Source: Bradyrhizobium betae
GTDB taxonomy: Bacteria; Pseudomonadota; Alphaproteobacteria; Rhizobiales; Xanthobacteraceae
Direction: 5' to 3'
Assembly (NCBI RefSeq): GCF_008932115.1
Contig: NZ_CP044543.1
Span: 2,982,501 to 3,046,500, forward strand
Length of the DNA: 64,000 nucleotides
The notes beneath the pieces are model-generated. The model did not search any database. It was given only the letters and a program-made list of their open reading frames with translations, and was not told where the DNA came from. Of the stretch, positions 1 to 64,000 are shown one piece after another. Made by a program: the position numbers and the translations under genes. Numbering within the stretch: position 1 is the stretch's first letter; every line of letters begins with the position of its first letter.

Positions 1-94
1 TCCACCGGATTTCGAGGCGGTGCTCGACAGCATCGGCTCGCTCGAGACGCGTCTCAACAAGAAGGGCGATACGGGAGGCGGGGCCGCGCGATGA
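1..94 (+). CDS. C-terminal end of an unidentified protein (partial)
   Basis: A frame open from the left window edge ends with TGA at 92-94, overlapping the ATG at 91 of the next gene by the four bases ATGA. It encodes about 30 residues with a glycine/alanine-rich tail. The overlap suggests that it is translationally coupled to the sigma-like regulator and is the upstream gene of the same operon. The visible part is too short to assign a family. Confidence 0.55.
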   Translation, partial: PPDFEAVLDSIGSLETRLNKKGDTGGGAAR

Positions 95-948
95 ACCAGT
101 TGGAGGGAGCTTTCGACACCGGGCAAAAGGCAGACGCGCGTGGCGCGGGCGAAGCGATCGTAACCCCGCTGCGCAAACGCCGCCTCAGCGGCGAACTCTA
201 CGAGCGCGACCCGAAGATAGAAGCCCTCATCGCCGAATTGGCAGTCCTGCCGCGTGATGGCTTGATCGCCAGGGCGGAAATCACCAAGCGCTCGGACCCG
301 GGCTACGTCCCGAGCGAATGTCTCGTTTACTTCATTCGCGCGAGCCGTCGCGACAACAACGAGGTGTGGTTCGAGCGCCTCTATCGGATCTTGACCGAAC
401 GGGTGCTGCGCAGTTTGCCCAGGGCGGAAAGCTCCGATGGAAAGACGGAATCGCTGACGCGCGGGGTCGTGCGCGACAAGGTGTTCGGCCGGTTCGTCGA
501 GCTCTTTTCGGCGGACCGCGCCGCCTACGACGAAAAGGTCGACTACTTCGAGGTGCGCTTCGATGGCGCGCTAGCGAGCCTGCGGCGCGATGCGCAGGAA
601 AAGGCCTGGCGCGACGAAAACCGTTCCCAGCCCCTCGAATATGACGAGGAGAGCGGAGAACTGTCACCGGAGGTCGAGGCGGCCGCAGGGACCCACGATC
701 CCTTCGCCGTGTCGGATTTCGACGACCCGTCTTACCGGTCGCGCCTGGATGCAGCGATTGAAGCTCTACCGACAGAACAAAGCAGGATCATTCACATGTT
801 GAGACAGGGCTTCCCCATCGACTCCAAGGAGCCGGACGTCATGACCATCGCCAAGGCTTTGGGCCGCTCCGAAAAGACCGTCCGAACCTACCGCGACAAG
901 GCCTTCGCCGCCCTGCGAGCTGCCATGGCCGACGGAGACGAGCGGTGA
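91..948 (+). CDS. Sigma-70 region 4-like regulator
   Basis: 285 residues. The C-terminal 70 residues look like a sigma-70 region 4 helix-turn-helix: a conserved 'ALPTEQSRIIHML' helix, then 'TIAKALGRSEKTVRTYRDKA' as the DNA-recognition part. The N-terminal 200 residues are charged and unassigned, and I do not see a clear region 2 core-binding segment, so it may be a sigma-like DNA-binding regulator, not a complete sigma factor. Its stop overlaps the next gene's GTG start (945-948, GTGA), indicating coupling. It probably controls the downstream ImmA/IrrE-helicase and ubiquitin-like genes; that role is inferred from position only. Confidence 0.7.
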   Translation: MNQLEGAFDTGQKADARGAGEAIVTPLRKRRLSGELYERDPKIEALIAELAVLPRDGLIARAEITKRSDPGYVPSECLVYFIRASRRDNNEVWFERLYRILTERVLRSLPRAESSDGKTESLTRGVVRDKVFGRFVELFSADRAAYDEKVDYFEVRFDGALASLRRDAQEKAWRDENRSQPLEYDEESGELSPEVEAAAGTHDPFAVSDFDDPSYRSRLDAAIEALPTEQSRIIHMLRQGFPIDSKEPDVMTIAKALGRSEKTVRTYRDKAFAALRAAMADGDER

Positions 949-1523
949 GCCCCGGCGGCGGACGTCCATCCCGCGAGGCCGTGCTCGACGCGTTCGCGGT
1001 CGAGAGCGAGCCTGGCCGGTCGACCTTGGAACGCTATCTGCGGCTATACCCGGAATATGCCGGGGAGCTCATCGACCTCTCGCGCGAACTCAGCCGCGAG
1101 GCTTATGAAGATGCCGCACCCCTCTCTGCTACCGATCGGGCGCTGATCGACGCTGCCTGGTCGCAACACGCGAAGGTTATGCCGGCGGCAGCAGCCGACC
1201 CTTTCGCGGCGCTGACGGTCGATGACTGGCGCGCCGTCGCGCAGCGTCTGGACGTGCCCCGGCAGGTCGTGACCGCACTGCGCGAACGGCGGGTCTCTCT
1301 CGTCAGTATCCCGCGACGCTTCCTGGCGATATTGGCGGATGCGATGCGCAGCTCTGTCGCACAGTTGGAGTCGTCCTGGGGGCCAGCGCACCTGATTGTC
1401 GCGCGCAGCTATAAGGCCGACAGCAAACCGGTGGCCGGCGAGCAGGTCACCTTCGAGCAAGTGCTGATCGATGCCGGCGTCCCGGCCGAGAAGCGCGCCC
1501 GGCTGTTGGCGGAGGCGGACTGA
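945..1523 (+). CDS. Unassigned protein, possible HTH partner of ImmA/IrrE peptidase
   Basis: 192 residues starting at GTG 945, which overlaps the stop of the sigma-like gene. No family is recognised with certainty. The middle ('DDWRAVAQRLDVPRQVVTALRERRV' area, about residues 86-130) has the spacing of a degenerate Xre/Cro helix-turn-helix. The next gene begins with an ImmA/IrrE metallopeptidase, and Xre-type repressors are the usual partners and substrates of that peptidase family, so an antitoxin or repressor role is plausible but inferred. The stop (1521-1523) is one base from the following ATG, so the two are cotranslated. Confidence 0.6.
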   Translation: MSPGGGRPSREAVLDAFAVESEPGRSTLERYLRLYPEYAGELIDLSRELSREAYEDAAPLSATDRALIDAAWSQHAKVMPAAAADPFAALTVDDWRAVAQRLDVPRQVVTALRERRVSLVSIPRRFLAILADAMRSSVAQLESSWGPAHLIVARSYKADSKPVAGEQVTFEQVLIDAGVPAEKRARLLAEAD

Positions 1524-1524
1524 C

Positions 1525-4500
1525 ATGGACAGTGTGGAGCTCGCCAGGCAAGTCGCCGCCGAGCTTCACGCTCGCCTCGTTGCATCCGGCGCCGATCCCT
1601 GGTCGCCCTATGACTTTGCTGTCGCCGAGGCCAAGCGGCGGGGGATTGATGTCGAACGGACTGCCGCCGGCGCAGCCGTCCTCAATGGCGGCCGCGCGAC
1701 TTTCGTCGCCGCCGACGATCTGATTCTTCACGAGAATATGGGCTCTCCGTTCGAGCAAGCTTTCCTCGTGGCGCATGAGATCGGCCATGTCGAGCTGGGC
1801 GACGATCCTGGTGGCGAAGCGGCGCCGATGATTGATCCGGCACGCCCGGCCGAGCCCTCACCAGTCGGAATGGATCGGGTTGTCGATTATGGACGCCGGC
1901 AACGCCGCGAAGTCCAGATGGACCTGTTCGCGCGCGAACTGCTGCTTCCGCGCACCGTCGCGCGGGCGCTCCATGTCGACCAAGGGCTCGCCGCGTCCGC
2001 CATCGCCGCGAAGCTCGGCGCGCCGTTCGAGGTCGTCGCGCAGCAGTTGTTCGATGCTTTGCTGCTGCCGCCCGTGCCTCCCGCCGCGACTGCGGCGCAT
2101 GTCGAACGGCCGCTCAATCCGCTGCAAGCGGCCGCTGCGGCGCATCGCGGCGAAGCCTATCTGCTTGAGGCGGGGCCTGGCACCGGCAAGACGCAGACGC
2201 TGATCGCGCGCGTCGAGGGCCTTCTAGGCGAGGGCGTCGATCCACGGCGCATACTGCTGTTGACCTTTTCGAACAAGGCAGCGGGCGAGATGGCCGAGCG
2301 GATCGCGCGCAAGCGGCCCGAGGCTGCGGCCGCGATGTGGATCGGCACGTTCCATGCCTTCGGCCTCGATATCATCCGTCGTTTCCATGCGGAGCTCGGC
2401 CTGCCGAAGGACCCGCGGATGATGGACCGGACCGAAGCGGTCGAACTCCTCGAGGGGGAGTTCCCGCGGCTTAGGCTCGCGTACTACCGCAATCTTTACG
2501 ATCCGACCCAGATCATTGCCGACATGTTGGCCGCCGTATCGCGGGCGAAGGATGAGGTGGTCGACGCCGAAACCTACGCCGCGCTCGCCGACGCCATGCA
2601 GGCGAAAGCCCAGGACTCGGATGCGCGCGAGGCGGCGGAACGCGCCGGCGAGGTTGCCCGCGTCTACGCGGCCTACGAACAGCTCAAGCGCAACGCGCAT
2701 TGCATCGACTTCGGCGATCTTGTCGCCTTGCCGGTGCAACTGCTCGAAAAGGAGGCGGCCATCTGCGCGGCGCTGCAGGCGCAATATGATCATGTCCTGG
2801 TGGATGAGTATCAGGACGTGAACCGCAGCAGCGTGCGGCTGCTGAGCGCACTGCGGCCCGACGGCCGCAATCTCTGGATGGTCGGCGACGCCAAGCAGTC
2901 GATCTACCGGTTTCGCGGTGCCTCATCCTTCAACATAACCCGGTTCGGCAAGGAGGACTTCGCCGGTGGCAATCGCGGTCGATTGAAGCGTAATTATCGT
3001 TCGGTGCCGGAGATTGTCGCCAGCTTCTCCAGTTTCGCGATCACGATGCGCGCCGGCGATGCGGATAGTGGCCTCGACGCGGACCGCGACGCCAATGGAC
3101 ATAGGCCCGAGTTGCGCACGGTCCAGCGCGCCGAGCAGCAGCAGGTCGCCCTGGCCGACGCTATCGAGGAGCTGCGGCGTGACGGCTACGCCTATCGTGA
3201 CCAGGCGGTCCTGTGCACCGGCAACGAAAAGCTGTCGACGATCGGGCAGGACCTGGAACGGCTCGGCGTGCCGGTCCTCTTCCTGGGAAGTCTGTTCGAG
3301 CGGGGTGAGGTCAAGGATCTCCTGGCTCTCCTCTCGATCCTGGTCGATCGGCGCGCCATGGGCCTGGTGCGCATTGCCTGCTGGCGAGACTTCGCCACCT
3401 CCTTTGCCGATGTGGTCGCGGTCTTCGACCATCTGCGGGCGGCCGAGCACGCGCCGGCGGGCTGGCTGCGGCATGGCGAGGCGATCCCCGGTTTGAGCGA
3501 CAGGGGGCGGCAGACCGTTGCCAAGCTCGCGACTGCGCTCGATGGTTTCGATCAGACGGCCTCGCCCTGGACCGTGCTCGCGACGCTGTTGCTCGATCGC
3601 ACACGCATCGCCGCGCGCCTGGGCGCGTCGGAGGATCTCGCCGACCGCACACGGGGCATCGCGATCTGGCAATTCCTCAACTTTGTGCGGGTACAACCGG
3701 CCGGACGCGGGCTGCCCATCACGCGCCTGCTCGATCGTGTGCGCAGGCTCGTGCGGCTCGGCGACGACCGCGACCTGCGCCAATTGCCGGCGGCCGCCCA
3801 GCATCTCGACGCCGTGCGGCTGATGACCATCCATGGCGCCAAGGGCCTAGAGTTCGGTGGCGTCCATATTCCTGGGCTTAACAGCGACACGATCCCACGC
3901 ACGCCGCCGGCGCCGCCCTGTCCGGCGCCCGACGGGATGATCGCGGGGGCGGAGGGCAGTGCGCTGGAGGCGTTCCGCGCAGGTCAGGCCGAGGAGCAGG
4001 AGTGCCTATTTTACGTGGCGCAGTCGCGCGCCCGCGATCGCCTGATCCTTTATGCGCCGACCGAGAAGAGTAACGGCCACAACCGACCGCTTTCGCCATT
4101 CCTCGACCGTCTCGGGGCGACCTTAACACGCCGTTCGCTCGTGCCGGCACGGCCGCTTCCCGTGGCCGCGGAAGCTCGGGATATCGATTTGGTGGTCGAC
4201 GGACGGCTGCGGTTAGGCGCCCCGCAGATCGCTCTTTATGAATCCTGCCCGCGTCGCTTCTTCTACACGCATGTCCTGCAGGTCGGCGGCCGGCGAACCG
4301 CGACCGCCTTCATGCATCTGCATGAGGCGGTTCGCGTGGTGGTCGAGGCGGTGATCGCGTCGGATGGACCCGTGTCCGAGCAGGCGCTGCAAGATCGCAT
4401 CGATGCGGCGCTCGCCGGCGAGGGGCTCGGCGAGCACGGCTATCGCGCGGAATTCCGCGATCTGGCGCTGGCAATGCTGCGCTTCTTCCTGGCGAACCGC

Positions 4501-4926
4501 GCCGAAGCAGTCCCCGAAGCGCCGGTCGCGCTCAGCCTCAGTTTCGGCGGCGAGGAGATCATCGTTCGGCCGGACGAGGTGCTGGTGCGGCCGGACGGCA
4601 TCCGCGCCGTGCGCCGCATTCGCACGGGTCACATGCGGTCGGCCGAGGGCAAGGATGTCGGCGCGGCGGCGCTGATGCTGGCGGTCAGGCAGTCCTTTCC
4701 CGGCGCGGTCGCAGAGCTCGTCCATCTTTCCGACGGCGAGGCACATGCGCTTGCCTTGTCCGATCGGGAGCTGAAGGGGCGCAAGGACAAGCTCGCAAAG
4801 TTTCTCGGCGACATCCGCGCCGGACGGTTTCCGGCCGAGGTTTCGTCGCGCACCTGCCCGAACTGCCCGGCCTTCTTCATCTGCGGGCAGACCCCCGACG
4901 GCCCCTTGCAAAAAAAGTTCGTCTGA
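1525..4926 (+). CDS. ImmA/IrrE metallopeptidase fused to UvrD-type helicase with C-terminal FeS nuclease-like domain
   Basis: 1133 residues from ATG 1525, chosen because GGAGG lies about 10 bases upstream and the preceding gene stops at 1523. The N-terminal domain (about 1-190) carries the zinc motif HEIGH at residues 84-88 (ImmA/IrrE family). Residues about 195-900 are a superfamily 1A helicase: Walker A 'GPGTGKT' near 217, 'DEYQD' near 427, 'VGDAKQSIYRFRGA', and 'MTIHGAKGLEF' near 770. The last 230 residues resemble the AddB/Cas4-type iron-sulfur PD-(D/E)XK nuclease, with one Cys near 908 and a C-x2-C-x5-C cluster near 1110-1119. The expected Asp...(D/E)-x-Lys catalytic stretch reads 'RRIRTG', so nuclease activity may be lost. 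Likely role: DNA damage or invader sensing coupled to proteolysis. Confidence 0.88.
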   Translation: MDSVELARQVAAELHARLVASGADPWSPYDFAVAEAKRRGIDVERTAAGAAVLNGGRATFVAADDLILHENMGSPFEQAFLVAHEIGHVELGDDPGGEAAPMIDPARPAEPSPVGMDRVVDYGRRQRREVQMDLFARELLLPRTVARALHVDQGLAASAIAAKLGAPFEVVAQQLFDALLLPPVPPAATAAHVERPLNPLQAAAAAHRGEAYLLEAGPGTGKTQTLIARVEGLLGEGVDPRRILLLTFSNKAAGEMAERIARKRPEAAAAMWIGTFHAFGLDIIRRFHAELGLPKDPRMMDRTEAVELLEGEFPRLRLAYYRNLYDPTQIIADMLAAVSRAKDEVVDAETYAALADAMQAKAQDSDAREAAERAGEVARVYAAYEQLKRNAHCIDFGDLVALPVQLLEKEAAICAALQAQYDHVLVDEYQDVNRSSVRLLSALRPDGRNLWMVGDAKQSIYRFRGASSFNITRFGKEDFAGGNRGRLKRNYRSVPEIVASFSSFAITMRAGDADSGLDADRDANGHRPELRTVQRAEQQQVALADAIEELRRDGYAYRDQAVLCTGNEKLSTIGQDLERLGVPVLFLGSLFERGEVKDLLALLSILVDRRAMGLVRIACWRDFATSFADVVAVFDHLRAAEHAPAGWLRHGEAIPGLSDRGRQTVAKLATALDGFDQTASPWTVLATLLLDRTRIAARLGASEDLADRTRGIAIWQFLNFVRVQPAGRGLPITRLLDRVRRLVRLGDDRDLRQLPAAAQHLDAVRLMTIHGAKGLEFGGVHIPGLNSDTIPRTPPAPPCPAPDGMIAGAEGSALEAFRAGQAEEQECLFYVAQSRARDRLILYAPTEKSNGHNRPLSPFLDRLGATLTRRSLVPARPLPVAAEARDIDLVVDGRLRLGAPQIALYESCPRRFFYTHVLQVGGRRTATAFMHLHEAVRVVVEAVIASDGPVSEQALQDRIDAALAGEGLGEHGYRAEFRDLALAMLRFFLANRAEAVPEAPVALSLSFGGEEIIVRPDEVLVRPDGIRAVRRIRTGHMRSAEGKDVGAAALMLAVRQSFPGAVAELVHLSDGEAHALALSDRELKGRKDKLAKFLGDIRAGRFPAEVSSRTCPNCPAFFICGQTPDGPLQKKFV

Positions 4927-4952
4927 CCTTACCGGTCGGCCTCCCTCGCTCC

Positions 4953-5005
4953 GATTGGACCCTTAGAGCCGCGGCGCTGCCTCGGCCGAACCTAAGGACC
5001 CAATC
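4953..5005 (+). promoter_or_regulatory. Hairpin covering the multiubiquitin ribosome binding site
   Basis: Arms 4953-4966 and 4992-5005 pair at 12 of 14 positions with a 2x2 internal mismatch. The 25-base loop contains further complementary GCCG/CGGC segments. The AAGGA ribosome binding site (4994-4998) of the gene starting at 5008 lies inside the right arm, so the structure could hide it and limit translation. It could alternatively be the weak end of the upstream transcript, but there is no T-run. Confidence 0.5.
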
Positions 5006-5007
5006 TT

Positions 5008-5754
5008 ATGAACACCGAAGAACTTCTTGATTACGACGATCTCGGCAACGCCCTGCGCGAAGGCCGGGCGTTGCGTCCGGCGCGGGGGTATCGCTTTCTC
5101 CTCGCGCAGGGCGATCTCAACTTCCAGTCCCGTGTGGTGAGCGATCCCGTGCCGCTCGGCCGCCAGTTGCTGGAAGCCGCGGCACTCGACCCGCGGGACG
5201 GTTACAGCCTCATCGCGATCCTGCCCTCGGGCGATTTCGAGGATGTGAGGCTCAACGAGCCGTTCGACCTGCGTGAGCGCGGCGCCGAGCGGTTCATCGC
5301 CTTCCAGACCGACCGCGACTTCAAGCTGACCCTCAACGACCACGAGCTGCTCTGGGGCAAGCCGGTCATCAGCGGCACGGTGCTCTACGGCCTCGCCAAG
5401 CCCGGCGAGGGGGAGGCCGTCTTCCTCGAGGTTCCCGGCGGTGAAGATCGCCTGATCGAGCATGGCGAGCTGATCGATCTGGTCCAGCCCGGCATCGAGC
5501 GGTTCATCACCGCGCGGCTGACGTTCGAGATCATCGTCAATTCGCGGCCGCGCACGGTGAACGCCCGCACGGTGACGTTCGAACAGATCGTCCAGCTCGC
5601 CTTCCCGGGCCAGCACGAACCCAACGTCGTCTTCTCGATGACCTATCGGCACGCGGCGTCGACGCCGCCCGCCGGTGAGCTCGGGGTTGGCGGCTCCGTC
5701 GACGTCAAGAAGAAGGGCACGGTGTTCAATGTCACGCGCACTGTTCAGTCGTAA
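5008..5754 (+). CDS. Multiubiquitin protein (three tandem ubiquitin-like domains)
   Basis: 248 residues from ATG 5008. Three consecutive ubiquitin-like repeats of the Pfam multiubiquitin type can be read at about 22-95, 96-168 and 169-245. The second has the clear beta-grasp pattern 'FKLTLNDHELLWGKPVISG...ERFIT'. The protein ends in 'GTVFNVTRTVQS', without a terminal Gly-Gly. In this family the chain is thought to be the modifier used by an adjacent E1/E2 enzyme. The next gene starts inside this one (5729), so the two are translationally coupled. Conjugation to targets or processing between repeats is inferred from the neighbours, not visible here. Confidence 0.88.
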   Translation: MNTEELLDYDDLGNALREGRALRPARGYRFLLAQGDLNFQSRVVSDPVPLGRQLLEAAALDPRDGYSLIAILPSGDFEDVRLNEPFDLRERGAERFIAFQTDRDFKLTLNDHELLWGKPVISGTVLYGLAKPGEGEAVFLEVPGGEDRLIEHGELIDLVQPGIERFITARLTFEIIVNSRPRTVNARTVTFEQIVQLAFPGQHEPNVVFSMTYRHAASTPPAGELGVGGSVDVKKKGTVFNVTRTVQS

Positions 5755-6901
5755 TCCGGACCTCAAGCGGCTGCGGGACGAAGGCTACTTCGTCCAGCAG
5801 CAGGGCGGGTATCTCGTTATGCGCGAGGTGCCGTATGTCGATGCGCGCCGGGAGGTGCGCATCGGCACCCTCATCTCCAGCCTCACGCTGGCCGGAGATC
5901 AGACGCGCCCGCCCGACACCCATGTCATCCACTGGGACGGCGATTTCCCGTGCCACGCCGACGGCAGGCCCATCCAGGGCATCTCGCATGCGGCCGGCGC
6001 CTTCGATCTCGGCCACGGCCTGAAGGCGACGCACAGCTTCTCCAGCAAGCCAGACGGCGGCTACTCGGACTACCACCACAAGATGACGAGCTACGCGAAT
6101 ATCCTCGCGGGCCCGGCCGCAGTGCTGAAGTCCGGCGCGACGCCTCGCACCTTCCGCGAACCGGAAGAGGAGGAGGACAGCGTCTTCAACTATGTCGAGA
6201 CCGCCTCCGACCGTGTCGGGATCGGCGTCCTGACCGAGCGACTCGTCAACGAGCGGGTCGCCATCATCGGCGTCGGGGGGACCGGCGGCTACATCCTGGA
6301 TTTCGTCGCCAAGACGCCTGTCCGGGAAATCCGGCTGTTCGACAGCGACGAGTTCCTGACCCATAACGCGTTTCGCGCGCCGGGCGCTCCGAGCCTGGAG
6401 GAATTGCGGGAAGCGCCCAAGAAGGTCGAATACCTGAAGCGCATCTACAGCCGGATGCACCGGAACATCGTGGCGCACGATGTCGCGCTCGGCGTCGACA
6501 ACATTCACCTTCTCGACGGCGTCACCTTCGCGTTCCTGTCCCTCGATGCGGGTGACGCTAAGCGGCTGATCGTAGAGAAGCTCGAGGCGATCGGCGCCGC
6601 GTTCGTCGATGTTGGCATGGGGCTCGAGCTCGACGAGGGGTCGCTGGGCGGCATCCTGCGCGTCACCGCCAGTACGCCGGAGAAGCGCGATCACGCGCGG
6701 CAGCGCATTTCCTTCGTCGGCGGCGGCGCCAAGGACATCTACGCCTCCAACATCCAGGTCGCGGATCTCAACGCCCTGAATGCTGTCCTCGCGGTCGTCA
6801 AGTGGAAGAAGATTCGCGGCTTCTACCGCGACCTCGAGCGCGAGCATCACTGCACCTACACCACCGACGGCAACATGCTGATCAACGGGGATCTCGCGTG
6901 A
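5729..6901 (+). CDS. Fused E2-like / ThiF-type E1 ubiquitin-like activating enzyme
   Basis: 390 residues from ATG 5729, overlapping the multiubiquitin gene by 26 bases; in-frame extensions upstream look like non-coding shadow. The N-terminal about 145 residues match the domain usually placed before ThiF in multiubiquitin operons (DUF6791 / prokaryotic E2-like). It contains 'HVIHWDGDFPCHADG' with Cys75 as a candidate catalytic residue. From about 165 on is an E1/ThiF adenylation domain: nucleotide-binding 'GVGGTGG' at 181-187 and acidic 'DSDEF' at 205-209 followed by Asn213 and Arg216. No E1-type catalytic Cys domain is visible, so transfer from adenylate straight to the E2-like part is plausible. 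Confidence 0.85.
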   Translation: MSRALFSRNPDLKRLRDEGYFVQQQGGYLVMREVPYVDARREVRIGTLISSLTLAGDQTRPPDTHVIHWDGDFPCHADGRPIQGISHAAGAFDLGHGLKATHSFSSKPDGGYSDYHHKMTSYANILAGPAAVLKSGATPRTFREPEEEEDSVFNYVETASDRVGIGVLTERLVNERVAIIGVGGTGGYILDFVAKTPVREIRLFDSDEFLTHNAFRAPGAPSLEELREAPKKVEYLKRIYSRMHRNIVAHDVALGVDNIHLLDGVTFAFLSLDAGDAKRLIVEKLEAIGAAFVDVGMGLELDEGSLGGILRVTASTPEKRDHARQRISFVGGGAKDIYASNIQVADLNALNAVLAVVKWKKIRGFYRDLEREHHCTYTTDGNMLINGDLA

Positions 6902-7338
6902 TACGGCACAAGCGACTCGAACATCGTTTCGTCGAACACATCCCTGAGCGCCTTGAGGCAGGCATTCTCTATGTTTCGATGGAATATGCCACATCAGCCC
7001 ACAGCTGCTGCTGCGGTTGCGGCGAGGAGGTCGTCGCCCCCTTCACGCCGACGGACTGGAAGATGACGTTCGATGGCGAGACCGTCTCCCTTCGGCCGTC
7101 GATCGGCAATTGGACGCTGAAATGCCGGTCACACTATGTGATCGACCGCAGCAAGGTGATCGAGGCCGGCCCCTGGAGTGACGAGCAGGTCGAAGCCGAG
7201 CGTCGTCGTGACCGCGCTGCCAAAGCGCGCTTCTACGGGCAGACGCCAGCGATCGAACTTGCCGTTCAGCCCGCTCCCGTCAAGGCGGCTCCCGGCTTCT
7301 GGCGCCGCGCCTGGCGTTGGCTATCTGGCAGATCGTGA
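6898..7338 (+). CDS. DUF6527 family protein of multiubiquitin operons
   Basis: 146 residues from GTG 6898, overlapping the E1 stop by GTGA. The N-terminal part has 'HSCCCGCGEEV' (Cys37-39, Cys41) and the conserved 'PSIGNWTLKCRSHYVI' segment of DUF6527, a small family that regularly accompanies multiubiquitin/E1 pairs. As I recall, this family corresponds to the peptidase component (BubE) in bacterial ubiquitination-like operons; treat that as recollection. The Cys cluster could bind metal. The C-terminal 35 residues (tryptophan- and arginine-rich) look like a membrane-proximal or basic tail. It is the last gene of the cluster, followed by a hairpin. Confidence 0.8.
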   Translation: MIRHKRLEHRFVEHIPERLEAGILYVSMEYATSAHSCCCGCGEEVVAPFTPTDWKMTFDGETVSLRPSIGNWTLKCRSHYVIDRSKVIEAGPWSDEQVEAERRRDRAAKARFYGQTPAIELAVQPAPVKAAPGFWRRAWRWLSGRS

Positions 7339-7345
7339 CGATAGG

Positions 7346-7368
7346 CCCGACGGCAGGTTGCCGTCGGG
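7346..7368 (+). terminator. Hairpin at end of the ubiquitin-like operon
   Basis: CCCGACGGCA and TGCCGTCGGG pair perfectly around a 3-base loop, eight bases after the DUF6527 stop. There is no T-run, so it may be a weak terminator or an mRNA-stabilising end. The remaining bases to 7600 contain no convincing gene and probably hold the promoter of the next pair. Confidence 0.55.
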
Positions 7369-7615
7369 CTATCCCGCTTCGGAACGCAGCGCAGCCCTAA
7401 GAGACAAATCAAGAACATCTATCAGGAGCTTACACGGTCTTCGCCGAAATCCTTGTGCAAGGAATGACCGACACACCATATATTGATGTTAGGCATGGGG
7501 CGATCTCCTAGCACGTGCGCGTCTCCACTCATGGTGGTGGGGACGTGGGCGAGCTTCTTGCGACCTCCTCCGGTGCCTGGCGAGGACAGATAGGCATCGA
7601 GAAGGAGCGTGGAGA

Positions 7616-7852
7616 ATGGATGCTACCGAATTCAAGCCCGGCGATCTTGTGCGGGTGAAGTCAGGCGGGCCGATCATGACGGTCGAGCAGGTCGGGAAGA
7701 CGGCCATGCTGGAGGAGGATGCCGTCTGGTGTGTCTGGTTCGAGAAGGTGGGCAACAAGCAGGTCGCGCGGAAAGACACGTTCGCGCCGGTCGTGCTGGA
7801 GAAGGCTGAGAAGCCACGAGCCGCGTTCTCCGTCGGCGTCGTTCGGGCGTAG
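7616..7852 (+). CDS. YodC-like small protein (DUF2158)
   Basis: 78 residues from ATG 7616, with GAAGGAG 8-14 bases upstream. The pattern 'FKPGDLVRVKSGGPIMTVE' followed by 'VWCVWFEK' is the hallmark of the YodC/DUF2158 family, an SH3-like fold of unknown function. It lies 11 bases before the caspase-helicase gene on the same strand, so the two form an operon. In this context it may be an accessory or regulatory subunit of the caspase-helicase; that is inference from adjacency. Confidence 0.82.
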   Translation: MDATEFKPGDLVRVKSGGPIMTVEQVGKTAMLEEDAVWCVWFEKVGNKQVARKDTFAPVVLEKAEKPRAAFSVGVVRA

Positions 7853-7863
7853 CGTGGTGCCTC

Positions 7864-10800
7864 ATGCCGTTTCGCGGCCTGTTCATCGGCATCGACCGTT
7901 ATAGCTCGACCGGCATTGATGAGCTGACCTGCGCGCGTCGCGACGCGACGGCGCTGGAGGCACTGTTCTTCGACACGCTGGGCGGCAGCACAGTCTTGCT
8001 GGCAGATGCGGAGGCCACGCGGCAGCGGATTGAGGACGCATTTGCCGACCTGGCCGGCTGCGGCCCCGAGGATACGGTGGTGATCGCGTTCTCCGGCCAT
8101 GGGTCGGAGACACATGAGCTCGTCACCCACGACGCGAATCCAGATGATCTCGCCGGCTCCGCGATCCCGCTCGAGCTGTTGCAGGAATGGTTCTCGCGGA
8201 TACCGGCAAAGCGCCTGATCCTGTTCCTCGACTGTTGTTTTTCCGGCGGCATTGGGGCGAAGGTTCTGCACGTCGATGCGAAGCCGCGCAGCCTTTTGTC
8301 CGCCGAAGCGCGCCTGGCTCAGCTTGGCGGCGCTGGTCGGATCATCTTCACCGCCTCCGCGGCGACCGAGCCCGCCTATGAGCACCGCCGGTTCGGGCAC
8401 GGCTTTCTGACCCACTTTCTGCTTGAGGCGCTATGTGGCGCCGAGGAAGTCGTGAGCGGCGGCAAGCTCTCGCTCTACCGCCTCCTCGAGCATGTCACGA
8501 GCCGCGTCCGGGCGGCCGCGCTGCAGGGCGGCAAAGAGCAGAACCCGACCATGCGCGGGAGCATCGACGGCGATGTCGCGTGGCCCGTGTTCGTGCCGGG
8601 CGCTAAGTATCGGGCGGCCTTCCCGGCGCGTCTGCCTGCCAAGGTGACGTCCGATCTTGCCAGCCTCTCGTCGGCCGGTTTCCCCGACGCGCTTGTCACC
8701 GCCTGGGCTGGAGCGATCCCGTCCTTGAATGCGCTTCAGATCTCCGCCATCACCGACTTCGGCGTGCTGGACGGCGAGAACCTGGTGGTGTCGGCCCCGA
8801 CATCCTCGGGCAAGACGATGGTGGGCGAGCTCGCGGCGCTCCGGAACGTGCTGGATCGCAAACGGGCTTTGTTTCTGCTGCCGCTTAAGGCCCTTGTGGC
8901 AGACAAGCGGCGGCACTTCGAGAGCGTCTATGGCGGTTTCGGGGTCCGCACGGTGGAAGCGACGGGCGAGACGGACGACATCGCGCCTCTGCTGCGGGGC
9001 CAATACGATGTCGGTCTCCTGACCTATGAGAAGTTCGCCGCGATCGCGCTGACATTCCCTCATGTGCTGGCGCAGGTCGGCGCGATCGTGATCGACGAAG
9101 CGCAGATGATCGCCGACCGTGGCCGCGGCGCGAATCTGGAGTTCATTTTGACGCTCATCCGGATGCGCCGGCGTGAGGGGATCGAGCCCCAACTGATCGC
9201 GCTTTCGGCTGTGATCGGGGACACGAACGGCCTTGAGCAATGGCTCGGCGCGCGGCTCTTGCGGCGCACGGAGCGGCCCGTTCCGCTTGAGGAGGGCTTG
9301 TTGCTCGGCACCGGGCATTTCCGCTTTCTTGACCCGGAGAATGGCAATGAGCAGGTTGAGGGGCCGCTCGTTCGGCGTCTTGTCGGCGGCAAAGGATCCA
9401 GCCAGGATTGGATCATCCCGCTGGTGCGCAAGCTTGTCGCCGAAGGCCAGCAGGTGATCGTGTTTCGCGAAACCAAGGGCGAAGCCCGCGGCTGCGCCAA
9501 CTATCTCGCAGAGTCGCTCGGATTGCCTCCGGCTGCCGAGGCGCTGACGCAGATGCCCGGCGGCGATCCCTCGCAGGCCAGCGCCGACTTGCGGAGCGCG
9601 CTGGGGCGCGGCGTCGCTTTCCACAACTCGGATCTCGACCGCGAAGAGCGGCGCGTCATCGAGGAAGAATTTCGCCGTAGCGGCTCGGGCCTGCGCGTCA
9701 TCGCAGCCACGACGACGCTGGCGATGGGCGTGAACACGCCCGCGTCATCGGTCATCATCGCCGGCTTGAATCATCCCGGCGACGAGCCCTATTCGGTAGC
9801 CGAATACAAGAACCTAGTCGGTCGCGCGGGAAGGCTTGGCTTCGCCGAGAAGGGAGCTTCGTATCTGCTGGCGCTCGATCCGCGCGCCGAGCATGATCTG
9901 TGGTCGCGATACGTGACCGCGGAGCCGGAAGACTTGGTGTCCCGCTTCCTCGACGGTACAACCGACCCACGCTCCCTGATTATCCGCGTCCTAGTCGCGG
10001 CACAACGAGCGGCCGGCGAAGGCGTGCCGAGCGAGGAGATTGTCGAATTTCTGGAATCGAGCTTCGGCGCGTTCCAAGCCCGGCGCGCCCATAGCGCGTG
10101 GCAGTGGAGCCGGCCGGATCTGCTTTCGGCCCTAGCGGATTTGGAACGCCACGGCCTGGTGCAGAAGAACGCTACAGGCGCGTATGAATTGACCAAGCTG
10201 GGCCGTCTCGCTGGCGAAAGCGCGGCAGAGGTCGGGTCCATCGTCGCGCTCGTAGATTGCCTCGGCTCGCTTCAGCCCCAAGAAATCAGCGATCCCGTCC
10301 TGATTGCCGCAGCTCAAACGACGGTCGAGGTCGATCAACTCCTTTTTCCGATCAACCGAAAAAGCACGCAGAAAGAGCCTCAGCTATGGCCCAACGAGCT
10401 GCAGAGGCAGAATGTGCCGTGGCACGTCCTGAACGCGCTTCAGCGCGGGACAACAGAAGATCATCAGGCGACCCTGCGTGCGAAGAAGGCGGTCGCTTGT
10501 CTTTTGTTCGTGTCCGGTCGTGCCATGAGCGAGATCGAGCGCGTGCTGACGCAGTTCGGTGGTGCGTTTGGCGGCGCCGCCGGCCCCATACGCGCGGTCG
10601 CAGCGCGGACTTGCGATCTGATGCCGGTCGCGGCTCGCGTCGCCGAGATCCTGCACCCCACGCTCGATCTCGGTGACCGTGTGAGACGTCTGGCGATCCG
10701 GTTGACATATGGCGTGCCCAGCGCCGCCGTCGACCTCGCCCAATTCGCTGGAGCCGATTTGCTGCGGGGCGACTATTGCCGCTTGGCCGCCGCGCAGCTC

Positions 10801-10968
10801 TGTGAGCCCGAACAGATCGACGCCGCAACTGATGACCAAATTCTGGCATGCGTGGACAAGGACAGGCGCAAGCTTGCACTTGTCCGCGATGCGGCGAAGC
10901 GCGTTGCCAAGCGTCGGGCCGAAGCGGTGGCGCCTTCCGCCCCGATCCTTGAAGTATATGTGCCCTAA
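7864..10968 (+). CDS. Caspase-like peptidase fused to Ski2-like DEAD/DEAH helicase
   Basis: 1034 residues. Residues 1-240 are a peptidase C14/metacaspase domain: 'SGHGS' with His79 and 'LDCCFSGG' with Cys125 as the expected dyad. Residues about 275-700 form a superfamily 2 helicase: Walker A 'APTSSGKT' near 313, 'DEAQ' near 411, 'TTTLAMGVNTPA' near 623, and 'NLVGRAGRLG' near 649, the order seen in Ski2/Hel308-type enzymes. The remainder (700-1034) is mostly helical with probable winged-helix and ratchet parts. Caspase effectors fused to nucleic-acid sensors are known from prokaryotic immune systems, so helicase-triggered proteolysis after foreign nucleic acid recognition is a reasonable inference. 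Catalytic residues look intact. Confidence 0.88.
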   Translation: MPFRGLFIGIDRYSSTGIDELTCARRDATALEALFFDTLGGSTVLLADAEATRQRIEDAFADLAGCGPEDTVVIAFSGHGSETHELVTHDANPDDLAGSAIPLELLQEWFSRIPAKRLILFLDCCFSGGIGAKVLHVDAKPRSLLSAEARLAQLGGAGRIIFTASAATEPAYEHRRFGHGFLTHFLLEALCGAEEVVSGGKLSLYRLLEHVTSRVRAAALQGGKEQNPTMRGSIDGDVAWPVFVPGAKYRAAFPARLPAKVTSDLASLSSAGFPDALVTAWAGAIPSLNALQISAITDFGVLDGENLVVSAPTSSGKTMVGELAALRNVLDRKRALFLLPLKALVADKRRHFESVYGGFGVRTVEATGETDDIAPLLRGQYDVGLLTYEKFAAIALTFPHVLAQVGAIVIDEAQMIADRGRGANLEFILTLIRMRRREGIEPQLIALSAVIGDTNGLEQWLGARLLRRTERPVPLEEGLLLGTGHFRFLDPENGNEQVEGPLVRRLVGGKGSSQDWIIPLVRKLVAEGQQVIVFRETKGEARGCANYLAESLGLPPAAEALTQMPGGDPSQASADLRSALGRGVAFHNSDLDREERRVIEEEFRRSGSGLRVIAATTTLAMGVNTPASSVIIAGLNHPGDEPYSVAEYKNLVGRAGRLGFAEKGASYLLALDPRAEHDLWSRYVTAEPEDLVSRFLDGTTDPRSLIIRVLVAAQRAAGEGVPSEEIVEFLESSFGAFQARRAHSAWQWSRPDLLSALADLERHGLVQKNATGAYELTKLGRLAGESAAEVGSIVALVDCLGSLQPQEISDPVLIAAAQTTVEVDQLLFPINRKSTQKEPQLWPNELQRQNVPWHVLNALQRGTTEDHQATLRAKKAVACLLFVSGRAMSEIERVLTQFGGAFGGAAGPIRAVAARTCDLMPVAARVAEILHPTLDLGDRVRRLAIRLTYGVPSAAVDLAQFAGADLLRGDYCRLAAAQLCEPEQIDAATDDQILACVDKDRRKLALVRDAAKRVAKRRAEAVAPSAPILEVYVP

Positions 10969-11274
10969 ATTGCGCGCAACGGGGGCGTGAGGCGATTGCG
11001 TCAGATGCCCCCTCTGCGAGACGTTCCTGCCTCAGAAAGTCTCCAATGCTGGCGGAGCCAATGCGGCAGCGGGCGATCAAGCGGTCGAACGAGACAACGC
11101 GCCGCTACGGCTGCGCTCGGTGTGCAGGAGTGTCAGGATGGTCTGCCGGTTCGGAGCAAATGACCTGGTCGCCGATGGCGCCAAACCGAAGATCGTCGAT
11201 TTCTTCAAAAAGCTTTTTCGACTGCATCGTGGGCGGCGATGAATTGCTCGCCGACCAGTGGCTGATCGCAAGCC
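10969..11274. other. Gap between caspase-helicase and integrase; no supported gene
   Basis: About 300 bases with short open frames on both strands, none with a good start signal or recognisable product. It separates two convergent genes and may hold terminators or decayed coding sequence. Confidence 0.4.
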
Positions 11275-12636
11275 TCAAGCTGCCAAGCGACGCTCCTCGT
11301 CCTCGGCTTCGTTCCCCGGCTCTCCAACCGCTTTGGTCAGGAAGAGGTCAAGCGCAGCTCGACGAGAATCACGATCCAATGCGTAGGCCGTCTGTTTGAA
11401 TTCGATCCCCTCGAGTAGCCCTTGGATGTAACCGGAGATCGTGTCGGCGGCCATGATGAGCGCAGTGTCGAGCGTGTGAATGTATTTGCTCGTCACCGAG
11501 CCCTTGGAGTGGCCGACGAGCGCCGCGATGGTCACCTCGGTGAAACCGAGATCGTTGGCGATGCTGGCAAAGCTGTGACGCAGGACATGCGGGGTGACGC
11601 CGGCGAGCGGACTGTCGCTGAAAATCTGTTCCCAATGGTTCGGGAAGCTGCCGAACGCATGGTCCTCGCCCTGACCTGGGAAGACATAGGTGCCCGCTGC
11701 GGTCTTGCGCCGTTCCTCCAGATACTCGACGACGGGCAATCCGATTGGACGAATGGACTCACCTTCCTTGCTGTCCACCAGGCGCATGCAGCTCGCGTCG
11801 GTGTCAGCTTCGATCCACATTAGCGAGATCATTTCCGAGCGGCGGCAGCCGGTGAGCGCGATCTGCCGGATGATGTCCACGGTCATGGCGTATTTTTCGT
11901 TCGCCGCGGCATCGCGAAGCATTTGCCCGAGGGTGCGATACTCCGCCTCGGTCAGCCTACGATTCCGAACATTGTCCTTGGGCTTCTTGATGCCGTGCGC
12001 CGGATTGACCTCTATAATCCCAGCATCGACAGCGTAGGTGAGGATTCCGCCCAATAGGCCGACGGTGCGCGTGGCGGTGCCCGCGCCACCACGAACAATG
12101 GCCTTTCCTCGCAGCTTTTTCGTCTTGACGGCGACGCGCGTCTTGCCGGCCATGATGTCCTTCAAGACCTTGTTGATGTCGGCCTTGGTGAGATCCTTGA
12201 CCCGGCGCGCGCCGATCAGCGGGATGATGTGCCGCTCGATACGGCCAGTGTCGGTGACGATGGTGGTGGGCTTTTTCGGTCGCCCGCCCTTACCCAGAAT
12301 GAGGCCCGCGTTCAGATCAGCGGTATAGAGGGCGCAAAGCTCCTTGACCGTGATGGCCTTGTGATCGAGCTGACGTTCTTCGGAAGGGTTGTCGCCGCGC
12401 GCGACGCGCCCGAGTTGGACCTTCGCTTCTTGCCGGGCTGTCTCCGGCGTCCACACGCCATGCAGGCCGATGGTGTAGCGTCGCGTGCGTCCAACAGCGC
12501 GATATTGGATGAGGTAGCTGCGCTTGCCGGAGGCGAACACGCGGAGGCCGAAACCGGGCAGTTCGTCGTCCCAGATAAAATAGTCCTTCTCGCGAACATC
12601 GGCAGCGTCCACGATCCGCTTGGTCAGCTTTGCCAT
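11275..12636 (-). CDS. P4-type tyrosine integrase
   Basis: 453 residues. The N-terminus ('MAKLTKRIVDAADVREKDYFIWDD') is the DUF4102 arm-binding domain typical of P4-like integrases that use tRNA genes. The catalytic domain shows the Arg of 'ALTGCRRSEMI', 'HVLRHSFAS' (H-x-x-R) and the nucleophile Tyr in 'SKYIHT'. It catalyses site-specific integration and excision of the island. It is read away from the attachment fragment at 12821-12865, with two palindromes in its 5' region. The reading frame is full length, so the element may still be mobile. Confidence 0.93.
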   Translation of the reverse strand: MAKLTKRIVDAADVREKDYFIWDDELPGFGLRVFASGKRSYLIQYRAVGRTRRYTIGLHGVWTPETARQEAKVQLGRVARGDNPSEERQLDHKAITVKELCALYTADLNAGLILGKGGRPKKPTTIVTDTGRIERHIIPLIGARRVKDLTKADINKVLKDIMAGKTRVAVKTKKLRGKAIVRGGAGTATRTVGLLGGILTYAVDAGIIEVNPAHGIKKPKDNVRNRRLTEAEYRTLGQMLRDAAANEKYAMTVDIIRQIALTGCRRSEMISLMWIEADTDASCMRLVDSKEGESIRPIGLPVVEYLEERRKTAAGTYVFPGQGEDHAFGSFPNHWEQIFSDSPLAGVTPHVLRHSFASIANDLGFTEVTIAALVGHSKGSVTSKYIHTLDTALIMAADTISGYIQGLLEGIEFKQTAYALDRDSRRAALDLFLTKAVGEPGNEAEDEERRLAA

Positions 12637-12644
12637 GAGGTGTT

Positions 12645-12678
12645 CCCCTCGCTAGTGAGGGGCTGCTTCCGCGGAAGC
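12645..12678. promoter_or_regulatory. Two adjacent palindromes upstream of the integrase
   Basis: CCCCTC-N6-GAGGGG (12645-12662) and the 14-bp palindrome GCTTCCGCGGAAGC (12665-12678) lie directly upstream of the integrase start. They could be binding sites for an excisionase, the integrase itself or a repressor. Confidence 0.45.
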
Positions 12679-12820
12679 ACCACGGAAGCAACCGGATGGA
12701 TATCGGAGCGAAATTCTGGATAGACAGTTCGGCGCGGAAATACGAATTGTCTAGTATCTTCAGTTACATATCGCATTGTAGCGTGCCCTGTCGTGCATTT
12801 AGGATAGGCAGGCTAAATTG

Positions 12821-12865
12821 CTCCGAAGGCAAAGGTCACACGTTCGAATCGTGTCGGGTGCGCCA
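12821..12865 (+). repeat. Attachment site: 3' fragment of a tRNA gene, probably tRNA-Arg(CCG)
   Basis: The 45 bases read as anticodon loop CTCCGAA, then GGCAA, a variable region, a T arm with TTCGAAT between CACACG and CGTGT, and the acceptor end GGGTGCG-CCA. Upstream of 12821 the sequence does not pair with the anticodon stem and no matching 5' acceptor is present, so only the 3' half remains. This is the usual footprint of a P4-type integrase crossing over in the anticodon loop. The anticodon assignment CCG (Arg) rests on the loop reading. Confidence 0.75.
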
Positions 12866-12924
12866 CCTCGTGGCACGGAATTCCCAAGCAAACTTCGGCC
12901 CGTCGCGCGACTTCGCGAAGGCGC

Positions 12925-13134
12925 TTACGTCAGCATCGCGATGATCTGCTGGATCTGGCTGGAGGCGGACGTCACCAGTCCGTCATACGATGTCTGGCCG
13001 TGTGCGGCAGCCCTCAAGATACATTCGGCTACGGCGGCTTTCAGACCGAACACCGATTGATCGGCTGGCACGCTCGCCATCACGGTCTCGAGTGCCTGGC
13101 GCATGGTCTGAATGAGCTCGGAGCTGTATTGCAT
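12925..13134 (-). CDS. Small conserved-looking protein of unknown function
   Basis: 69 residues, helical and soluble, no cysteine cluster or signal peptide apart from a single Cys. It is the first chromosomal gene after the island. No family is recognised. It is kept because the composition is protein-like, it starts with ATG, and it sits alone between two unrelated genes. GGAGG lies just upstream of the start on the minus strand. Confidence 0.55.
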   Translation of the reverse strand: MQYSSELIQTMRQALETVMASVPADQSVFGLKAAVAECILRAAAHGQTSYDGLVTSASSQIQQIIAMLT

Positions 13135-13273
13135 CGGCTGTCCTCCGCGCTCCGATATAGGAACGCGTGCCCAGGCTCGCCACTCACAAGCCTGGGATTG
13201 CGGGCCACGGCGAAGTCACAACTGAAGCATCCATCACCTCGCGCTTCGCGTTGCGCGATTGTATCATCTTCCC

Positions 13274-14374
13274 ATGAGCGAATCCGGCACGGCGACTGGT
13301 GAATCTCCGCCCGTCCGCAAGATCATCCATATCGACATGGATGCCTTCTATGCGTCCGTGGAGCAGCGCGACAATCCGGACCTGCGCGGCAAGCCGGTCG
13401 CGGTGGGAGGCTCCGCTGAACGCGGCGTCGTTGCGGCCGCCAGCTACGAGGCCCGCGCGTTCGGCGTTCGCTCTGCCATGCCATCCGTGACCGCGAAGCG
13501 ACAATGTCCCGATCTCATTTTCGTCAAGCCGCGCTTCGAGGTCTACAAGGCCATCAGCAGGCAGATCCGCGACATCTTCGCCGAGCACACGCCGCTCATC
13601 GAGCCGTTGTCGCTCGACGAGGCCTATCTCGACGTGACGGAGAATCTGCAGGGCATCCCGCTGGCGCGCGACGTCGCGCTGCGGATTCGCGAGAAGATCA
13701 AAACCGAGACGGGTCTCAATGCTTCGGCGGGCATCTCCTACAACAAGTTTCTCGCAAAACTCGCCTCCGATCATCGCAAGCCGAACGGTCAGTTCGTGAT
13801 CTCGCCGGAGATGGGGCCCGCCTTCGTCGAGACCCTGCCCGTCGGCAAATTCCATGGGATAGGCCCGGCGACGAGTGCCAAAATGAACGCGCTCGGCCTG
13901 TTCACCGGCCTCGACATCCGCAACCAGTCGCTGGAATTCATGAACGCGAATTTCGGCAAGTCGGGCGCCTATTACTACTGGATCTCGCGCGGCGTCGACG
14001 AACGGCCGGTCCGCGCCAACCGGGTCCGCAAGTCCATCGGCGCGGAGACCACGTTTTCGGCCGACCTCGATGCATTCGACGCGCTGGCGGCCGAGCTGAG
14101 GCCACTCGTCGACAAGGTCTGGCGCCATTGCGAGTCCACCGGCCATCGCGGCCGCACCGTCACCCTGAAGATCAAGTTCGCCGACTTCGAAATCATCACG
14201 CGCAGCAGATCCCTTCCGGCACCCGTTGCAGGCCGCGACGACCTGGAGCGGCTGGCCTGCGGACTGCTCGAGATCGAGATGCCGCTGCCCAAGCGCGTCA
14301 GGCTGCTGGGGGTCTCGCTGTCTTCCCTCCAGGACGGGGATGATGCGGAGCCGCAGCTGACGTTCGGGATCTGA
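13274..14374 (+). CDS. dinB: DNA polymerase IV (Y family)
   Basis: 366 residues from ATG 13274; a longer in-frame start at 13259 adds only five residues. Y-family features in order: 'IIHIDMDAFYASVEQ' with the first metal-binding Asp, 'SYEARAFGVRSAMP', 'PLSLDEAYLDVT' with the catalytic Asp-Glu pair, a helix-hairpin-helix 'IGPATSAKM', and a little-finger domain at the end. It performs translesion synthesis past damaged bases. A C-terminal clamp-binding motif is not obvious; the protein ends '...QLTFGI', in which QLTF may serve. Confidence 0.95.
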   Translation: MSESGTATGESPPVRKIIHIDMDAFYASVEQRDNPDLRGKPVAVGGSAERGVVAAASYEARAFGVRSAMPSVTAKRQCPDLIFVKPRFEVYKAISRQIRDIFAEHTPLIEPLSLDEAYLDVTENLQGIPLARDVALRIREKIKTETGLNASAGISYNKFLAKLASDHRKPNGQFVISPEMGPAFVETLPVGKFHGIGPATSAKMNALGLFTGLDIRNQSLEFMNANFGKSGAYYYWISRGVDERPVRANRVRKSIGAETTFSADLDAFDALAAELRPLVDKVWRHCESTGHRGRTVTLKIKFADFEIITRSRSLPAPVAGRDDLERLACGLLEIEMPLPKRVRLLGVSLSSLQDGDDAEPQLTFGI

Positions 14375-14493
14375 ACCGGACCTGAAACGTCAGTGGCGGG
14401 ATTTTTGCAACCCGCCACCGATCACAATGTCCATCTGCCGCGCCGGCGGCAAGACATCGCCCCACGATGTCCACGATCCCGTGGCCGGCGACG

Positions 14494-14787
14494 CTAATCG
14501 ACGGCTTCGACGATGCGGATGTCGCGGTCCGCGCCGTCGCCAAGCACATCATGCGCGGCCTTGTAGGCCGGGCTCTCATACGCCGCCTTGGCGCTCGCGA
14601 CGCTGTCGAACTCGATGAGGACGACGCGCTCCATCTGACCGTGCTCGAAAGCCGCAGCCGGCATCCCGCGTGCGAGCACGCGGCCGCCGGCGGCCTCGAT
14701 CGCAGGCCGCGACAGCTTGGCGTAGGCCGCCATGGCATCGGGGTTCTTGATCGCGCGGTAGGTGGCAACCCAATAGGCCTTTGCCAT
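14494..14787 (-). CDS. DUF1330 family protein
   Basis: 97 residues from ATG 14787, with GGAGAAACG upstream. The pattern 'AYWVATYRAIKNPDAMAAYAKL', 'GRVLARG' and 'ERVVLIEFDSVASAKAAYES' is the DUF1330 dimeric alpha/beta-barrel, related to ABM-type monooxygenase folds. The function is not established. It lies 28 bases after the DNA glycosylase gene on the same strand and may be cotranscribed with it. Confidence 0.85.
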   Translation of the reverse strand: MAKAYWVATYRAIKNPDAMAAYAKLSRPAIEAAGGRVLARGMPAAAFEHGQMERVVLIEFDSVASAKAAYESPAYKAAHDVLGDGADRDIRIVEAVD

Positions 14788-14815
14788 TTCGTTTCTCCTT
14801 GTTTCCAGTGACCCG

Positions 14816-15502
14816 CTACTCGCTGCGGTTCTCGCCAACAGAGAGCGCGCAGATGCGTGACAGATAGGCATAGGGCAAGCCGGTCTCCTCGGCCCAGGCG
14901 TTGAACTGCGCCTGCACTTTGGCCAGATCGCCCTTCGACTTAACCTCTTCGGCGATGTCGAGACCAGCCTCGCGCAGACAGGCGACAACATCCCTGGAGG
15001 TGACAAAGCCGTCCCAGCCGACGAAACGCAGCAGCATCTGCCCGGTGTTGCCTCCTAATCGGCTGCCGCGCCTGGTGAGGAGGTCGAGCAAGCCGATCTC
15101 GTTGGACGGCGGCCATTTCGCCAGAAACTTGCCGAAGCTGCCGTGCTCCTTTGCAATTTCCTGCACGAAGGCGGCGTTGCCGCGCACCGACATGATCTTG
15201 GCGCCGTTGCGCACGATGCGCGTATCGCGCAGCAGGCCCTCCCAATAGTCGTCGGGCTGGAAGCCGAGCTTGGCCGGCTCGAAGTGCATGAAAGCCTCTT
15301 CAAAACCGTCCCATTTCGAATCGATCACGCTCCAGGCAAAACCGGCGGAGAACACCCGCCTGGTCATCTCGGCGAGGATGCGGTCGTCGCCGAGCTTGGC
15401 CAGACGCTTGAGGTCGGGCTTCTCGGGCATCAGCCTCTCGAGCGCCTTGGGCCCGCCCTTGCGTTTCTCGGCGCGGGCGCGAATGGTCTTGAACGAGGTC
15501 AT
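14816..15502 (-). CDS. DNA-3-methyladenine glycosylase I family protein
   Basis: 228 residues. The body ('RILAEMTRRVFSAGFAWSVI', 'FEEAFMHFEP', 'IVRNGAKIMSVRGNA') matches the helical Tag-like glycosylase family, which removes 3-methyladenine from DNA. The N-terminus is longer and more basic than E. coli Tag and the sequence is divergent, so I leave the gene symbol empty. It forms a probable operon with the downstream DUF1330 gene and is divergent from the disturbed region at 15.6 kb. Confidence 0.8.
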   Translation of the reverse strand: MTSFKTIRARAEKRKGGPKALERLMPEKPDLKRLAKLGDDRILAEMTRRVFSAGFAWSVIDSKWDGFEEAFMHFEPAKLGFQPDDYWEGLLRDTRIVRNGAKIMSVRGNAAFVQEIAKEHGSFGKFLAKWPPSNEIGLLDLLTRRGSRLGGNTGQMLLRFVGWDGFVTSRDVVACLREAGLDIAEEVKSKGDLAKVQAQFNAWAEETGLPYAYLSRICALSVGENRSE

Positions 15503-15582
15503 GCAATGTCGCTCTGAACGGCATAAATAAGTACGAGCTTAGCGGACTGAGCCGGTCCTGCAACCGTGACCATGTCATAGCG

Positions 15583-15804
15583 TCAATACTGTCCTTGCGT
15601 CGAGGCGTAGATTGGGATTTGGATGCAGCGTTGAAGCTCGCGCCACTGCCTATACTTCTCATTTATTTCAAGGCTCCGTCGCCCAAGATGGAAATCAGTG
15701 CATTGCGCGTAGGCTGGATCGTCGGCCAACCCGACAAAGGGGACAGCGATCTCTTCCCTGATATACCGGCGCATCGTCGTGAAGTTTTCTTCTGGACAGC
15801 GCAT
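15583..15804 (-). CDS. Short unassigned ORF in a disturbed segment
   Basis: Up to 73 residues; an internal ATG at 15771 would give 62. No family is recognised. The segment from about 15580 to 15790 is visibly less GC-rich than its flanks and ends where homology of the next phosphoesterase fragment begins, so it may be part of an insertion or a decayed gene, not a functional one. Low confidence. Confidence 0.22.
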   Translation of the reverse strand: MRCPEENFTTMRRYIREEIAVPFVGLADDPAYAQCTDFHLGRRSLEINEKYRQWRELQRCIQIPIYASTQGQY

Positions 15805-16261
15805 CGTCGATCAGCTCCGCGATGCCGCCGTCGATCGGCCGCGGCGCTGGATCTGGGCGCATCATGCGTCGCCGGCGGATTCACCGACGAGCTGGGGCGG
15901 CAAGCGCTTCTTCGGCGATGTCGAGCTGGTGCAATGGATCATGCAGTATCAGCCGTCGATGGTGATCTCGGGCCATGTGCACCAATCGCCGTTCATCGCG
16001 GACGGATCCTGGTTCGACCGGCTGGGGCAGACCTGGGTGTTCAACGCCGGCCTGCAGCCGGGCCGGCCGCCGACGCACATCGTGCTGGATCTCGATGCGA
16101 ACAAGGCGTTCTGGCTGGCCGCGGGCGAAGCGCAGTGGATCGACCTCGATGCGCCGCTGAAGCGGCCGGGCAAGTACATCGAGGAGGCGCCGGACTGGCT
16201 CACATCCTTGGGTCGGATTGCCGATCCGAGCCTGGCGAGACCTCAAGCGGCGGCAGGTTGA
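15779..16261 (+). pseudogene. 5'-truncated calcineurin-like metallophosphoesterase
   Basis: The open frame begins with a few unrelated residues, then from about 15805 matches the C-terminal half of a metallophosphoesterase: 'WIWAHHASP', 'SGHVHQSPF' and 'FNAGLQPG' carry late metal-binding histidines. The N-terminal half with the first D-x-H and G-D-x-x-D motifs is absent upstream in every frame, so the protein would lack part of its metal centre. The gene seems to have been cut by replacement of the sequence before about 15800. Its end overlaps the convergent cNMP gene by about 60 bases. Confidence 0.65.
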
Positions 16262-16685
16262 TCATGCTCTGAAGCACCTCGCCGACCATGGCGAGGTGCG
16301 TGCCGTGGCCGGCATATTGCCGCTTGAGATCGGCAAGATAGGTGTTGGCGCCGTTGAGGCGCTGCGCCAGCATTTGCGCAATCAGCAGCGCCACCCCCGG
16401 CTCCTGCTTGAGGAACGAGGCGGCGTCCTCGAACTCGTAGACGACCGCATCCGAACAGGCCCGTACCGTCGCAGTGTGCGGCTGGCCCAGCAGCACGGAC
16501 ATCTCGCCGAGCACCGCGCCGGGCTCGGTGACGGTGGCGACGATCATCTCGCCCTTGAGCACTTCGAGCTTGCCCTGCATCAGCACGTAGAGATGACCGG
16601 TGGTGCTGCCCTCGGTGACGACGACCGTGCCGGCCGTAACCCGCCGCTCCGTCCCGCCGCTGCAATAGTTCAACACTGCGCGCAT
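16200..16685 (-). CDS. Cyclic nucleotide-binding domain protein
   Basis: 161 residues from ATG 16685, preferred over a GTG at 16733 because CGGGAG lies 10 bases upstream of the ATG. Residues about 10-110 form a cNMP-binding beta-roll: 'VVTEGSTTGHLYVLMQGKLEVL' and the phosphate-binding cassette 'GAVLGEMSVLLGQPHTATVRA'. No DNA-binding HTH follows; the C-terminal 50 residues are helical. It could be a small sensory or regulatory subunit. Neighbouring GNAT gene at 16742 runs in the same direction. Confidence 0.82.
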   Translation of the reverse strand: MRAVLNYCSGGTERRVTAGTVVVTEGSTTGHLYVLMQGKLEVLKGEMIVATVTEPGAVLGEMSVLLGQPHTATVRACSDAVVYEFEDAASFLKQEPGVALLIAQMLAQRLNGANTYLADLKRQYAGHGTHLAMVGEVLQSMINLPPLEVSPGSDRQSDPRM

Positions 16686-16741
16686 CGCCGAAAGCTCCCG
16701 TGACGGGAGATGATAGAGCACGATCCGTGCCACCCGGCAAA

Positions 16742-17284
16742 TCAGCGAGATGATGACTGACGCGACAGACCCTTTGCGAGATGGACCGACTGCCAGTCGC
16801 CGAGCCCGGTATCCGCAAACCCCGCCTTTTTCGCAAGACCGCGCATCTCCGCATTGGCGCGGGCCGTCTCGGCGGCAATCGTCTCGTGACCGAGACCGCT
16901 CGCGCGCATCTCCATCGCCGCCATCATCTGCAGGCCGAGCCCCCTGCGCTGAAAGACATCGGCGACGGAGATGGCGAATTCGCCTTGCCGTGCGACCGCG
17001 TCGTAGACGTAGAGCGTCTCACCGATGATCATGCCCTGCCCCTCCTGCCTGAGCTCGGCGAGCAAGGTGAAATGATCGGGATGGCTGGCCCTGGCGACGC
17101 ATTCGGCCGCGACAATTGCGACGTCCGCCCGAGCGCCCATGAAGCGCTTGTTGCGCGTCGTCGTGGACAGGCCCGTGAAATAAATCGAGAGACTTTCGAC
17201 ATCGGAGGCATCGGCGGCCCTGATGCAGATCGTGCCCTTCGCCTGGTCCGACTCGATAGCCGCATCCGGAAACAGCTGTGACAT
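16742..17284 (-). CDS. GNAT family N-acetyltransferase
   Basis: 180 residues from ATG 17284, preceded by GAGGG. The acetyl-CoA binding motif is visible as 'ISVADVFQRRGLGLQMMAAM', with 'TARANAEMRGLAKKAGF' as the following helix pair. The substrate is unknown. It precedes the cNMP-binding gene by about 57 bases on the same strand; in other bacteria cNMP-binding and GNAT modules are found together in cAMP-regulated protein acetyltransferases, so a two-gene version is conceivable, but this is inference. Confidence 0.85.
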   Translation of the reverse strand: MSQLFPDAAIESDQAKGTICIRAADASDVESLSIYFTGLSTTTRNKRFMGARADVAIVAAECVARASHPDHFTLLAELRQEGQGMIIGETLYVYDAVARQGEFAISVADVFQRRGLGLQMMAAMEMRASGLGHETIAAETARANAEMRGLAKKAGFADTGLGDWQSVHLAKGLSRQSSSR

Positions 17285-17405
17285 GCGCGACGCCCTCGTC
17301 AGGTTGCGTTGAACGCACACCTAGCCGAGGCCGCGCGGCAGCCGCTTGGACATTGCCGCCAATCACGCGGCTGCAAACGAACAGCCGATCGCTCCGTGCC
17401 GTGCG

Positions 17406-18146
17406 TCACACACGGGAGAGTGAAGGCACCTCGTCCGGCATGATCGCCTGAAGGCCGCCGAAGCGGCGCTCGCGGCCGTGGAAGGAGGCCAGGGCCGCGG
17501 CAAGATCGGCCGCGTCGAATTCGGGCCACATCCGCTCGGTGAAATGCAGCTCGGCATAGGCGCCTTCCCAGAGCAGGAAGTCCGACAGCCGCTTCTCACC
17601 CGAGGTGCGGATGATGAGATCGACGTCGCGAAGGCCGGCCTCGCCCGTGACGAGCTGCGAGAAGGCCTCGCGGGTGAGACTCGACAGCGCCGCCGCCTTG
17701 GCCGCGGCGTTGAGAATGGCGTCGCGCGCGGAATAGTCGACGGCGATGCGCAGATGCAGCGTGCTGCCATTGGCTGTGGCATCTTCGGCGCGCGCGATCG
17801 CATTGGCGATGCCGTCGGGCAGGCGGTCGCGGCGGCCGATCACGGTGAGGCGCACGCCGTTCTTGACCAGGCTCTGCACCTCGTTGGCGAGATAGAAGCG
17901 CAGCAGCGTCATCAGCGCGGCGACCTCGGCTTTCGGCCGGCGCCAGTTGTCGGTGGAGAAGGCATAAAGCGTCAGCGTGCCGATGCCCTGCCTAGGCGCG
18001 GCCTCGACGATGCGCCGGATCGCCTCGACGCCGGCCTCGTGGCCGCGCAAGCGCGACAGGCCGCGCCGCGTCGCCCAGCGTCCGTTGCCGTCCATGATGA
18101 TGCCGACGTGAAGCTTGTCGTCGCGAGGCACGAGGTCACTTTGCAT
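17406..18146 (-). CDS. Cis-prenyltransferase (UppS family), accessory copy
   Basis: 246 residues from ATG 18146, with GGAG 8 bases upstream. Family signatures: '[14 protein letters not shown]' (catalytic Asp), '[13 protein letters not shown]', '[17 protein letters not shown]' and 'YAELHF'. It makes polyprenyl diphosphates from isopentenyl diphosphate. The housekeeping uppS of proteobacteria lies with pyrH-frr-cdsA-dxr genes; here it follows a membrane protein and an HTH regulator, so this is probably an additional, regulated copy. A perfect 17-bp palindrome covers its start codon. Confidence 0.9.
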
Positions 18147-18154
18147 TGCAAAGT
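18138..18154. promoter_or_regulatory. Operator 1: 17-bp palindrome at the prenyltransferase start
   Basis: ACTTTGCATTGCAAAGT is a perfect 8-1-8 inverted repeat covering the ATG of the prenyltransferase gene. The same sequence with one change lies in the promoter of the operon (19208-19224). It lies just downstream of the HTH regulator gene, so it is probably a binding site for that protein. Confidence 0.75.
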
Positions 18155-18176
18155 CTCCGGTCAAAAAAAGGGAGGA

Positions 18177-18554
18177 TCAGGTCGAGACGATACCGAGACG
18201 GCCGAGCGGCGGCGCCTCGCGGCCGGCCGCCTTGGCGGCGTCGCGCACCAGGCGCTCGAGCACGGTGAGATAGTCGAGGAAGCGGCGGCGGCCGGCCTTG
18301 GTCAGGCGGCAAGTGGTGTGCGGGCGATTGCCCTCATAGCCCTTGGTCACCTCGACGAGCCCGGCTTCCTGGAGCACGGCCAGATGCCGGCTGAGATTGC
18401 CGTCGGTGAGGCCGCAGAGCTGCTTGAGATCGGCGAACGCCAGCCCCTTGGGATGCGCCATCAGCGAGGTCAGAAGCCCGAGCCTCGCCTTCTCGTGGAT
18501 TACCCGGTCGAGCCCTTCATAGGAGAACGGCGCGCTGTCAGTCTTCGGCATCAT
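18177..18554 (-). CDS. Winged-helix transcriptional regulator (HTH_34/MarR-like)
   Basis: 125 residues. The N-terminal two thirds form a winged helix: 'ARLGLLTSLMAHPKGLAFADLKQLCGLTDGNLSRHLAVLQEAGLV', then a basic wing 'GYEGNRPHTTCRLT'. Its start lies inside the end of the upstream membrane protein gene (overlap 18538-18554), so it is translationally coupled. The 17-bp palindromes before the operon and before the prenyltransferase gene are its likely operators, implying autoregulation. The signal it senses is unknown; no ligand-binding domain is present. Confidence 0.88.
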   Translation of the reverse strand: MMPKTDSAPFSYEGLDRVIHEKARLGLLTSLMAHPKGLAFADLKQLCGLTDGNLSRHLAVLQEAGLVEVTKGYEGNRPHTTCRLTKAGRRRFLDYLTVLERLVRDAAKAAGREAPPLGRLGIVST

Positions 18555-19155
18555 GGTCTCCGGATGCGAAATACAGAATGCCCGCCATCACCGACTGCCC
18601 GATCACGAACGGCAGCCCCATGGTCCAGGGCGAGAGAGTGTGGGTCCGGCTCGCAAGCACGACGACAGCGAAGCCGGACAAGAAATACCAGGCCCCCGCG
18701 AGTGCGACGCTGCGCGGCAGCGAGCGAACGGAGGCGAAGATGCCGAGCGACACCAGGATCTGCCACAGGCCGGGCAGCAGCCACAGCGTCTCGCTGGCGA
18801 ACTTCCACATCACCACCGCGAGCAGCACGCCGGCGACGCCTGCGGGAAGGAATTGCTCGACCGCCTGATGGATCATGGCGTCGGCCAGGCCCGAATGATG
18901 ACGTCGCGACCGCGCACGCATCTCGATGCCGATCATCAGGCCGGACAGCGCGGCGGCCATGAACCAGCCGAGGAAGAAGCCGAGCGGTTCGCCGGTGGGA
19001 TCGCCGAGCAGCCAGAATTGCAGGATCGCGGTGAGTAGCGCGACGGCGCCGGTCGCAGCCATCGTCGCCGGGCCGTAGCCGCGGAACGCCGTACCTGCCG
19101 CGATCTGGCTGCGGATCGCCACGATGTCGGCCAGTGCCTTGTCGAGATCGCGCAT
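18538..19155 (-). CDS. Six-helix membrane protein of unknown function
   Basis: 205 residues from ATG 19155 (a TTG at 19167 would add four). After a short soluble N-terminus ('RDLDKALADIVAIRSQIA') about six hydrophobic segments can be counted, with a cytoplasmic arginine-rich loop 'RARSRRHH' after the second. No family is recognised. It is the first gene of an operon with the winged-helix regulator and the prenyltransferase. Pairing of such regulators with membrane proteins often reflects membrane or envelope stress control, which would suit an undecaprenyl-type synthase; that is inference. Confidence 0.75.
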   Translation of the reverse strand: MRDLDKALADIVAIRSQIAAGTAFRGYGPATMAATGAVALLTAILQFWLLGDPTGEPLGFFLGWFMAAALSGLMIGIEMRARSRRHHSGLADAMIHQAVEQFLPAGVAGVLLAVVMWKFASETLWLLPGLWQILVSLGIFASVRSLPRSVALAGAWYFLSGFAVVVLASRTHTLSPWTMGLPFVIGQSVMAGILYFASGDHDAED

Positions 19156-19207
19156 CGGCAACGCCAAAGCCTCGCTCCGCCCTTGAAGTTAGGGGCCAGG
19201 CCCCGTC

Positions 19208-19249
19208 ACTTTGTATTGCAAAGTATATAGCAGTGCAAAGTAAAGGCAA
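19208..19249 (-). promoter_or_regulatory. Operator 2 overlapping the operon promoter
   Basis: ACTTTGTATTGCAAAGT (19208-19224) differs by one base from operator 1, and a further half-site TGCAAAGT lies at 19234-19241. On the minus strand TTGCCT (19249-19244), a 16-base spacer and TATACT (19227-19222) form a sigma-70 promoter. The palindrome overlaps the -10 box, the arrangement of a repressor site. Confidence 0.72.
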
Positions 19250-19352
19250 GCCGGAAAGTCACCGCGAGGTGCCCCGATCGGATGAACAACTGACGGTTGC
19301 GTCTCCCGTCCCCGCGCGGATAAGATGGACGCAAAAGCGTTTCGGGGGAAGT

Positions 19353-20597
19353 ATGTGGCTTAGATCTTTTGTCGTTGCGTCTGTCTTGCAGTTGATGCTC
19401 GCCGGGTTTGCAAATGCGGCGGGGCCTTTCGGTACCATCCGCGTCGGCAACTGGAACGGCGGCGCCTATTCCAATGATTCGACCGGCGGATTCTCTCACT
19501 GCGCTGCCAGCACGCCTTACGCCAACGGCGTCACCTTGCTTGTTGGCCAGGATGCAAACAATTCGTGGCTGCTCGGCTTTGCAAATCCCGCATTTCGCTT
19601 CAAGAAGGGCGAGAACCTAACGATCGACGTGACCTTCGACGGCCAGGCCGAGGTAAGACTCTTCGCGACTGCATTTTCCGATGTCATGGTTTCGGCGGTT
19701 CTGCCCACCAACGTCGCTCGCGCACTCCAGAAGGCGAGCCTGATGGTTGCGGTGGCGAGAGGCACGCCCTTTCAATTCAGCCTGACATCAACTGCCCCTT
19801 TGGTAGCCGCGATTACCAATTGTGTGACCAGAGTCAAAGCCGACGGCCTGGACAAGGCCGGCGATTTCACAAAGGTTGCCGCCAAGCCGCAGGAGACGCC
19901 GGACAAGCCGCCGTCACCAACGGCCGGCAAGCCCGCCCGGGCCAGGACCGGCACCGGCTTCGTGGTCAGCGCCAACGGGCACATCGTCACCAACAATCAT
20001 GTGATCGACGGATGCGTCGGCGACATCAAGGGTAACCTCACCGGCGAGGCGGCCATGGTGTTGCGCGTCGTGTCGAGCGACGCGAACAACGACCTCGCTC
20101 TGTTGCAGGCGCCATCGACGGCGACATTCAAGGACTTTGCGCGGATTCGCGACCGCTCGCTCCGCTCCGGCGATTCCGTCATCGCGATCGGCTTTCCCTT
20201 CCATGGCTGGCTCACGTCTGACTTCACCGTGACCACCGGTATCGCGAGCTCGCTCAGCGGCATGCGTAACGACACGCGTTTCCTGCAAATCAGCGCGCCG
20301 GTGCAGCCCGGCAATAGCGGCGGCCCGCTGTTCGACACCAGCGGACAGATCGTGGGCGTGGTCACCGCAAAGATCCCCGCACTGCGCATCGCCGTAGCTA
20401 CCGGCACCATTCCGGAGAACATCAATTTCGCCATCAAGACCGGCATGCTGCGCGACTTCCTCGACAATTCCGTGGTGCCCTACCAGACCGCGGAACCGAA
20501 GGGCGAGCTCAAGACCACCGACATCGCCGGCAACGCGCGGCCGTATACGATGCTGATCTCGTGCAACGGCACGGAACAGGCCGACGCGAAGCGTTAG
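19353..20597 (+). CDS. Secreted trypsin-like serine protease
   Basis: 414 residues from ATG 19353, with GGGGGA upstream; longer in-frame starts run through the divergent promoter and are rejected. A signal peptide 'LQLMLAGFANAA' is followed by a 180-residue domain of unknown type, a proline-rich linker near 190, and a trypsin-like protease domain with His in 'VTNNHVID', Asp in 'NNDLALL' and Ser in 'QPGNSGGP'. No PDZ domain follows, so it is not a standard Deg/HtrA protein. Likely periplasmic quality control or stress protease. Confidence 0.87.
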   Translation: MWLRSFVVASVLQLMLAGFANAAGPFGTIRVGNWNGGAYSNDSTGGFSHCAASTPYANGVTLLVGQDANNSWLLGFANPAFRFKKGENLTIDVTFDGQAEVRLFATAFSDVMVSAVLPTNVARALQKASLMVAVARGTPFQFSLTSTAPLVAAITNCVTRVKADGLDKAGDFTKVAAKPQETPDKPPSPTAGKPARARTGTGFVVSANGHIVTNNHVIDGCVGDIKGNLTGEAAMVLRVVSSDANNDLALLQAPSTATFKDFARIRDRSLRSGDSVIAIGFPFHGWLTSDFTVTTGIASSLSGMRNDTRFLQISAPVQPGNSGGPLFDTSGQIVGVVTAKIPALRIAVATGTIPENINFAIKTGMLRDFLDNSVVPYQTAEPKGELKTTDIAGNARPYTMLISCNGTEQADAKR

Positions 20598-20620
20598 GTC
20601 GATGCGCCGGCGCGTTGCAA

Positions 20621-21535
20621 TCAGCGCGCCGCGCCCTTCTTGTGCGCCGCGGCGCGAGCGGCGAAGTGCTGCCGCGCCGCCTCGATCAGCGCCCGCGCAT
20701 TCGGCGAGCGCAGCCGGTTTGCCTGATAGACGAGACTGACCGGGACCGACGGCGGATCCTGGTTGGCAAGCAAATAGCGCAGGCGGCCATCGGCGACGTG
20801 CTGCTCGACCTGATAGTCGAGCACGCGTGAGATCCCGAGACCGGAGATCGCGGCATCGATCGCGGCGTCGACGCTGTTGGTCATCAGCCGGGGCTCGCAT
20901 TTGACGACAACTTCGCCGGAAGCGCCAAAGCGCCATTCGCCGTTACGTGTGAAATTATCGAAGCCGATCAGGTCGTGCCCACCGAGGTCGGCGACAGTGG
21001 CCGGCACTCCGCGGCTCTTCAGGTATTTCGGGCTGGCGACAAGCACGCGTCGGACCTGCGCGATACGGACAGCGTGAAGCGCGCTATCCGACAACTCGGC
21101 GATACGCACGGCGACATCGACACCCTCCTCGACCAGCCTGACCACGCGATCGGTCAGCGTGAGCCGGACGTCGAGCCCAGCATGGGCGCGCAGCAGTTGT
21201 TCCACGATCGGCAGAATATGAAGCCGCCCGAACACAACTGGCGCGGTGACAATCAACAAGCCGCGCGGCTCGGCCGCGTCGCCGCGCACCGCGCGCGCGG
21301 CATCGTCCAGTTCCTCCAGCGCGTGGCGGCAACGGTCGAGATAGGCCTCGCCCTCCGGCGTCAGCGCAACCGAGCGTGTCGTCCGGCGCAGCAGCGTGAC
21401 CCCGAGCGTCTCCTCCAGCCCAGCGATGCCCCGGCTCGCCGCGGTCGGCGAAACTCCAAGTGCACGGGCCGCCTCGACGAAGCTTCGCTTGTCCGCCACG
21501 GCGACAAAGGTGCGCAGCACCTGCATCTGATCCAT
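20621..21535 (-). CDS. LysR-type transcriptional regulator
   Basis: 304 residues. The N-terminal HTH reads 'MQVLRTFVAVADKRSFVEAA' with 'GVSPTAASRGIAGLEETLGV'; the rest is a LysR substrate-binding domain. The C-terminal end is basic (ends 'AHKKGAAR'). It is divergent from the AhpD-like gene at 21646, the classical layout of a LysR regulator and its target. A T-N11-A box lies immediately upstream. Confidence 0.92.
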   Translation of the reverse strand: MDQMQVLRTFVAVADKRSFVEAARALGVSPTAASRGIAGLEETLGVTLLRRTTRSVALTPEGEAYLDRCRHALEELDDAARAVRGDAAEPRGLLIVTAPVVFGRLHILPIVEQLLRAHAGLDVRLTLTDRVVRLVEEGVDVAVRIAELSDSALHAVRIAQVRRVLVASPKYLKSRGVPATVADLGGHDLIGFDNFTRNGEWRFGASGEVVVKCEPRLMTNSVDAAIDAAISGLGISRVLDYQVEQHVADGRLRYLLANQDPPSVPVSLVYQANRLRSPNARALIEAARQHFAARAAAHKKGAAR

Positions 21536-21539
21536 CTGA

Positions 21540-21560
21540 TTATCCCGCTAACAGCGATAA
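21540..21560. promoter_or_regulatory. Candidate LysR-binding box
   Basis: TTATC-N11-GATAA forms an inverted repeat with the T-N11-A spacing of LysR regulators, five bases from the LysR start and about 85 bases before the divergent gene. A second GATTATC half-site lies near 21580. Confidence 0.6.
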
Positions 21561-21645
21561 AGAAGTGCAATATTTGCTGATTATCGCGGAGGCCACAAGG
21601 GCGCATATCGAGAGCGCAGACAGACCTGCAGCAACGGAGAATTCC

Positions 21646-22185
21646 ATGCCCCGCCTGACCATTCCCGAACGCGACGCCGCACCGGCCGCCTCCCATGCCT
21701 TGCTCGACGGAGTAAAGGCGCAGATCGGATCGATCCCAAATTTGTTTCGCGTGACGGCGCAGAGCCCAGCCGCGCTGGAAGGCTACCTCGCCTTGTCGAA
21801 GGCGCTTGGCCGGACCCTGACGCCGGCACGGCGCGAACAGATCGCGCTCGCCGTTGCCGAGGTGAACGGCTGCGACTATTGCCTGTCCGCGCACAGCTAT
21901 TTCGGCGCCAATTTCGCCAAGCTGAGCGAATCCGAGATCGCTCTGAACCGTACCGGCCACGCCACGGACACGCAGACCGATGCCATTCTGGCCTTTGCCC
22001 GCGCGGTCGCGCTCGCCAGGGGCAAGGTGAGCGACGCCGATCTGGCCGCCGTACGCAAGGCCGGCGCAAGCGAGGCAGAGGTCATCGAGATCGTCGCCAA
22101 CGTCGCGCTCAATGTCCTCACCAATTTCATCAACAACGTCGCCGAAACCGAGATCGACTTCCCAGTCGTGCGCGCGGCGGCCTGA
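21646..22185 (+). CDS. Carboxymuconolactone decarboxylase / AhpD-like peroxidase-related protein
   Basis: 179 residues from ATG 21646, with GGAGA upstream. The core 'TPARREQIALAVAEVNGCDYCLSAHSYFG' contains the Cys-x-x-Cys and downstream His of the AhpD-like alkylhydroperoxidase family. It probably reduces peroxides or passes electrons from a thiol partner. It is divergent from a LysR gene and is followed after 26 bases by a secreted cupin gene, suggesting a small regulated operon. Confidence 0.88.
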   Translation: MPRLTIPERDAAPAASHALLDGVKAQIGSIPNLFRVTAQSPAALEGYLALSKALGRTLTPARREQIALAVAEVNGCDYCLSAHSYFGANFAKLSESEIALNRTGHATDTQTDAILAFARAVALARGKVSDADLAAVRKAGASEAEVIEIVANVALNVLTNFINNVAETEIDFPVVRAAA

Positions 22186-22211
22186 GCCGCATTCGGACGA
22201 GGATCACAGCA

Positions 22212-22658
22212 ATGAAGAACACGCTCCGACTGGCAGCGTTGCTGCTAGCGATCAGTTGCTGGACCGGCTCTCCGGCAAGCGCACAGGATGAAACTGCTTC
22301 GATCAGCATTCCCGCTGACAAGATGACCTTTGTGCCCACCGGAGTGAAAACAGACGCGGGCGAACTCAAAGCAGGTCCGGCCTATGGCAATCTGGCGACT
22401 GGCAAGCACGGCACCTTTGTCCGCATGCCCGCGCATTTCATCAGTCCGCTCCACACCCATACGGCCGATTATTATGCGGTCGTGATCGAGGGAACAGCGA
22501 TCAACGCTCAGACCGGTCGGAACGACGTCCAACTGCCGGTCGGCTCCTATTGGTTCCAACGCGGCAAGGAGACCCACGTCACCAAGTGCGTATCCGACGT
22601 CGCGTGCTTGTTCTTCATCGTGCAGCCGGACAGGTTTGACGACGTCACCTCGAAATGA
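22212..22658 (+). CDS. Secreted cupin-fold protein (DUF4437-like)
   Basis: 148 residues with a signal peptide ending 'GSPASAQ'. The mature part is a small cupin: 'ISPLHTHTADYYAVVIEGTA' (His-x-His and downstream residues of motif 1) and 'LPVGSYWFQRGKETHVTKC' (motif 2 His). It likely binds a metal in the periplasm; the substrate is unknown. It is close behind the AhpD-like gene and probably under the same LysR control. Confidence 0.78.
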   Translation: MKNTLRLAALLLAISCWTGSPASAQDETASISIPADKMTFVPTGVKTDAGELKAGPAYGNLATGKHGTFVRMPAHFISPLHTHTADYYAVVIEGTAINAQTGRNDVQLPVGSYWFQRGKETHVTKCVSDVACLFFIVQPDRFDDVTSK

Positions 22659-22666
22659 ACCTGATC

Positions 22667-22695
22667 AAAAAAGCAGAGCCCCGCCACTGGCGGGG
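22667..22695 (-). terminator. Intrinsic terminator for the DUF3551 gene
   Basis: On the minus strand CCCCGCC-AGT-GGCGGGG is followed, after six bases, by TTTTTT. It lies about 45 bases after the stop of the minus-strand DUF3551 gene. Confidence 0.75.
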
Positions 22696-22738
22696 TTCTG
22701 GCGCGCCGGCTCGCTGCCGGACCGGTGCGATGCCGGCA

Positions 22739-23017
22739 TCAATATGGCCCAACAGGTCTCGTGCGGCGACGCGGCTGCGGTTGGCGCTGCGGCGCCTGCC
22801 CGTAGGCAACCAGCGGATTGGGTCCGCAGAACAGCAGCCGTCCGGACACGCTGGCCTGGCATTGCTCGTAGGTGCTGTAGGCGCATTCGCCGGGATAATC
22901 ATACTCACCGCCCTGGGCGCACCAGGGATAGTCGCGCGCCGCGGCGGGCGTGGCGGTGACGAAACCGGCAAGGACCGTCGCGCCAAGCGTCAGCAGCGCC
23001 AATTGCGTCTTGCGCAT
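22739..23017 (-). CDS. DUF3551 secreted small protein
   Basis: 92 residues from ATG 23017, with AGGAG nine bases upstream. It has a signal peptide ending 'TATPAAA', then 'YPWCAQGGEYDYPGECAYSTYEQCQASVSG', a cysteine pattern of the DUF3551 family, which is abundant in Bradyrhizobium and relatives. The tail is rich in proline, glutamine and arginine. The function is unknown; the protein is probably periplasmic with disulfides. Confidence 0.88.
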   Translation of the reverse strand: MRKTQLALLTLGATVLAGFVTATPAAARDYPWCAQGGEYDYPGECAYSTYEQCQASVSGRLLFCGPNPLVAYGQAPQRQPQPRRRTRPVGPY

Positions 23018-23115
23018 GATCCCAACTCCTCTGTTCACGGCGCCAGATATGGCGCCATCCATCATCAGGTTTCGCTGCGCCGTTTTATTCCGGATCGACG
23101 GCGCCGACCACACAA

Positions 23116-23143
23116 GAAAAAAGCCCTGCCGGACGGCAGGGCT
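23116..23143 (-). terminator. Intrinsic terminator for the binding-protein gene
   Basis: AGCCCTGCC-GTCC-GGCAGGGCT followed by TTTTTT on the minus strand, 25 bases after the stop of the gene at 23168. Confidence 0.85.
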
Positions 23144-23167
23144 CCATTCCTCACGATCACAAGACCG

Positions 23168-24142
23168 CTACTCGACCTTCAGGCCGGCGAACTCGACGAC
23201 CTTCTTCCACTTCGCGGTCTCGGCCTCGACCTCCTTGCCGAACGCCTCCGGCGTCAGCACCAGCGGATCACCGCCGAGCTCGACCAGGCGCTTGACCATG
23301 TCGGGCTCCTTCATCAGCGTGTTGATCTCGCTGTTGAGCTTGGCGATCATGTCCTTGGGCATGTTCTTTGGCCCACCGATACCGAACAGCGCGCTCGCCT
23401 CGTAATCCTTCACGGTCTCTCCGATCGCAGGCACGTCGGGCAGCTGCGGCGAGCGCTGTGCCGTGGTGACGCCGATCGCGCGCAGGCTGCCGGAGCGGAT
23501 GTGCTGGATGATCGAGGGCATGTTGTCGAAGATCACCTGCACCTGGCCGCCGAGCATGTCGGTGATGGCGAGCGCGGCACCACGATAGGGCACGTGCTGC
23601 ATCTTGCAGCCCGTCATCGCCATGAACATCTCGCCGGACAGATGCACCGAGGTGCCGTTGCCGGACGAGGCCATGTTCACCTTGCCCGGATTGGCCTTCA
23701 CGTACTCGATGAACTCGGCGACGGTCTTGGCCGGAACGTCCTTGTTGACGGTCATCACGTTCGGCACGCGCTGGAAGCCGGCGATCGGCGCAATGTCGCG
23801 GACGAAGTTGAACTTGAGGTTCGCGTAGAGCGTGGCGTTGATGTAGTTGGCGGGATTGACCAGCAGGACGGTGTAGCCATCAGGCTCGGCGTTCACGACG
23901 GATTCGGTGCCGATATTGTTGCCGGCGCCCGGCTTGTTCTCGACAATGAACTGCTGACCGAGTCGCTCCGACAGCCGCTGGCCGATCAGGCGCGCGAGAA
24001 TGTCGGTGGCGCCGCCCGGCGGGTAGCCGACCACGAACTTCACCGGCCGGGACGGATAGTCGGCGGCGAAGGCTTTCGACAGCGGGCTGGCTGCAAGAGG
24101 CGTGGCGGCAAGCAGGCCCAGCGCGGAACGGCGAGTGATCAT
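23168..24142 (-). CDS. Tripartite tricarboxylate transporter substrate-binding protein (Bug family)
   Basis: 324 residues from ATG 24142. The N-terminus 'TRRSALGLLAATPLAASPL' is a twin-arginine-type signal. The mature protein has the Bug family pattern 'YPSRPVKFVVGYPPGGATDILARLIGQ' and 'VENKPGAGNNIGTE'. It captures a small carboxylate in the periplasm. No TctA/TctB membrane subunits are adjacent, so it is an orphan binding protein, common in this family. It is divergent from a VOC-family gene. An in-frame upstream extension is shadow of the VOC gene. Confidence 0.92.
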   Translation of the reverse strand: MITRRSALGLLAATPLAASPLSKAFAADYPSRPVKFVVGYPPGGATDILARLIGQRLSERLGQQFIVENKPGAGNNIGTESVVNAEPDGYTVLLVNPANYINATLYANLKFNFVRDIAPIAGFQRVPNVMTVNKDVPAKTVAEFIEYVKANPGKVNMASSGNGTSVHLSGEMFMAMTGCKMQHVPYRGAALAITDMLGGQVQVIFDNMPSIIQHIRSGSLRAIGVTTAQRSPQLPDVPAIGETVKDYEASALFGIGGPKNMPKDMIAKLNSEINTLMKEPDMVKRLVELGGDPLVLTPEAFGKEVEAETAKWKKVVEFAGLKVE

Positions 24143-24268
24143 ATGGAGGGTTCTCCCAACGTGTTGTTCTTGAAAGCCGGATAACTTGAAAGTGTCGTCG
24201 GCGCGGTTGTAACAAAGCTTGTCGCAGGCGGAAAGTGCGCGGGGCGCATCACGACGAAAGGATAAGGC

Positions 24269-24679
24269 ATGCCGGTCAAGGTCGAAACCCTCGATCATCT
24301 CGTGATCAACGTCACCGACGTCGCGGTGACCGCCGAGTGGTATCGCGAGATTCTCGGCATGGAAGTCAAGGTGTTCGACCCCGGCGGCGGCAAAGCGCCG
24401 CGGACTTCTCTCCAATTCGGTAACCAGAAGATCAACGTCCGGCCGCGCGATGCCGACAAGGTGGAGTGGTTCACCGCTGATCACCAGACCGCCGGCAGCG
24501 AGGATCTGTGCTTCCTCACCTCCGCCACACCCGACGAGGTGGTGGCGCATTTGCGGGCACATGGCGTCGCGATCGAGGAAGGCCCGGTTCCCAAGCAGGG
24601 CGCCCGCGGCACGCTGCGCTCGGTCTATTGCCGGGATCCGGATGGCAGCTTGATCGAGATTTCATCGTACGGAGATTGA
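24269..24679 (+). CDS. VOC family (glyoxalase-fold) protein
   Basis: 136 residues. 'LDHLVINVTDVAVTAEWYREILGM' with an N-terminal His and 'VYCRDPDGSLIEISSY' with the C-terminal Glu are the metal-binding ends of a vicinal oxygen chelate domain. The closest type seems to be the glyoxalase/bleomycin-resistance/dioxygenase group; the substrate cannot be read. It starts 25 bases after the run of bases leading from the divergent gene, with AAAGGATAAGGC upstream. Confidence 0.88.
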   Translation: MPVKVETLDHLVINVTDVAVTAEWYREILGMEVKVFDPGGGKAPRTSLQFGNQKINVRPRDADKVEWFTADHQTAGSEDLCFLTSATPDEVVAHLRAHGVAIEEGPVPKQGARGTLRSVYCRDPDGSLIEISSYGD

Positions 24680-24700
24680 GGCGCGCGCGGCACATTCAAC

Positions 24701-24771
24701 CGTCATGCCCGGGCTTGTCCCGCCTGCGCGGCCGAAGCCGCTTCGGCGAGGCGAAGGCCCGGCCATGACGG
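24701..24771. repeat. Palindromic intergenic repeat
   Basis: CGTCATGCCCGGGC... and ...GGCCCGGCCATGACG are inverted ends around an internal GC-rich hairpin (GCCGAAGCC / GGCTTCGGC type). It belongs to the REP-like repeats scattered through this window. The rest of the gap to 24899 holds no gene. Confidence 0.7.
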
Positions 24772-24899
24772 AGGAGAGAGAGTGCGCGCACCAAACGGCA
24801 TGTCGTCCCCCCGATTTGCTCCCCGCGTCATCCGGTGGCAGGAAGACGCAATCATCAAAAGGCAGCCGCCAGCAAGATGCAGGCTGCACGGGAGGAACC

Positions 24900-26480
24900 A
24901 TGTCACTTCATCAGACCTCAGCCGGAGTCGTGGGTCCGTTCGACGGGCTCGACGTGCCCTGGCTGCTGAAGCTGCGCGCCGAGGTGCGCAGCTCACATCC
25001 GTTCCTGATCTGGGCGCCGTTCGACGCGCCGGCGCGGCGCTGGAGCTATGGCGAGTTTCACGAGCGGGTCGGCGCGCTCGCGGCAGGGCTCGCCAGGCGT
25101 GGCGTCAAGCCCGGCGAGTATGTGCTGATCCATCTCGACAATTGCATCGAGGCGCTGCTGGCCTGGTTCGCCTGCGTCGAGCTGGGCGCGATCGCGGTCA
25201 CCACCAACACCCGCTCGGCGCCCGCCGAGATCGAATATTTCGCCGATCATTGCGGCGCGGTCGCCGCGATCACGCAGCCGGCCTATGCGGAGATCGTCGC
25301 GCAGAACTGCCGTAACATTCGCTGGATGGCGGTGACGTCGCATGATACAGGCTCAGCGCCTGCACAATCCGCCTCGCGCGGCGACAGCTTTGAAGCGCTG
25401 TTCGCCGACAGCGCCGACCGGCCGCAGAGGGCGACCGATCCACTCGCGCCGTGCAGCGTGCAGTACACGTCAGGCACGACGTCGCGCCCGAAGGCGGTGC
25501 TCTGGACCCATGCCAACGCGCTGTGGGGCGCCAAGATCAACGCCGCGCATGAAGACCTTCACGCCGGCGACGTGCACCAGACCTATCTGCCGCTGTTCCA
25601 CACCAATGCGCTGGCCTATTCCATGCTGGCGACGCTGTGGGTCGGCGCCACCTGCGTGATCCAGCCGCGCTTCTCCGCGAGCCGGTTCTGGGGTGTCGCG
25701 CGCGAGCACGGCTCGACCTGGACGTCGACCATTCCGTTCTGCATGAAGGCGCTGCTCGAGCAGGAGATTCCGAGGGATCACAGATTCCGCCTGTGGGGCA
25801 CCGCCATCAACGAGCCGCCGGCCTTCGCCGCGTTCGGCGTCAAGATGATCGGCTGGTGGGGCATGACCGAGACCATCACCCACGGCATCATCGGCGAGGT
25901 CGACCAGCCCAACATTCCGATGTCGATCGGCCGCGCCGCGCCGGAGTACGAAATCCGCATCACCGACGACGATGGACGGGCCACCGAGATCGGCGACACC
26001 GGCAACCTCGCGATCAAGGGCATCCCCGGCCTGTCGCTGTTCGCCGAATATCTCCACAACGAGAAGGCGACGCGCGAGAGTTTCGACGCGCACGGCTTCT
26101 TCCTCACCGGCGACCGCGTCGAGCGTCTGACGAATGGCTTCATCAAGTTCGGCGACCGCGCCAAGGACATGCTGAAGGTCGGCGGCGAGAACGTCGCGGC
26201 CTCCGAGATCGAGCAGGTGATCGCGGTCGTGCCCGGCGTGCGCGAGGCCGCGGTGGTGGCGAAGAAGCATCCGATGCTGGACGAGGTGCCGGTCGTCTTC
26301 ATCATCCCGCACGGCGGGGTCGCGGGCGCAGCGCCCGGTCTTCATGACAGCGTGATGGCCGCCTGCCGCAAGGGCCTCGCCGACTTCAAGGTGCCGCGCG
26401 AGGTGAGATTCGTCGACGACATGCCGCGTTCGACGCTGGAGAAGGTGGCGAAGGCGGAGCTCAGGAAGATGTTGGGGTGA
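24900..26480 (+). CDS. AMP-forming acyl-CoA synthetase/ligase
   Basis: 526 residues from ATG 24900, with GGGAGGAA upstream; earlier in-frame starts lie in a repeat. Adenylate-forming motifs: P-loop 'YTSGTTSRPKAVLWTH', 'GWWGMTE', 'FFLTGDRVERL', 'FIKFGDRAKDMLKVGGENVAASEIE' and the C-terminal catalytic Lys in 'RSTLEKVAKAEL'. It activates a carboxylic acid with ATP and CoA; chain length and substrate are not evident. The family resembles carnitine/crotonobetaine-CoA ligase-type enzymes. It ends one base before the convergent HD-GYP gene. Confidence 0.92.
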   Translation: MSLHQTSAGVVGPFDGLDVPWLLKLRAEVRSSHPFLIWAPFDAPARRWSYGEFHERVGALAAGLARRGVKPGEYVLIHLDNCIEALLAWFACVELGAIAVTTNTRSAPAEIEYFADHCGAVAAITQPAYAEIVAQNCRNIRWMAVTSHDTGSAPAQSASRGDSFEALFADSADRPQRATDPLAPCSVQYTSGTTSRPKAVLWTHANALWGAKINAAHEDLHAGDVHQTYLPLFHTNALAYSMLATLWVGATCVIQPRFSASRFWGVAREHGSTWTSTIPFCMKALLEQEIPRDHRFRLWGTAINEPPAFAAFGVKMIGWWGMTETITHGIIGEVDQPNIPMSIGRAAPEYEIRITDDDGRATEIGDTGNLAIKGIPGLSLFAEYLHNEKATRESFDAHGFFLTGDRVERLTNGFIKFGDRAKDMLKVGGENVAASEIEQVIAVVPGVREAAVVAKKHPMLDEVPVVFIIPHGGVAGAAPGLHDSVMAACRKGLADFKVPREVRFVDDMPRSTLEKVAKAELRKMLG

Positions 26481-27575
26481 TCAGAACGATCCCAGCGCCA
26501 CGGGCCTGAATGCCTGCAACAGCTGCTGGTCCAGCTTGCCGCCCATGCCTTCCATCATCGTGAAGGCGCGGGAGTGGGTGAAGGGCATGCGGTAGGCGCG
26601 CTTCTCCACCAGAGCGGCGTAGATGTCGACGATCGTCGTCACCCGCACGATGTCGCTGATCTGGTTCGACGACAGATTGTTCGGATAGCCCGAGCCGTCG
26701 AGGAATTCGTGGTGATGCAGGATGACATCCAGCATCTCCGGCGGGAAGCCGCCTTGCTCGGCGAGCGCGTCATAGCCGCGGCGCGGATGCTGGCGCACCT
26801 CGTCCATCTCCTCGTCGGTGAGCTTGCCGGGCTTGTCGAGCAGCGCCGTGGGAATGAAAGCCTTGCCGACGTCGTGCAGCAGGGCGGCGCGGGTCAGCCG
26901 GCGCTGGTCGTCCTCGCGCATGCCGAGATGCTGCGCGAAGGCGACCGCGAAGCCGGTGACGAACAGGCAATGCCGATAGCTGCCGACATGATGGCAGCCG
27001 ACGGTGGTGAGCCATTCGCGCAGCGAGGAGTGCTTGATCGCCTTCAGGATCTTGCTCTCGGCGGCGATGACGTCGTCGAAGCTCAGGGGCACGCCGAGCG
27101 GCAGCTTCTCGAACATCTTCGCCAGCACCGCGTGCGCCGCCTCGACGCCGCGGTTGAGCGTCTTGCCGCGGTCGGTCGCGTCGTAGGTGGCGGTGTCGGG
27201 GAACGCGGCGCGAATGCGCTGCAGGATCGCATCGGGCTGCAGCGGCCGCGAGATCGTGTCGGTGGCCCCGAGCGCCCAGGCCTGCATGGTGCCGTGATGC
27301 AGGGCATCGGCAAGCACGAACAGCCGCGGCATCGAATGATAGGCATCGCCGCGCAGCTTGTTGCGCACCCGCTGCACGCTGTCGGGCGAGCGCAGATTGA
27401 TATCGACGACGAGGCCGGACAGATCGCGCGAGGGCTGCTCGGGAATCTGCTGCGTGGTCACCGTCGAGACCTCGCCGACCGCCTTCAGGATGCTGGCGAG
27501 CTCGCTGCTCGCATCGCTCCGGTCGGAGGCGAGCAGAAGCCGGCGTTTGGCGGCGGATTTGGCTGGCGCGTTCAT
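26481..27575 (-). CDS. Response-regulator-like HD-GYP phosphodiesterase
   Basis: 364 residues. An N-terminal receiver-like domain (about 12-130) contains 'GLVVDINLRS' with a possible phospho-acceptor Asp. The C-terminal HD-GYP domain shows 'ALLHDVGKAFIP' near 232, 'VRQHPRRGYD', and 'HHHEFLDGSGYP' near 283, the metal and GYP residues of c-di-GMP phosphodiesterases. It probably lowers c-di-GMP in response to an unknown kinase; no kinase gene is adjacent. Flanked downstream by the convergent acyl-CoA ligase gene. Confidence 0.9.
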   Translation of the reverse strand: MNAPAKSAAKRRLLLASDRSDASSELASILKAVGEVSTVTTQQIPEQPSRDLSGLVVDINLRSPDSVQRVRNKLRGDAYHSMPRLFVLADALHHGTMQAWALGATDTISRPLQPDAILQRIRAAFPDTATYDATDRGKTLNRGVEAAHAVLAKMFEKLPLGVPLSFDDVIAAESKILKAIKHSSLREWLTTVGCHHVGSYRHCLFVTGFAVAFAQHLGMREDDQRRLTRAALLHDVGKAFIPTALLDKPGKLTDEEMDEVRQHPRRGYDALAEQGGFPPEMLDVILHHHEFLDGSGYPNNLSSNQISDIVRVTTIVDIYAALVEKRAYRMPFTHSRAFTMMEGMGGKLDQQLLQAFRPVALGSF

Positions 27576-27795
27576 GGGTTCCCCAAAAGCACGGGAGTGT
27601 ATTTGGGATCAGCCTATGCCTGATCAGGTTCTCCGGGCCTTAAGAGGCGTGCTCAAGGGAGCCTTGCGGAACTGGTCGCAATTTTACGGATCAGCGCCCG
27701 CGCGTTCGGTCAGAACGGCAAAAACAACCCCATGCACAGTAGACCGGCCATTGATGACAAAGGAGAATTTTCGGCACCCTTGCCTCGCCCTCCGC

Positions 27796-27896
27796 TGTCG
27801 TCGCCCGGCTTGACCGGGCGATCCGGTACTCCGGGACGGCGGGGGGATACGGAGAAGCTGCGGCGTACTGGATGCCCCGCCTGCGCGGGGCATGAC
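27796..27896. repeat. Palindromic intergenic repeat, same family as 57697-57866
   Basis: Begins TCGTCGCCCGGCTTGACC with its own GGGCGA hairpin, continues through GGATACGGAGAAGCTGCGGC and ends CGCGGGGCATGACA. The copy at 57697 shares these blocks in the same order. The rest of the gap 27576-27979 holds only the HD-GYP promoter area and the terminator below. Confidence 0.85.
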
Positions 27897-27918
27897 ACCG
27901 AGATTGTGGAAGCCGCCC

Positions 27919-27951
27919 CAAAACAAACCCGCCGGAGTTGGCCTCCGGCGG
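27919..27951 (-). terminator. Terminator of the molybdopterin oxidoreductase operon
   Basis: CCGCCGGAG and CTCCGGCGG pair around a short loop; on the minus strand the hairpin is followed by GGTTTGTTTTG. It lies about 30 bases after the large subunit stop. Confidence 0.65.
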
Positions 27952-27979
27952 ATTGTCTTATTCGGCAGTCACGCTAGCC

Positions 27980-30274
27980 CTACGCCTTCATCGCACCCTT
28001 TACGGCTTCGGCCGTAATCGGCAGCGCCCGGATGCGGGCGCCGCTGGCGTTGAAGATGGCGTTGCCGATGGCGGGGGCGACCACCGTGACGGCGGGCTCG
28101 CCGACGCCGGTGGCCTTTTCGCCGTTGGCGATCACGGCGACCGCGACCTCCGGCATCTGGCTCATGCGCAAGGGCGTGTAGCTGTCGAAATTGGCCTGTT
28201 CGATGCCGCCGTCCTTGAGCGTCGCCTTCTCGTACATTGCCAGCGACAGGCCCCACAGCGCCGCGCCCTCGACCTGGGCGCGGATGTTGTCGGGATGCAC
28301 CTGGGTGCCGACGTCGGTTGCGACCGTGAGCTTCTTCACCGTCACCTCGCCCGACGGCGCCACCGCGACATGGGCGACGCACGCCGTCCAGCTCGCGGTC
28401 GCGCGCTCCTGCGACGACACGCAGGCGACGCCCATGCCCTCGCCTTTCGGCAATTGCCTGGTGCCATAGCCGGACAGCCCCATCGCGGCGAGCAGGGTGT
28501 TGCGCAGCCGCTGCGCGCCGCCGTCGTTCTTGCCCTTGCCGTCGAGCAGCGCGATGCGGAACTGCGCCGGATCCTTACCGGTCGCAGCCGCGATCTCGTC
28601 GATCATGCTTTCGACCGCCCAGAAGGTCCAGCCGGGCGCCACCGAGCGGAGCTGACCCGACGGGGTGGCGTTGTGCGCGAGCTCGTTCTTGATCGCGCGC
28701 ACATAATGGTTAGGCACGGTGTAGAAGAAGTCGGCGCCGTTCACCGTGAAGGAATCGAGCGGACCCTTCTTGTCGACCGAGGGCGTGAGGAAATCAGGGA
28801 TCCCCCAGCGCGCAGTGGGCCAGGCCGACACGACGTCGTGGCTGAGCGCGACGAGCTTGCCGTCGCCATCCACGCCGGCCTTGACCTTCTGGTAGGTGAG
28901 CGGACGCGAGAAATCCATCGTCATGTCGTTCTCGCGCGTATAGATCACCTTCACCGGCTTGCCGACCGCCTTCGCCGCCTGCACGGCGGGGATCATCATG
29001 TCGGCGTCGAGCCGCCGGCCGAAGCCGCCGCCAAGCCACAGCTGGTGCATGACCACGAACTTCGGATCGATCCCGGCGGCACCGGCTGCGATCGCGCCGG
29101 AGCGCGTCGCGAACTGGTTGCCGGAATAGATATGCAGGATGTCGCCCTTGAACTCCGCGGTGGCGTTCATCGGCTCCATCGGCGCGTGGATGTTGATGCT
29201 GGTGGTGTACTCGGCCTCCACCACCTTGGCCGCCGAGCCAAACGCGGCCTGGGGATCACCGTCCTTGACGAAGAACTGGCCGGAATCCTCCAGCTTCTGC
29301 AGCCGCTTGGCTTCATCGAGCAGCGACTGGCTCGATACCTTCGCATTCGGACCGCCGTCATAGGCAATCTTCAGCGCGGCTGCGGCCTTCTTGGCATTGG
29401 CATAGGTATTCGCCACCGCCACGACCCAGCCTGACGTCGTCTGGGTCTTGTCGTCGAGGATGACGGCCTTGATGAAGCCCGGCACGGACTTCGCCGCCGA
29501 GTCGTCGACCGATTTGACCGTGGCACCGTAGCGCACCGGCGGCGTGACGATTGCGCCATAAGCCATGCCCGGCAGCATCACGTCGATGCCGTATTTGGCG
29601 GTGCCGTTGGTCTTGGAGGGGATGTCGAGCTGCGGCACCGACACGCCGATCATGGTGTATTGGTCCGGCGTCTTCAACTTGATCGCCTTGAGCTCGTCAG
29701 GCGTGAAGGTCTTCGTCGCCTTGCCGCTCTTGACGATGTCGGCGAACGACATCTGCTTCTTCGACTTCGGATGCGAGACCATGGAGTCGCGCACGACGAG
29801 TTGGTCCTTGAAATAGGGCGGCAGGCCCATGGCCGCGGCGGCGGCTTCCGTCAGCGCAATGCGTCCGGCCGCGCCCGCCCGGCTCATCGCCTCGAAATTC
29901 ATCATGGTCGACCAGCTGCCGCCGGTGATCTGCGCGCCCAGCACGGGGTCGTTGAACTTCGGATCGTTGGAAGCGAGCGCGACGCGCATGTCGCTCCACT
30001 TCGCGCCCAGCTCCTCGCAGACGATCTGCGCCATGGTGGAGGCGATGTGCTGGCCCATGTCGGCCTTGCCGCACGTGACGGTGACGAGGCCATCGGGCGC
30101 GATCGCGTACCAGACGCTCGGCTCGAAATTGGCGGGCGCAGCGGCGGCCGCAGCATCGATGCCGGGCACGCCGGCATAGCCGAGCACGAGACCAGTTGCG
30201 GCGGTGCCGACCAGGAAGGAGCGACGGCTGAGGTCGGTCGCCTCGGGGGTGACGTTCTTCACGTGCTTGTTCAT
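27980..30274 (-). CDS. Molybdopterin-binding oxidoreductase, large subunit (isoquinoline 1-oxidoreductase beta type)
   Basis: 764 residues from ATG 30274, overlapping the small subunit stop by ATGA. '[15 protein letters not shown]' is a Tat signal, so the folded cofactor-loaded protein is exported. The body is a xanthine dehydrogenase family molybdenum-binding subunit of the single-chain IorB type: '[19 protein letters not shown]', '[12 protein letters not shown]', and the C-terminal '[19 protein letters not shown]' with the conserved Glu. Together with the 2Fe-2S subunit it hydroxylates an N-heterocycle or oxidises an aldehyde; the substrate cannot be inferred. No FAD subunit is present, typical of this group. 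Confidence 0.93.
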
Positions 30275-30762
30275 GTGGGCCTCCGCTCGTTGCCGGAAGC
30301 GGACGCGGTGCGCATCTCGGTGGCGGCGCGCATGATTGCCTTCTGGATCCGCGAATAGGTCATGCAACGGCAGAGATTGCCGTCCATATGCGCCACGACC
30401 TCGTCCTTGGTCGGATTGGGATTCTTGGCGAGCAGCGATGCCGCCTGCATGATCTGCCCGGACTGGCAGTAGCCGCATTGCGGCACCTGCTCGGCGATCC
30501 ATGCCTTCTGCAGGGGATGATCGCCCTTGGCGGCGAGGCCTTCGATGGTGGTGATCTTCTTGCCGGCGACATCGCCGACCATGGTCTGGCACGAGCGCAC
30601 GGCTTCGCCGTTGACGTGCACGGTGCAGGCACCGCACAGCCCGGCGCCGCAGCCGAACTTGGTGCCGGTCATCTGCAATTGTTCGCGGATAGCCCAAAGG
30701 AGCGGCGTGTCGTTTGCCGCATCCACGGACAGACTCCGCCCGTTGATGGTGAGCGTTGGCAT
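30271..30762 (-). CDS. (2Fe-2S)-binding small subunit (isoquinoline 1-oxidoreductase alpha type)
   Basis: 163 residues from ATG 30762. Two iron-sulfur cluster sites are visible: the plant ferredoxin type '[17 protein letters not shown]...VRSC' and the helical type 'CGYCQSGQ...NLCRC'. It passes electrons from the molybdenum subunit encoded next in the operon (ATGA overlap). The protein has no own signal peptide and is probably exported with the Tat-targeted partner. Confidence 0.95.
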
Positions 30763-31071
30763 AGGCGTCTTCCCCTGCCGGTGCATGAAGCCGCTTACGG
30801 CGGCAACTTGTATTGGCGGACACCCACCGGGCCGGCGCCCGCCTTGATTGCAAGAATGATCGCGTTCAGGCGTTGAGGCAAATGCAATCTGGAATCGATC
30901 GAAACAATATCGGCAGCTCAGTGTTGTGCGCCGCGACAAGCGCACCAACGCAGCGACTCAGCGCAACGGACTTCACGCCAGTCATGCGTGCCATCGCGAT
31001 CGTGACAGTTTCCTCCGAGTAACCGCGCGGGCTAGGATGAGCCAGCAACCAGAACAATAAGGGCGGACGAA
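30763..31071. other. Divergent intergenic region, no gene seen
   Basis: About 310 bases between the oxidoreductase operon and the hydrolase gene. It should hold both promoters. No convincing hexamer pair, palindrome or small gene was found. Confidence 0.4.
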
Positions 31072-31836
31072 ATGCCAAGGATCGATCGGGACGGCGTCGG
31101 GATCCATTACGAAGTCCATGGCAACGGGCCGCCATTGCTGCTCACTCACGGCTATTCCTCGACTTCGGCGATGTGGCACGGGCAGGTCGATGCGCTCGCA
31201 AAGGACCACACGCTGATCTTGTGGGACATGCGCGGCCACGGCCAGTCCGACTATCCCGACGACCCCAGGGCCTACAGCGAAGCGCTGACCGTCGGCGACA
31301 TGGCGGCCATCCTCGATACGGTCGGCGCGGAGCGCGCCATCATCGGCGGCCTCTCGCTCGGCGGCTACATGTCGCTCGCCTTCTATCGCGCGTATCCGCA
31401 AGCCGCCCGCGCGCTGCTGATCATCGACACCGGCCCCGGCTTCAAGAAGGACGACGCCCGCGAGACCTGGAACGCCCGGGCGCTGGGAACCGCCGACAGG
31501 CTGGATCGCGAAGGTCTCGACATGCTGAAATCGGCGACGCGCGAGCGCGCCTCCGCGAGTCATCGCAACGCCAGCGGATTGGCGCTCGCCGCGCGCGGCA
31601 TGCTGACCCAGCGCGATGCCCGCGTGATGGAGCTGCTGCCCGACATCAAGGTGCCCTGCCTGATCGTGGTCGGCGCCGACGACACGCCGTTCCTCGCCGC
31701 GTCCGATTACATGGCCGCGAAAATCCCCGGCGCGCAAAAAATCGTGATCCCCGCGGCCGGACACGCCGTCAACATCGATCAGCCCATGGCTTTTGTTGAC
31801 GCGGTGCTGCCTTTCCTGAAGAACTTGCCGGGATAG
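31072..31836 (+). CDS. Alpha/beta hydrolase
   Basis: 254 residues. Alpha/beta hydrolase fold: oxyanion region 'LLLTHGYSSTSAMW', 'LWDMRGHGQSDYP', the nucleophile elbow 'GGLSLGGYMS', an acid near 'VGADDTPF' and the catalytic His in 'PAAGHAVNIDQP'. The substrate is unknown; small ester or lactone hydrolysis is likely. A small secreted protein gene follows after 24 bases. Confidence 0.9.
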   Translation: MPRIDRDGVGIHYEVHGNGPPLLLTHGYSSTSAMWHGQVDALAKDHTLILWDMRGHGQSDYPDDPRAYSEALTVGDMAAILDTVGAERAIIGGLSLGGYMSLAFYRAYPQAARALLIIDTGPGFKKDDARETWNARALGTADRLDREGLDMLKSATRERASASHRNASGLALAARGMLTQRDARVMELLPDIKVPCLIVVGADDTPFLAASDYMAAKIPGAQKIVIPAAGHAVNIDQPMAFVDAVLPFLKNLPG

Positions 31837-31860
31837 CACGGTCGGACGGGAACACGGGCA

Positions 31861-32202
31861 ATGAAGCGGGCGATGTTGGCTGCGGGCGCGGTGTGGCTGG
31901 CGATGTCTGCGTCGGCGCGGGCCGAGTCCTTCGGCACGATGCCGCCGCGCCGGCCATTCGCCGAGACCTTGTCGAACAATACGCCGCTCGCCTTCGGCAT
32001 GGATGCCGAGCAGGCCGCCCGCGTCCTCGGCCAGAAGCTGCAATATGTGAAGGGCCGTCCCGGCAACGAGATCTACCTCGCTTTGCGCAACATCGGTGGC
32101 AGCGGCCTGATCCCCTATCGCCACCGCCTGTTCCTGCAATTCCGCCACGGACGCCTGGCGGGATGGAAAGAGGACTACGGCGAGAACTGGATGTGGGAGT
32201 GA
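31861..32202 (+). CDS. Small secreted protein of unknown function
   Basis: 113 residues with a signal peptide 'MLAAGAVWLAMSASARAE'. The mature part has 'PLAFGMDAEQAARVLGQKLQYVKGRPGNEIY', which recalls small SmpA/OmlA-like periplasmic domains, and ends 'YGENWMWE'. No definite family. It follows the hydrolase gene closely. Confidence 0.65.
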   Translation: MKRAMLAAGAVWLAMSASARAESFGTMPPRRPFAETLSNNTPLAFGMDAEQAARVLGQKLQYVKGRPGNEIYLALRNIGGSGLIPYRHRLFLQFRHGRLAGWKEDYGENWMWE

Positions 32203-32203
32203 T

Positions 32204-32313
32204 CCTCATGGTGAGGAGGCGCAAAGCGCCGTCTCGAACCATGCAGGCCCGGCTCTCGCATCTTGGCCTCTATCCTTCGAGACGCGCTCCGTTGGAGCGC
32301 TCCTCAGGATGAG
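32204..32313. repeat. Palindromic intergenic repeat
   Basis: Left CCTCATGGTGAGGAGGCGC and GTCTCGAACCATG, right CCTTCGAGACGCGC and TCCTCAGGATGAGG. This is a frequent Bradyrhizobium-type repeat with complementary ends. Confidence 0.8.
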
Positions 32314-32360
32314 GCGTGAGAGCACGAATTTCGGATCGACAACCAAGAAGGACAACCCGC

Positions 32361-33032
32361 GTGGGACAAGACATCAAGCTGACGGCCTCCGACAATTTCC
32401 AGCTCGGCGCCTATCGCGCTGACCCCGCAGGCAGCCCGAAGGGCGCCGTGGTGGTGATCCAGGAGATTTTTGGGGTCAATCATCACATCCGCTCGGTCTG
32501 CGACCGTCTCGCCGGGGAAGGCTATGTCGCGATCGCGCCGTCGATCTTCGACCGCACCTCGCCCAACTTCCAGTCGGGCTATACGCCCGACGAGATCGCC
32601 GAAGCGCGCAAGTTCGTGGCGAGTCCGGATTGGGAGGCGATGCTGCGCGACACCCAGGCCGCGATCGATGCGGTGAAGAGCGTCGGCCCGGTCGGCATCA
32701 TCGGCTTTTGCCTCGGCGGCAGCATCGCCTTTGTCGCGGCGACGCGATTGACCGGCCTGAAGGCCGCGATCGGCTATTATGGCGGCGCCGTCGTGCGCTT
32801 CGCCGACGAGACGCCGAAGGCGCCGACGCAGCTGCATTTCGGCGAGAAGGATTCCGGCATTCCCTTAACCGATGTCGAGACCGTCAAGGCGAAGCGGCCG
32901 GACGTCGAGGTCTTCATCTATCCCGGCGCCCAGCACGGCTTCCATTGCGACGAACGGCCGAGCTACGACAAGGCGAGTGCCGACATTGCCTGGCCGCGCA
33001 GCATGGAATTTTTCGCGAAGCATTTGACGTAG
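32361..33032 (+). CDS. Dienelactone hydrolase family protein
   Basis: 223 residues from GTG 32361, chosen because the conserved domain begins at once and GAAGGAC lies upstream. 'VVVIQEIFGVNHHIRSVCDRLA' with the conserved Glu, the nucleophile 'GFCLGG' (Cys), and 'YPGAQHGFHCDERPSYD' with the catalytic His match dienelactone hydrolases. These open lactone rings in chloroaromatic breakdown, but many relatives act on other esters. No aromatic-degradation genes are adjacent. Confidence 0.9.
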   Translation: MGQDIKLTASDNFQLGAYRADPAGSPKGAVVVIQEIFGVNHHIRSVCDRLAGEGYVAIAPSIFDRTSPNFQSGYTPDEIAEARKFVASPDWEAMLRDTQAAIDAVKSVGPVGIIGFCLGGSIAFVAATRLTGLKAAIGYYGGAVVRFADETPKAPTQLHFGEKDSGIPLTDVETVKAKRPDVEVFIYPGAQHGFHCDERPSYDKASADIAWPRSMEFFAKHLT

Positions 33033-33048
33033 GGCGCGCGACTCTCTC

Positions 33049-33150
33049 CGTCATTCCGGGATGCGCAGATAGGCGCAGGCCCGGAATCCATAACCACGAT
33101 TGGGGGTTATGGATTCCGGGCTCGCGACTATGTCGCGCCCCGGAATGACG
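33049..33150. repeat. Palindromic intergenic repeat
   Basis: CGTCATTCCGGG at the left and CCCCGGAATGACG at the right are complementary; GGATTCCGGG/CCCGGAATCC blocks nest inside around CCATAACC/GGTTATGG. Confidence 0.85.
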
Positions 33151-33164
33151 AGAGGAGAGATACG

Positions 33165-33914
33165 TCAGAACCAGCGCTCGCCGACGAACACGGTGTCGCC
33201 GGGGCTCAGGGGCGTGCCGAGCGGCACCATCGCGCGCATGGAGCCGCCGGCTTCGGTGTGAGTGACGGTGACCACGTCGCGCTTGGCGCGGGGCGAGAAG
33301 CCGCCGGCGATGGCGACGGCGCTTTCGACCGTCATGTTCGGCACGTAGGGATATTGGCCGGGCGCGGAAACTTCACCGAGAATGAAGAACGGCCGATAGG
33401 ATTCGACCTCGACGGCGACCGAGGGCTCGCGGATGTAGCCGTTGCGCAGCCGCGCGGCGATTTCACCGGCGAGTCCTGCCGGAGTGCGACCGCGTGCGGG
33501 CACGCCACCGATCAGCGGCATGGTGATGGAGCCGCCGGCATCGATGGCGTAGCTGTTGGTGAGGCCTTCCTGGCCGTAGACCACGACGCGCAGCTTGTCG
33601 CCGGCGTCGAGATGGTAGGAGGCGTCATAGCGCACGGGCACCCCCATCGGCGCGGCGTAACCGACCGGCATGGGCGCAGGCGAGGAGGCAAAGGAATTGG
33701 TCAGCGCGCTGATCGCGCCGCCGCCGTTGTTGGCAACGACGACCGGCTGCGGCGCGCCGTAGGGCTGGCCATAGGTCATGGCGTCGAGATCGGCGCGCGG
33801 CTGCCCCATCGCGACGGGGCCAGCGGTCTGCATGCAGCCGCCAAGGGTCAGCGCGGCGGACGCTGCCAGGAACCCTGCCGAGATCGACCATCGAAACGCG
33901 CGTGCAACCGGCAC
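33165..33914 (-). CDS. Polysaccharide export outer membrane lipoprotein (Wza-like)
   Basis: 249 residues from GTG 33914. A lipoprotein signal ends 'LTLGGC'. After a glycine/proline-rich linker the polysaccharide export domain begins: 'YHLDAGDKLRVVVYGQEGLTNSYAIDAGGSITMPLIGGVPARG', followed by a SLBB segment 'FFILGEVSAPGQYPYVPNMTVESAVAIAGG'. It would form the outer membrane pore of an exopolysaccharide exporter. No polymerase or Wzc-like gene is adjacent. Confidence 0.9.
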   Translation of the reverse strand: MPVARAFRWSISAGFLAASAALTLGGCMQTAGPVAMGQPRADLDAMTYGQPYGAPQPVVVANNGGGAISALTNSFASSPAPMPVGYAAPMGVPVRYDASYHLDAGDKLRVVVYGQEGLTNSYAIDAGGSITMPLIGGVPARGRTPAGLAGEIAARLRNGYIREPSVAVEVESYRPFFILGEVSAPGQYPYVPNMTVESAVAIAGGFSPRAKRDVVTVTHTEAGGSMRAMVPLGTPLSPGDTVFVGERWF

Positions 33915-33994
33915 CGGACCTATCCCTCGGAACGAGACAGCCTCAGTGATGCACTGGTTATGGTTAATAAAGCGTTGAGGGGCGGATGCTCAAA

Positions 33995-34151
33995 CCCTCC
34001 CCTGGAGGGGGAGGGTCGATCGCGCGCAGCGCGAGCGGGGTGGGGTGATCTCTCCACACGGGCAGTGTGCGATGTGGAAAGACTGTCACCCCACCCCGCT
34101 ACGCATTTCGCTTCGCTGCATGCGTAGCGACCCTCCCCCTCCAGGGGAGGG
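33995..34151. repeat. Long inverted repeat of the CCCTCCCC type
   Basis: CCCTCCCCTGGAGGGGGAGGG at the left and CCCTCCCCCTCCAGGGGAGGG at the right, with GGGGTGGGGTGA / TCACCCCACCCC inside. It could fold into a large hairpin. Confidence 0.85.
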
Positions 34152-34182
34152 TCAGCAAGAAGCACGCCTTGGTGTCTTACAC

Positions 34183-34839
34183 TTACGCGCTCACGCCCGC
34201 GCCGATCGGGCAGGACACGCCGGTGCCGCCGAGCCCGCAATAGCCGGCGGGATTCTTCGCCAGATATTGCTGGTGGTAGTCCTCGGCGAAATAGAATTCG
34301 GCGGCGGGCGCGATCTCGGTGGTGATGGTGCCGAGACCCTTGGCGGCAAGCGCCTTCTGGTAGAGCGCCCTGGATTCGTCGGCCGCTTTCTTCTGCGCAT
34401 CGGAATGCGTGTAGATCGCGCTTCGGTATTGCGTGCCGACGTCGTTGCCCTGGCGCATGCCCTGCGTCGGGTTGTGGCTCTCCCAGAAGGTCTTCAGCAA
34501 TCTCTCGTAGGAGATCTTCTTCGGATCGAACACGACCAGCACCACTTCGGTGTGGCCGGTGCGCCCCGAGCAGGTCTCTTCGTAGGTCGGGTTCGGCGTG
34601 TGGCCGCCGGCATAGCCGACGGCGGTCGTGTAGATGCCGTCGCCGAGCTCCCAGAACTTTCGCTCGGCGCCCCAGAAGCAGCCAAGCCCGAACACGGCCT
34701 GCTCGAGGCCGGCGGGATAAGGCGGCTGCAACTTGCTGCCGTTGACGAAATGGGTGGTCGCGGTCGGAATGGCTTGCGCACGGCCCGGCAGCGCTTCAGT
34801 TGCGCTCGGCAATGCGGTGGTCTTGCGCATGAACAGCAT
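34183..34839 (-). CDS. msrA: Peptide methionine (S)-S-oxide reductase
   Basis: 218 residues from ATG 34839, with GGAGGC upstream. '[18 protein letters not shown]' holds the catalytic Cys; '[24 protein letters not shown]' and '[10 protein letters not shown]' are MsrA signatures; C-terminal '[12 protein letters not shown]' supplies resolving cysteines. It repairs oxidised methionine. No export signal is visible, so it is cytoplasmic. Confidence 0.97.
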
Positions 34840-34986
34840 GATTGGCCTCCGCAACGAGCTGTCCGTCGCTCGAGCCAATTCAATAAGAAGGGCTCAGGCG
34901 CGTGCTCGCGATCAAGTGGGAATATAGGCATTTACGTCAGCAGCGGCAGCCCTGTTACGCCGCCGCCGGCGCGAAAGCTCAGTCGC

Positions 34987-35056
34987 GGAAATTGAAAGTT
35001 CAATCCCGGCGGGAATTGAAGATCAATCCCGGTGGGAATTGAGGATCAATCCCGGG
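34987..35056. repeat. Three tandem 23-24 bp repeats with internal dyads
   Basis: Copies at 34987-35010, 35011-35033 and 35034-35056, consensus GGGAATTGAaGaTCAATCCCGG. Each holds a small inverted repeat ATTGA-N3/4-TCAAT. They lie about 150-215 bases upstream of msrA, and the last copy includes the stop codon of the preceding gene. They could be repeated protein-binding sites. Confidence 0.75.
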
Positions 35057-35363
35057 AATAGCCGATCAGCGGCTTGCGCGGGCGGAAGAGGATCATCAGG
35101 AGGATGCCCAGAATGCCGAGGACGGCGAAGACCGGCTGATCCAGCACCAGGCGGATCACCGAGGTCCAGAGCCAGGGCGCCTTGGCCTCGACCCAGGCGC
35201 GGAACGCCGTCTGGCTGGCCTGATTGATGTCGTTCCAGAACTGGCCGAACCGGGTAAACCGCAGGGTCTGGTCGGCCACCCAGCGGGCGCCGTCATAGAC
35301 CATGAAGATGAAACCGCCGGCGAGCAGCAAAAGCCCAATCAGTCGGAAAAAGCCGCGGATCAT
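35046..35363 (-). CDS. Small two-helix membrane protein
   Basis: 105 residues. Hydrophobic segments 'LIGLLLLAGGFIFMVYDGA' and 'PVFAVLGILGILLMILF' flank a soluble loop of about 50 residues. The C-terminus 'RPRKPLIGYSRD' is basic. No known family; similar small membrane proteins are common in Bradyrhizobium-type genomes. Its 3' end lies within the tandem repeats upstream of msrA. Confidence 0.72.
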   Translation of the reverse strand: MIRGFFRLIGLLLLAGGFIFMVYDGARWVADQTLRFTRFGQFWNDINQASQTAFRAWVEAKAPWLWTSVIRLVLDQPVFAVLGILGILLMILFRPRKPLIGYSRD

Positions 35364-35505
35364 GCCTCACCCCAATTGGTCGTCCGATCGGACGACCCGT
35401 CAGACCCCGCCAGCCAATAACCGGGAGACGGCAGAAATTCAACCTCTTCAGGGCTTTACGGCACGCCCCTCGGCGTCCAAGGCCCGTTTCCAGGTCGGGA
35501 AAGCG

Positions 35506-35534
35506 TTGACGGTGCCGCAGACCCTCTCTATAAG
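35506..35534 (+). promoter_or_regulatory. Sigma-70 promoter of rpsT
   Basis: TTGACG (35506-35511), a 17-base spacer and TATAAG (35529-35534). It implies a leader of about 220 bases before rpsT. The leader has no open frame and no clear terminator; S20 synthesis is controlled post-transcriptionally in some bacteria. Confidence 0.7.
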
Positions 35535-35764
35535 GGCGCCAACTGGCGGTGGGCGCAATCCTGCCGCCGCTGTTCTTTGAGCAGTTGCAGGCGCCTTGAG
35601 CTTATTGGCTCTTTGGAGCCTCAGAGACGGCCCGCAAGGCTGTCGCTCATGTTCCGGGAACAGCCCAGCAATCGAACACCCTAAATCCGAGCGTCGATCA
35701 AGCGGTCAAGCAACCGGCGCTACCCGAACAAGACGCGACCGGTACCGCAAAGGATATAGAGACC

Positions 35765-36031
35765 ATGGCCAATACTACCTCCGCCAAGAAAGCGACGCGC
35801 AAGATCGCCCGCCGCACTGCCGTCAACAAGTCGCGCCGCACCCAGATGCGCGGCGTCGTGCGCACTGTCGAAGAAGCCATCAAGACCGGCGATCGCGCCG
35901 CCGCGACCCAGGCGCTGGCGAATGCCGAGCCGGCTCTGATGCGCGCCGCGCAGCGCAACATCATTCACAAGAACAACGCCAGCCGCAAAGTCTCGCGCCT
36001 CACCGCGCAGATCGCCAAGCTCGCGAAGTAA
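35765..36031 (+). CDS. rpsT: 30S ribosomal protein S20
   Basis: 88 residues, very basic, '[25 protein letters not shown]' and '[15 protein letters not shown]' typical of S20, which binds 16S rRNA. AAGGA lies 12 bases upstream. It has its own strong promoter and a terminator and lies on the dnaA-proximal side of the replication block, as in related alphaproteobacteria. Confidence 0.98.
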
Positions 36032-36093
36032 CGTCGCGCCGTCCGGTCGGATCATCCGATCGGTTGAGCCCATTGAGCATCGCGCTCGTCAAT

Positions 36094-36118
36094 CAGCCCG
36101 GCTTCACGCCGGGCTTTT
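36094..36118 (+). terminator. rpsT terminator
   Basis: AGCCCGGC-TTCAC-GCCGGGCT followed by TTTTG: a classical intrinsic terminator about 60 bases after the rpsT stop. Confidence 0.93.
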
Positions 36119-36300
36119 TGTTGTCTGCCATATTCACGCAAGCAGTCACGCGACGCCCATCCTTCGGTCGGAAGATTTGCATCGTCCGCACTATGATGCG
36201 TTCCGTAATTTTACCTGCCGATTTTGTGCAACAGCGGAAACTCTCACCGCGCTGCAAGAAACCCTTGCGGGGCGGGGCTAACTCGCATTTGCGCGCGCAC

Positions 36301-36598
36301 GAGTCCTGCACACCGTTCGGGTTACCCTGTGAAACGAGACTCAAAAAACGATGTCTCGCTAACAACTTATCGACATAGCGCCGACAAGCATTTGGAAAAC
36401 TCGCCGGCGCGTCGCGCGCGTGACGCTTTTGTAAAAATTTTTTGGCGCTGGCGGAGAATTGTCACACGACGCGCGGCGCTTTCGAATCTGTGCACGGATT
36501 CAAACTCTTGCTCGCCAGCCTGTGCACAACTCCCGCGCGGCGTTAACGCTGGTCAAGTTTTTAGATCGGTCGAAGGTGAATCAATTCCGTTGCGAGTC
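36301..36598. other. Candidate chromosomal origin (oriC) segment
   Basis: Six GANTC sites occur here (36301, 36338, 36484, 36497, 36578, 36594), far denser than expected in GC-rich DNA. DnaA-box-like sequences are TTATCGACA (36367-36375), TGTGCACGG (36489-36497) and TGTGCACAA (36521-36529), each close to the consensus or its complement. An A/T stretch with AAAAATTTTTT lies at about 36432. It sits between the rpsT terminator and dnaA. Strict TTATNCACA boxes are not present, so the call is tentative. Confidence 0.5.
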
Positions 36599-37261
36599 TT
36601 TCCGCATAGTGTATTCCTTAGGTCGTTCGCAGCGCCCACGATCTTGAGACCAGCGCGGTTTTAGAAACGGGGCGAGCGTGCAGATCGGCGGCGGTGTGCA
36701 CGTAGGCGGCGCTTCAACAAGCGATTGTCGGTTCAAAACCCATAGCAATGTGGGAACGGTAGCTCTTTGTCTGAATGTCTCCAATCGGGATTTCTCGATC
36801 TCGCTCGCACCAAGCGCAAATGAGAGATGTCACGAAGCTACCCCGACACGACTGATGGCGCAGCCGGGCGGACGAACAGTACAGACGGGCAGGGCATAAG
36901 CGACTTTGGTCGTGGTTGTCTTCAGGACACGCAGGACCTTGCCGTGAGCAATCACGGCAGGACGGGGAGGTATCATGTCTTACGGACTCAACGCGGTATT
37001 GAAACAAGTCTCATATTCCAACGATGCCGTTCTAAACCCGTCGGACACCCAGCCTCCCGCGTGTGACGGAGCGCCGAGTACGCGCTGACCTCGCGACCCC
37101 TCCATCTCTGACATCGCTGATCGGACGCGGCGTTTTCGCCGAACGGTCGTGCCATGCCTGACGATGGACTCGCTTTGAGGTCGCGCCGTTTCGGGTATCC
37201 CGGCAGGGACCCTGCATGGCGCTCACAACGCAACTTTATCTCTCAGTAGAAGTTTCAAACG
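36599..37261. other. Non-coding region before dnaA
   Basis: About 660 bases, part of the 1.2 kb gap between rpsT and dnaA. Short frames exist on both strands but none has a credible start or protein-like composition. It is likely to hold the dnaA promoter and leader; I could not identify a convincing hexamer pair. Confidence 0.45.
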
Positions 37262-38674
37262 ATGAACACATCGGAACAGGATCGCTGGTCACGCGTGAAG
37301 AGCCGGCTGCGCTCGAACGTTGGCGAAGACGTCTATACGAGCTGGTTTGCCCGCATGGATCTGGAAGGCGTGCAGGAGGAGAGCGTGCGGCTCTCGGTTC
37401 CGACGCGCTTCCTGAAGAGCTGGATTCAGGCTCATTATGCCGAGCGCGTGCTGTCGTGCTGGCAGGCCGAAATGCCGGAGGTGCACCGTATCGATCTCAC
37501 CGTTCGTACCGCGGTGCGTCCGGTCGCACAGCCGAAGGAGGCGCCCGCGCCGGTCGAGACGCGCCGCGCACCCGCCGCCGAGCTGCGCTCGACCGCGACC
37601 GCGCCGGTCTCCGCCAATCATGACGCGCTCGGCGGCTCGCCGCTCGATCCGCGCCTGACCTTCGCGAGCTTCGTCGTCGGCCGCTCCAACACACTGGCAC
37701 ATGCGGCGGCACGCCAGGTCGCCGAGGGCCGTCGCGGTGACCCGGTCATGTTCAACCCGCTCTACATCCATGCCGGCGTCGGCCTCGGCAAGACGCACCT
37801 GCTTCAGGCGGTGACCTGGGCCGGCAATTCCGGCAACGAGCGCAAGGTGCTGTATCTCACCGCGGAGAAATTCATGTACGGCTTCGTTGCCGCGCTGAAG
37901 ACGCAGACGGCGCTGGCCTTCAAGGAAGCGCTGCGCGGCATCGACGTGCTCGTCATCGACGATCTGCAGTTCCTGCAGGGCAAGTCGACGCAGGCCGAGT
38001 TCTGTCACACGCTGAACGCGCTGATCGACGCCGGCCGCCAGGTCGTGATCGCGGCCGACCGTCCGCCGTCCGATCTCGAAAGCCTCGACGATCGCGTGCG
38101 CTCGCGACTGGCCGGCGGTCTCGTGGTCGAGATGGGCTCGCTCGGCGAAGAGCTGCGGCACGGCATTCTCAAGTCGCGCGTTGCGGCGGCTCGCGCGCAT
38201 CATGCGACGTTCGAGGTGCCCGAGGAGGTGCTGACCTATCTGGCCCGCGCCATCACCCATAACGGCAGGGATCTGGAAGGCGCGATCAACCGCCTGCTGG
38301 CGCATTCGAAACTCAACAACCGGCCGGTGACGCTGGAGATGGCCGAGCACGAGGTGCGCGATCTGATCCGCCCGCAGGAGCCGAAGCGGATCAAGATCGA
38401 GGACATCCAGCGCGTGGTGGCGCGGCAGTATAATGTCAGCCGCTCCGACCTGTTGTCCTCGCGCCGCACCGCCAACGTGGTCCGTCCGCGCCAGGTGGCG
38501 ATGTACCTCGCCAAGACGCTGACCCTGCGTTCGCTCCCCGAGATCGGCCGCCGCTTCGGCGGGCGCGACCACACCACGGTGCTGCACGCCGTGCGCAAGA
38601 TCGAGGCACTGGTCTCCAAGGACACCGCGCTGTCAGACGAAGTCGAGGCGCTGAAGCGCCAGCTTCAGGAATAA
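37262..38674 (+). CDS. dnaA: Chromosomal replication initiator DnaA
   Basis: 470 residues. Domain I '[21 protein letters not shown]', a variable linker around 85-130, AAA+ domain with Walker A '[10 protein letters not shown]' and Walker B '[10 protein letters not shown]', and domain IV with the DnaA-box recognition signature '[16 protein letters not shown]'. It binds oriC and opens the duplex. The ribosome binding site is weak, a hint of translational control. It is followed by dnaN 266 bases later. Confidence 0.98.
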
Positions 38675-38698
38675 ACGCCTGGTGCTGCTGCCATTCTC

Positions 38699-38727
38699 CC
38701 GCCGCCCCGGCCATGCCTGGGCGGCGG
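38699..38727 (+). terminator. Hairpin after dnaA
   Basis: CCGCCGCCC and GGGCGGCGG form a perfect 9-bp stem 25 bases after the dnaA stop. There is no proper T-run, so it may attenuate, not end, transcription into dnaN. Confidence 0.45.
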
Positions 38728-38940
38728 TTCTCATTGGGGCGGTAAATCGTGGGAATCGTGCGGAACTGCCCCCCGATCCCTTGAATCCGGGGGCCATCCG
38801 AGCCACCTTGCGCGACCCTGACGGCTTTGGTCATATCGGTTGGATGATCCGGCTTTTCGGGGTCTTCGGTACCGTGGCGCGCGTCCCGCCGCCCGGCTTT
38901 TCCAAATTTGGGTTTTCTTGGGGATCGGGCGAGTAGTGCA

Positions 38941-40059
38941 ATGAAAGTTACGGTCGAGCGCGCGCAACTCCTGAAGTCGCTGGGTCATGTCCACCGCGTG
39001 GTCGAGCGCCGGAACACGATCCCGATCCTCGGCAACGTGCTGGTCCGCGCCGAGAACACGAAACTGTCGCTGAAGGCGACCGATCTCGACCTCGAGGTGA
39101 CGGAGACGCTGCCTGCGGAGACCGCGACCGCAGGCTCCACCACCGTGCCGGCGCACATGTTCTATGACATCGTGCGCAAGCTGCCCGATGGCTCGCAGAT
39201 CGTGCTGGAGGCCGACGGCGACCGCGCCGTGCTGGCGATCCGCGCCGGCCGCTCGCGCTTCACGCTGCAGACCCTGCCGGAGAATGATTTCCCGGATCTC
39301 GCCGCCGGCGACATGTCGCACTCGTTCAACCTCGCGGCCAAGGACGTCAAGCGGCTGATCGACCGCACCCAGTTCGCGATCTCGACGGAGGAGACGCGCT
39401 ACTATCTCAACGGCATCTATCTGCACGCCGCCGGCACCACGACGGCGGCAACCCTGCGCGGCGTCGCCACCGACGGCCACCGCCTCGCCCAGCTCGACCT
39501 GGTCCAGCCCAAGGGCGCCGAGGGCATGCCCGGCGTGATCGTGCCGCGCAAGACCGTCGGCGAGGTGCAGCGCCTGATCGAGGATGCCGAGGCCGAGGTC
39601 ACGATCGAGCTGTCGCAAGCCAAGATCCGCTTCACCATCGGCAATGTGGTGCTGACCTCGAAGCTGATCGACGGCACCTTCCCCGATTATGGCCGCGTCA
39701 TCCCGCAGGGCAACGACAAGGAGCTCGTCGTCGACAAGAAGGATTTCGAGAACGCGGTCGACCGCGTTTCCACGATCTCCAGCGAGCGCGGGCGGGCGGT
39801 GAAGCTGTCGCTGTCGCCGGGCAAGCTGGTGCTGTCGGTGACCAATCCGGATTCCGGCAGCGCCACCGAAGAGCTCGAGGTCGAATACGCCTCCGACGCC
39901 CTCGATATCGGCTTCAACTCCCGCTACCTGCTCGACATCGCCGCCCAGATCGAAGGCGACGTCGCCACGCTGAGGCTCGCCGACCCCGGCTCGCCCACAC
40001 TTGTGCAGGACCGCGACGACAAGAGCGCACTGTACGTGCTGATGCCGATGCGGGTGTGA
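38941..40059 (+). CDS. dnaN: DNA polymerase III beta sliding clamp
   Basis: 372 residues from ATG 38941. 'MKVTVERAQLLKSLGHVHRVVERRNTIPILGNVLV', the three-fold repeated clamp fold, and the C-terminal 'YVLMPMRV' are characteristic. It tethers polymerase III to DNA. It lies in the usual order dnaA-dnaN, but recF is separated from it by a repeat-flanked DUF559 gene. Confidence 0.98.
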   Translation: MKVTVERAQLLKSLGHVHRVVERRNTIPILGNVLVRAENTKLSLKATDLDLEVTETLPAETATAGSTTVPAHMFYDIVRKLPDGSQIVLEADGDRAVLAIRAGRSRFTLQTLPENDFPDLAAGDMSHSFNLAAKDVKRLIDRTQFAISTEETRYYLNGIYLHAAGTTTAATLRGVATDGHRLAQLDLVQPKGAEGMPGVIVPRKTVGEVQRLIEDAEAEVTIELSQAKIRFTIGNVVLTSKLIDGTFPDYGRVIPQGNDKELVVDKKDFENAVDRVSTISSERGRAVKLSLSPGKLVLSVTNPDSGSATEELEVEYASDALDIGFNSRYLLDIAAQIEGDVATLRLADPGSPTLVQDRDDKSALYVLMPMRV

Positions 40060-40100
40060 GGGGTGTTCCTCCTCTCGCGACACCAGCTATGTGGAGACAA

Positions 40101-40265
40101 CCCCTCACCCGGCTTCGCTGCGCGAAGCCACCCTCTCCCACAAGGGGAGAGGGTGAAGCTGCAGCTGTCCCTGTCGAAACAAGCGCGATGCACGTTGCTG
40201 AGCCCTCTCCCCTTGTGGGAGAGGGCATCTCCGCTGGCTAATACACACTCAGTCGGGTGAGGGGT
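40101..40265. repeat. CCCCTCACCC/CCCTCTCCC palindromic repeat pair, left of the DUF559 gene
   Basis: Contains CCCCTCACCCGGCTTCGCTG, CCCTCTCCCACAAGGGGAGAGGG, then the inverted copy CCCTCTCCCCTTGTGGGAGAGGG and CGGGTGAGGGG. It forms a large inverted repeat ending just where the DUF559 frame starts. Confidence 0.85.
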
Positions 40266-40267
40266 TC

Positions 40268-40633
40268 GTGCCGCAGGAGCCATCCCATCGGCCGGTCGCC
40301 AAGCGTCTCCGCCAATTTGCGAAGAACATGCGTCGTGAACCGACTGATGCGGAAGCGGCCATGTGGCGCCTGCTCAGGCACCGTCAACTCTCCGCCTTCA
40401 AGTTTCGCCGGCAAGTCCCGTTCAAGACCTATATTCTCGACTTCGTCTGCTTCGAGACGCATCTTGTCATCGAGATCGACGGAAGTCAGCACGCGGAAGC
40501 GCAACGTGATGCAATTCGGGACGCCGCGATTTCCGCGGAAGGTTTCTCGATAGCCCGATACTGGAACAACGACGTGCTGCAGCAGCCCGCTTCTGTATTG
40601 GAGGACATCCTTGCAAAGCTTGCCGGGCGGTAA
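40268..40633 (+). CDS. DUF559 endonuclease-like protein
   Basis: 121 residues from GTG 40268; an ATG at 40328 is an alternative. 'AKNMRREPTDAEAAMWRLLR', 'KFRRQVPFKTYILDFVCFETHLVIEIDGSQHAE' and 'GFSIARYWNNDVL' are DUF559 signatures. This is a Vsr/PD-(D/E)XK-like nuclease fold, with Asp of 'LDFVC' and Glu/Asp of 'IEIDGSQH' as likely metal ligands. It is inserted between dnaN and recF and bracketed by related palindromic repeats, suggesting that gene and repeats moved as a unit. The cellular role is unknown. Confidence 0.88.
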   Translation: MPQEPSHRPVAKRLRQFAKNMRREPTDAEAAMWRLLRHRQLSAFKFRRQVPFKTYILDFVCFETHLVIEIDGSQHAEAQRDAIRDAAISAEGFSIARYWNNDVLQQPASVLEDILAKLAGR

Positions 40634-40637
40634 CATA

Positions 40638-40695
40638 CCCCTCACCCGTCGCCTCACTTCGTGAGGCGCCACCCTCTCCCACAAGGGGAGAGGGG
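40638..40695. repeat. CCCCTCACCC palindromic repeat, right of the DUF559 gene
   Basis: CCCCTCACCCG, an internal GCGCCTCAC-type hairpin and CCCTCTCCCACAAGGGGAGAGG: the same family as the left-flanking copy and 47470-47614. Confidence 0.88.
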
Positions 40696-40721
40696 AAGAA
40701 TCGCGCCATAACGAACAGCTG

Positions 40722-41861
40722 ATGACCCCCTCCCGCATCCATCGCCTGACGCTGACGCATTTTCGCAATTACCGGGCGGCGGGGCTCGAGACGGCGGCTG
40801 ACATGGTGGCGCTGGTCGGGCCGAACGGGGCGGGCAAGACCAATTGCATCGAGGCGATCTCGTTCCTGTCGCCGGGCCGCGGCCTACGGCGCGCCACGCT
40901 GGAAGACGTCGCCGACAACCAGGGCGACGGCTCCTGGGCGGTCTCCGCGCAGGTCGAGGGCGCGCTGGGGCTGGCCACGCTCGGCACCGGCATCGATCCG
41001 CCGCGGGCAGATGCCGCAGTCAGCCGGCGCTGCCGCATCGACCGCGAGCCGGTCAATTCGGCGACAGCCTTCGGCGACCACATCCGCATGGTGTGGCTGA
41101 CGCCGGCGATGGACGGGCTGTTCATGGGCGCGGGCTCGGAGCGGCGGCGCTTCTTCGACCGCCTGGTGCTGGCCATCGACAACGAGCATTCCAGCCGCAT
41201 CAACGCGCTCGAGCGTTCGCTGCGCTCGCGCAACCGCCTGCTCGAGACGCGCAATTACGACGACCATTGGTGTGACGCGATCGAGCGCGAGACCGCGGAG
41301 CTTGCGGTCGCGGTCGCCGCGACCCGCGGCCAGACCGCGGCGCGGCTGACCGGCATGCTCAATACGCGCGCGCAGGCCTCGGCCTTTCCGTCGGCGCAGA
41401 TCGCGCTCGACGGCTGGATGGAGAACGCGCTGCTGACCGAGACCGCGACCTCGGTCGAGGACCGCTACCGCCAGATCCTGCGCGACAACCGCCCGCGCGA
41501 CGCCATCGCCGGCCGCACCACCGACGGCCCGCACCTCACCGACCTCCAGGTGATCTACGCACCCAAGAGCATGCCGGCGCGCGACGCCTCGACCGGCGAG
41601 CAGAAGGCGCTGCTGATCGGCCTCGTGCTGGCGCATGCGACGCTGGTCGCCGAGATGACCGGCATCGTGCCGCTGCTGCTGCTCGACGAGGTCGTTGCCC
41701 ATCTCGATCCGAACCGGCGCGCCGCGCTGTTCGACGAGCTGCGCAAGCTCGGCGCACAGGTGTGGCTGACGGGCGCGGACCCCGCCGCCTTCGCCGAGAT
41801 CGGCGCCGGAAGCGAGGTTTTTGACGTCGAGAGCGGACGGATGTCGAACCGCCGCCATTGA
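40722..41861 (+). CDS. recF: DNA replication and repair protein RecF
   Basis: 379 residues. 'IHRLTLTHFRNYRAAGLE', Walker A 'GPNGAGKTNCIEAISFLSPGRG', and the C-terminal 'LLLLDEVVAHLDPNRRAALFDEL' Walker B/signature identify the SMC-like ATPase RecF. It loads RecA at gaps with RecO and RecR. It follows the DUF559 insertion and precedes an unassigned secreted protein gene and gyrB. Confidence 0.97.
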   Translation: MTPSRIHRLTLTHFRNYRAAGLETAADMVALVGPNGAGKTNCIEAISFLSPGRGLRRATLEDVADNQGDGSWAVSAQVEGALGLATLGTGIDPPRADAAVSRRCRIDREPVNSATAFGDHIRMVWLTPAMDGLFMGAGSERRRFFDRLVLAIDNEHSSRINALERSLRSRNRLLETRNYDDHWCDAIERETAELAVAVAATRGQTAARLTGMLNTRAQASAFPSAQIALDGWMENALLTETATSVEDRYRQILRDNRPRDAIAGRTTDGPHLTDLQVIYAPKSMPARDASTGEQKALLIGLVLAHATLVAEMTGIVPLLLLDEVVAHLDPNRRAALFDELRKLGAQVWLTGADPAAFAEIGAGSEVFDVESGRMSNRRH

Positions 41862-41962
41862 ACCTGCCCCATTCTCCTCACGACTAGTTCCAGAGGCCGC
41901 GCGACGGTGTCGCAGCCGCTGGCCTCGCGATGAGATGACGCGCGATATCCCTGGAGAGTGAG

Positions 41963-42706
41963 ATGCGGACGGTAACGCCCGGGGCGCAAGCCTCGGCACG
42001 ATGGCTGGCGTTTGCGTGCGGGCTCGTATTTCTCGCGAGCTGCACGCTCACCGCCAGCGCGAGCGCGTGGGTGCCGCATCTGTCGGCGCTGTTTTCGGCC
42101 GAACTCACGCCGGATCCCGACGCCAAGCTGCCCGCGCCGACCCGCTACAGCTACAGGGGAATCCACACCACGGTGACGAGCGGCATCGAAGCGCCGCTGC
42201 GCACCAGGCTGGACGCCACCGTGCCCGCTGGAATCAGTGACGTGCTCGCCTTTTACCGCACCGAGCTCGGCAAGCTCGGCTGGCAGGAAAAGACCGATGG
42301 CGCGGTGATCGCCGCCGATCGCGTGCAGCTCGCCTTCGTCTCCCCGCTGGGGCCGGCGGCGCTGGAGCTGCACCGCAAGGACAACAGCACAATGGTCAAT
42401 CTCGTGCAGAAGAATGCCGATACGGCGACCAGGGCGAACGTCATGCCCGAGCCGGGCCAGGCCAAAGTGGTGTTCAGCAATATCGGCGAGACCGAAGCGG
42501 TGCTCACGATCCACGAGCGAACCATCCGGCGCGCGGGCGGCGCCAACGCGGTGGCGCTGGATCTGCCGCCCGGCCGATATTCCTACGAACTGAGCGTTCC
42601 CGGCCATGCGGTCACCACCAACATCCTCACCTTCGCTGCCGGCGACACCTGGGAGCTTACGGTCGGGCGCGACGGCGAGGCATGGTCACCGCTCCAGCTG
42701 TATTGA
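41963..42706 (+). CDS. Exported protein of unknown function between recF and gyrB
   Basis: 247 residues from ATG 41963. The N-terminus is hydrophobic with 'FLASC', a possible lipoprotein cleavage site, or a conventional signal ending 'TASASA'. The middle contains 'DVLAFYRTELGKLGWQEKTDGAV', a pattern seen in small periplasmic domains of unknown function; the C-terminal 80 residues look like a beta-sandwich ('VALDLPPGRYSYELSVPG'). Nothing in the replication neighbourhood explains its role. Confidence 0.7.
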   Translation: MRTVTPGAQASARWLAFACGLVFLASCTLTASASAWVPHLSALFSAELTPDPDAKLPAPTRYSYRGIHTTVTSGIEAPLRTRLDATVPAGISDVLAFYRTELGKLGWQEKTDGAVIAADRVQLAFVSPLGPAALELHRKDNSTMVNLVQKNADTATRANVMPEPGQAKVVFSNIGETEAVLTIHERTIRRAGGANAVALDLPPGRYSYELSVPGHAVTTNILTFAAGDTWELTVGRDGEAWSPLQLY

Positions 42707-42844
42707 ACCTGCGTCCCCGGAACCACCCGTCCGCCCCGCAAAATCCACGCCTCCGGGCGAGCCAAAACAGCCTAGCGAATCGCGCTTTTTGCAGCGCCCA
42801 AAAACGGCCTCCGAAAGCCTTGAAAACCGGCAAAAAACCCCTAT

Positions 42845-45401
<2,557 letters not shown>

Positions 45402-45420
45402 GACTCGCTGCTTCCGCAGC

Positions 45421-45486
45421 GTCATGGCCGGGCGTAGCCGTCCGAAGGACGGCGTCGCTTCGCTCGCCTACGTCCCGGCATGACGG
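45421..45486. repeat. Palindromic intergenic repeat
   Basis: GTCATGGCCGGGCGTAG at the left, CTACGTCCCGGCATGACG at the right, with GCCGTCC/GGACGGC inside. Confidence 0.82.
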
Positions 45487-45581
45487 CTAGACCGATCCCG
45501 GTATCGCTGAACCTCCCCTTCCGCCGTCGCGACGAACCGGCATGAACCCGCAGGCCAGATCCGGCCGGGAAGCGCCATGCC

Positions 45582-46049
45582 ATGTCCAGCTCGTCCGCGA
45601 CCATTTCCGCCGTGCCATCCCGCCGGCTCGGCATCATCGGCAGCATTGCAGGCATACTGGCCCTGATGGCGGCTGTGTTGCCGCATTGGGTCGTGCCGAT
45701 CGTGTTCCCGCCGCCGCCCGCTGATCAGGTCATCGTCGACACCGGGCACCGCATCAAGGACCGCGTGATCGCGCACGTGAAGGGCGTCGAGTATCAGGCC
45801 CCAAAGGTCGAGAAATCGGTCGGACGAAGCTGGAGCGAGACAGCATCAATCACAGCGGTCTCGCTCGGCCTCCTCGCCATCCTGTTATCGGTCCTCGCGC
45901 TGATCCTTCGGGAAGAACGGCTCCTGGCCGCCGTGGCCGCGACGCTCGGCACCGGCGCCATCGCGATCGAGATATCCTTCGTCGTGATCGGCGCGCTGAT
46001 CCTGATCGCAATCCTCTATGTGGTGGGGAACATCATCGGGCTGTTCTAG
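45582..46049 (+). CDS. Small membrane protein of unknown function
   Basis: 155 residues. Three hydrophobic segments: 'IGSIAGILALMAAVLPHWVVPIVF', 'ITAVSLGLLAILLSVLALIL' and 'FVVIGALILIAILYVVGNI'. A periplasmic loop of about 55 residues follows the first. No known family. It lies alone between a repeat and the MurA homologue. Confidence 0.7.
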   Translation: MSSSSATISAVPSRRLGIIGSIAGILALMAAVLPHWVVPIVFPPPPADQVIVDTGHRIKDRVIAHVKGVEYQAPKVEKSVGRSWSETASITAVSLGLLAILLSVLALILREERLLAAVAATLGTGAIAIEISFVVIGALILIAILYVVGNIIGLF

Positions 46050-46161
46050 GCTTCACCGGGCCTGACGGGCCGGCTTCGACGCGGCCAGCACAATTGCTAC
46101 CGCGCTCAAATCTCTGTAGTTTCCGCCCGAAACCGCCCACCAACAGGACAGCGAGAACCCC

Positions 46162-47457
46162 GTGGCGCCCATCCAGTACATCGTCGAGGGCGGTCACCGG
46201 CTCTCGGGCTCGATCGAGCCGTCCGGCAACAAGAATTCGGCGCTGCCGATCATCGCCGCCGCCCTGCTCACCGAGCATCCGGTGACGCTGGAGAACGTGC
46301 CGCGGATCCGCGACACCGAGACGCTGGTCGAGCTGATCCGTTCGGTCGGCGCGGCGGCGGAATGGACCGCGCGCAATACGCTTCAGATCCACGCCAAGAG
46401 CATCCGCGCCGCCGACCTCGATCCCGAGCTGTGCGTGCGCATCCGCGCCTCGATCCTGCTCGCAGGCCCCCTGCTCGCCCGCTGCGGCGAGGTGATGCTG
46501 CCGCCGCCCGGCGGCGACGTCATCGGACGTCGTCGCCTGGACACGCATGTGCTCGCGCTCGAACAGCTGGGAGCCAAGGTCACGGCGACCGACCGGCTCG
46601 AATTCCGCGCGGCCAAGCTCGCCGGGGCCGACGTGTTCCTGGACGAGCCGAGCGTCACCGCGACCGAGAATGCGCTGGTCGCGGCCGTGGCCGCCGACGG
46701 CGTCACTTATCTGCGCAACGCGGCCTCCGAGCCGCATGTGCAGGACCTCGCCAATTTCCTGGTCGCGCTCGGCGCCAGGATCGAGGGCATCGGCACCAAC
46801 ACCATGATCGTGCACGGTCCGGCGACGCTGGGCGGCACCACCTACCGGATCCAGCCCGACCATATCGAGGTCGGCTCGCTGATCGGGCTTGCCGCCGTGA
46901 CGCGCTCGCCGCTTCGCATCACACGCGCCGGCGTCGAGCATCTGCGCTCGATCCGCATGGGCTTCGAGCGGCTCGGCATCGTCTGCCGCGTCGAGGGCGA
47001 CGATCTCATCGTGCCCTCGAACCAGACGCTGAAGATCCAGGACGATTTCGGCGGCCACGTGCCGAAGCTGGAAGACCAGCCCTGGCCCGCCTTTCCGGCC
47101 GACCTGATGTCGATCGCGATCGTCACCGCCACGCAATGCGAGGGCGTGATCCTGATGTTCGAGAAGATGTTCGAATCCAGGATGTTCTTCGTCGACAAGC
47201 TGATCGCGATGGGCGCGCGAATCGTGCTGTGCGATCCGCACCGCGCCATCATCGCAGGCCCGAGCCGCCTGCGCGGCGCGCCGATGACCTCGCCCGATAT
47301 CCGCGCCGGCATGGCGATGCTGCTCGCGGCGGTCTGCGCCGAGGGCACCTCCACGATCAACAACGCCGACCAGGTCGAGCGCGGCTACGAGCGCATCGAA
47401 GAACGGCTGAACGCGCTGGGTGCGAAGATCAAGCGCGTGCCGGAACGGAAGAGCTGA
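46162..47457 (+). CDS. MurA-family enolpyruvyl transferase with Cys-to-Asp active-site change
   Basis: 431 residues from GTG 46162. It has the EPSP-synthase/MurA double barrel: 'LSGSIEPSGNKNSALPIIAAAL', 'IRASILLAGPLLARCGEV', 'TNTMIVHGPATLGG' and 'DIRAGMAMLLAAVCAEG'. In MurA the catalytic loop normally reads PGG-C-xIG; here it is 'PPGGDVIGRR' with Asp119. The same replacement in mycobacterial and chlamydial MurA gives fosfomycin resistance while keeping activity. UDP-GlcNAc enolpyruvyl transfer for peptidoglycan is likely, but a paralogue with another sugar substrate is possible; murA symbol is withheld. Confidence 0.88.
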   Translation: MAPIQYIVEGGHRLSGSIEPSGNKNSALPIIAAALLTEHPVTLENVPRIRDTETLVELIRSVGAAAEWTARNTLQIHAKSIRAADLDPELCVRIRASILLAGPLLARCGEVMLPPPGGDVIGRRRLDTHVLALEQLGAKVTATDRLEFRAAKLAGADVFLDEPSVTATENALVAAVAADGVTYLRNAASEPHVQDLANFLVALGARIEGIGTNTMIVHGPATLGGTTYRIQPDHIEVGSLIGLAAVTRSPLRITRAGVEHLRSIRMGFERLGIVCRVEGDDLIVPSNQTLKIQDDFGGHVPKLEDQPWPAFPADLMSIAIVTATQCEGVILMFEKMFESRMFFVDKLIAMGARIVLCDPHRAIIAGPSRLRGAPMTSPDIRAGMAMLLAAVCAEGTSTINNADQVERGYERIEERLNALGAKIKRVPERKS

Positions 47458-47469
47458 GGTTCTTCTTCC

Positions 47470-47614
47470 TTCTCCCCTTGTGGGAGAAGGTGGCGCGAAG
47501 CGCCGGATGAGGGGTTCGCTCGGCAAGTCCAATGCTGTCGAGTCGCGGATAGATACCCCTCACCCGTCTCGCCGCTTCGCGGCGAGCCACCCTCTCCCAC
47601 AAGGGGAGAGGGGA
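47470..47614. repeat. Two opposed CCCCTCACCC-family palindromes
   Basis: TTCTCCCCTTGTGGGAGAA with GGCGCGAAGCGCC and GATGAGGGG, then CCCCTCACCCG, a CTCGCCGC/GCGGCGAG hairpin and CCCTCTCCCACAAGGGGAGAGG. Same family as the copies around the DUF559 gene. Confidence 0.85.
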
Positions 47615-47662
47615 AGAGACACGGGCCATGTTTTCGGCGCCTCGCCGTGCTATTGAGCCGCC

Positions 47663-49057
47663 ATGCTCGACACCGTCCAACATCAATCGCAGCCGCAGGC
47701 CGGCGTGCCGCCGAATCATCTCGCCGACGAGTTCGCCCTGACGCTGCGGCTGGCCGTGCCGATGATGCTGACGCAGCTCGGGCAGATCGCGATGATCACG
47801 ACCGACCTCGCGATGATCGGTAGGCTCGGCGAGGACGCGGTCGCCGCGGCCGCGCTGGCGCATACGGTCTATTTCGTCAGCTTCACTTTCGGGCTCGGGC
47901 TGGTGACGGCGGTATCGCCGCTGGCCGCACAGGCGTTTGGCGCGGGCGACGTCAAACGGCTTCGACACGCCTTGCGCATCGGGCTGTGGGTCTCGCTCCT
48001 GGTCTCGCTGCCGATGATGGCTTCGCCGCTCTACGGCGAAAAGATCCTGCTTGCGCTCGGCCAGGCGCCGCAGTCGGCCGCGCTCGCCCAGCGCTATCTG
48101 AACGGGCTGGCCTGGGGCATCGCGCCGGCGCTCGGCTTCATCGCGCTGCGCAGCATGATGAGCGCGGTGAACCGGCCGCAGGCGCCGCTGTGGATCACGC
48201 TCGCGGCGATCCCCGTCAATGCCGGGCTGGTCTATGTCCTGATCCACGGCCTGTTCGGCCTGCCGGAGCTCGGCCTGTTCGGCGCGGGGCTTGCGACCAC
48301 GCTGGTCAATCTCGGCACCTTTCTTGCCGTGCTGGCCATCGCCGCATGGCGAAAGCCTTTTGCCGATTACCAGCCGCTTGCGCGGCTGTGGCGGATCGAC
48401 TGGCCCCTGATGCGGCAGCTCGTCGCGATCGGAGCGCCGATCTCGTTTTCGCTGCTGCTGGAATACGGCCTGTTCTCATCTGCCGCACTGCTGATGGGAT
48501 TGATCTCGACAGCGGCGCTCGCCGCGCACCAGATCGCGCTCCAGGTCACGGCCGTACTGTTCATGGTCCCGCTCGGCATCGGCATGGCCGCGACGGTGCG
48601 GGTCGGCCATGCGTTCGGCCGCAACGACCCGGTCGCGGTGCGGCGCGCAGGCATCGTCGCAGCTTTTCTTGGCATCGCGTTCGTCTCCGCGCTGACCGTC
48701 GCCATCATCCTCGGCCGATACGAGCTCGGGCGGCTGTTCTTCGGCCGCGGCGAGACCAGCGCGGCAACGGTCGAGCTGACGGCGACGCTGCTGCTGGTCG
48801 GTGCGACCTTCTTCATCGCCGACGGCCTCCAGACCATCGTGGGTGGCGCGCTGCGCGGCATCAATGACACCAGGATGACGCTGGTGTTCGCGGCGATCGG
48901 CTATTGGTGCGTCGCGTTTCCGATCAGCTGGGTGCTGGCTTTCAACGCCCATCTTGGCGCGGTGGGCGTCTGGATCGGATTCTCGATCGGCACGTTCGTC
49001 TATGCAGGCCTTCTGATCTTGCGCTTCCGGATGCTGACGCGCAAATTGGCGGCATGA
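47663..49057 (+). CDS. MATE family efflux transporter
   Basis: 464 residues with about twelve hydrophobic segments in two homologous halves. 'LRLAVPMMLTQLGQIAMITTDLAMIGRLGEDAVAAAAL' is a typical MATE N-terminus and 'ISTAALAAHQIALQ' the corresponding second-half element. It exports cationic drugs or metabolites using Na+ or H+. Its stop overlaps the next ATG (ATGA), so it heads a three-gene operon. Confidence 0.95.
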   Translation: MLDTVQHQSQPQAGVPPNHLADEFALTLRLAVPMMLTQLGQIAMITTDLAMIGRLGEDAVAAAALAHTVYFVSFTFGLGLVTAVSPLAAQAFGAGDVKRLRHALRIGLWVSLLVSLPMMASPLYGEKILLALGQAPQSAALAQRYLNGLAWGIAPALGFIALRSMMSAVNRPQAPLWITLAAIPVNAGLVYVLIHGLFGLPELGLFGAGLATTLVNLGTFLAVLAIAAWRKPFADYQPLARLWRIDWPLMRQLVAIGAPISFSLLLEYGLFSSAALLMGLISTAALAAHQIALQVTAVLFMVPLGIGMAATVRVGHAFGRNDPVAVRRAGIVAAFLGIAFVSALTVAIILGRYELGRLFFGRGETSAATVELTATLLLVGATFFIADGLQTIVGGALRGINDTRMTLVFAAIGYWCVAFPISWVLAFNAHLGAVGVWIGFSIGTFVYAGLLILRFRMLTRKLAA

Positions 49058-49542
49058 TCGGGACAGTCCGCGAAGTCACGCCTGAGGTCGATGCCGGTGC
49101 CGTGCTGGCCGGCGCGCAATTCATCGACGCGTTTCGCGTCGAGATCGGCGCAGCGGCCGTGAATGCGCGCGAGGCCTGCACACGGATGGTGCTGCACGGA
49201 CCGCGCTGGATCGATGCGCTGACACGCCTGCGCAACATCCTGGTGACGCCGTTCGGGCTGAAAACTTCGGGCGAAGGCGCGTATGCGCCCGGCGGGCTGA
49301 TCGGGCTGTTTCCGGTGCTGAGCGAGACGCCGGAGCGGCTGGTCGCGGGCTTTGACGATTCCCACCTCGATTTCCGCATCGTGGTCGATGTCGCGGGCAC
49401 GGCGGCGGACCGCCGGGTGACCTCGACCACGCTGGTACGGACGCATAATCTGCTCGGACGCACCTATCTCACCCTGATCACACCCTTTCACAAACTCGTG
49501 GTCCGCAGCATGATGGGCCGCATCGTGGAGCCGGCCCGATGA
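49054..49542 (+). CDS. DUF2867 family protein
   Basis: 162 residues from ATG 49054, overlapping the MATE stop by ATGA. 'QFIDAFRVEIGAAAVNAREACTRMVLHGPRWIDALTRLRNILV' and the C-terminal 'HNLLGRTYLTLITPFHKLVVRSMM' are typical of DUF2867, a StART-like lipid- or ligand-binding fold. It is coupled on both sides, between the MATE exporter and an isomerase-like gene, so the three may share a substrate. Confidence 0.85.
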   Translation: MIGTVREVTPEVDAGAVLAGAQFIDAFRVEIGAAAVNAREACTRMVLHGPRWIDALTRLRNILVTPFGLKTSGEGAYAPGGLIGLFPVLSETPERLVAGFDDSHLDFRIVVDVAGTAADRRVTSTTLVRTHNLLGRTYLTLITPFHKLVVRSMMGRIVEPAR

Positions 49543-50189
49543 CGCTGTCCGTCGACCTCTTCTTCTCCTTCCGCAGCCCGTTCAGCTATCTGGCGCTGCC
49601 GAAGACGCTGAAGCTCGTCGAAGACTATGACCTCGCAGTGAATCTGCGGCCGGTCTATCCGCTCGCTGTCCGCGTGCCCGGCTTCTTCAAGAAGGCCAGC
49701 CCGAACTTCATTCGCTATGTGGTGCTCGACAGTACGCGCGTGGCGCAGCACGAGGGCATCCCGTTTCGCTTTCCGAGGCCCGATCCGATCGTCCAGGACA
49801 AGGTGACGTTCGATGTCGCGGCCGAGCAGCCCTACATCCACCGCCTGACCCGGCTCGGCGCCATGGCGCAGCTCGAAGGCCGCTCGCTCGAATTCACAGC
49901 CGCGATCGCGCGCGTGCTCTGGGACGGCTCAGTGGCGGGATGGAACGAGGGCGATCATCTCGCCCGCGCCGCCGAGAAGGCCGGCTTCGACCTCGCCGCG
50001 ATGGATGCCGCGATCACCGCTGATGCCGATCGCTACGAGCAGGTGATCGCGGAGAACGAAAAAGACCACGCGGCATCAGGCCATTGGGGCGTGCCGACTT
50101 TCGTCTTCGAGAACGAACCGTTCTTCGGCCAGGACCGCATCGATCTCCTGGTCTGGCGCATGCAGGGCAAGGGCCTGACGAAGCGCTAA
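49539..50189 (+). CDS. 2-hydroxychromene-2-carboxylate isomerase / DsbA-like protein
   Basis: 216 residues from ATG 49539 (ATGA overlap with DUF2867). It has the thioredoxin-kappa GST fold: 'LFFSFRSPFSYLALPKTLKL' with Ser in place of the thioredoxin cysteines, and 'ASGHWGVPTFVFENEPFFGQDRIDLLVWRM' with the cis-proline. Such enzymes use glutathione to isomerise naphthalene-derived chromene carboxylate; other substrates are likely here. End of the operon. Confidence 0.9.
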   Translation: MTLSVDLFFSFRSPFSYLALPKTLKLVEDYDLAVNLRPVYPLAVRVPGFFKKASPNFIRYVVLDSTRVAQHEGIPFRFPRPDPIVQDKVTFDVAAEQPYIHRLTRLGAMAQLEGRSLEFTAAIARVLWDGSVAGWNEGDHLARAAEKAGFDLAAMDAAITADADRYEQVIAENEKDHAASGHWGVPTFVFENEPFFGQDRIDLLVWRMQGKGLTKR

Positions 50190-50190
50190 T

Positions 50191-51306
50191 TCACACAGCT
50201 TTGCGCACCGGCCGATCCGCCGCGACCTCCGACCATTCGCCGACGACGCGGTCGAGATCGCAGAGATTCTGGTGCATCTGCTCCAGTGAGAAACCGATCG
50301 CGAAGAAACGCTCGGCGGTGTCGCCGGGCTGGCCGCGGATCAAGCCGTCCTGGCGCACGGCGGCGACCGCCTCGGCATAATGCTGAAGCGCGACGTGGAC
50401 GGGATGGATCGGCGGCGCGCCGCCGCCCTCGCGCAAGGCCGCGGCGGCCGATCGCAGGAAGCGCGCGATCACGGTCGAGACCTCCGTCAAGGGAGCTGCG
50501 AGCCGCATCTGCACATCCACCGGCAGCGGCACCACGGTGGCACGGCCGATCATCACGACATCGTGGCGCAGGCGCAGGACCGTGCGCAGCAGCGGACCGG
50601 TATCCGGCCCGCCCGACAGGCGCGCGGCGCGCTCGCGCTCGGCCTCGGCGCCGATCGCATTGAGCCCGACCATCGCCGTGCCGATGCCGTCCTGGATCCG
50701 GTGCAGCGCATCGTTGTCGCGGCCGCGCGTGAGGCCGGCGAGCAATTCGGCGAACGCATCGGCAATCAGTTCGAGCAGTTTTGCCGCGGCAGCGCGGATC
50801 TGCCGCACCGCGCGTGAGGGCAGCACCAGGAACGAGACCAGCAGCCCGGTGATGGCGCCGACCCCGACCTCGCTGACCCGGTCGATCGCCGAGGTCATCG
50901 GATCCGAGTGATGCATGGTCGGAACCAGCAGCACGATCACCGCCGTCACCGTGGCCGCACTGAGGCTCGGATTGATCGCGGCGATGAAGGCCAGCGGGGC
51001 GACCGAGAGCACCAGCAGGCCGAGCAAGCCCGCTTCGCTCGAATAAGGGATCAGGATCACGATGGCACCGCCATAGATCGCGCCGCCGATGGTGCCGAGC
51101 ATGTAGTCACGCGTCGCCTTCAGCGAGCGGCCGACGCTCATCTGGGTCACGATCAGCGAGGTCAGGACCGCCCAGAGCGGCAACAGCAGATGCAGCGCGG
51201 TGGCGATGGCATAGGCCGCGGTGGCCGCCACGGTGACCCGGATCGCCAGTCCCAATTGCGTCCGCCGCGACCGGATCCGGTCGAACAGCTTTCCCGCCAA
51301 TGCCAT
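50191..51306 (-). CDS. FUSC-family aromatic acid exporter
   Basis: 371 residues from ATG 51306; an upstream extension from 51432 lacks family similarity. The N-terminal half has about six membrane segments ('IRVTVAATAAYAIATALHLLLPLWAVLTSLIVTQMSVGRSLKATRDYMLGTIGG'), the FUSC/AaeB-type fold, and the C-terminal half is a soluble helical domain. It is a half-length member that probably works as an oligomer to pump out aromatic acids or other hydrophobic compounds. Confidence 0.85.
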   Translation of the reverse strand: MALAGKLFDRIRSRRTQLGLAIRVTVAATAAYAIATALHLLLPLWAVLTSLIVTQMSVGRSLKATRDYMLGTIGGAIYGGAIVILIPYSSEAGLLGLLVLSVAPLAFIAAINPSLSAATVTAVIVLLVPTMHHSDPMTSAIDRVSEVGVGAITGLLVSFLVLPSRAVRQIRAAAAKLLELIADAFAELLAGLTRGRDNDALHRIQDGIGTAMVGLNAIGAEAERERAARLSGGPDTGPLLRTVLRLRHDVVMIGRATVVPLPVDVQMRLAAPLTEVSTVIARFLRSAAAALREGGGAPPIHPVHVALQHYAEAVAAVRQDGLIRGQPGDTAERFFAIGFSLEQMHQNLCDLDRVVGEWSEVAADRPVRKAV

Positions 51307-51424
51307 GGTCAAACGTTCCGATCTTCTCGAGCCAGGCAAAAGCATAGCTGATGCCCGCGGCCCCAAGGCCGCTTGAAAGGCCAAATCAGCCCGCCTAACT
51401 TGCGCGCCAAAACGAGGAAACACG

Positions 51425-52792
51425 ATGGCCAACGAAACCGCAACGCTCGCCGCCTACGTCTTCAATCTGAAATTTGACGATATTCCAGCGGAGGTGCTGG
51501 ATCGCGCCAAGGTGCTGACGCTGGACTTCCTCGGCAGCGCCATCCGGGCCCGGTCCGAGGCGGAATCGACCCCGTCGATCCTGAAGATGCTGGAGGCGCT
51601 CGCGCTCGACACCAAGGGCGAATCCACGGTGTTCGGCGACACCAAGACCTGGACGCCGGCGGTGGCGGCGCTGCTCAACGGCGCGCTCGGCCATTCCCTC
51701 GATTTCGACGACACCCATGCCGATTCCTCTCTGCATCCGAGCGCGCCGGTGGTCCCGGCCGCCTTCGCCGTCGGCGAGATGGTCGGCGCGTCGGGCCGCG
51801 ACGTGCTGACCGCGATCGTGGCGGGCTATGAAGTCTGCTGCCGGCTCGGCAACGCGCTCGATCCGACCTCGCATTATGCGCGCGGATTCCACCCGACCGC
51901 GACCGCCGGCACCTATGGCGCGGCCGCGGCGGCCGGCAAGCTATTCGGCCTCAGTGACAAGCAGATCATCGCCGCCTTCGGCGTCTCCGGCAGCCAGGCC
52001 GCGGGCTCGCTGCAATTCCTGGTCAACGGTGCCTGGAACAAGCGCTACCAGGTCGGCGCCGCCGCGATGAACGGCGTGATCGCCGCGACCCTGGCGCGCA
52101 ACGATTTCGTCGGCTCGGCCGAATCCGTCGAAGGCAAGCACGGCCTGCTCGCCGGCTATACCGACGATCCGCATCCGGACAAGGCAGTCGCAGGGCTCGG
52201 CAACACCTATGAGACGATGAAGATCGGCGTGAAGCCGTATCCGAGCTGCCGCTACACCCACGCCGCGATCGACGCGCTGATCGCGATGCGGCGCGAGCAC
52301 AATCTGACACCCGACCAGGTCAAGCGCGTCGAGATCGGCCTGCACCGCAACGGCATCACGCTGACCGGCGACGCCGCGACCAAGCGTCACCCGACCTCGA
52401 TCGTCGGCGGTCAGTTCTCGATGTTCTTCACCGGCGCGCTCGCGCTCGACCAGGGCTCGTTTGGCTGGGACGACTACAACCGGCTCGGGGATGCCGCCAT
52501 CGACGCGCTCGCCGACAAGTTCGACGTGGTGCAGGACGACCGGCTCGAGCTCGGCCGCACCCACCCGTTCGGCGCCCGCGTCAGCATCACCACCGAGGAC
52601 GGCGTGCATGAGCGGCTCTACGCCGATCCGTCTGGAGAGCCGAATTCCTTCCCCGATGCACAGGCGATGCAGCAAAAGTTTCTGACGCTGGCGCGCCCGG
52701 TGCTGAACGCGCGGGCGGAAAAGTTCGCCGACGCGATCCTGACGCTTGAGCGGTTCGATCGCGTGGCGAAGGCGACGGAGCTGGGAAGGTAA
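51425..52792 (+). CDS. MmgE/PrpD family protein
   Basis: 455 residues. 'TLDFLGSAIRARSEAESTPS', 'NGALGHSLDFDDTHADSSLHPSAPVVPAAFA', 'GYEVCCRLGNALDPTSHYARGFHPTATAGTYGAAAAAGKL' and 'KPYPSCRYTHAAIDAL' are MmgE/PrpD signatures. Relatives include 2-methylcitrate dehydratase and cis-aconitate decarboxylase; the substrate here is not known, since no methylcitrate genes are near. A repeat follows at once. Confidence 0.93.
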   Translation: MANETATLAAYVFNLKFDDIPAEVLDRAKVLTLDFLGSAIRARSEAESTPSILKMLEALALDTKGESTVFGDTKTWTPAVAALLNGALGHSLDFDDTHADSSLHPSAPVVPAAFAVGEMVGASGRDVLTAIVAGYEVCCRLGNALDPTSHYARGFHPTATAGTYGAAAAAGKLFGLSDKQIIAAFGVSGSQAAGSLQFLVNGAWNKRYQVGAAAMNGVIAATLARNDFVGSAESVEGKHGLLAGYTDDPHPDKAVAGLGNTYETMKIGVKPYPSCRYTHAAIDALIAMRREHNLTPDQVKRVEIGLHRNGITLTGDAATKRHPTSIVGGQFSMFFTGALALDQGSFGWDDYNRLGDAAIDALADKFDVVQDDRLELGRTHPFGARVSITTEDGVHERLYADPSGEPNSFPDAQAMQQKFLTLARPVLNARAEKFADAILTLERFDRVAKATELGR

Positions 52793-52806
52793 GAGACGTC
52801 TCTTCG

Positions 52807-52951
52807 CCTCTCCCCGCTTGCGGGGAGAGGCCGGAATGCGCGCGAAGCGCGGATTCCGGGTGAGGGGGACTCTCCGCGAATCCAACTCTCACCTCCCTTG
52901 CGGAGACTCCCCCTCACCCCAACCCTCTCCCCGCAAGCGGGGCGAGGGGGA
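52807..52951. repeat. CTCTCCCCGC palindromic repeats, one reaching into a gene
   Basis: CCTCTCCCCGCTTGCGGGGAGAGG (24-bp palindrome), GCGCGAAGCGCG, GGGTGAGGGG, then the inverted set CCCCTCACCCC and CTCTCCCCGCAAGCGGGGCGAG. The right half overlaps the last codons of the minus-strand serine hydrolase. Confidence 0.88.
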
Positions 52952-54358
52952 CGAGGCAGCGCGCACCGCAGCCACCACATCCCGCACCAGATCGAACACG
53001 CCGTCCGCTTCCGGCGGCCCGTTCGGCGAGCGGCCCATCCGTACGATGACGAGCTTCTCCGACGGGATCACGATCGTGTACTGCCCGATCGTGCCCTTGG
53101 CGAAGAAGGCATCGCGCGGCCAGCCGTGCTCCACGCGGAAATTCGCACCAAAGCTGTCGCCCTGGTTGGTCCAGAAGCCGGCGCCGATGCCGACCCACGC
53201 GTTCGGCGTTGCCGTGGCCGAGTAGCTCACCCAGCCTTCCGGCAAGATGCGCTTGCCGCCGGCGACGCCGTCATTGAGATAGAGCTGGCCGAACCGCGCC
53301 CAGTCGCGCGCCGATGCCAGCATCTCGCTGGAGCCTTCGATCGTCCCGGCGCCATCGAGCTGGAGCGTGACATGGCGCATGCCGAGCGGGGCGAACAGTT
53401 CGCGGCGCGCAAAACGCAGCGCATCCGAAGGATGGCCGCCGGCGGCGTTGCGGATCAGATGCGCGAGCAGGATGGTGTTGCCGTCGTGGTAGTTCCAGGC
53501 GGTGCCCGGCGCGGTCGCAAGCGGCATGCTCGCGGCATAGGCCGCCATGTCGCCCTCGACGAATTTCATGCGATTGACCGGCTCGAAGGCGGAGCCGAGC
53601 GAGGCCTGCAACGAGCTGCCGAGCGCGAGCCCGGCGGTATGGCGCAACAATTGATCGACGGTGATGGCGCGGCGCGGATCATCCGGATTGGTCCAGGCCT
53701 CGACAGGCGCGGGACCGTCGAGCCTGAGCTTGCCCTGGCGCACGAGGATGCCTGTCAGCGCCGAGATCACGGATTTCGTCATGGAGAAGCCGAGCAGCGG
53801 CGTCTCGGGTCCGATGCCGTCGGCATAGCGCTCGGCGACGATGCGGCCGGCCTTCATGACGACGATCGCCCGGGTGCGGCGATAGGGCGGCTGCGCGGGT
53901 TCGGTGAACGCGCGGTCGAGCGCGACCGACAGCCCCTCGCTTTGCGGCGGCACGATCGACGGGCCGGCGATCTCGGGCAGCAGCACCGGCTGCTTGTCGT
54001 CAGGCGGCAGCGCGACGCCCGCCATCGCCGCACCGTGATCGAGCGTGCAGCCGAGCCCCTCGCGATAGACGGCGTGGCTGCGGCCGATGCCGAACAGCGT
54101 CACCGTAACGTCCTTGCGCGTGCGATCGACCTGATAGTCCATCGCCCAGGTCAGCAGGCCGGCGCCCGGCATCGCATCGGTGGTCTCGGCGAGGTTGCGC
54201 CTGACATCGAGGTCCGAGACGAACGTCTCCGAGCAGAGCACGTCGGCGATGAAACCGGTGGCGACCCTGGGCACGTCGCGCGCCCGCGCCGCGCCGAGCG
54301 CGAGGCCCGCACAGGCGATGGCGGTGGAGATGAGGACGATCTTGCGGCGGCGGGTCAC
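52889..54358 (-). CDS. Serine hydrolase, class C beta-lactamase-like
   Basis: 489 residues. The N-terminal 'RKIVLISTAIACAGLALGAARA' is a signal peptide or membrane anchor. The catalytic domain shows 'GFSMTKSVISAL' (Ser-x-x-Lys), 'YHDGN' (Tyr-x-Asn type) and 'KGTIGQY' (Lys-Gly-Thr). It resembles 6-aminohexanoate-dimer hydrolase and esterase-type members more than true beta-lactamases. The last about 20 residues are encoded inside a palindromic repeat, so the natural C-terminus was probably replaced. Confidence 0.9.
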   Translation of the reverse strand: MTRRRKIVLISTAIACAGLALGAARARDVPRVATGFIADVLCSETFVSDLDVRRNLAETTDAMPGAGLLTWAMDYQVDRTRKDVTVTLFGIGRSHAVYREGLGCTLDHGAAMAGVALPPDDKQPVLLPEIAGPSIVPPQSEGLSVALDRAFTEPAQPPYRRTRAIVVMKAGRIVAERYADGIGPETPLLGFSMTKSVISALTGILVRQGKLRLDGPAPVEAWTNPDDPRRAITVDQLLRHTAGLALGSSLQASLGSAFEPVNRMKFVEGDMAAYAASMPLATAPGTAWNYHDGNTILLAHLIRNAAGGHPSDALRFARRELFAPLGMRHVTLQLDGAGTIEGSSEMLASARDWARFGQLYLNDGVAGGKRILPEGWVSYSATATPNAWVGIGAGFWTNQGDSFGANFRVEHGWPRDAFFAKGTIGQYTIVIPSEKLVIVRMGRSPNGPPEADGVFDLVRDVVAAVRAASSPSPRLRGEGWGEGESPQGR

Positions 54359-54497
54359 AGGCTTTCTCCGGCTTCGGGGCGAGTGAGAAGGACAGAGCGG
54401 GCTGACGACGGCTCGCCGGATTTGAAACCCGACCTCGTCGAAATTGACCGGAGCTGGTCGATTTCGAAATTCCTATGTGATTTCAAAGATCTAAAAT

Positions 54498-55553
54498 CTA
54501 GGCCACTTCGGCCTTGAGCCGCCGGTATTCCGTCGGCGTCACCCCCGTCACCGCCTTGAAGGCGCGGTTGAACGGACCCAGCGACTGGAAGCCGGCGTCC
54601 ATCGCGATGGTGATGACAGGGACCTCGGCCTGGGCAGGATCGGCGAGCGCAGCCTTCGCCTCCTCGATCCGGTGGTTGTTCAGGAAGACGTTGAAGTTGC
54701 GATAGCCGAGCCTCTGGTTGATCAGCCGGCGCAACCGGTATTCGGGAATTTTCAGCCGGCCGGCGAGCACGCCGACGGTGATGTTCTCGTGGCGATAGAT
54801 GCGCTCATCCGCCATCAGCCGCAGCAAGGCGTCGATGAGCTTCTGGTCGGCGACGTCCTCGACCGCCGCGGGCAGACTTGGCGCGACCGCCGCCGCCGCG
54901 ACCGGAAACAGGTCCGCGCCATCGACACGCATCATCGCATAGGTGATGGCCGCGACGATGCAGGCGAGCACGCCTGCGTTGATGGTATCGGCGAGATCGC
55001 CGACGTCACTGCCGGCAACGACGATCTGGAGCAGTGCGTTCAATCCGCCATAGAGCGCAGCAGCGCAAACGATGAAGACACGAACGCGGCGGCGGCGTTC
55101 GACCAGATCGGCGGGCCACGACGCGATCGTCTGCACGATGGCGAGCGCGATGAAGCCGAGCACGATCAGATTGACCATTGTGACCGAGAACCGCACATTG
55201 CCGCCCGGCGCGATCCAGACGCATCCGGCGAAACTGAAGGCGGTCACCAGCCCCCAGATCAAGCCGTGCCACCGCCGCAGGCGAAACTCGTCGTCGAACA
55301 GCGTGCGCGTGAACAGCCAGAACACCACGATATTGCCGGTCGACAGCGCGATCAGCGGCGCGTGCCAGGCCGGGACCAGCGCGGATACCCCGACCGAATA
55401 GCTCGCCGCATGCGCAGCCGAGCCGAGCGCGAAGGCCGCACCGAGCCGGGCCGCCAGCACGTTGCGAAAACCCTGGAACAGCGACGCGGCCAGCACCAGC
55501 AGCAACGCCACGGAGGCGGCGCGGAAGGCGAGTTCTGTTGCGGCAAGGGTCAT
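54498..55553 (-). CDS. AraC-family regulator with N-terminal membrane domain
   Basis: 351 residues from ATG 55553. The first 215 residues have about seven hydrophobic segments. Residues about 240-350 form an AraC DNA-binding domain: 'GVLAGRLKIPEYRLRRLINQRLG', 'NNHRIEEAKAAL' and 'VITIAMDAGFQSLGPFNRAFKAVTGVTPTEYRR'. A membrane-bound sensor-regulator, likely responding to an envelope signal. It is divergent from the pirin gene, which may be a target. Confidence 0.9.
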   Translation of the reverse strand: MTLAATELAFRAASVALLLVLAASLFQGFRNVLAARLGAAFALGSAAHAASYSVGVSALVPAWHAPLIALSTGNIVVFWLFTRTLFDDEFRLRRWHGLIWGLVTAFSFAGCVWIAPGGNVRFSVTMVNLIVLGFIALAIVQTIASWPADLVERRRRVRVFIVCAAALYGGLNALLQIVVAGSDVGDLADTINAGVLACIVAAITYAMMRVDGADLFPVAAAAVAPSLPAAVEDVADQKLIDALLRLMADERIYRHENITVGVLAGRLKIPEYRLRRLINQRLGYRNFNVFLNNHRIEEAKAALADPAQAEVPVITIAMDAGFQSLGPFNRAFKAVTGVTPTEYRRLKAEVA

Positions 55554-55736
55554 CGGGTGATGCGATCGGTCGCGGTTGACATCAGCCGAACATCCATCGT
55601 CAGGCCCCTTTTTACAAGGATCATCGGCATGCAGGATTAGCCGCGACACTTACAACTGTCATCGCCCGGCTTTGTCGCGACGGCGATACGAAATTCTGCT
55701 ACCGTCGTTCTCAAGAAAACGAAGCAGGAGTCCACC

Positions 55737-56654
55737 ATGAGCTGGCAGCCCTCCAACGATCCCGTGCTCGGCGATCCCATGTCCTGCGACGCGCTCGATC
55801 TCGTCATCGTGCCGCGCACGCGCGATCTCGGCGACGGATTTGCCGTGCGCCGCGCACTGCCGCATGGCAAGCGGCAGATGGTCGGGCCTTTCATCTTCTT
55901 CGATCATTTCGGACCGGTGCAGTTCGTCTCCGGCAAGGGCATGGACGTGCGGCCGCATCCGCATATCGGGCTTGCCACCGTCACCTACCTGTTCGACGGC
56001 GCGATCATGCATCGCGACAGCGAGGGCAACATCCAGGAGATCCAGCCCGGCGCAATGAACCTGATGACCGCCGGACGCGGCATCGCGCATTCCGAGCGCA
56101 CACCCGAAGTGCAGCGCGCCTCGGGGCAGAGGATGCTGGGCCTGCAAAGCTGGATCGCGCTGCCGGCCGGATCGGAAGAGATCGCGCCGTCGTTCCAGCA
56201 CTATGGCGCCGCCGACCTGCCAATGATCTCCGAGCGCGACTTCACTGCGAAGGTGATCGCGGGCTCGGCCTTCGGCATCACCTCGCCGGTGTCGACGGTC
56301 TCGCCCTGGTTCTACACCGAGGTCACGGCGGCCGCCGGCGCGACGGTGCCGCTCGATCCTGACCACGAGGAGCGCGCGATCTACGTGGTCGACGGCGAGG
56401 TCGAGATCGCGAACGAGCACTACGAGGGGCCGCGGCTGCTGATCTTCCGGCCCGGCGACCGCATCACCGTGAAGGCCGTGAGGCCAACCCGGATGATGTT
56501 TCTCGGCGGCGATGCGCTGGAGGGCCCGCGCCACATCTGGTGGAATTTCGTCTCCTCCAGCAAGGAGCGGATCGAGCAGGCCAAGCAGGACTGGAAAACC
56601 GGCCGCTTCGCCGCGGTTCCGCAGGAACATGAGTTCATTCCGCTGCCGGAATAG
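55737..56654 (+). CDS. Pirin family protein
   Basis: 305 residues from ATG 55737. '[26 protein letters not shown]', '[28 protein letters not shown]' (metal-binding His) and '[15 protein letters not shown]' (His/Glu) are pirin cupin signatures. Some pirins have quercetinase activity, others are regulators. A terminator follows, separating it from purC. Confidence 0.93.
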
Positions 56655-56666
56655 GCTAATCCGGTT

Positions 56667-56698
56667 CCGGCCGTGCTGTCCGGTGCGGCCGGTTTTTT
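56667..56698 (+). terminator. Terminator after pirin gene
   Basis: CCGGCCG and CGGCCGG arms with TTTTTT directly after; 12 bases from the pirin stop. Confidence 0.92.
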
Positions 56699-56730
56699 GC
56701 CTGAAGACCTGCCTTGCGAAAGCTTTGCCG

Positions 56731-57645
56731 ATGACCACCATGCTCTCCAGCGACCTGCCCCTGCCCAAGATCGGCCGCGGCAAGGTGCGCGACATCTACG
56801 CCGTCGACGACGACCGCCTGCTGCTGGTCACCACCGACCGCATCAGCGCCTTCGACGTCGTGATGGGCGAGACAATCCCGATGAAGGGCGCGGTGCTGAC
56901 CCAGATCAGTGCGTTCTGGTTCAACGAACTTGAAGGCGTGGTGCCGCATCACATGATCAGCGCCGACACCGACGAGATCATCGCGGCCGTGCCGGCCTTG
57001 AAGCCGCACCGCGCCGAGATCCTCGGCCGTGCCATGCTCTGCCGCCGCACCACCGTATTCCCGATCGAATGCGTGATCCGCGGCTATCTCTCGGGTTCGG
57101 CGTGGAAGGAATATGCCGCCAGCGGCACGCTCGCCGGCGAGAAGCTGAAGGCCGGCCTGGTCGAAAGCGAGAAGCTCGATCCTTCGATCTTCAGCCCGGC
57201 GACCAAAGCCGAGACCGGCCATGACGAGAATATCACCATCGCAAAGATGCGTGAGGTCGTCGGCGACGAGACCGCCTACACGCTCGAGAGCATGACGCGC
57301 GCGATCTACACGCTCGGCGAGGAGCTCGCCCGCGAGCAGGGCATCATCATCGCCGACACCAAGTTCGAGTTCGGCCGCGACAAGGACGGCCGCATCATCC
57401 TGATCGACGAGGTGATGACGCCGGATTCGTCGCGCTTCTGGGCGGTCGACGCCTACAAGCCCGGCCAACCGCAGGCGAGCTTCGACAAGCAGCCGCTGCG
57501 CGACTATCTCGACGTCGAACGCCGCGCCGGCCGCTGGAACGGCGACGCCCCGCCGCCGCCGCTGCCCGCGAGCGTGGTGGAGGCAACCAGCAAGCGGTAT
57601 CTGGAAGCGTACCGGCGCGTGACCGGGACTGAGCTGAAGATCTAG
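56731..57645 (+). CDS. purC: SAICAR synthase (phosphoribosylaminoimidazole-succinocarboxamide synthase)
   Basis: 304 residues from ATG 56731. '[41 protein letters not shown]', '[19 protein letters not shown]' and '[29 protein letters not shown]' are SAICAR synthase signatures. It joins CAIR with aspartate in purine synthesis. At about 300 residues it belongs to the longer, yeast ADE1-like form, not the 240-residue bacterial form, so a second purC elsewhere in the genome would not be surprising. Confidence 0.95.
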
Positions 57646-57696
57646 GCTCCGCTGCCGCCGCAACCTCCGTCGAGAAGCTGTCCGCCACACCCTCGA

Positions 57697-57866
57697 CTGT
57701 CATCGCCCGGCTTGACCGGGCGATCCAGTATTCCAGAGACTGCGATGGGATACGGAGAGGCTGCGGCGTACTGGATTCCCCGCTTGCCGCCTACGCTGAA
57801 GCTTCGGCGCGCCTAGACGCCAACCTCGACGAAGCCTTGGCGTAGCCGGGTCGCGGGGAATGACAG
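57697..57866. repeat. Palindromic intergenic repeat, same family as 27796-27896
   Basis: TGTCATCGCCCGGCTTGACC...GGATACGGAGAGGCTGCGGC...CGCGGGGAATGACA, with an extra nested hairpin (CGCCTACGCTGAAGC / GAAGCCTTGGCGTAG) inserted in the middle. The remaining bases up to 58077 contain no gene; they should hold the SulP gene promoter. Confidence 0.85.
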
Positions 57867-58077
57867 CGGTGGGGGTGAACCGCTTTCCGCCACGACACTG
57901 AATGTGCGCCAGAGCTTCCGTTTTTTCTCTCGACCATATGGTTGAGCATTCACACGTCGTGAATGCGGGTCTTCACCGCAGAACTGTCGGATATTTCATA
58001 ATTCCAAGAATCCTGTTGCGCTAAGCTTGTAGTCGTCTACGTCTCGGAGAGGAATTTTCAGGAGTGAGCGCAACGGC

Positions 58078-60294
58078 GTGACCGATCCAGCAATTGTTCT
58101 CAGTCCGGCTCCGCGGTTCAATCCGGCCCTCAAGCGTGCGCTGAACGACATACTCGGCGGAAGCGCCGCCAGTGTCCTGACGGTTACCTTCGGACTGTCC
58201 TATTCGCTGCTGATCTTTGCCGGGCCGCTCTCGCCCTATTTGTCGTATGGCATCACGGCGACTTTCGTCAGCTCCGCGGTGCTTGCGGTCGTCATCGGGC
58301 TGGGCAGCTCCCTGCCCTTCGCGGTGGCCGCCCCCGACAGCTCGACCGCCGCGGTGACCGGAATCCTGGCGGCCTCGGTGGTCGAGCGCATCGAGGCGGC
58401 GAACCTGCAGACGTCGCTGCTCTCGCCGGTCCTGATCACGCTCGGCCTGTCGACGGTGCTGACAGGATTGGTGCTGTGCGGGCTGGGCCTGACGCGGCTC
58501 GGCCGCGCCATCCGCTACGTGCCCTATCCCGTCGTCGGCGGCTTCCTCGGCGCCACCGGACTTCTGATCGCCCTCGGCGCGATCCGGGTGATCACCAACC
58601 ACCCGCTGCAATTCGCGACGCTGTCGCGGTTCGCTGACCATACCATCTTGCTGGAGCTCGGGGCTGCCTGCGCGATGGCGCTGGTGCTGTATCTCACCTG
58701 GCATCGCTCGCGCAGCCCGTTCGGACTGCCGATCATCCTGGTCGGCGGCGTGCTCACGGCGCATCTGGCATTCTGGATCACCGGTGTTTCGTTCGATGAC
58801 GCACGCGCCCTGGGCTGGACGTTTCAACCTCCGCCACAAGCGGCCTTCATGCTGCCCTGGCACATCGACGATCTCGCGCGCTATCCCTGGTTTGCCATAC
58901 CGGACCTGCTCGGCAACGTCGTCGCCGTCATATTCGTCACGGCCGCCAGCACGCTGTTCAACACCACCGGAATCGAGGTCGCCACGCATCGCGAAGCCAA
59001 TCTGGAGCGCGAGCTGAACGTCACCGGCGCCGCCAACATCCTGACCGGCCTGCTCGGCGGGTACCCCGGCTGCAGCTCGATCAGCCGCTCGATCCTCAAT
59101 CACAGCAGCGGCGGGCGCGGACGCCTGTCCGGCCTCACGGTCGCGGCGCTGTCGTTGCTGATGCTCGCGGTCGCGCCGGAGCTGCTCGGCTTCATCCCGA
59201 AATTCGTGCTTGGCGGCCTTCTGCTTTATCTCGGCGCCGACCAGCTGCACAAATGGATCATCGAATCGCGCAAGCGGCTCTCGAAGCTCGAATATCTCTC
59301 GCTGATCGCGATCATCGCCATCATCGTGATCTGGGGCTTCGTGCCGGGCATCCTGATCGGCGTGATCATCGGCTGCGCGACGTTTGCGTTCAGCGCCGCG
59401 CGTGTGGATTCGATCAAATACAGTTTCGACGGCTCGGAATACCGCTCCTCGCTCGACCGCTCGCGCGACGACCAGGACGTGCTGCTCGCGCATGGCGGCA
59501 AGATTCAAGGCTTGAATCTGCAGAGCTACCTGTTCTTCGGGTCCGCCAACCGGCTTTACCAGCACGTCAAGCGGCTGCTGCAGGAACACCCGGAGTGCCG
59601 CTATCTGCTGTTCGACTTCAAGCTCGTCACCGGCGTCGACTCGTCAGCGGCCTACAGCTTTGCGCAGATCAAGCGCAGCGCGCACGACCTCGGCGTCGAG
59701 CTGATCCTGGTGCATCTGTCGGCTGCGGCCGAGAAGGTGCTGCGCTCCAGCGACTTCGTCGGCGAGGGCGTCACCATTGTTCCCGAGCTCGATCATGCGC
59801 TGGAATGGTGCGAGAACGCGCTGATCGCGCAGCATCAGGAATTGGCTCAGGAGGAGGCGAGCCTGCGCGACTGGTTCACGGGGATTCTCGACAGCGAAAC
59901 GGATGCAGACGAACTGATCCGCCGCTGCCAGCGCCTCGAGGTCGAAGCCGGCGATGTCATCGTGCAGGCTGGCGACCCCGCCGATTCCATGCATTTCATA
60001 CTCGAGGGACGCGTGGGCGTCATGATCCCCGCCGACGACGATCGTACCACGCGCGTGCGCAGCCTCGGTCGCTACACCACGATCGGCGAGATGGGCCTGG
60101 TGTCGAACACGCCGCGCAGCGCGACGATCCAGGCCGAGGTTGACAGCGTGCTCTACGTGCTCAACACGCACCAGTTCGATGCGATCAAGACCGAGGATCC
60201 CGCGCTCAGCCACAAGCTGCTGACCTACTTCGTGTCGGTCATGGCAGAGCGGCTGACGTTTGCGAACCGGACGATCGCGGTGCTGCGGCGCTAG
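58078..60294 (+). CDS. SulP anion transporter with STAS and cyclic nucleotide-binding domains
   Basis: 738 residues from GTG 58078, with AGGAG 13-17 bases upstream. Residues 1-440 form a SulP/SLC26-type membrane domain ('FGLSYSLLIFAGPLSPYL', 'GGYPGCSSISRSILNHSSGGRGRLSGL'). A STAS domain follows at about 470-580 with 'GVDSSAAYSFAQIK'. The last 140 residues are a cNMP-binding domain: 'GDVIVQAGDPADSMHFILEG' and 'TTIGEMGLVSNTPRSATIQAE'. The fusion suggests anion transport (sulfate, bicarbonate or similar) gated by cyclic nucleotide. Confidence 0.92.
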   Translation: MTDPAIVLSPAPRFNPALKRALNDILGGSAASVLTVTFGLSYSLLIFAGPLSPYLSYGITATFVSSAVLAVVIGLGSSLPFAVAAPDSSTAAVTGILAASVVERIEAANLQTSLLSPVLITLGLSTVLTGLVLCGLGLTRLGRAIRYVPYPVVGGFLGATGLLIALGAIRVITNHPLQFATLSRFADHTILLELGAACAMALVLYLTWHRSRSPFGLPIILVGGVLTAHLAFWITGVSFDDARALGWTFQPPPQAAFMLPWHIDDLARYPWFAIPDLLGNVVAVIFVTAASTLFNTTGIEVATHREANLERELNVTGAANILTGLLGGYPGCSSISRSILNHSSGGRGRLSGLTVAALSLLMLAVAPELLGFIPKFVLGGLLLYLGADQLHKWIIESRKRLSKLEYLSLIAIIAIIVIWGFVPGILIGVIIGCATFAFSAARVDSIKYSFDGSEYRSSLDRSRDDQDVLLAHGGKIQGLNLQSYLFFGSANRLYQHVKRLLQEHPECRYLLFDFKLVTGVDSSAAYSFAQIKRSAHDLGVELILVHLSAAAEKVLRSSDFVGEGVTIVPELDHALEWCENALIAQHQELAQEEASLRDWFTGILDSETDADELIRRCQRLEVEAGDVIVQAGDPADSMHFILEGRVGVMIPADDDRTTRVRSLGRYTTIGEMGLVSNTPRSATIQAEVDSVLYVLNTHQFDAIKTEDPALSHKLLTYFVSVMAERLTFANRTIAVLRR

Positions 60295-60325
60295 GATCTG
60301 TAGATGGGGTAACGGGCCCCGGAGG

Positions 60326-60394
60326 CCTTCCAGTCAAGCCGCGCTAGCTACGGCGCTATTTTGATTGCGCGCGTCGCGCGGCTTGACTGGAAGG
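60326..60394. repeat. 19-bp perfect inverted repeat in the IS left end
   Basis: CCTTCCAGTCAAGCCGCGC (60326-60344) and its exact complement (60376-60394) flank a 31-base loop. The structure lies between the left IR and the transposase gene and could be part of an IS-encoded RNA or a transposition signal. Confidence 0.85.
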
Positions 60395-60472
60395 TTTGCG
60401 GTCGTCCCTCACATTGATGGTGTAGCGGAGTCGAGGCCTAAGCTTCGCTCCAAGCATCAAGGAGGAACGACC

Positions 60473-61498
60473 ATGGACTACTATGCCGGAATCGACGTGT
60501 CATTGGAATGCTCCAGCGTGTGCGTTGTCGACGCGAGCGGAAAGATCGTTCGGGAGGTCAAGGTTGCCAGCGAGCCTGTGGCGCTGATTGGCTGGTTCCG
60601 CTCGCTCGGGTTCGAACTCGCCAGGATCGGGCTGGAGGCCGGACCGCTGTCTCAGTGGCTTTATACAGCCATGAAGCACGAGGGCCTCGCGGTCGAGCTC
60701 CTGGAAACGCGGCACGTGAGCGATGCCTTCAAGGCGATGCCGGTGAAGTCGGACCGTAACGACGCCCGCAACATCGCGCAATTGATGCGGCTCGGCTGGT
60801 TCCGGCCGGTGCATTGCAAGTCGATGAGTGCCCAGGAGACCCGTGCGATGCTGACGGCGCGCAAGCTGATCCAGGCCAAGCTTCAGGACATCGAGAACAG
60901 CCTGCGCGGGATCCTGCGCGGCTTCGGATTGAAGGTTGGCAAAACGACGAAGCGCAGTTTTGCGGCACGCATCCGTGAGCTGGTGGCCGGCCATCAGGCC
61001 CTCGAGACGATCGCTACTGCGACGCTGGCGGTTCATGCAGTGCTACTGCGCGAGTTCAACGGCTTTGAGAAGCGGGTGCGGGCGATGTCGCTTTTGGATG
61101 CCAAAGCCAAGCTGCTGATGTCGACACCGGCCGTGGGACCGATCATCTCGCTGACCTTTGCCAGCGCCATCGATGACCCCTCGCGCTTCAACTCGGCGAA
61201 GCGCGCGGGACCGTTGTTCGGCTTGACGCCGAAGAAGTACCAGTCAGGCGAGACCGACTACCGCGGCCGCATCAGTAAAAATGGCGACGCCTCCGTGCGC
61301 GAGGCGCTCTATGAAGCCGCCCACATCATCCTGACCAAGCCGATCAAGGGCTGCGCGCCGCTCAAGAGCTGGGCCATGCGGATCGCCAAGCGCGCCGGCA
61401 TGAACAAGGCCAAGGTAGCGTTAGCACGCAAGCTCGCCGTGATCATGCTGCGCATGCTCAAGGACAACGCACCGTTCAGGACGACTGCCATGGCTTAA
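60473..61498 (+). CDS. IS110-family DEDD transposase/recombinase
   Basis: 341 residues from ATG 60473, with GGAGGAA upstream. The N-terminal RuvC-like DEDD domain: 'YAGIDVSLE' (Asp), 'IGLEAGPLSQWL' (Glu) and 'VKSDRNDARNIAQLM' (two Asp). The C-terminal Tnp_2 domain begins 'LLMSTPAVGPIISLTFASAI' and continues 'RFNSAKRAGPLFGLTPKKYQSGETDYRGRISKNGD', which holds the conserved serine region. Full length and uninterrupted, so probably active. Confidence 0.95.
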   Translation: MDYYAGIDVSLECSSVCVVDASGKIVREVKVASEPVALIGWFRSLGFELARIGLEAGPLSQWLYTAMKHEGLAVELLETRHVSDAFKAMPVKSDRNDARNIAQLMRLGWFRPVHCKSMSAQETRAMLTARKLIQAKLQDIENSLRGILRGFGLKVGKTTKRSFAARIRELVAGHQALETIATATLAVHAVLLREFNGFEKRVRAMSLLDAKAKLLMSTPAVGPIISLTFASAIDDPSRFNSAKRAGPLFGLTPKKYQSGETDYRGRISKNGDASVREALYEAAHIILTKPIKGCAPLKSWAMRIAKRAGMNKAKVALARKLAVIMLRMLKDNAPFRTTAMA

Positions 61499-61741
61499 AG
61501 CAAGAGCACACAGATTCGGGCGGGCATCACACCAGCCTCCCCGAAGCGAAGTCCCTTCGCCGGGACGATGGATCAGGCCAGGCCGTCATCCGGGTTGTCG
61601 ACGCATCCGTCGATGCGATCACGCTTCCGTAGATTGGCCGACCTGCTCCTCTCTAGAACCCCATCAGGCGACGGCCACCGCGCCGATCCCGTACAGAAGC
61701 AGGTTCCCGGCGAGTGGACGACGCAAAAAGGGATTGACTAA
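61499..61741 (+). ncRNA. Candidate guide RNA region of the IS
   Basis: Non-coding stretch between transposase stop and the right IR. IS1111-type elements are reported to encode their target-guiding RNA downstream of the transposase gene. No coding frame of note is present, and short hairpins (for example GAAGCGAAGTCCCTTCG) can be drawn. RNA ends and guide loops were not determined. Confidence 0.4.
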
Positions 61742-61758
61742 CCAGGGCCCGTTACAGA

Positions 61759-61840
61759 AGCCCGGATGGAGCGCAGCGAAATCCGGGAAGGTCTTACCGC
61801 GAGGCGAGAACCCCGGATTGCGCTGCGCTCCATCGGGGCT
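61759..61840. repeat. Palindromic repeat next to the IS and at the end of the binding-protein gene
   Basis: AGCCCGGATGGAGCGCAGCG at the left and CGCTGCGCTCCATCGGGGCT at the right are complementary with few mismatches, with AATCCGGG/CCCCGGATT inside. Its right end overlaps the stop codon of the minus-strand gene at 61839. Confidence 0.88.
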
Positions 61841-62975
61841 ACTTTCTCTCGGATGACCACGGAAAACTGACGTACTGGTCGCGCGTGTCGTAGCAGATAT
61901 TTCCGTACATCTTGAGGTAAGCATCCCGACGCGCGGGATCATTGAACACGGCCGCGGGATTCGCCAGGTCCGCTTCATATTGGCGCATATTACTTGCGGT
62001 CAGCGCGCTGGGAAGAATGTCCATCGCTTGCGGAATGCTCTTGCCGTCCAGCCAGTCGGCCGCATGCTGGCCCATGGCATAGCCGAACACCGAGGATGCA
62101 AGACTGATGCTGATCTTGTAGGGGCCGCCCTTCTTGATTTCAGTGACGGCTTCGACCTCGCCATCGATTCCGCCGAAGAACTGATCCGGCCTTTCCTTGC
62201 CAGCCTCCCTGACGGCCTGCAGAGCCCCAAGGACGACAGTGTCGGCGCCCAGCACGACGTCCACGTCGGGATGTGCCAGCAAAATCGTTTGCATCATTTT
62301 ATACCCGCCCTCCTGGTTCACCGTCGGCGGGGAAATATCCGCAACGATTTCGGCGCCGGGAATGTCCTTCAGCACATCGCGCATCGCCGCGAAGCGCGGG
62401 GCGAGGAACTGCAGGCTGTCATGAGTCAAGAGCACGACATTGGCCTTGCCGCCAAGCTTGCCCCGAATGTAATTCGCCGCAGCATCGCCCAGCACCTTGC
62501 CCGTGAGATATTGGGGCGCATTCAACAGGGACGTCGCGGGCGGCGGCACGACGGCGCCGACATAGGCGCCTTGCCAGATCATCTTCCGCAAGGCCGGCGC
62601 CAACGAGGCGGGATCAACGGGCGCGACAACAAGTCCGCCGGTTCGCGCGTCCCGGAAGCCATCGACCTGTCCGATCATCTTCTCCGCGTTGTTGTCTGCA
62701 ACCAAAGCGGAAAAGCTCAGGCCACGGTCCTTCGCGGCCATCGCGAGGCCTCTCGCAATGCCTTTGACGAATTCGCGATCATTGTCCTGCGCGAAGGCGA
62801 GAGACTTGTTCAGTGACGGAGGGGGACTGCAACCAGCGGCGTTTCGATCGAACGGGCCAAAGACACGGGGGATCGTGATCCCGGCGGGTCCGTCCTCCGC
62901 CCACGCGCCCGCGTGACCGGCAATAGCCGTGCAGACGATGAAAGCCGCGAACCAATTCCGTCTGTCAGATTTCAT
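61839..62975 (-). CDS. Periplasmic sugar-type substrate-binding protein
   Basis: 378 residues with a signal ending 'AGHAGAWAE'. The fold is of the ribose/autoinducer-binding type (Peripla_BP_4): 'AFAQDNDREFVKGIARGLAMAAKDRGLSFSALVADNNAEKMIGQVDGF', 'GGLVVAPVDPASLAPALRKM' and 'PDVDVVLGADTVVLGALQAVREAG'. Its start overlaps the stop of a histidine kinase gene (62972-62975), and no ABC permease follows, so it may be the sensory partner of that kinase, not a transport component. Confidence 0.87.
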   Translation of the reverse strand: MKSDRRNWFAAFIVCTAIAGHAGAWAEDGPAGITIPRVFGPFDRNAAGCSPPPSLNKSLAFAQDNDREFVKGIARGLAMAAKDRGLSFSALVADNNAEKMIGQVDGFRDARTGGLVVAPVDPASLAPALRKMIWQGAYVGAVVPPPATSLLNAPQYLTGKVLGDAAANYIRGKLGGKANVVLLTHDSLQFLAPRFAAMRDVLKDIPGAEIVADISPPTVNQEGGYKMMQTILLAHPDVDVVLGADTVVLGALQAVREAGKERPDQFFGGIDGEVEAVTEIKKGGPYKISISLASSVFGYAMGQHAADWLDGKSIPQAMDILPSALTASNMRQYEADLANPAAVFNDPARRDAYLKMYGNICYDTRDQYVSFPWSSERK

Positions 62976-64000
62976 GCGGTCACGCTGTCGGCCACGGAAG
63001 GAAGAACCAGTTTGCGTGGCAAGACTATCCGGAAAGTCGTGCCGCGATCCAGTTCGGAGGTCGCAGTGATATCGCCCCCAAGGTTTCTCAGAACCGTTCT
63101 CGCATAGGCGAGCCCGACACCCTCGCCGGTCTGGTCCAGCTTGCCGACCCTGCGGAACAACTCGAAAATCCGCCCCACATCCTGCGGAGCTATGCCTCGG
63201 CCATTGTCGGCAACCTCGATCGCGACCCGATCGCCGGGCAGTGTCGTGCTGCTGACCTTGAGCTGGAGCGGCCGCTCCTTCGCGCGATATTTGACCGCGT
63301 TGTCGAAGAGGTTGCCGATCACCTGCTCCAGCGAAAGCCGGTCGGTCACGATCGAGCTGACTTGAAACTGTGTATCGATCTTGCCACCGGCCGCCGAGAT
63401 CTGATGCTGGATCGCGGAGGCGCTCGAGACAATAGTCCGCTCGAGGTCGACGGTCTCCGGCGTTGGATCGCGGCGCCCGTCCCGCGACAGCAGGAGCACC
63501 GCGTTTAGGAGTGTCTCCATCTTGGACGCCGACTTGCGGATGTAGCCGATGGCTTCGGGCATCTCCTCATTGGTGATCTTTCTTGCATGCTGCAGATCCT
63601 GGTCGGCCGCCCCAACGCTCGGCTGCTCCAGGTATTGCGCGAGGTCCCTCGCTCCCTCTGCAAGCTCTTCAGAAAATCCCACGATGCTGATCAACGGAGC
63701 GCGAATGTCGTGCGACACCAGATGCGTGAAGCGCTGCATCTCTTCGTTGGCCCTCGCAAGAGCTTCCGTCCGGTGCCTGACCCGATCCTCCAGGGACACG
63801 TTGAGCGCCGCAACCTCGTCGCGCGCTTGCGTCAGCTCCCGGGTGTAACGCAGAAGCGTCACGGTCACGGCACCGACGACCAGCACAATAAGGACTGCCG
63901 CCACGATCGACGCAAACCTCAAATTCGTCGCGTTCACCCTTTGCTGCACGACGCCCGAGGTGAGACGATTGTCCATGGTTCGAACGATGCCCGAGACGAA
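62972..64000 (-). CDS. Membrane sensor histidine kinase (partial at window end)
   Basis: The frame stays open to the window edge; about 342 residues are visible. A transmembrane segment 'FASIVAAVLIVLVVGAVTVTLL' is followed by a coiled coil, the HisKA domain with phospho-acceptor His in 'FTHLVSHDIRAPLISIVGFSEEL', and the HATPase domain: 'NLFDNAVKYRAKE', 'VADNGRGIAPQDVGRIFELF' and 'GEGVGLAYARTVLRNLGG'. The N-terminal sensor domain is mostly outside the window; the part before the membrane helix looks like the end of a CHASE3-type domain. ATGA overlap with the binding-protein gene. Confidence 0.92.
   Translation of the reverse strand, partial: FVSGIVRTMDNRLTSGVVQQRVNATNLRFASIVAAVLIVLVVGAVTVTLLRYTRELTQARDEVAALNVSLEDRVRHRTEALARANEEMQRFTHLVSHDIRAPLISIVGFSEELAEGARDLAQYLEQPSVGAADQDLQHARKITNEEMPEAIGYIRKSASKMETLLNAVLLLSRDGRRDPTPETVDLERTIVSSASAIQHQISAAGGKIDTQFQVSSIVTDRLSLEQVIGNLFDNAVKYRAKERPLQLKVSSTTLPGDRVAIEVADNGRGIAPQDVGRIFELFRRVGKLDQTGEGVGLAYARTVLRNLGGDITATSELDRGTTFRIVLPRKLVLPSVADSVTA

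Follow-up and report, generated by a model that had tools for sequence, protein, structure and literature searches.

A ubiquitin-like gene cassette of Bradyrhizobium betae is probably part of a six-gene mobile operon carrying its own DNA-damage-gated sigma switch; to this reading, including the mechanism set out below, we assign a probability of slightly under 60%. The operon lies in a window of 64,000 nucleotides (contig NZ_CP044543.1), which is the whole stretch of DNA that was analysed, and its features are collected in Table 1. At the level of sequence, an upstream trio (genes 1-3) and the Multi_ubiq/DUF6791-ThiF/DUF6527 cassette (genes 4-6) were shown to form a conserved six-gene operon. 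The first-pass annotation had recognized the three ubiquitin-like genes correctly, and it had missed the three genes upstream of them along with the two promoter-like sites. These upstream genes and their promoter-like motif are the new part; the ubiquitin-like genes themselves have been known since 2006. Beyond this locus, we see an even chance that the switch is a portable controller of bacterial ubiquitin-like systems not described before. It would consist of a sigma-like factor, a 192-aa inhibitor, an M78-UvrD DNA-damage sensor and private, co-varying promoters (TT[AT]CCG[GA]-N16-CGAT[TC]), one of them usually inside the sigma gene and feeding inhibitor and sensor, and no fewer than three cassette architectures (DUF6791-E1; JAB-E1; Gly-Gly modifier with JAB) would share it, probably with a fourth.

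Table 1. Features of the six-gene operon, in window coordinates
Feature	Position	Strand	Remarks
Sigma-70-like factor P0007, 285 aa	91..948	+	Operon gene 1; Sigma70_r4_2 E 1.7e-4, below Pfam cut-off
Internal TTACCGG-N16-CGATT copy	732..759	+	Within sigma gene, 186 nt before gene 2
Conserved 192-aa protein P0006	945..1523	+	Operon gene 2; no Pfam match
P0005: M78 (ImmA/IrrE) protease, UvrD helicase, degenerate PD-(D/E)XK domain	1525..4926	+	Four conserved Cys; Pfam
Promoter-like motif TTACCGG-N16-CGATT	4929..4956	+	Starts 79 nt 5' of modifier start
Multi_ubiq modifier P0001	5008..5754	+	Multi_ubiq in 3 stretches, E 1.3e-60 (Pfam); three beta-grasp repeats
Modifier/E1 overlap, 26 nt	5729..5754	+	Codes modifier tail NVTRTVQS-stop plus E1 start
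DUF6791-ThiF activating enzyme P0002, 390 aa	5729..6901	+	Pfam DUF6791 5.6e-61 and ThiF 5.6e-8; ATG start at 5729, 26 nt inside modifier gene
DUF6527 protein P0003	6898..7338	+	Pfam 4.1e-23; GTG start at 6898, 4-nt overlap with E1 gene

Upstream genes and promoter-like motif

The sigma-70 assignment of P0007 is weak. Sigma70_r4_2 was found in 16 of 26 family members (E ≤ 0.01), region 4 alone being seen and region 2 not detected in the family, and the profile gave no PDB match at E ≤ 0.1. Homologues are annotated as sigma-70 family on an Acinetobacter plasmid and as 'DNA-binding response regulator' elsewhere. The following gene product, P0006, is a candidate anti-sigma factor or protease substrate. 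A weak Xre-like HTH was detected in 2 of its 27 family members, its profile gave two weak PDB matches (best 0.049), and no similarity to the CapH-like HTH protein of locus L022 was found. The Peptidase_M78 match of P0005 (4.5e-16) includes an invariant HExxH, and its M78 part aligns with the ImmA/IrrE protein of L022 (hhalign E 3.1e-5). Residues H84, E85, H88, E129, K222, D427, E428 and D1017 of P0005 are invariant (25/25), as are the cysteines C908, C1111, C1114 and C1120; the acid/Lys pair of the PD-(D/E)XK domain is absent from its usual place, with R1030 present in 24 of 25.

Hits to the sigma, 192-aa and UvrD proteins adjoin the cassette at 58 of the 90 E1 loci among the matches listed, a count that includes near-identical copies. 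Among these same matches, the motif is located 70-81 nt 5' of the modifier gene at 55 of the 58 trio operons, and it precedes 0 of 20 modifier genes without trio. In total, 25 modifier loci were not scored as trio; five of them (L044, L046, L053, L059 and L064, the last with a miscalled start) carry the motif, and all five retain a UvrD fragment, while the other 20 are without motif. Of the 58 sigma genes (near-identical copies counted), 45 contain an exact internal copy, and its codons for Y215, R216, A222 and I223 have the lowest synonymous entropy for their amino acids; the internal motif codons are synonymously frozen. Both copies co-vary, reading TTTCCGG in L141 and L122 (with a spacing of 15 in L122), TTTCCGA in L125 and TTTCCGG...CGATC in L126. 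The motif is absent at L078, and at L144 and L145 none was seen before the cassette and tblastn did not find the sigma gene. Reduction left 23 sites, whose invariance at each base is in part imposed by the pattern used to collect them.

The window holds two motif matches and 100 shuffles none, and the organism's own genome holds exactly two exact sites, both in the six-gene operon. Across 60 same-genus genomes, 27 exact sites were counted versus 65 for the backwards-read pattern, of which a single genome accounts for 20. The motif shows no genome-wide over-representation, and the case rests on its position. A conserved RNA hairpin 5' of the modifier was considered as a candidate and rejected: as judged by eye, distant relatives keep the bipartite motif but not the inverted repeat seen in the window.

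Distribution and mobility

Genome relatives were sampled as the best 80 of 589. The complete six-gene set was found on plasmids of five genera, and the combination of trio and cassette extends to Planctomycetes and Verrucomicrobia. Nine loci of L016-L105 encode an E1 with 99% identity or more to that of the window, and eight of these carry the trio. Other helicase and nuclease genes were seen as neighbours of the trio loci. Phage records gave no match; viral contigs gave eight loci, with a full-length match only in L104 and L105 and matches over 21-69 residues in the other six. The trio was also found with JAB-E1 cassettes at L120 (by Pfam), L121 and L127 (by annotation) and L142 and L144 (by tblastn), and with JAB cassettes at L124, L126, L143 and L145, as well as at L123, where the helicase gene is missing. 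At L125, it accompanies a Multi_ubiq protein with a Gly-Gly end, a JAB and a weakly ThiF-like protein. A less biased sampling started from the P0006 family, which is present in 11 of 347 genomes of the order. Seven of nine fetched loci adjoin a ubiquitin-like or JAB cassette, and the remaining two (L146, L147) are partial matches without a cassette, the split into full and partial matches having been made post hoc.

Alternatively, the upstream trio may be no regulator at all, instead being a conjugation target or an independent defence unit or effector, similar to a Gabija GajB-like UvrD/nuclease, that travels with ubiquitin-like cassettes. We regard this as unlikely: P0005 does match GajB and RT-associated helicase models, and the neighbouring helicase and nuclease genes would suit such a role, but the nuclease motif of P0005 is degenerate, the gene order is constant and the motif precedes the cassette at trio loci and not at trio-less ones. 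Moreover, M78 or kinase-type regulators (M78 or kinase/wHTH genes) fill the trio's place in 10 of the 14 trio-less loci that were scanned out of 17 listed.

A near-identical block ends exactly at window position 12865 in nine of ten compared records, and at 12831 in L087. It spans 39.5 kb (G016), 30.3 kb (G1080) or, in two pieces, 33.3 kb (G1081) at 99.98-100% identity, and past the edge the matching sequence of these three genomes is 84.6-88.5% identical. The earlier placement of the cassette on an integrative element is supported by this sharp edge and the diverged flanks. DUF6791 was found in 12 of the 60 same-genus genomes (own counted), so the cassette is not uniformly vertical in the genus; uniform vertical inheritance had been named beforehand as an outcome that would speak against the earlier interpretation. 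A caspase-helicase gene (7864-10968) was rejected as a part of the system, since a long match 3' of the cassette is confined to ten near-identical element copies (L024-L028, L032, L048, L052, L083, L087), and L041 carries a relative (39%) upstream and not after the cassette.

Ubiquitin-like cassette

The HMM check proposed in the first-pass annotation matched all three proteins to Pfam families, which confirmed a multiubiquitin protein, a ThiF-type E1 and a DUF6527 protein; the three genes are intact and overlap as had been described. The NCBIfam PRK06153 group additionally matches P0002 at 1e-215. The modifier indeed lacks a Gly-Gly end. In place of the canonical ubiquitin terminus, all 45 nonredundant loci have Ser as the last residue of the modifier and likewise keep the V and T of the tail. 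The overlap with the E1 gene measures 26 nt at 83 of 84 loci among the matches listed, and its variation concentrates in modifier codon position 3 (6.6 bits vs 3.7 and 4.2). By this overlap, the unusual Ser C-terminus shows itself to be under selection, and the activation chemistry of the modifier thereby becomes testable. Modifiers encoded with the DUF6791-ThiF E1 family span 92 to 257 aa, one of 268 aa being excluded for a miscalled start, and the three-domain form appears as one among several modifier forms with the same E1 family.

With regards to the E1, the adenylation motifs are intact as annotated, G181, G183, G184, T185, G186, D205 and D207 being invariant in all 55 sequences, that of the window among them. 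The ThiF part has no conserved catalytic Cys of its own, as was also anticipated, with a maximum of 27 of 55 sequences in any column. The description of DUF6791 as E2-like, with Cys75 as acceptor, could not be established. Of 55 sequences, 50 have Cys at residue 75. The exceptions are L089 (Ser) and L103 (Tyr), each with a complete six-gene operon, and L013-L015 (Phe, Phe and His). DUF6791 resembles E2 in the motif H65-x5-G71-x2-P74-C75 only, and hhalign against five Prok-E2_B domains, a weak test, returned a probability of 0.3%. Compared with PDB, the E1 profile has Citrobacter BubCD (PDB 9ea5) as its top match at 2.6e-10, followed by UBA5, in line with the suggested kinship to Bub-like operons.

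In the DUF6527 protein, the residues of H35-x-C37-x-C39-G-C41...C76-x2-H79 are kept in 49 of 49 sequences and are a probable metal site, and the profile gave no match to PDB sequences. The gene is present at 90 of 90 E1 loci among the matches listed. No JAB and no nucleotidyltransferase, the CD-NTase of CBASS type II, was matched by Pfam among P0001-P0009, nor did a separate E2 (BilB) or JAB protease gene match there.

It is rather improbable that no protein is conjugated and that the ThiF part alters the modifier C-terminus itself, in MccB-peptide or sulfur-carrier fashion. MccB (6.1e-6) and PaaA (2.5e-4) are further matches of the E1 profile, and such chemistry would agree with the missing Gly-Gly, the lack of a conserved E1 Cys and the variable residue 75, but BubCD of a ubiquitin-like operon and UBA5 are the better matches, and the DUF6527 gene is a constant companion of the E1. 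Finally, the modifier is very unlikely to act chiefly as an assembling scaffold (filament) whose assembly the enzyme regulates: the family profile matches a solved close homologue (PDB 9cd2, 6.7e-59, C-terminus covered), and three-domain bacterial Ubls reportedly form calcium-dependent filaments (Gong et al. 2025), but the tail is strictly conserved, and the same E1 family also accompanies modifiers of approximately 95 aa, which have space for a single domain.

Known systems and proposed mechanism

Judging from its genes, the cassette fits polyUbl operon type 6e, which includes a subset with domain X instead of JAB and was described by Iyer, Burroughs and Aravind in 2006 (PMC1779556; restated in PMC11354881), so that the cassette as such was already known. 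According to the available part of PMC1779556, the common traits are tandem Ub-like repeats (one to three; three stretches in P0001), a small protein with a probable metal site, a sporadic and mobile occurrence, and an E1 whose N-terminal fusion partner is not JAB, here DUF6791, a candidate for domain X. The metal motif given there, C-x3-C-x35-38-H-x2-C, resembles C37-x3-C41-x34-C76-x2-H79 in shape, but order and spacing differ, and the window cassette has no separate RWD/E2-like gene. In the available portions of both texts, neither a sigma factor nor a UvrD helicase nor a promoter is mentioned for type 6e. The literature found states no trigger for a type 6e-like modifier cassette.

Besides the E1 similarity, Bub offers a weak match of BubA with the modifier profile (0.0023); it differs in that the window cassette has DUF6791 in the place of JAB and possesses the sigma/M78-UvrD controller. 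Bil (BilABCD) shares a multi-domain Ubl and an E1, and the modifier profile finds a Methylobacterium BilA structure at 5.3e-37, but the separate E2 and JAB protease genes have no counterpart here. As far as the available part of PMC13373217 extends, M78 or kinase/wHTH pairs are reported to regulate Bub operons and further immune operons when activated by ssDNA. P0005 resembles these CapH+CapP and CapK+CapS pairs in its M78 protease and its position before the cassette, but its M78 part is fused to UvrD, the output is apparently a sigma-like factor and the presumed substrate P0006 is not recognizably CapH.

For the sigma switch, we propose that P0007 would read both motif sites and that, in the unstressed cell, P0006 would restrain it as anti-sigma factor or repressor. 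Upon stress, the UvrD part may engage single-stranded or damaged DNA and thereby switch on the M78 protease part, which would remove P0006. Once freed, the sigma-like factor would transcribe genes 4-6, and the internal site would let it transcribe genes 2-3 as well. Since the JAB protease is absent, the ThiF part would adenylate the invariant Ser C-terminus of the modifier without trimming, and DUF6791 and DUF6527 may help to hand the modifier to its targets. The system likely serves to respond to DNA damage, or to defend the cell against phages or other mobile DNA.

The putative private promoter, of which the genome holds just two exact sites, would offer a direct readout of what the system senses. 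If the switch is common to Gly-Gly and diglycine-less, JAB and JAB-less cassettes, different conjugation chemistries would serve one alarm.

Six-gene operon and activation chemistry

The first-pass annotation had proposed a three-gene ubiquitin-like cassette of modifier, E1-type enzyme and DUF6527 protein, and all three genes were borne out by Pfam (table below). The cassette belongs to an already known kind, with the E1-type protein falling into the NCBIfam group PRK06153 (1e-215). The system extends beyond these genes to a six-gene unit. On plasmids of Cereibacter, Shinella, Klebsiella, Acinetobacter and Mesorhizobium, six genes are found in unchanged order, namely a sigma-like factor, a 192-aa protein and an M78-UvrD protein of about 1130 aa (together the trio), followed by the cassette. 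The genes downstream of the unit are common to Shinella and Mesorhizobium and differ in the other plasmids and in the window. Among 90 fetched E1 loci (L016-L105; genome-contig relatives are the best 80 of 589), DUF6527 was found at all 90, and the complete trio was matched at 58, including loci of Acidobacteria, Planctomycetes and Verrucomicrobia. L029, L046 and L087 look decayed, with trio genes broken or missing and the modifier gene still open.

Features of the element and their window coordinates
Feature	Coordinates	Remarks
Second motif copy	732-759	within sigma gene; exact in 45/58
PD-(D/E)XK domain	4225-4884	P0005 (M78-UvrD) residues 901-1120; four invariant Cys
Modifier gene	5008-5754	Multi_ubiq, three stretches (Pfam)
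E1-type gene	start ATG 5729	DUF6791 plus ThiF (Pfam)
DUF6527 gene	start GTG 6898	DUF6527 (Pfam)
DUF2158 + caspase (C14)-Hel308-like helicase pair	7616-10968	
Tyrosine integrase	11275-12636	adjoins tRNA-like element edge

The cassette genes overlap by 26 nt (modifier/E1) and 4 nt (E1/DUF6527). The 26-nt overlap occurs in 83 of 84 loci, the single exception (L080) being without a usable E1 start, and also in further relatives; in L012-L015 it is 23 nt with a TTG start. Across 45 nonredundant loci, its variation sits at modifier codon position 3, and the V, T and terminal S of the modifier tail are invariant, which argues that the tail NVxxTxxS-COOH itself is under selection. Since Pfam found no JAB in the window's cassette, trimming of the modifier is not expected. 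The adenylation motifs proved intact, as G181, G183, G184, T185, G186, D205 and D207 are unchanged in a set of 55 sequences to which the window's protein belongs; S105, Y112, Y122, R162, H212, R216, K232 and D294 are likewise invariant there. An E2 identity of DUF6791 was not established: H65-x5-G71-x2-P74-C75 resembles E2 enzymes, but profile comparison with E2 domains, a weak test, fails. Cys75, still no more than a candidate acceptor, is missing in 5 of the 55 sequences. Within the DUF6791 domain, S105 offers an invariant hydroxyl; Bub systems reportedly use oxyester intermediates.

Mobile setting of the operon

The proposed location on a mobile element was confirmed by a near-identical block in other genomes. 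With its edge at window position 12865, this block is 99.98-100% identical in the compared genomes G016 (39.5 kb), G1080 (30.3 kb) and G1081 (33.3 kb in two pieces), and outside the edge their matching sequence falls to 84.6-88.5%. By eye, the edge resembles the 3' end of a tRNA gene; ARAGORN found no tRNA genes in the window. Identity to the element across the 16.1 kb compared was 99.0% on a Xanthobacter contig and 99.9% on two Sphingomonas contigs (one a MAG), which, together with the Bradyrhizobium copies, suggests very recent spread between genera. An E1 identical to that of the window, which lies in a 7.42 Mb genome, occurs on four contigs, Bradyrhizobium / Bradyrhizobiaceae included. DUF6791 was present in 12 of 60 same-genus genomes and 8 of 398 genomes of the phylum, and Multi_ubiq in 8 of the 289 genomes from the class, each count including the window's own genome.

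The nearby DUF2158 and caspase-helicase pair is possibly a separate two-gene defence unit sharing islands with the cassette. A 39%-identical pair (L041:57-3246) lies upstream of the sigma gene rather than downstream of DUF6527.

The trio, its partner cassettes and the regulator slot

The trio is not bound to the DUF6791-type E1. Plasmid searches returned 73 records with gene 2 and 79 with gene 1, from which eight divergent records were examined. Three of these (L120, L121, L127) carry the trio followed by Multi_ubiq, a protein of 465 aa (JAB-ThiF by Pfam in L120 and from annotation and length in the others) and DUF6527. L125 continues with a Multi_ubiq protein with a Gly-Gly end, a JAB protein and one of 428 aa whose ThiF match (E 0.0014) is below cut-off. 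In L124 and L126, the trio is followed by a cassette encoding, in order, a protein of ~160 aa, one of DUF7665 type, a JAB protein and one of ~460 aa; L123 has this cassette after the sigma-like and 192-aa genes, without the helicase gene. The ~160-aa and ~460-aa proteins gave no convincing Pfam match, so this cassette is putatively ubiquitin-like. In L122, an IS element follows the trio. To reduce bias, 347 genomes of the order were also searched for the 192-aa family, which matched in 11. Nine loci were fetched, leaving out the own genome and G909 (contig end), and contained the DUF6791 cassette (3), a JAB-E1 (2), the L123/L124-type JAB cassette (2) or none (2; L146 and L147, partial matches). 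By tblastn, no sigma gene was found in L144 and L145.

A scan of 20 proteins encoded upstream at 14 of the 17 trio-less loci revealed M78 at seven loci (four with XRE HTH), HATPase and/or winged HTH at three, a RES domain at one and no match at three. Published work describes CapH+CapP, CapW and CapK+CapS as ssDNA-activated regulators and reports CapW or CapH+CapP at 219 of 544 Bub operons (PMC13373217). The M78 part of the trio aligns to the ImmA/IrrE protein of locus L022. On the E1 tree, regulator labels change 4 times vs a shuffled mean of 11.2, and kinase-type and trio rows sit under one supported fork. Given these slot regulators, the L022 alignment and the fork, the trio is most likely an equivalent regulator whose output is sigma-like. 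In the M78-UvrD protein, the residues of the protease, Walker A and DE-box motifs are invariant in 25/25; D1017 is retained in its C-terminal nuclease domain, which has four Cys, as in AddB-type iron-sulfur nucleases, but no acid/Lys pair.

Promoter-like motif at two sites

The motif TTACCGG-N16-CGATT is kept in the UvrD-modifier intergenic stretches, while the remainder drifts. Of 58 trio loci, 55 have it 70-81 nt upstream of the modifier start (spacing 16 in 54, 17 in one); it is one base off in L056 and L063 and was not found in L078. Five of 25 other modifier loci have it, each with a UvrD fragment, and the remaining 20 have none. It also stands 77-81 nt upstream of the first cassette gene in L120, L121, L127, L142 and L124. 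The window holds two exact copies vs none in 100 shuffles, and these, both in this operon, are the only exact sites in the genome. Across 60 same-genus genomes, 27 sites (20 genomes) compare with 65 for the backwards-read pattern (20 from G002 alone); with no over-representation there, the motif's case is carried by position, not abundance. Genome G010 has two exact sites 4,225 bp apart, vs 4,197 bp in the window; DUF6791 was not found in this genome, and the pair perhaps marks a trio with another cassette.

In 43 nonredundant sequences, the codons of the copy inside the sigma gene are nearly frozen (TAC 39/39, CGG 39/42, GCG 39/41, ATT 39/41), showing the least synonymous variation of the conserved Tyr (6), Arg (18), Ala (7) and Ile (6) columns; the intervening R218, L219 and A221 vary. 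Such a pattern looks like selection acting on the DNA of a coding sequence, and the site would most naturally be read as a promoter for genes 2 and 3. L126 and L143 have their second site just upstream of the sigma gene, not inside. Motif variants co-vary between the two sites of a locus: both are TTTCCGG in L141 and L122 (spacing 15 in L122), TTTCCGA in L125 and TTTCCGG...CGATC in L126, and in L143 the -35-like half is the same with a different last base. L123 has one TTTCCGG site, and the cassettes of L144 and L145 showed no site upstream. Two different ubiquitin-like cassettes adjoin back to back in L125, the second being a divergent DUF6791 cassette preceded by the TTACCGA form, with no trio of its own on that side.

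A six-gene unit of this type, with a portable sigma-like switch and private promoters that may be common to several ubiquitin-like systems, was not found in the open-access literature searched.
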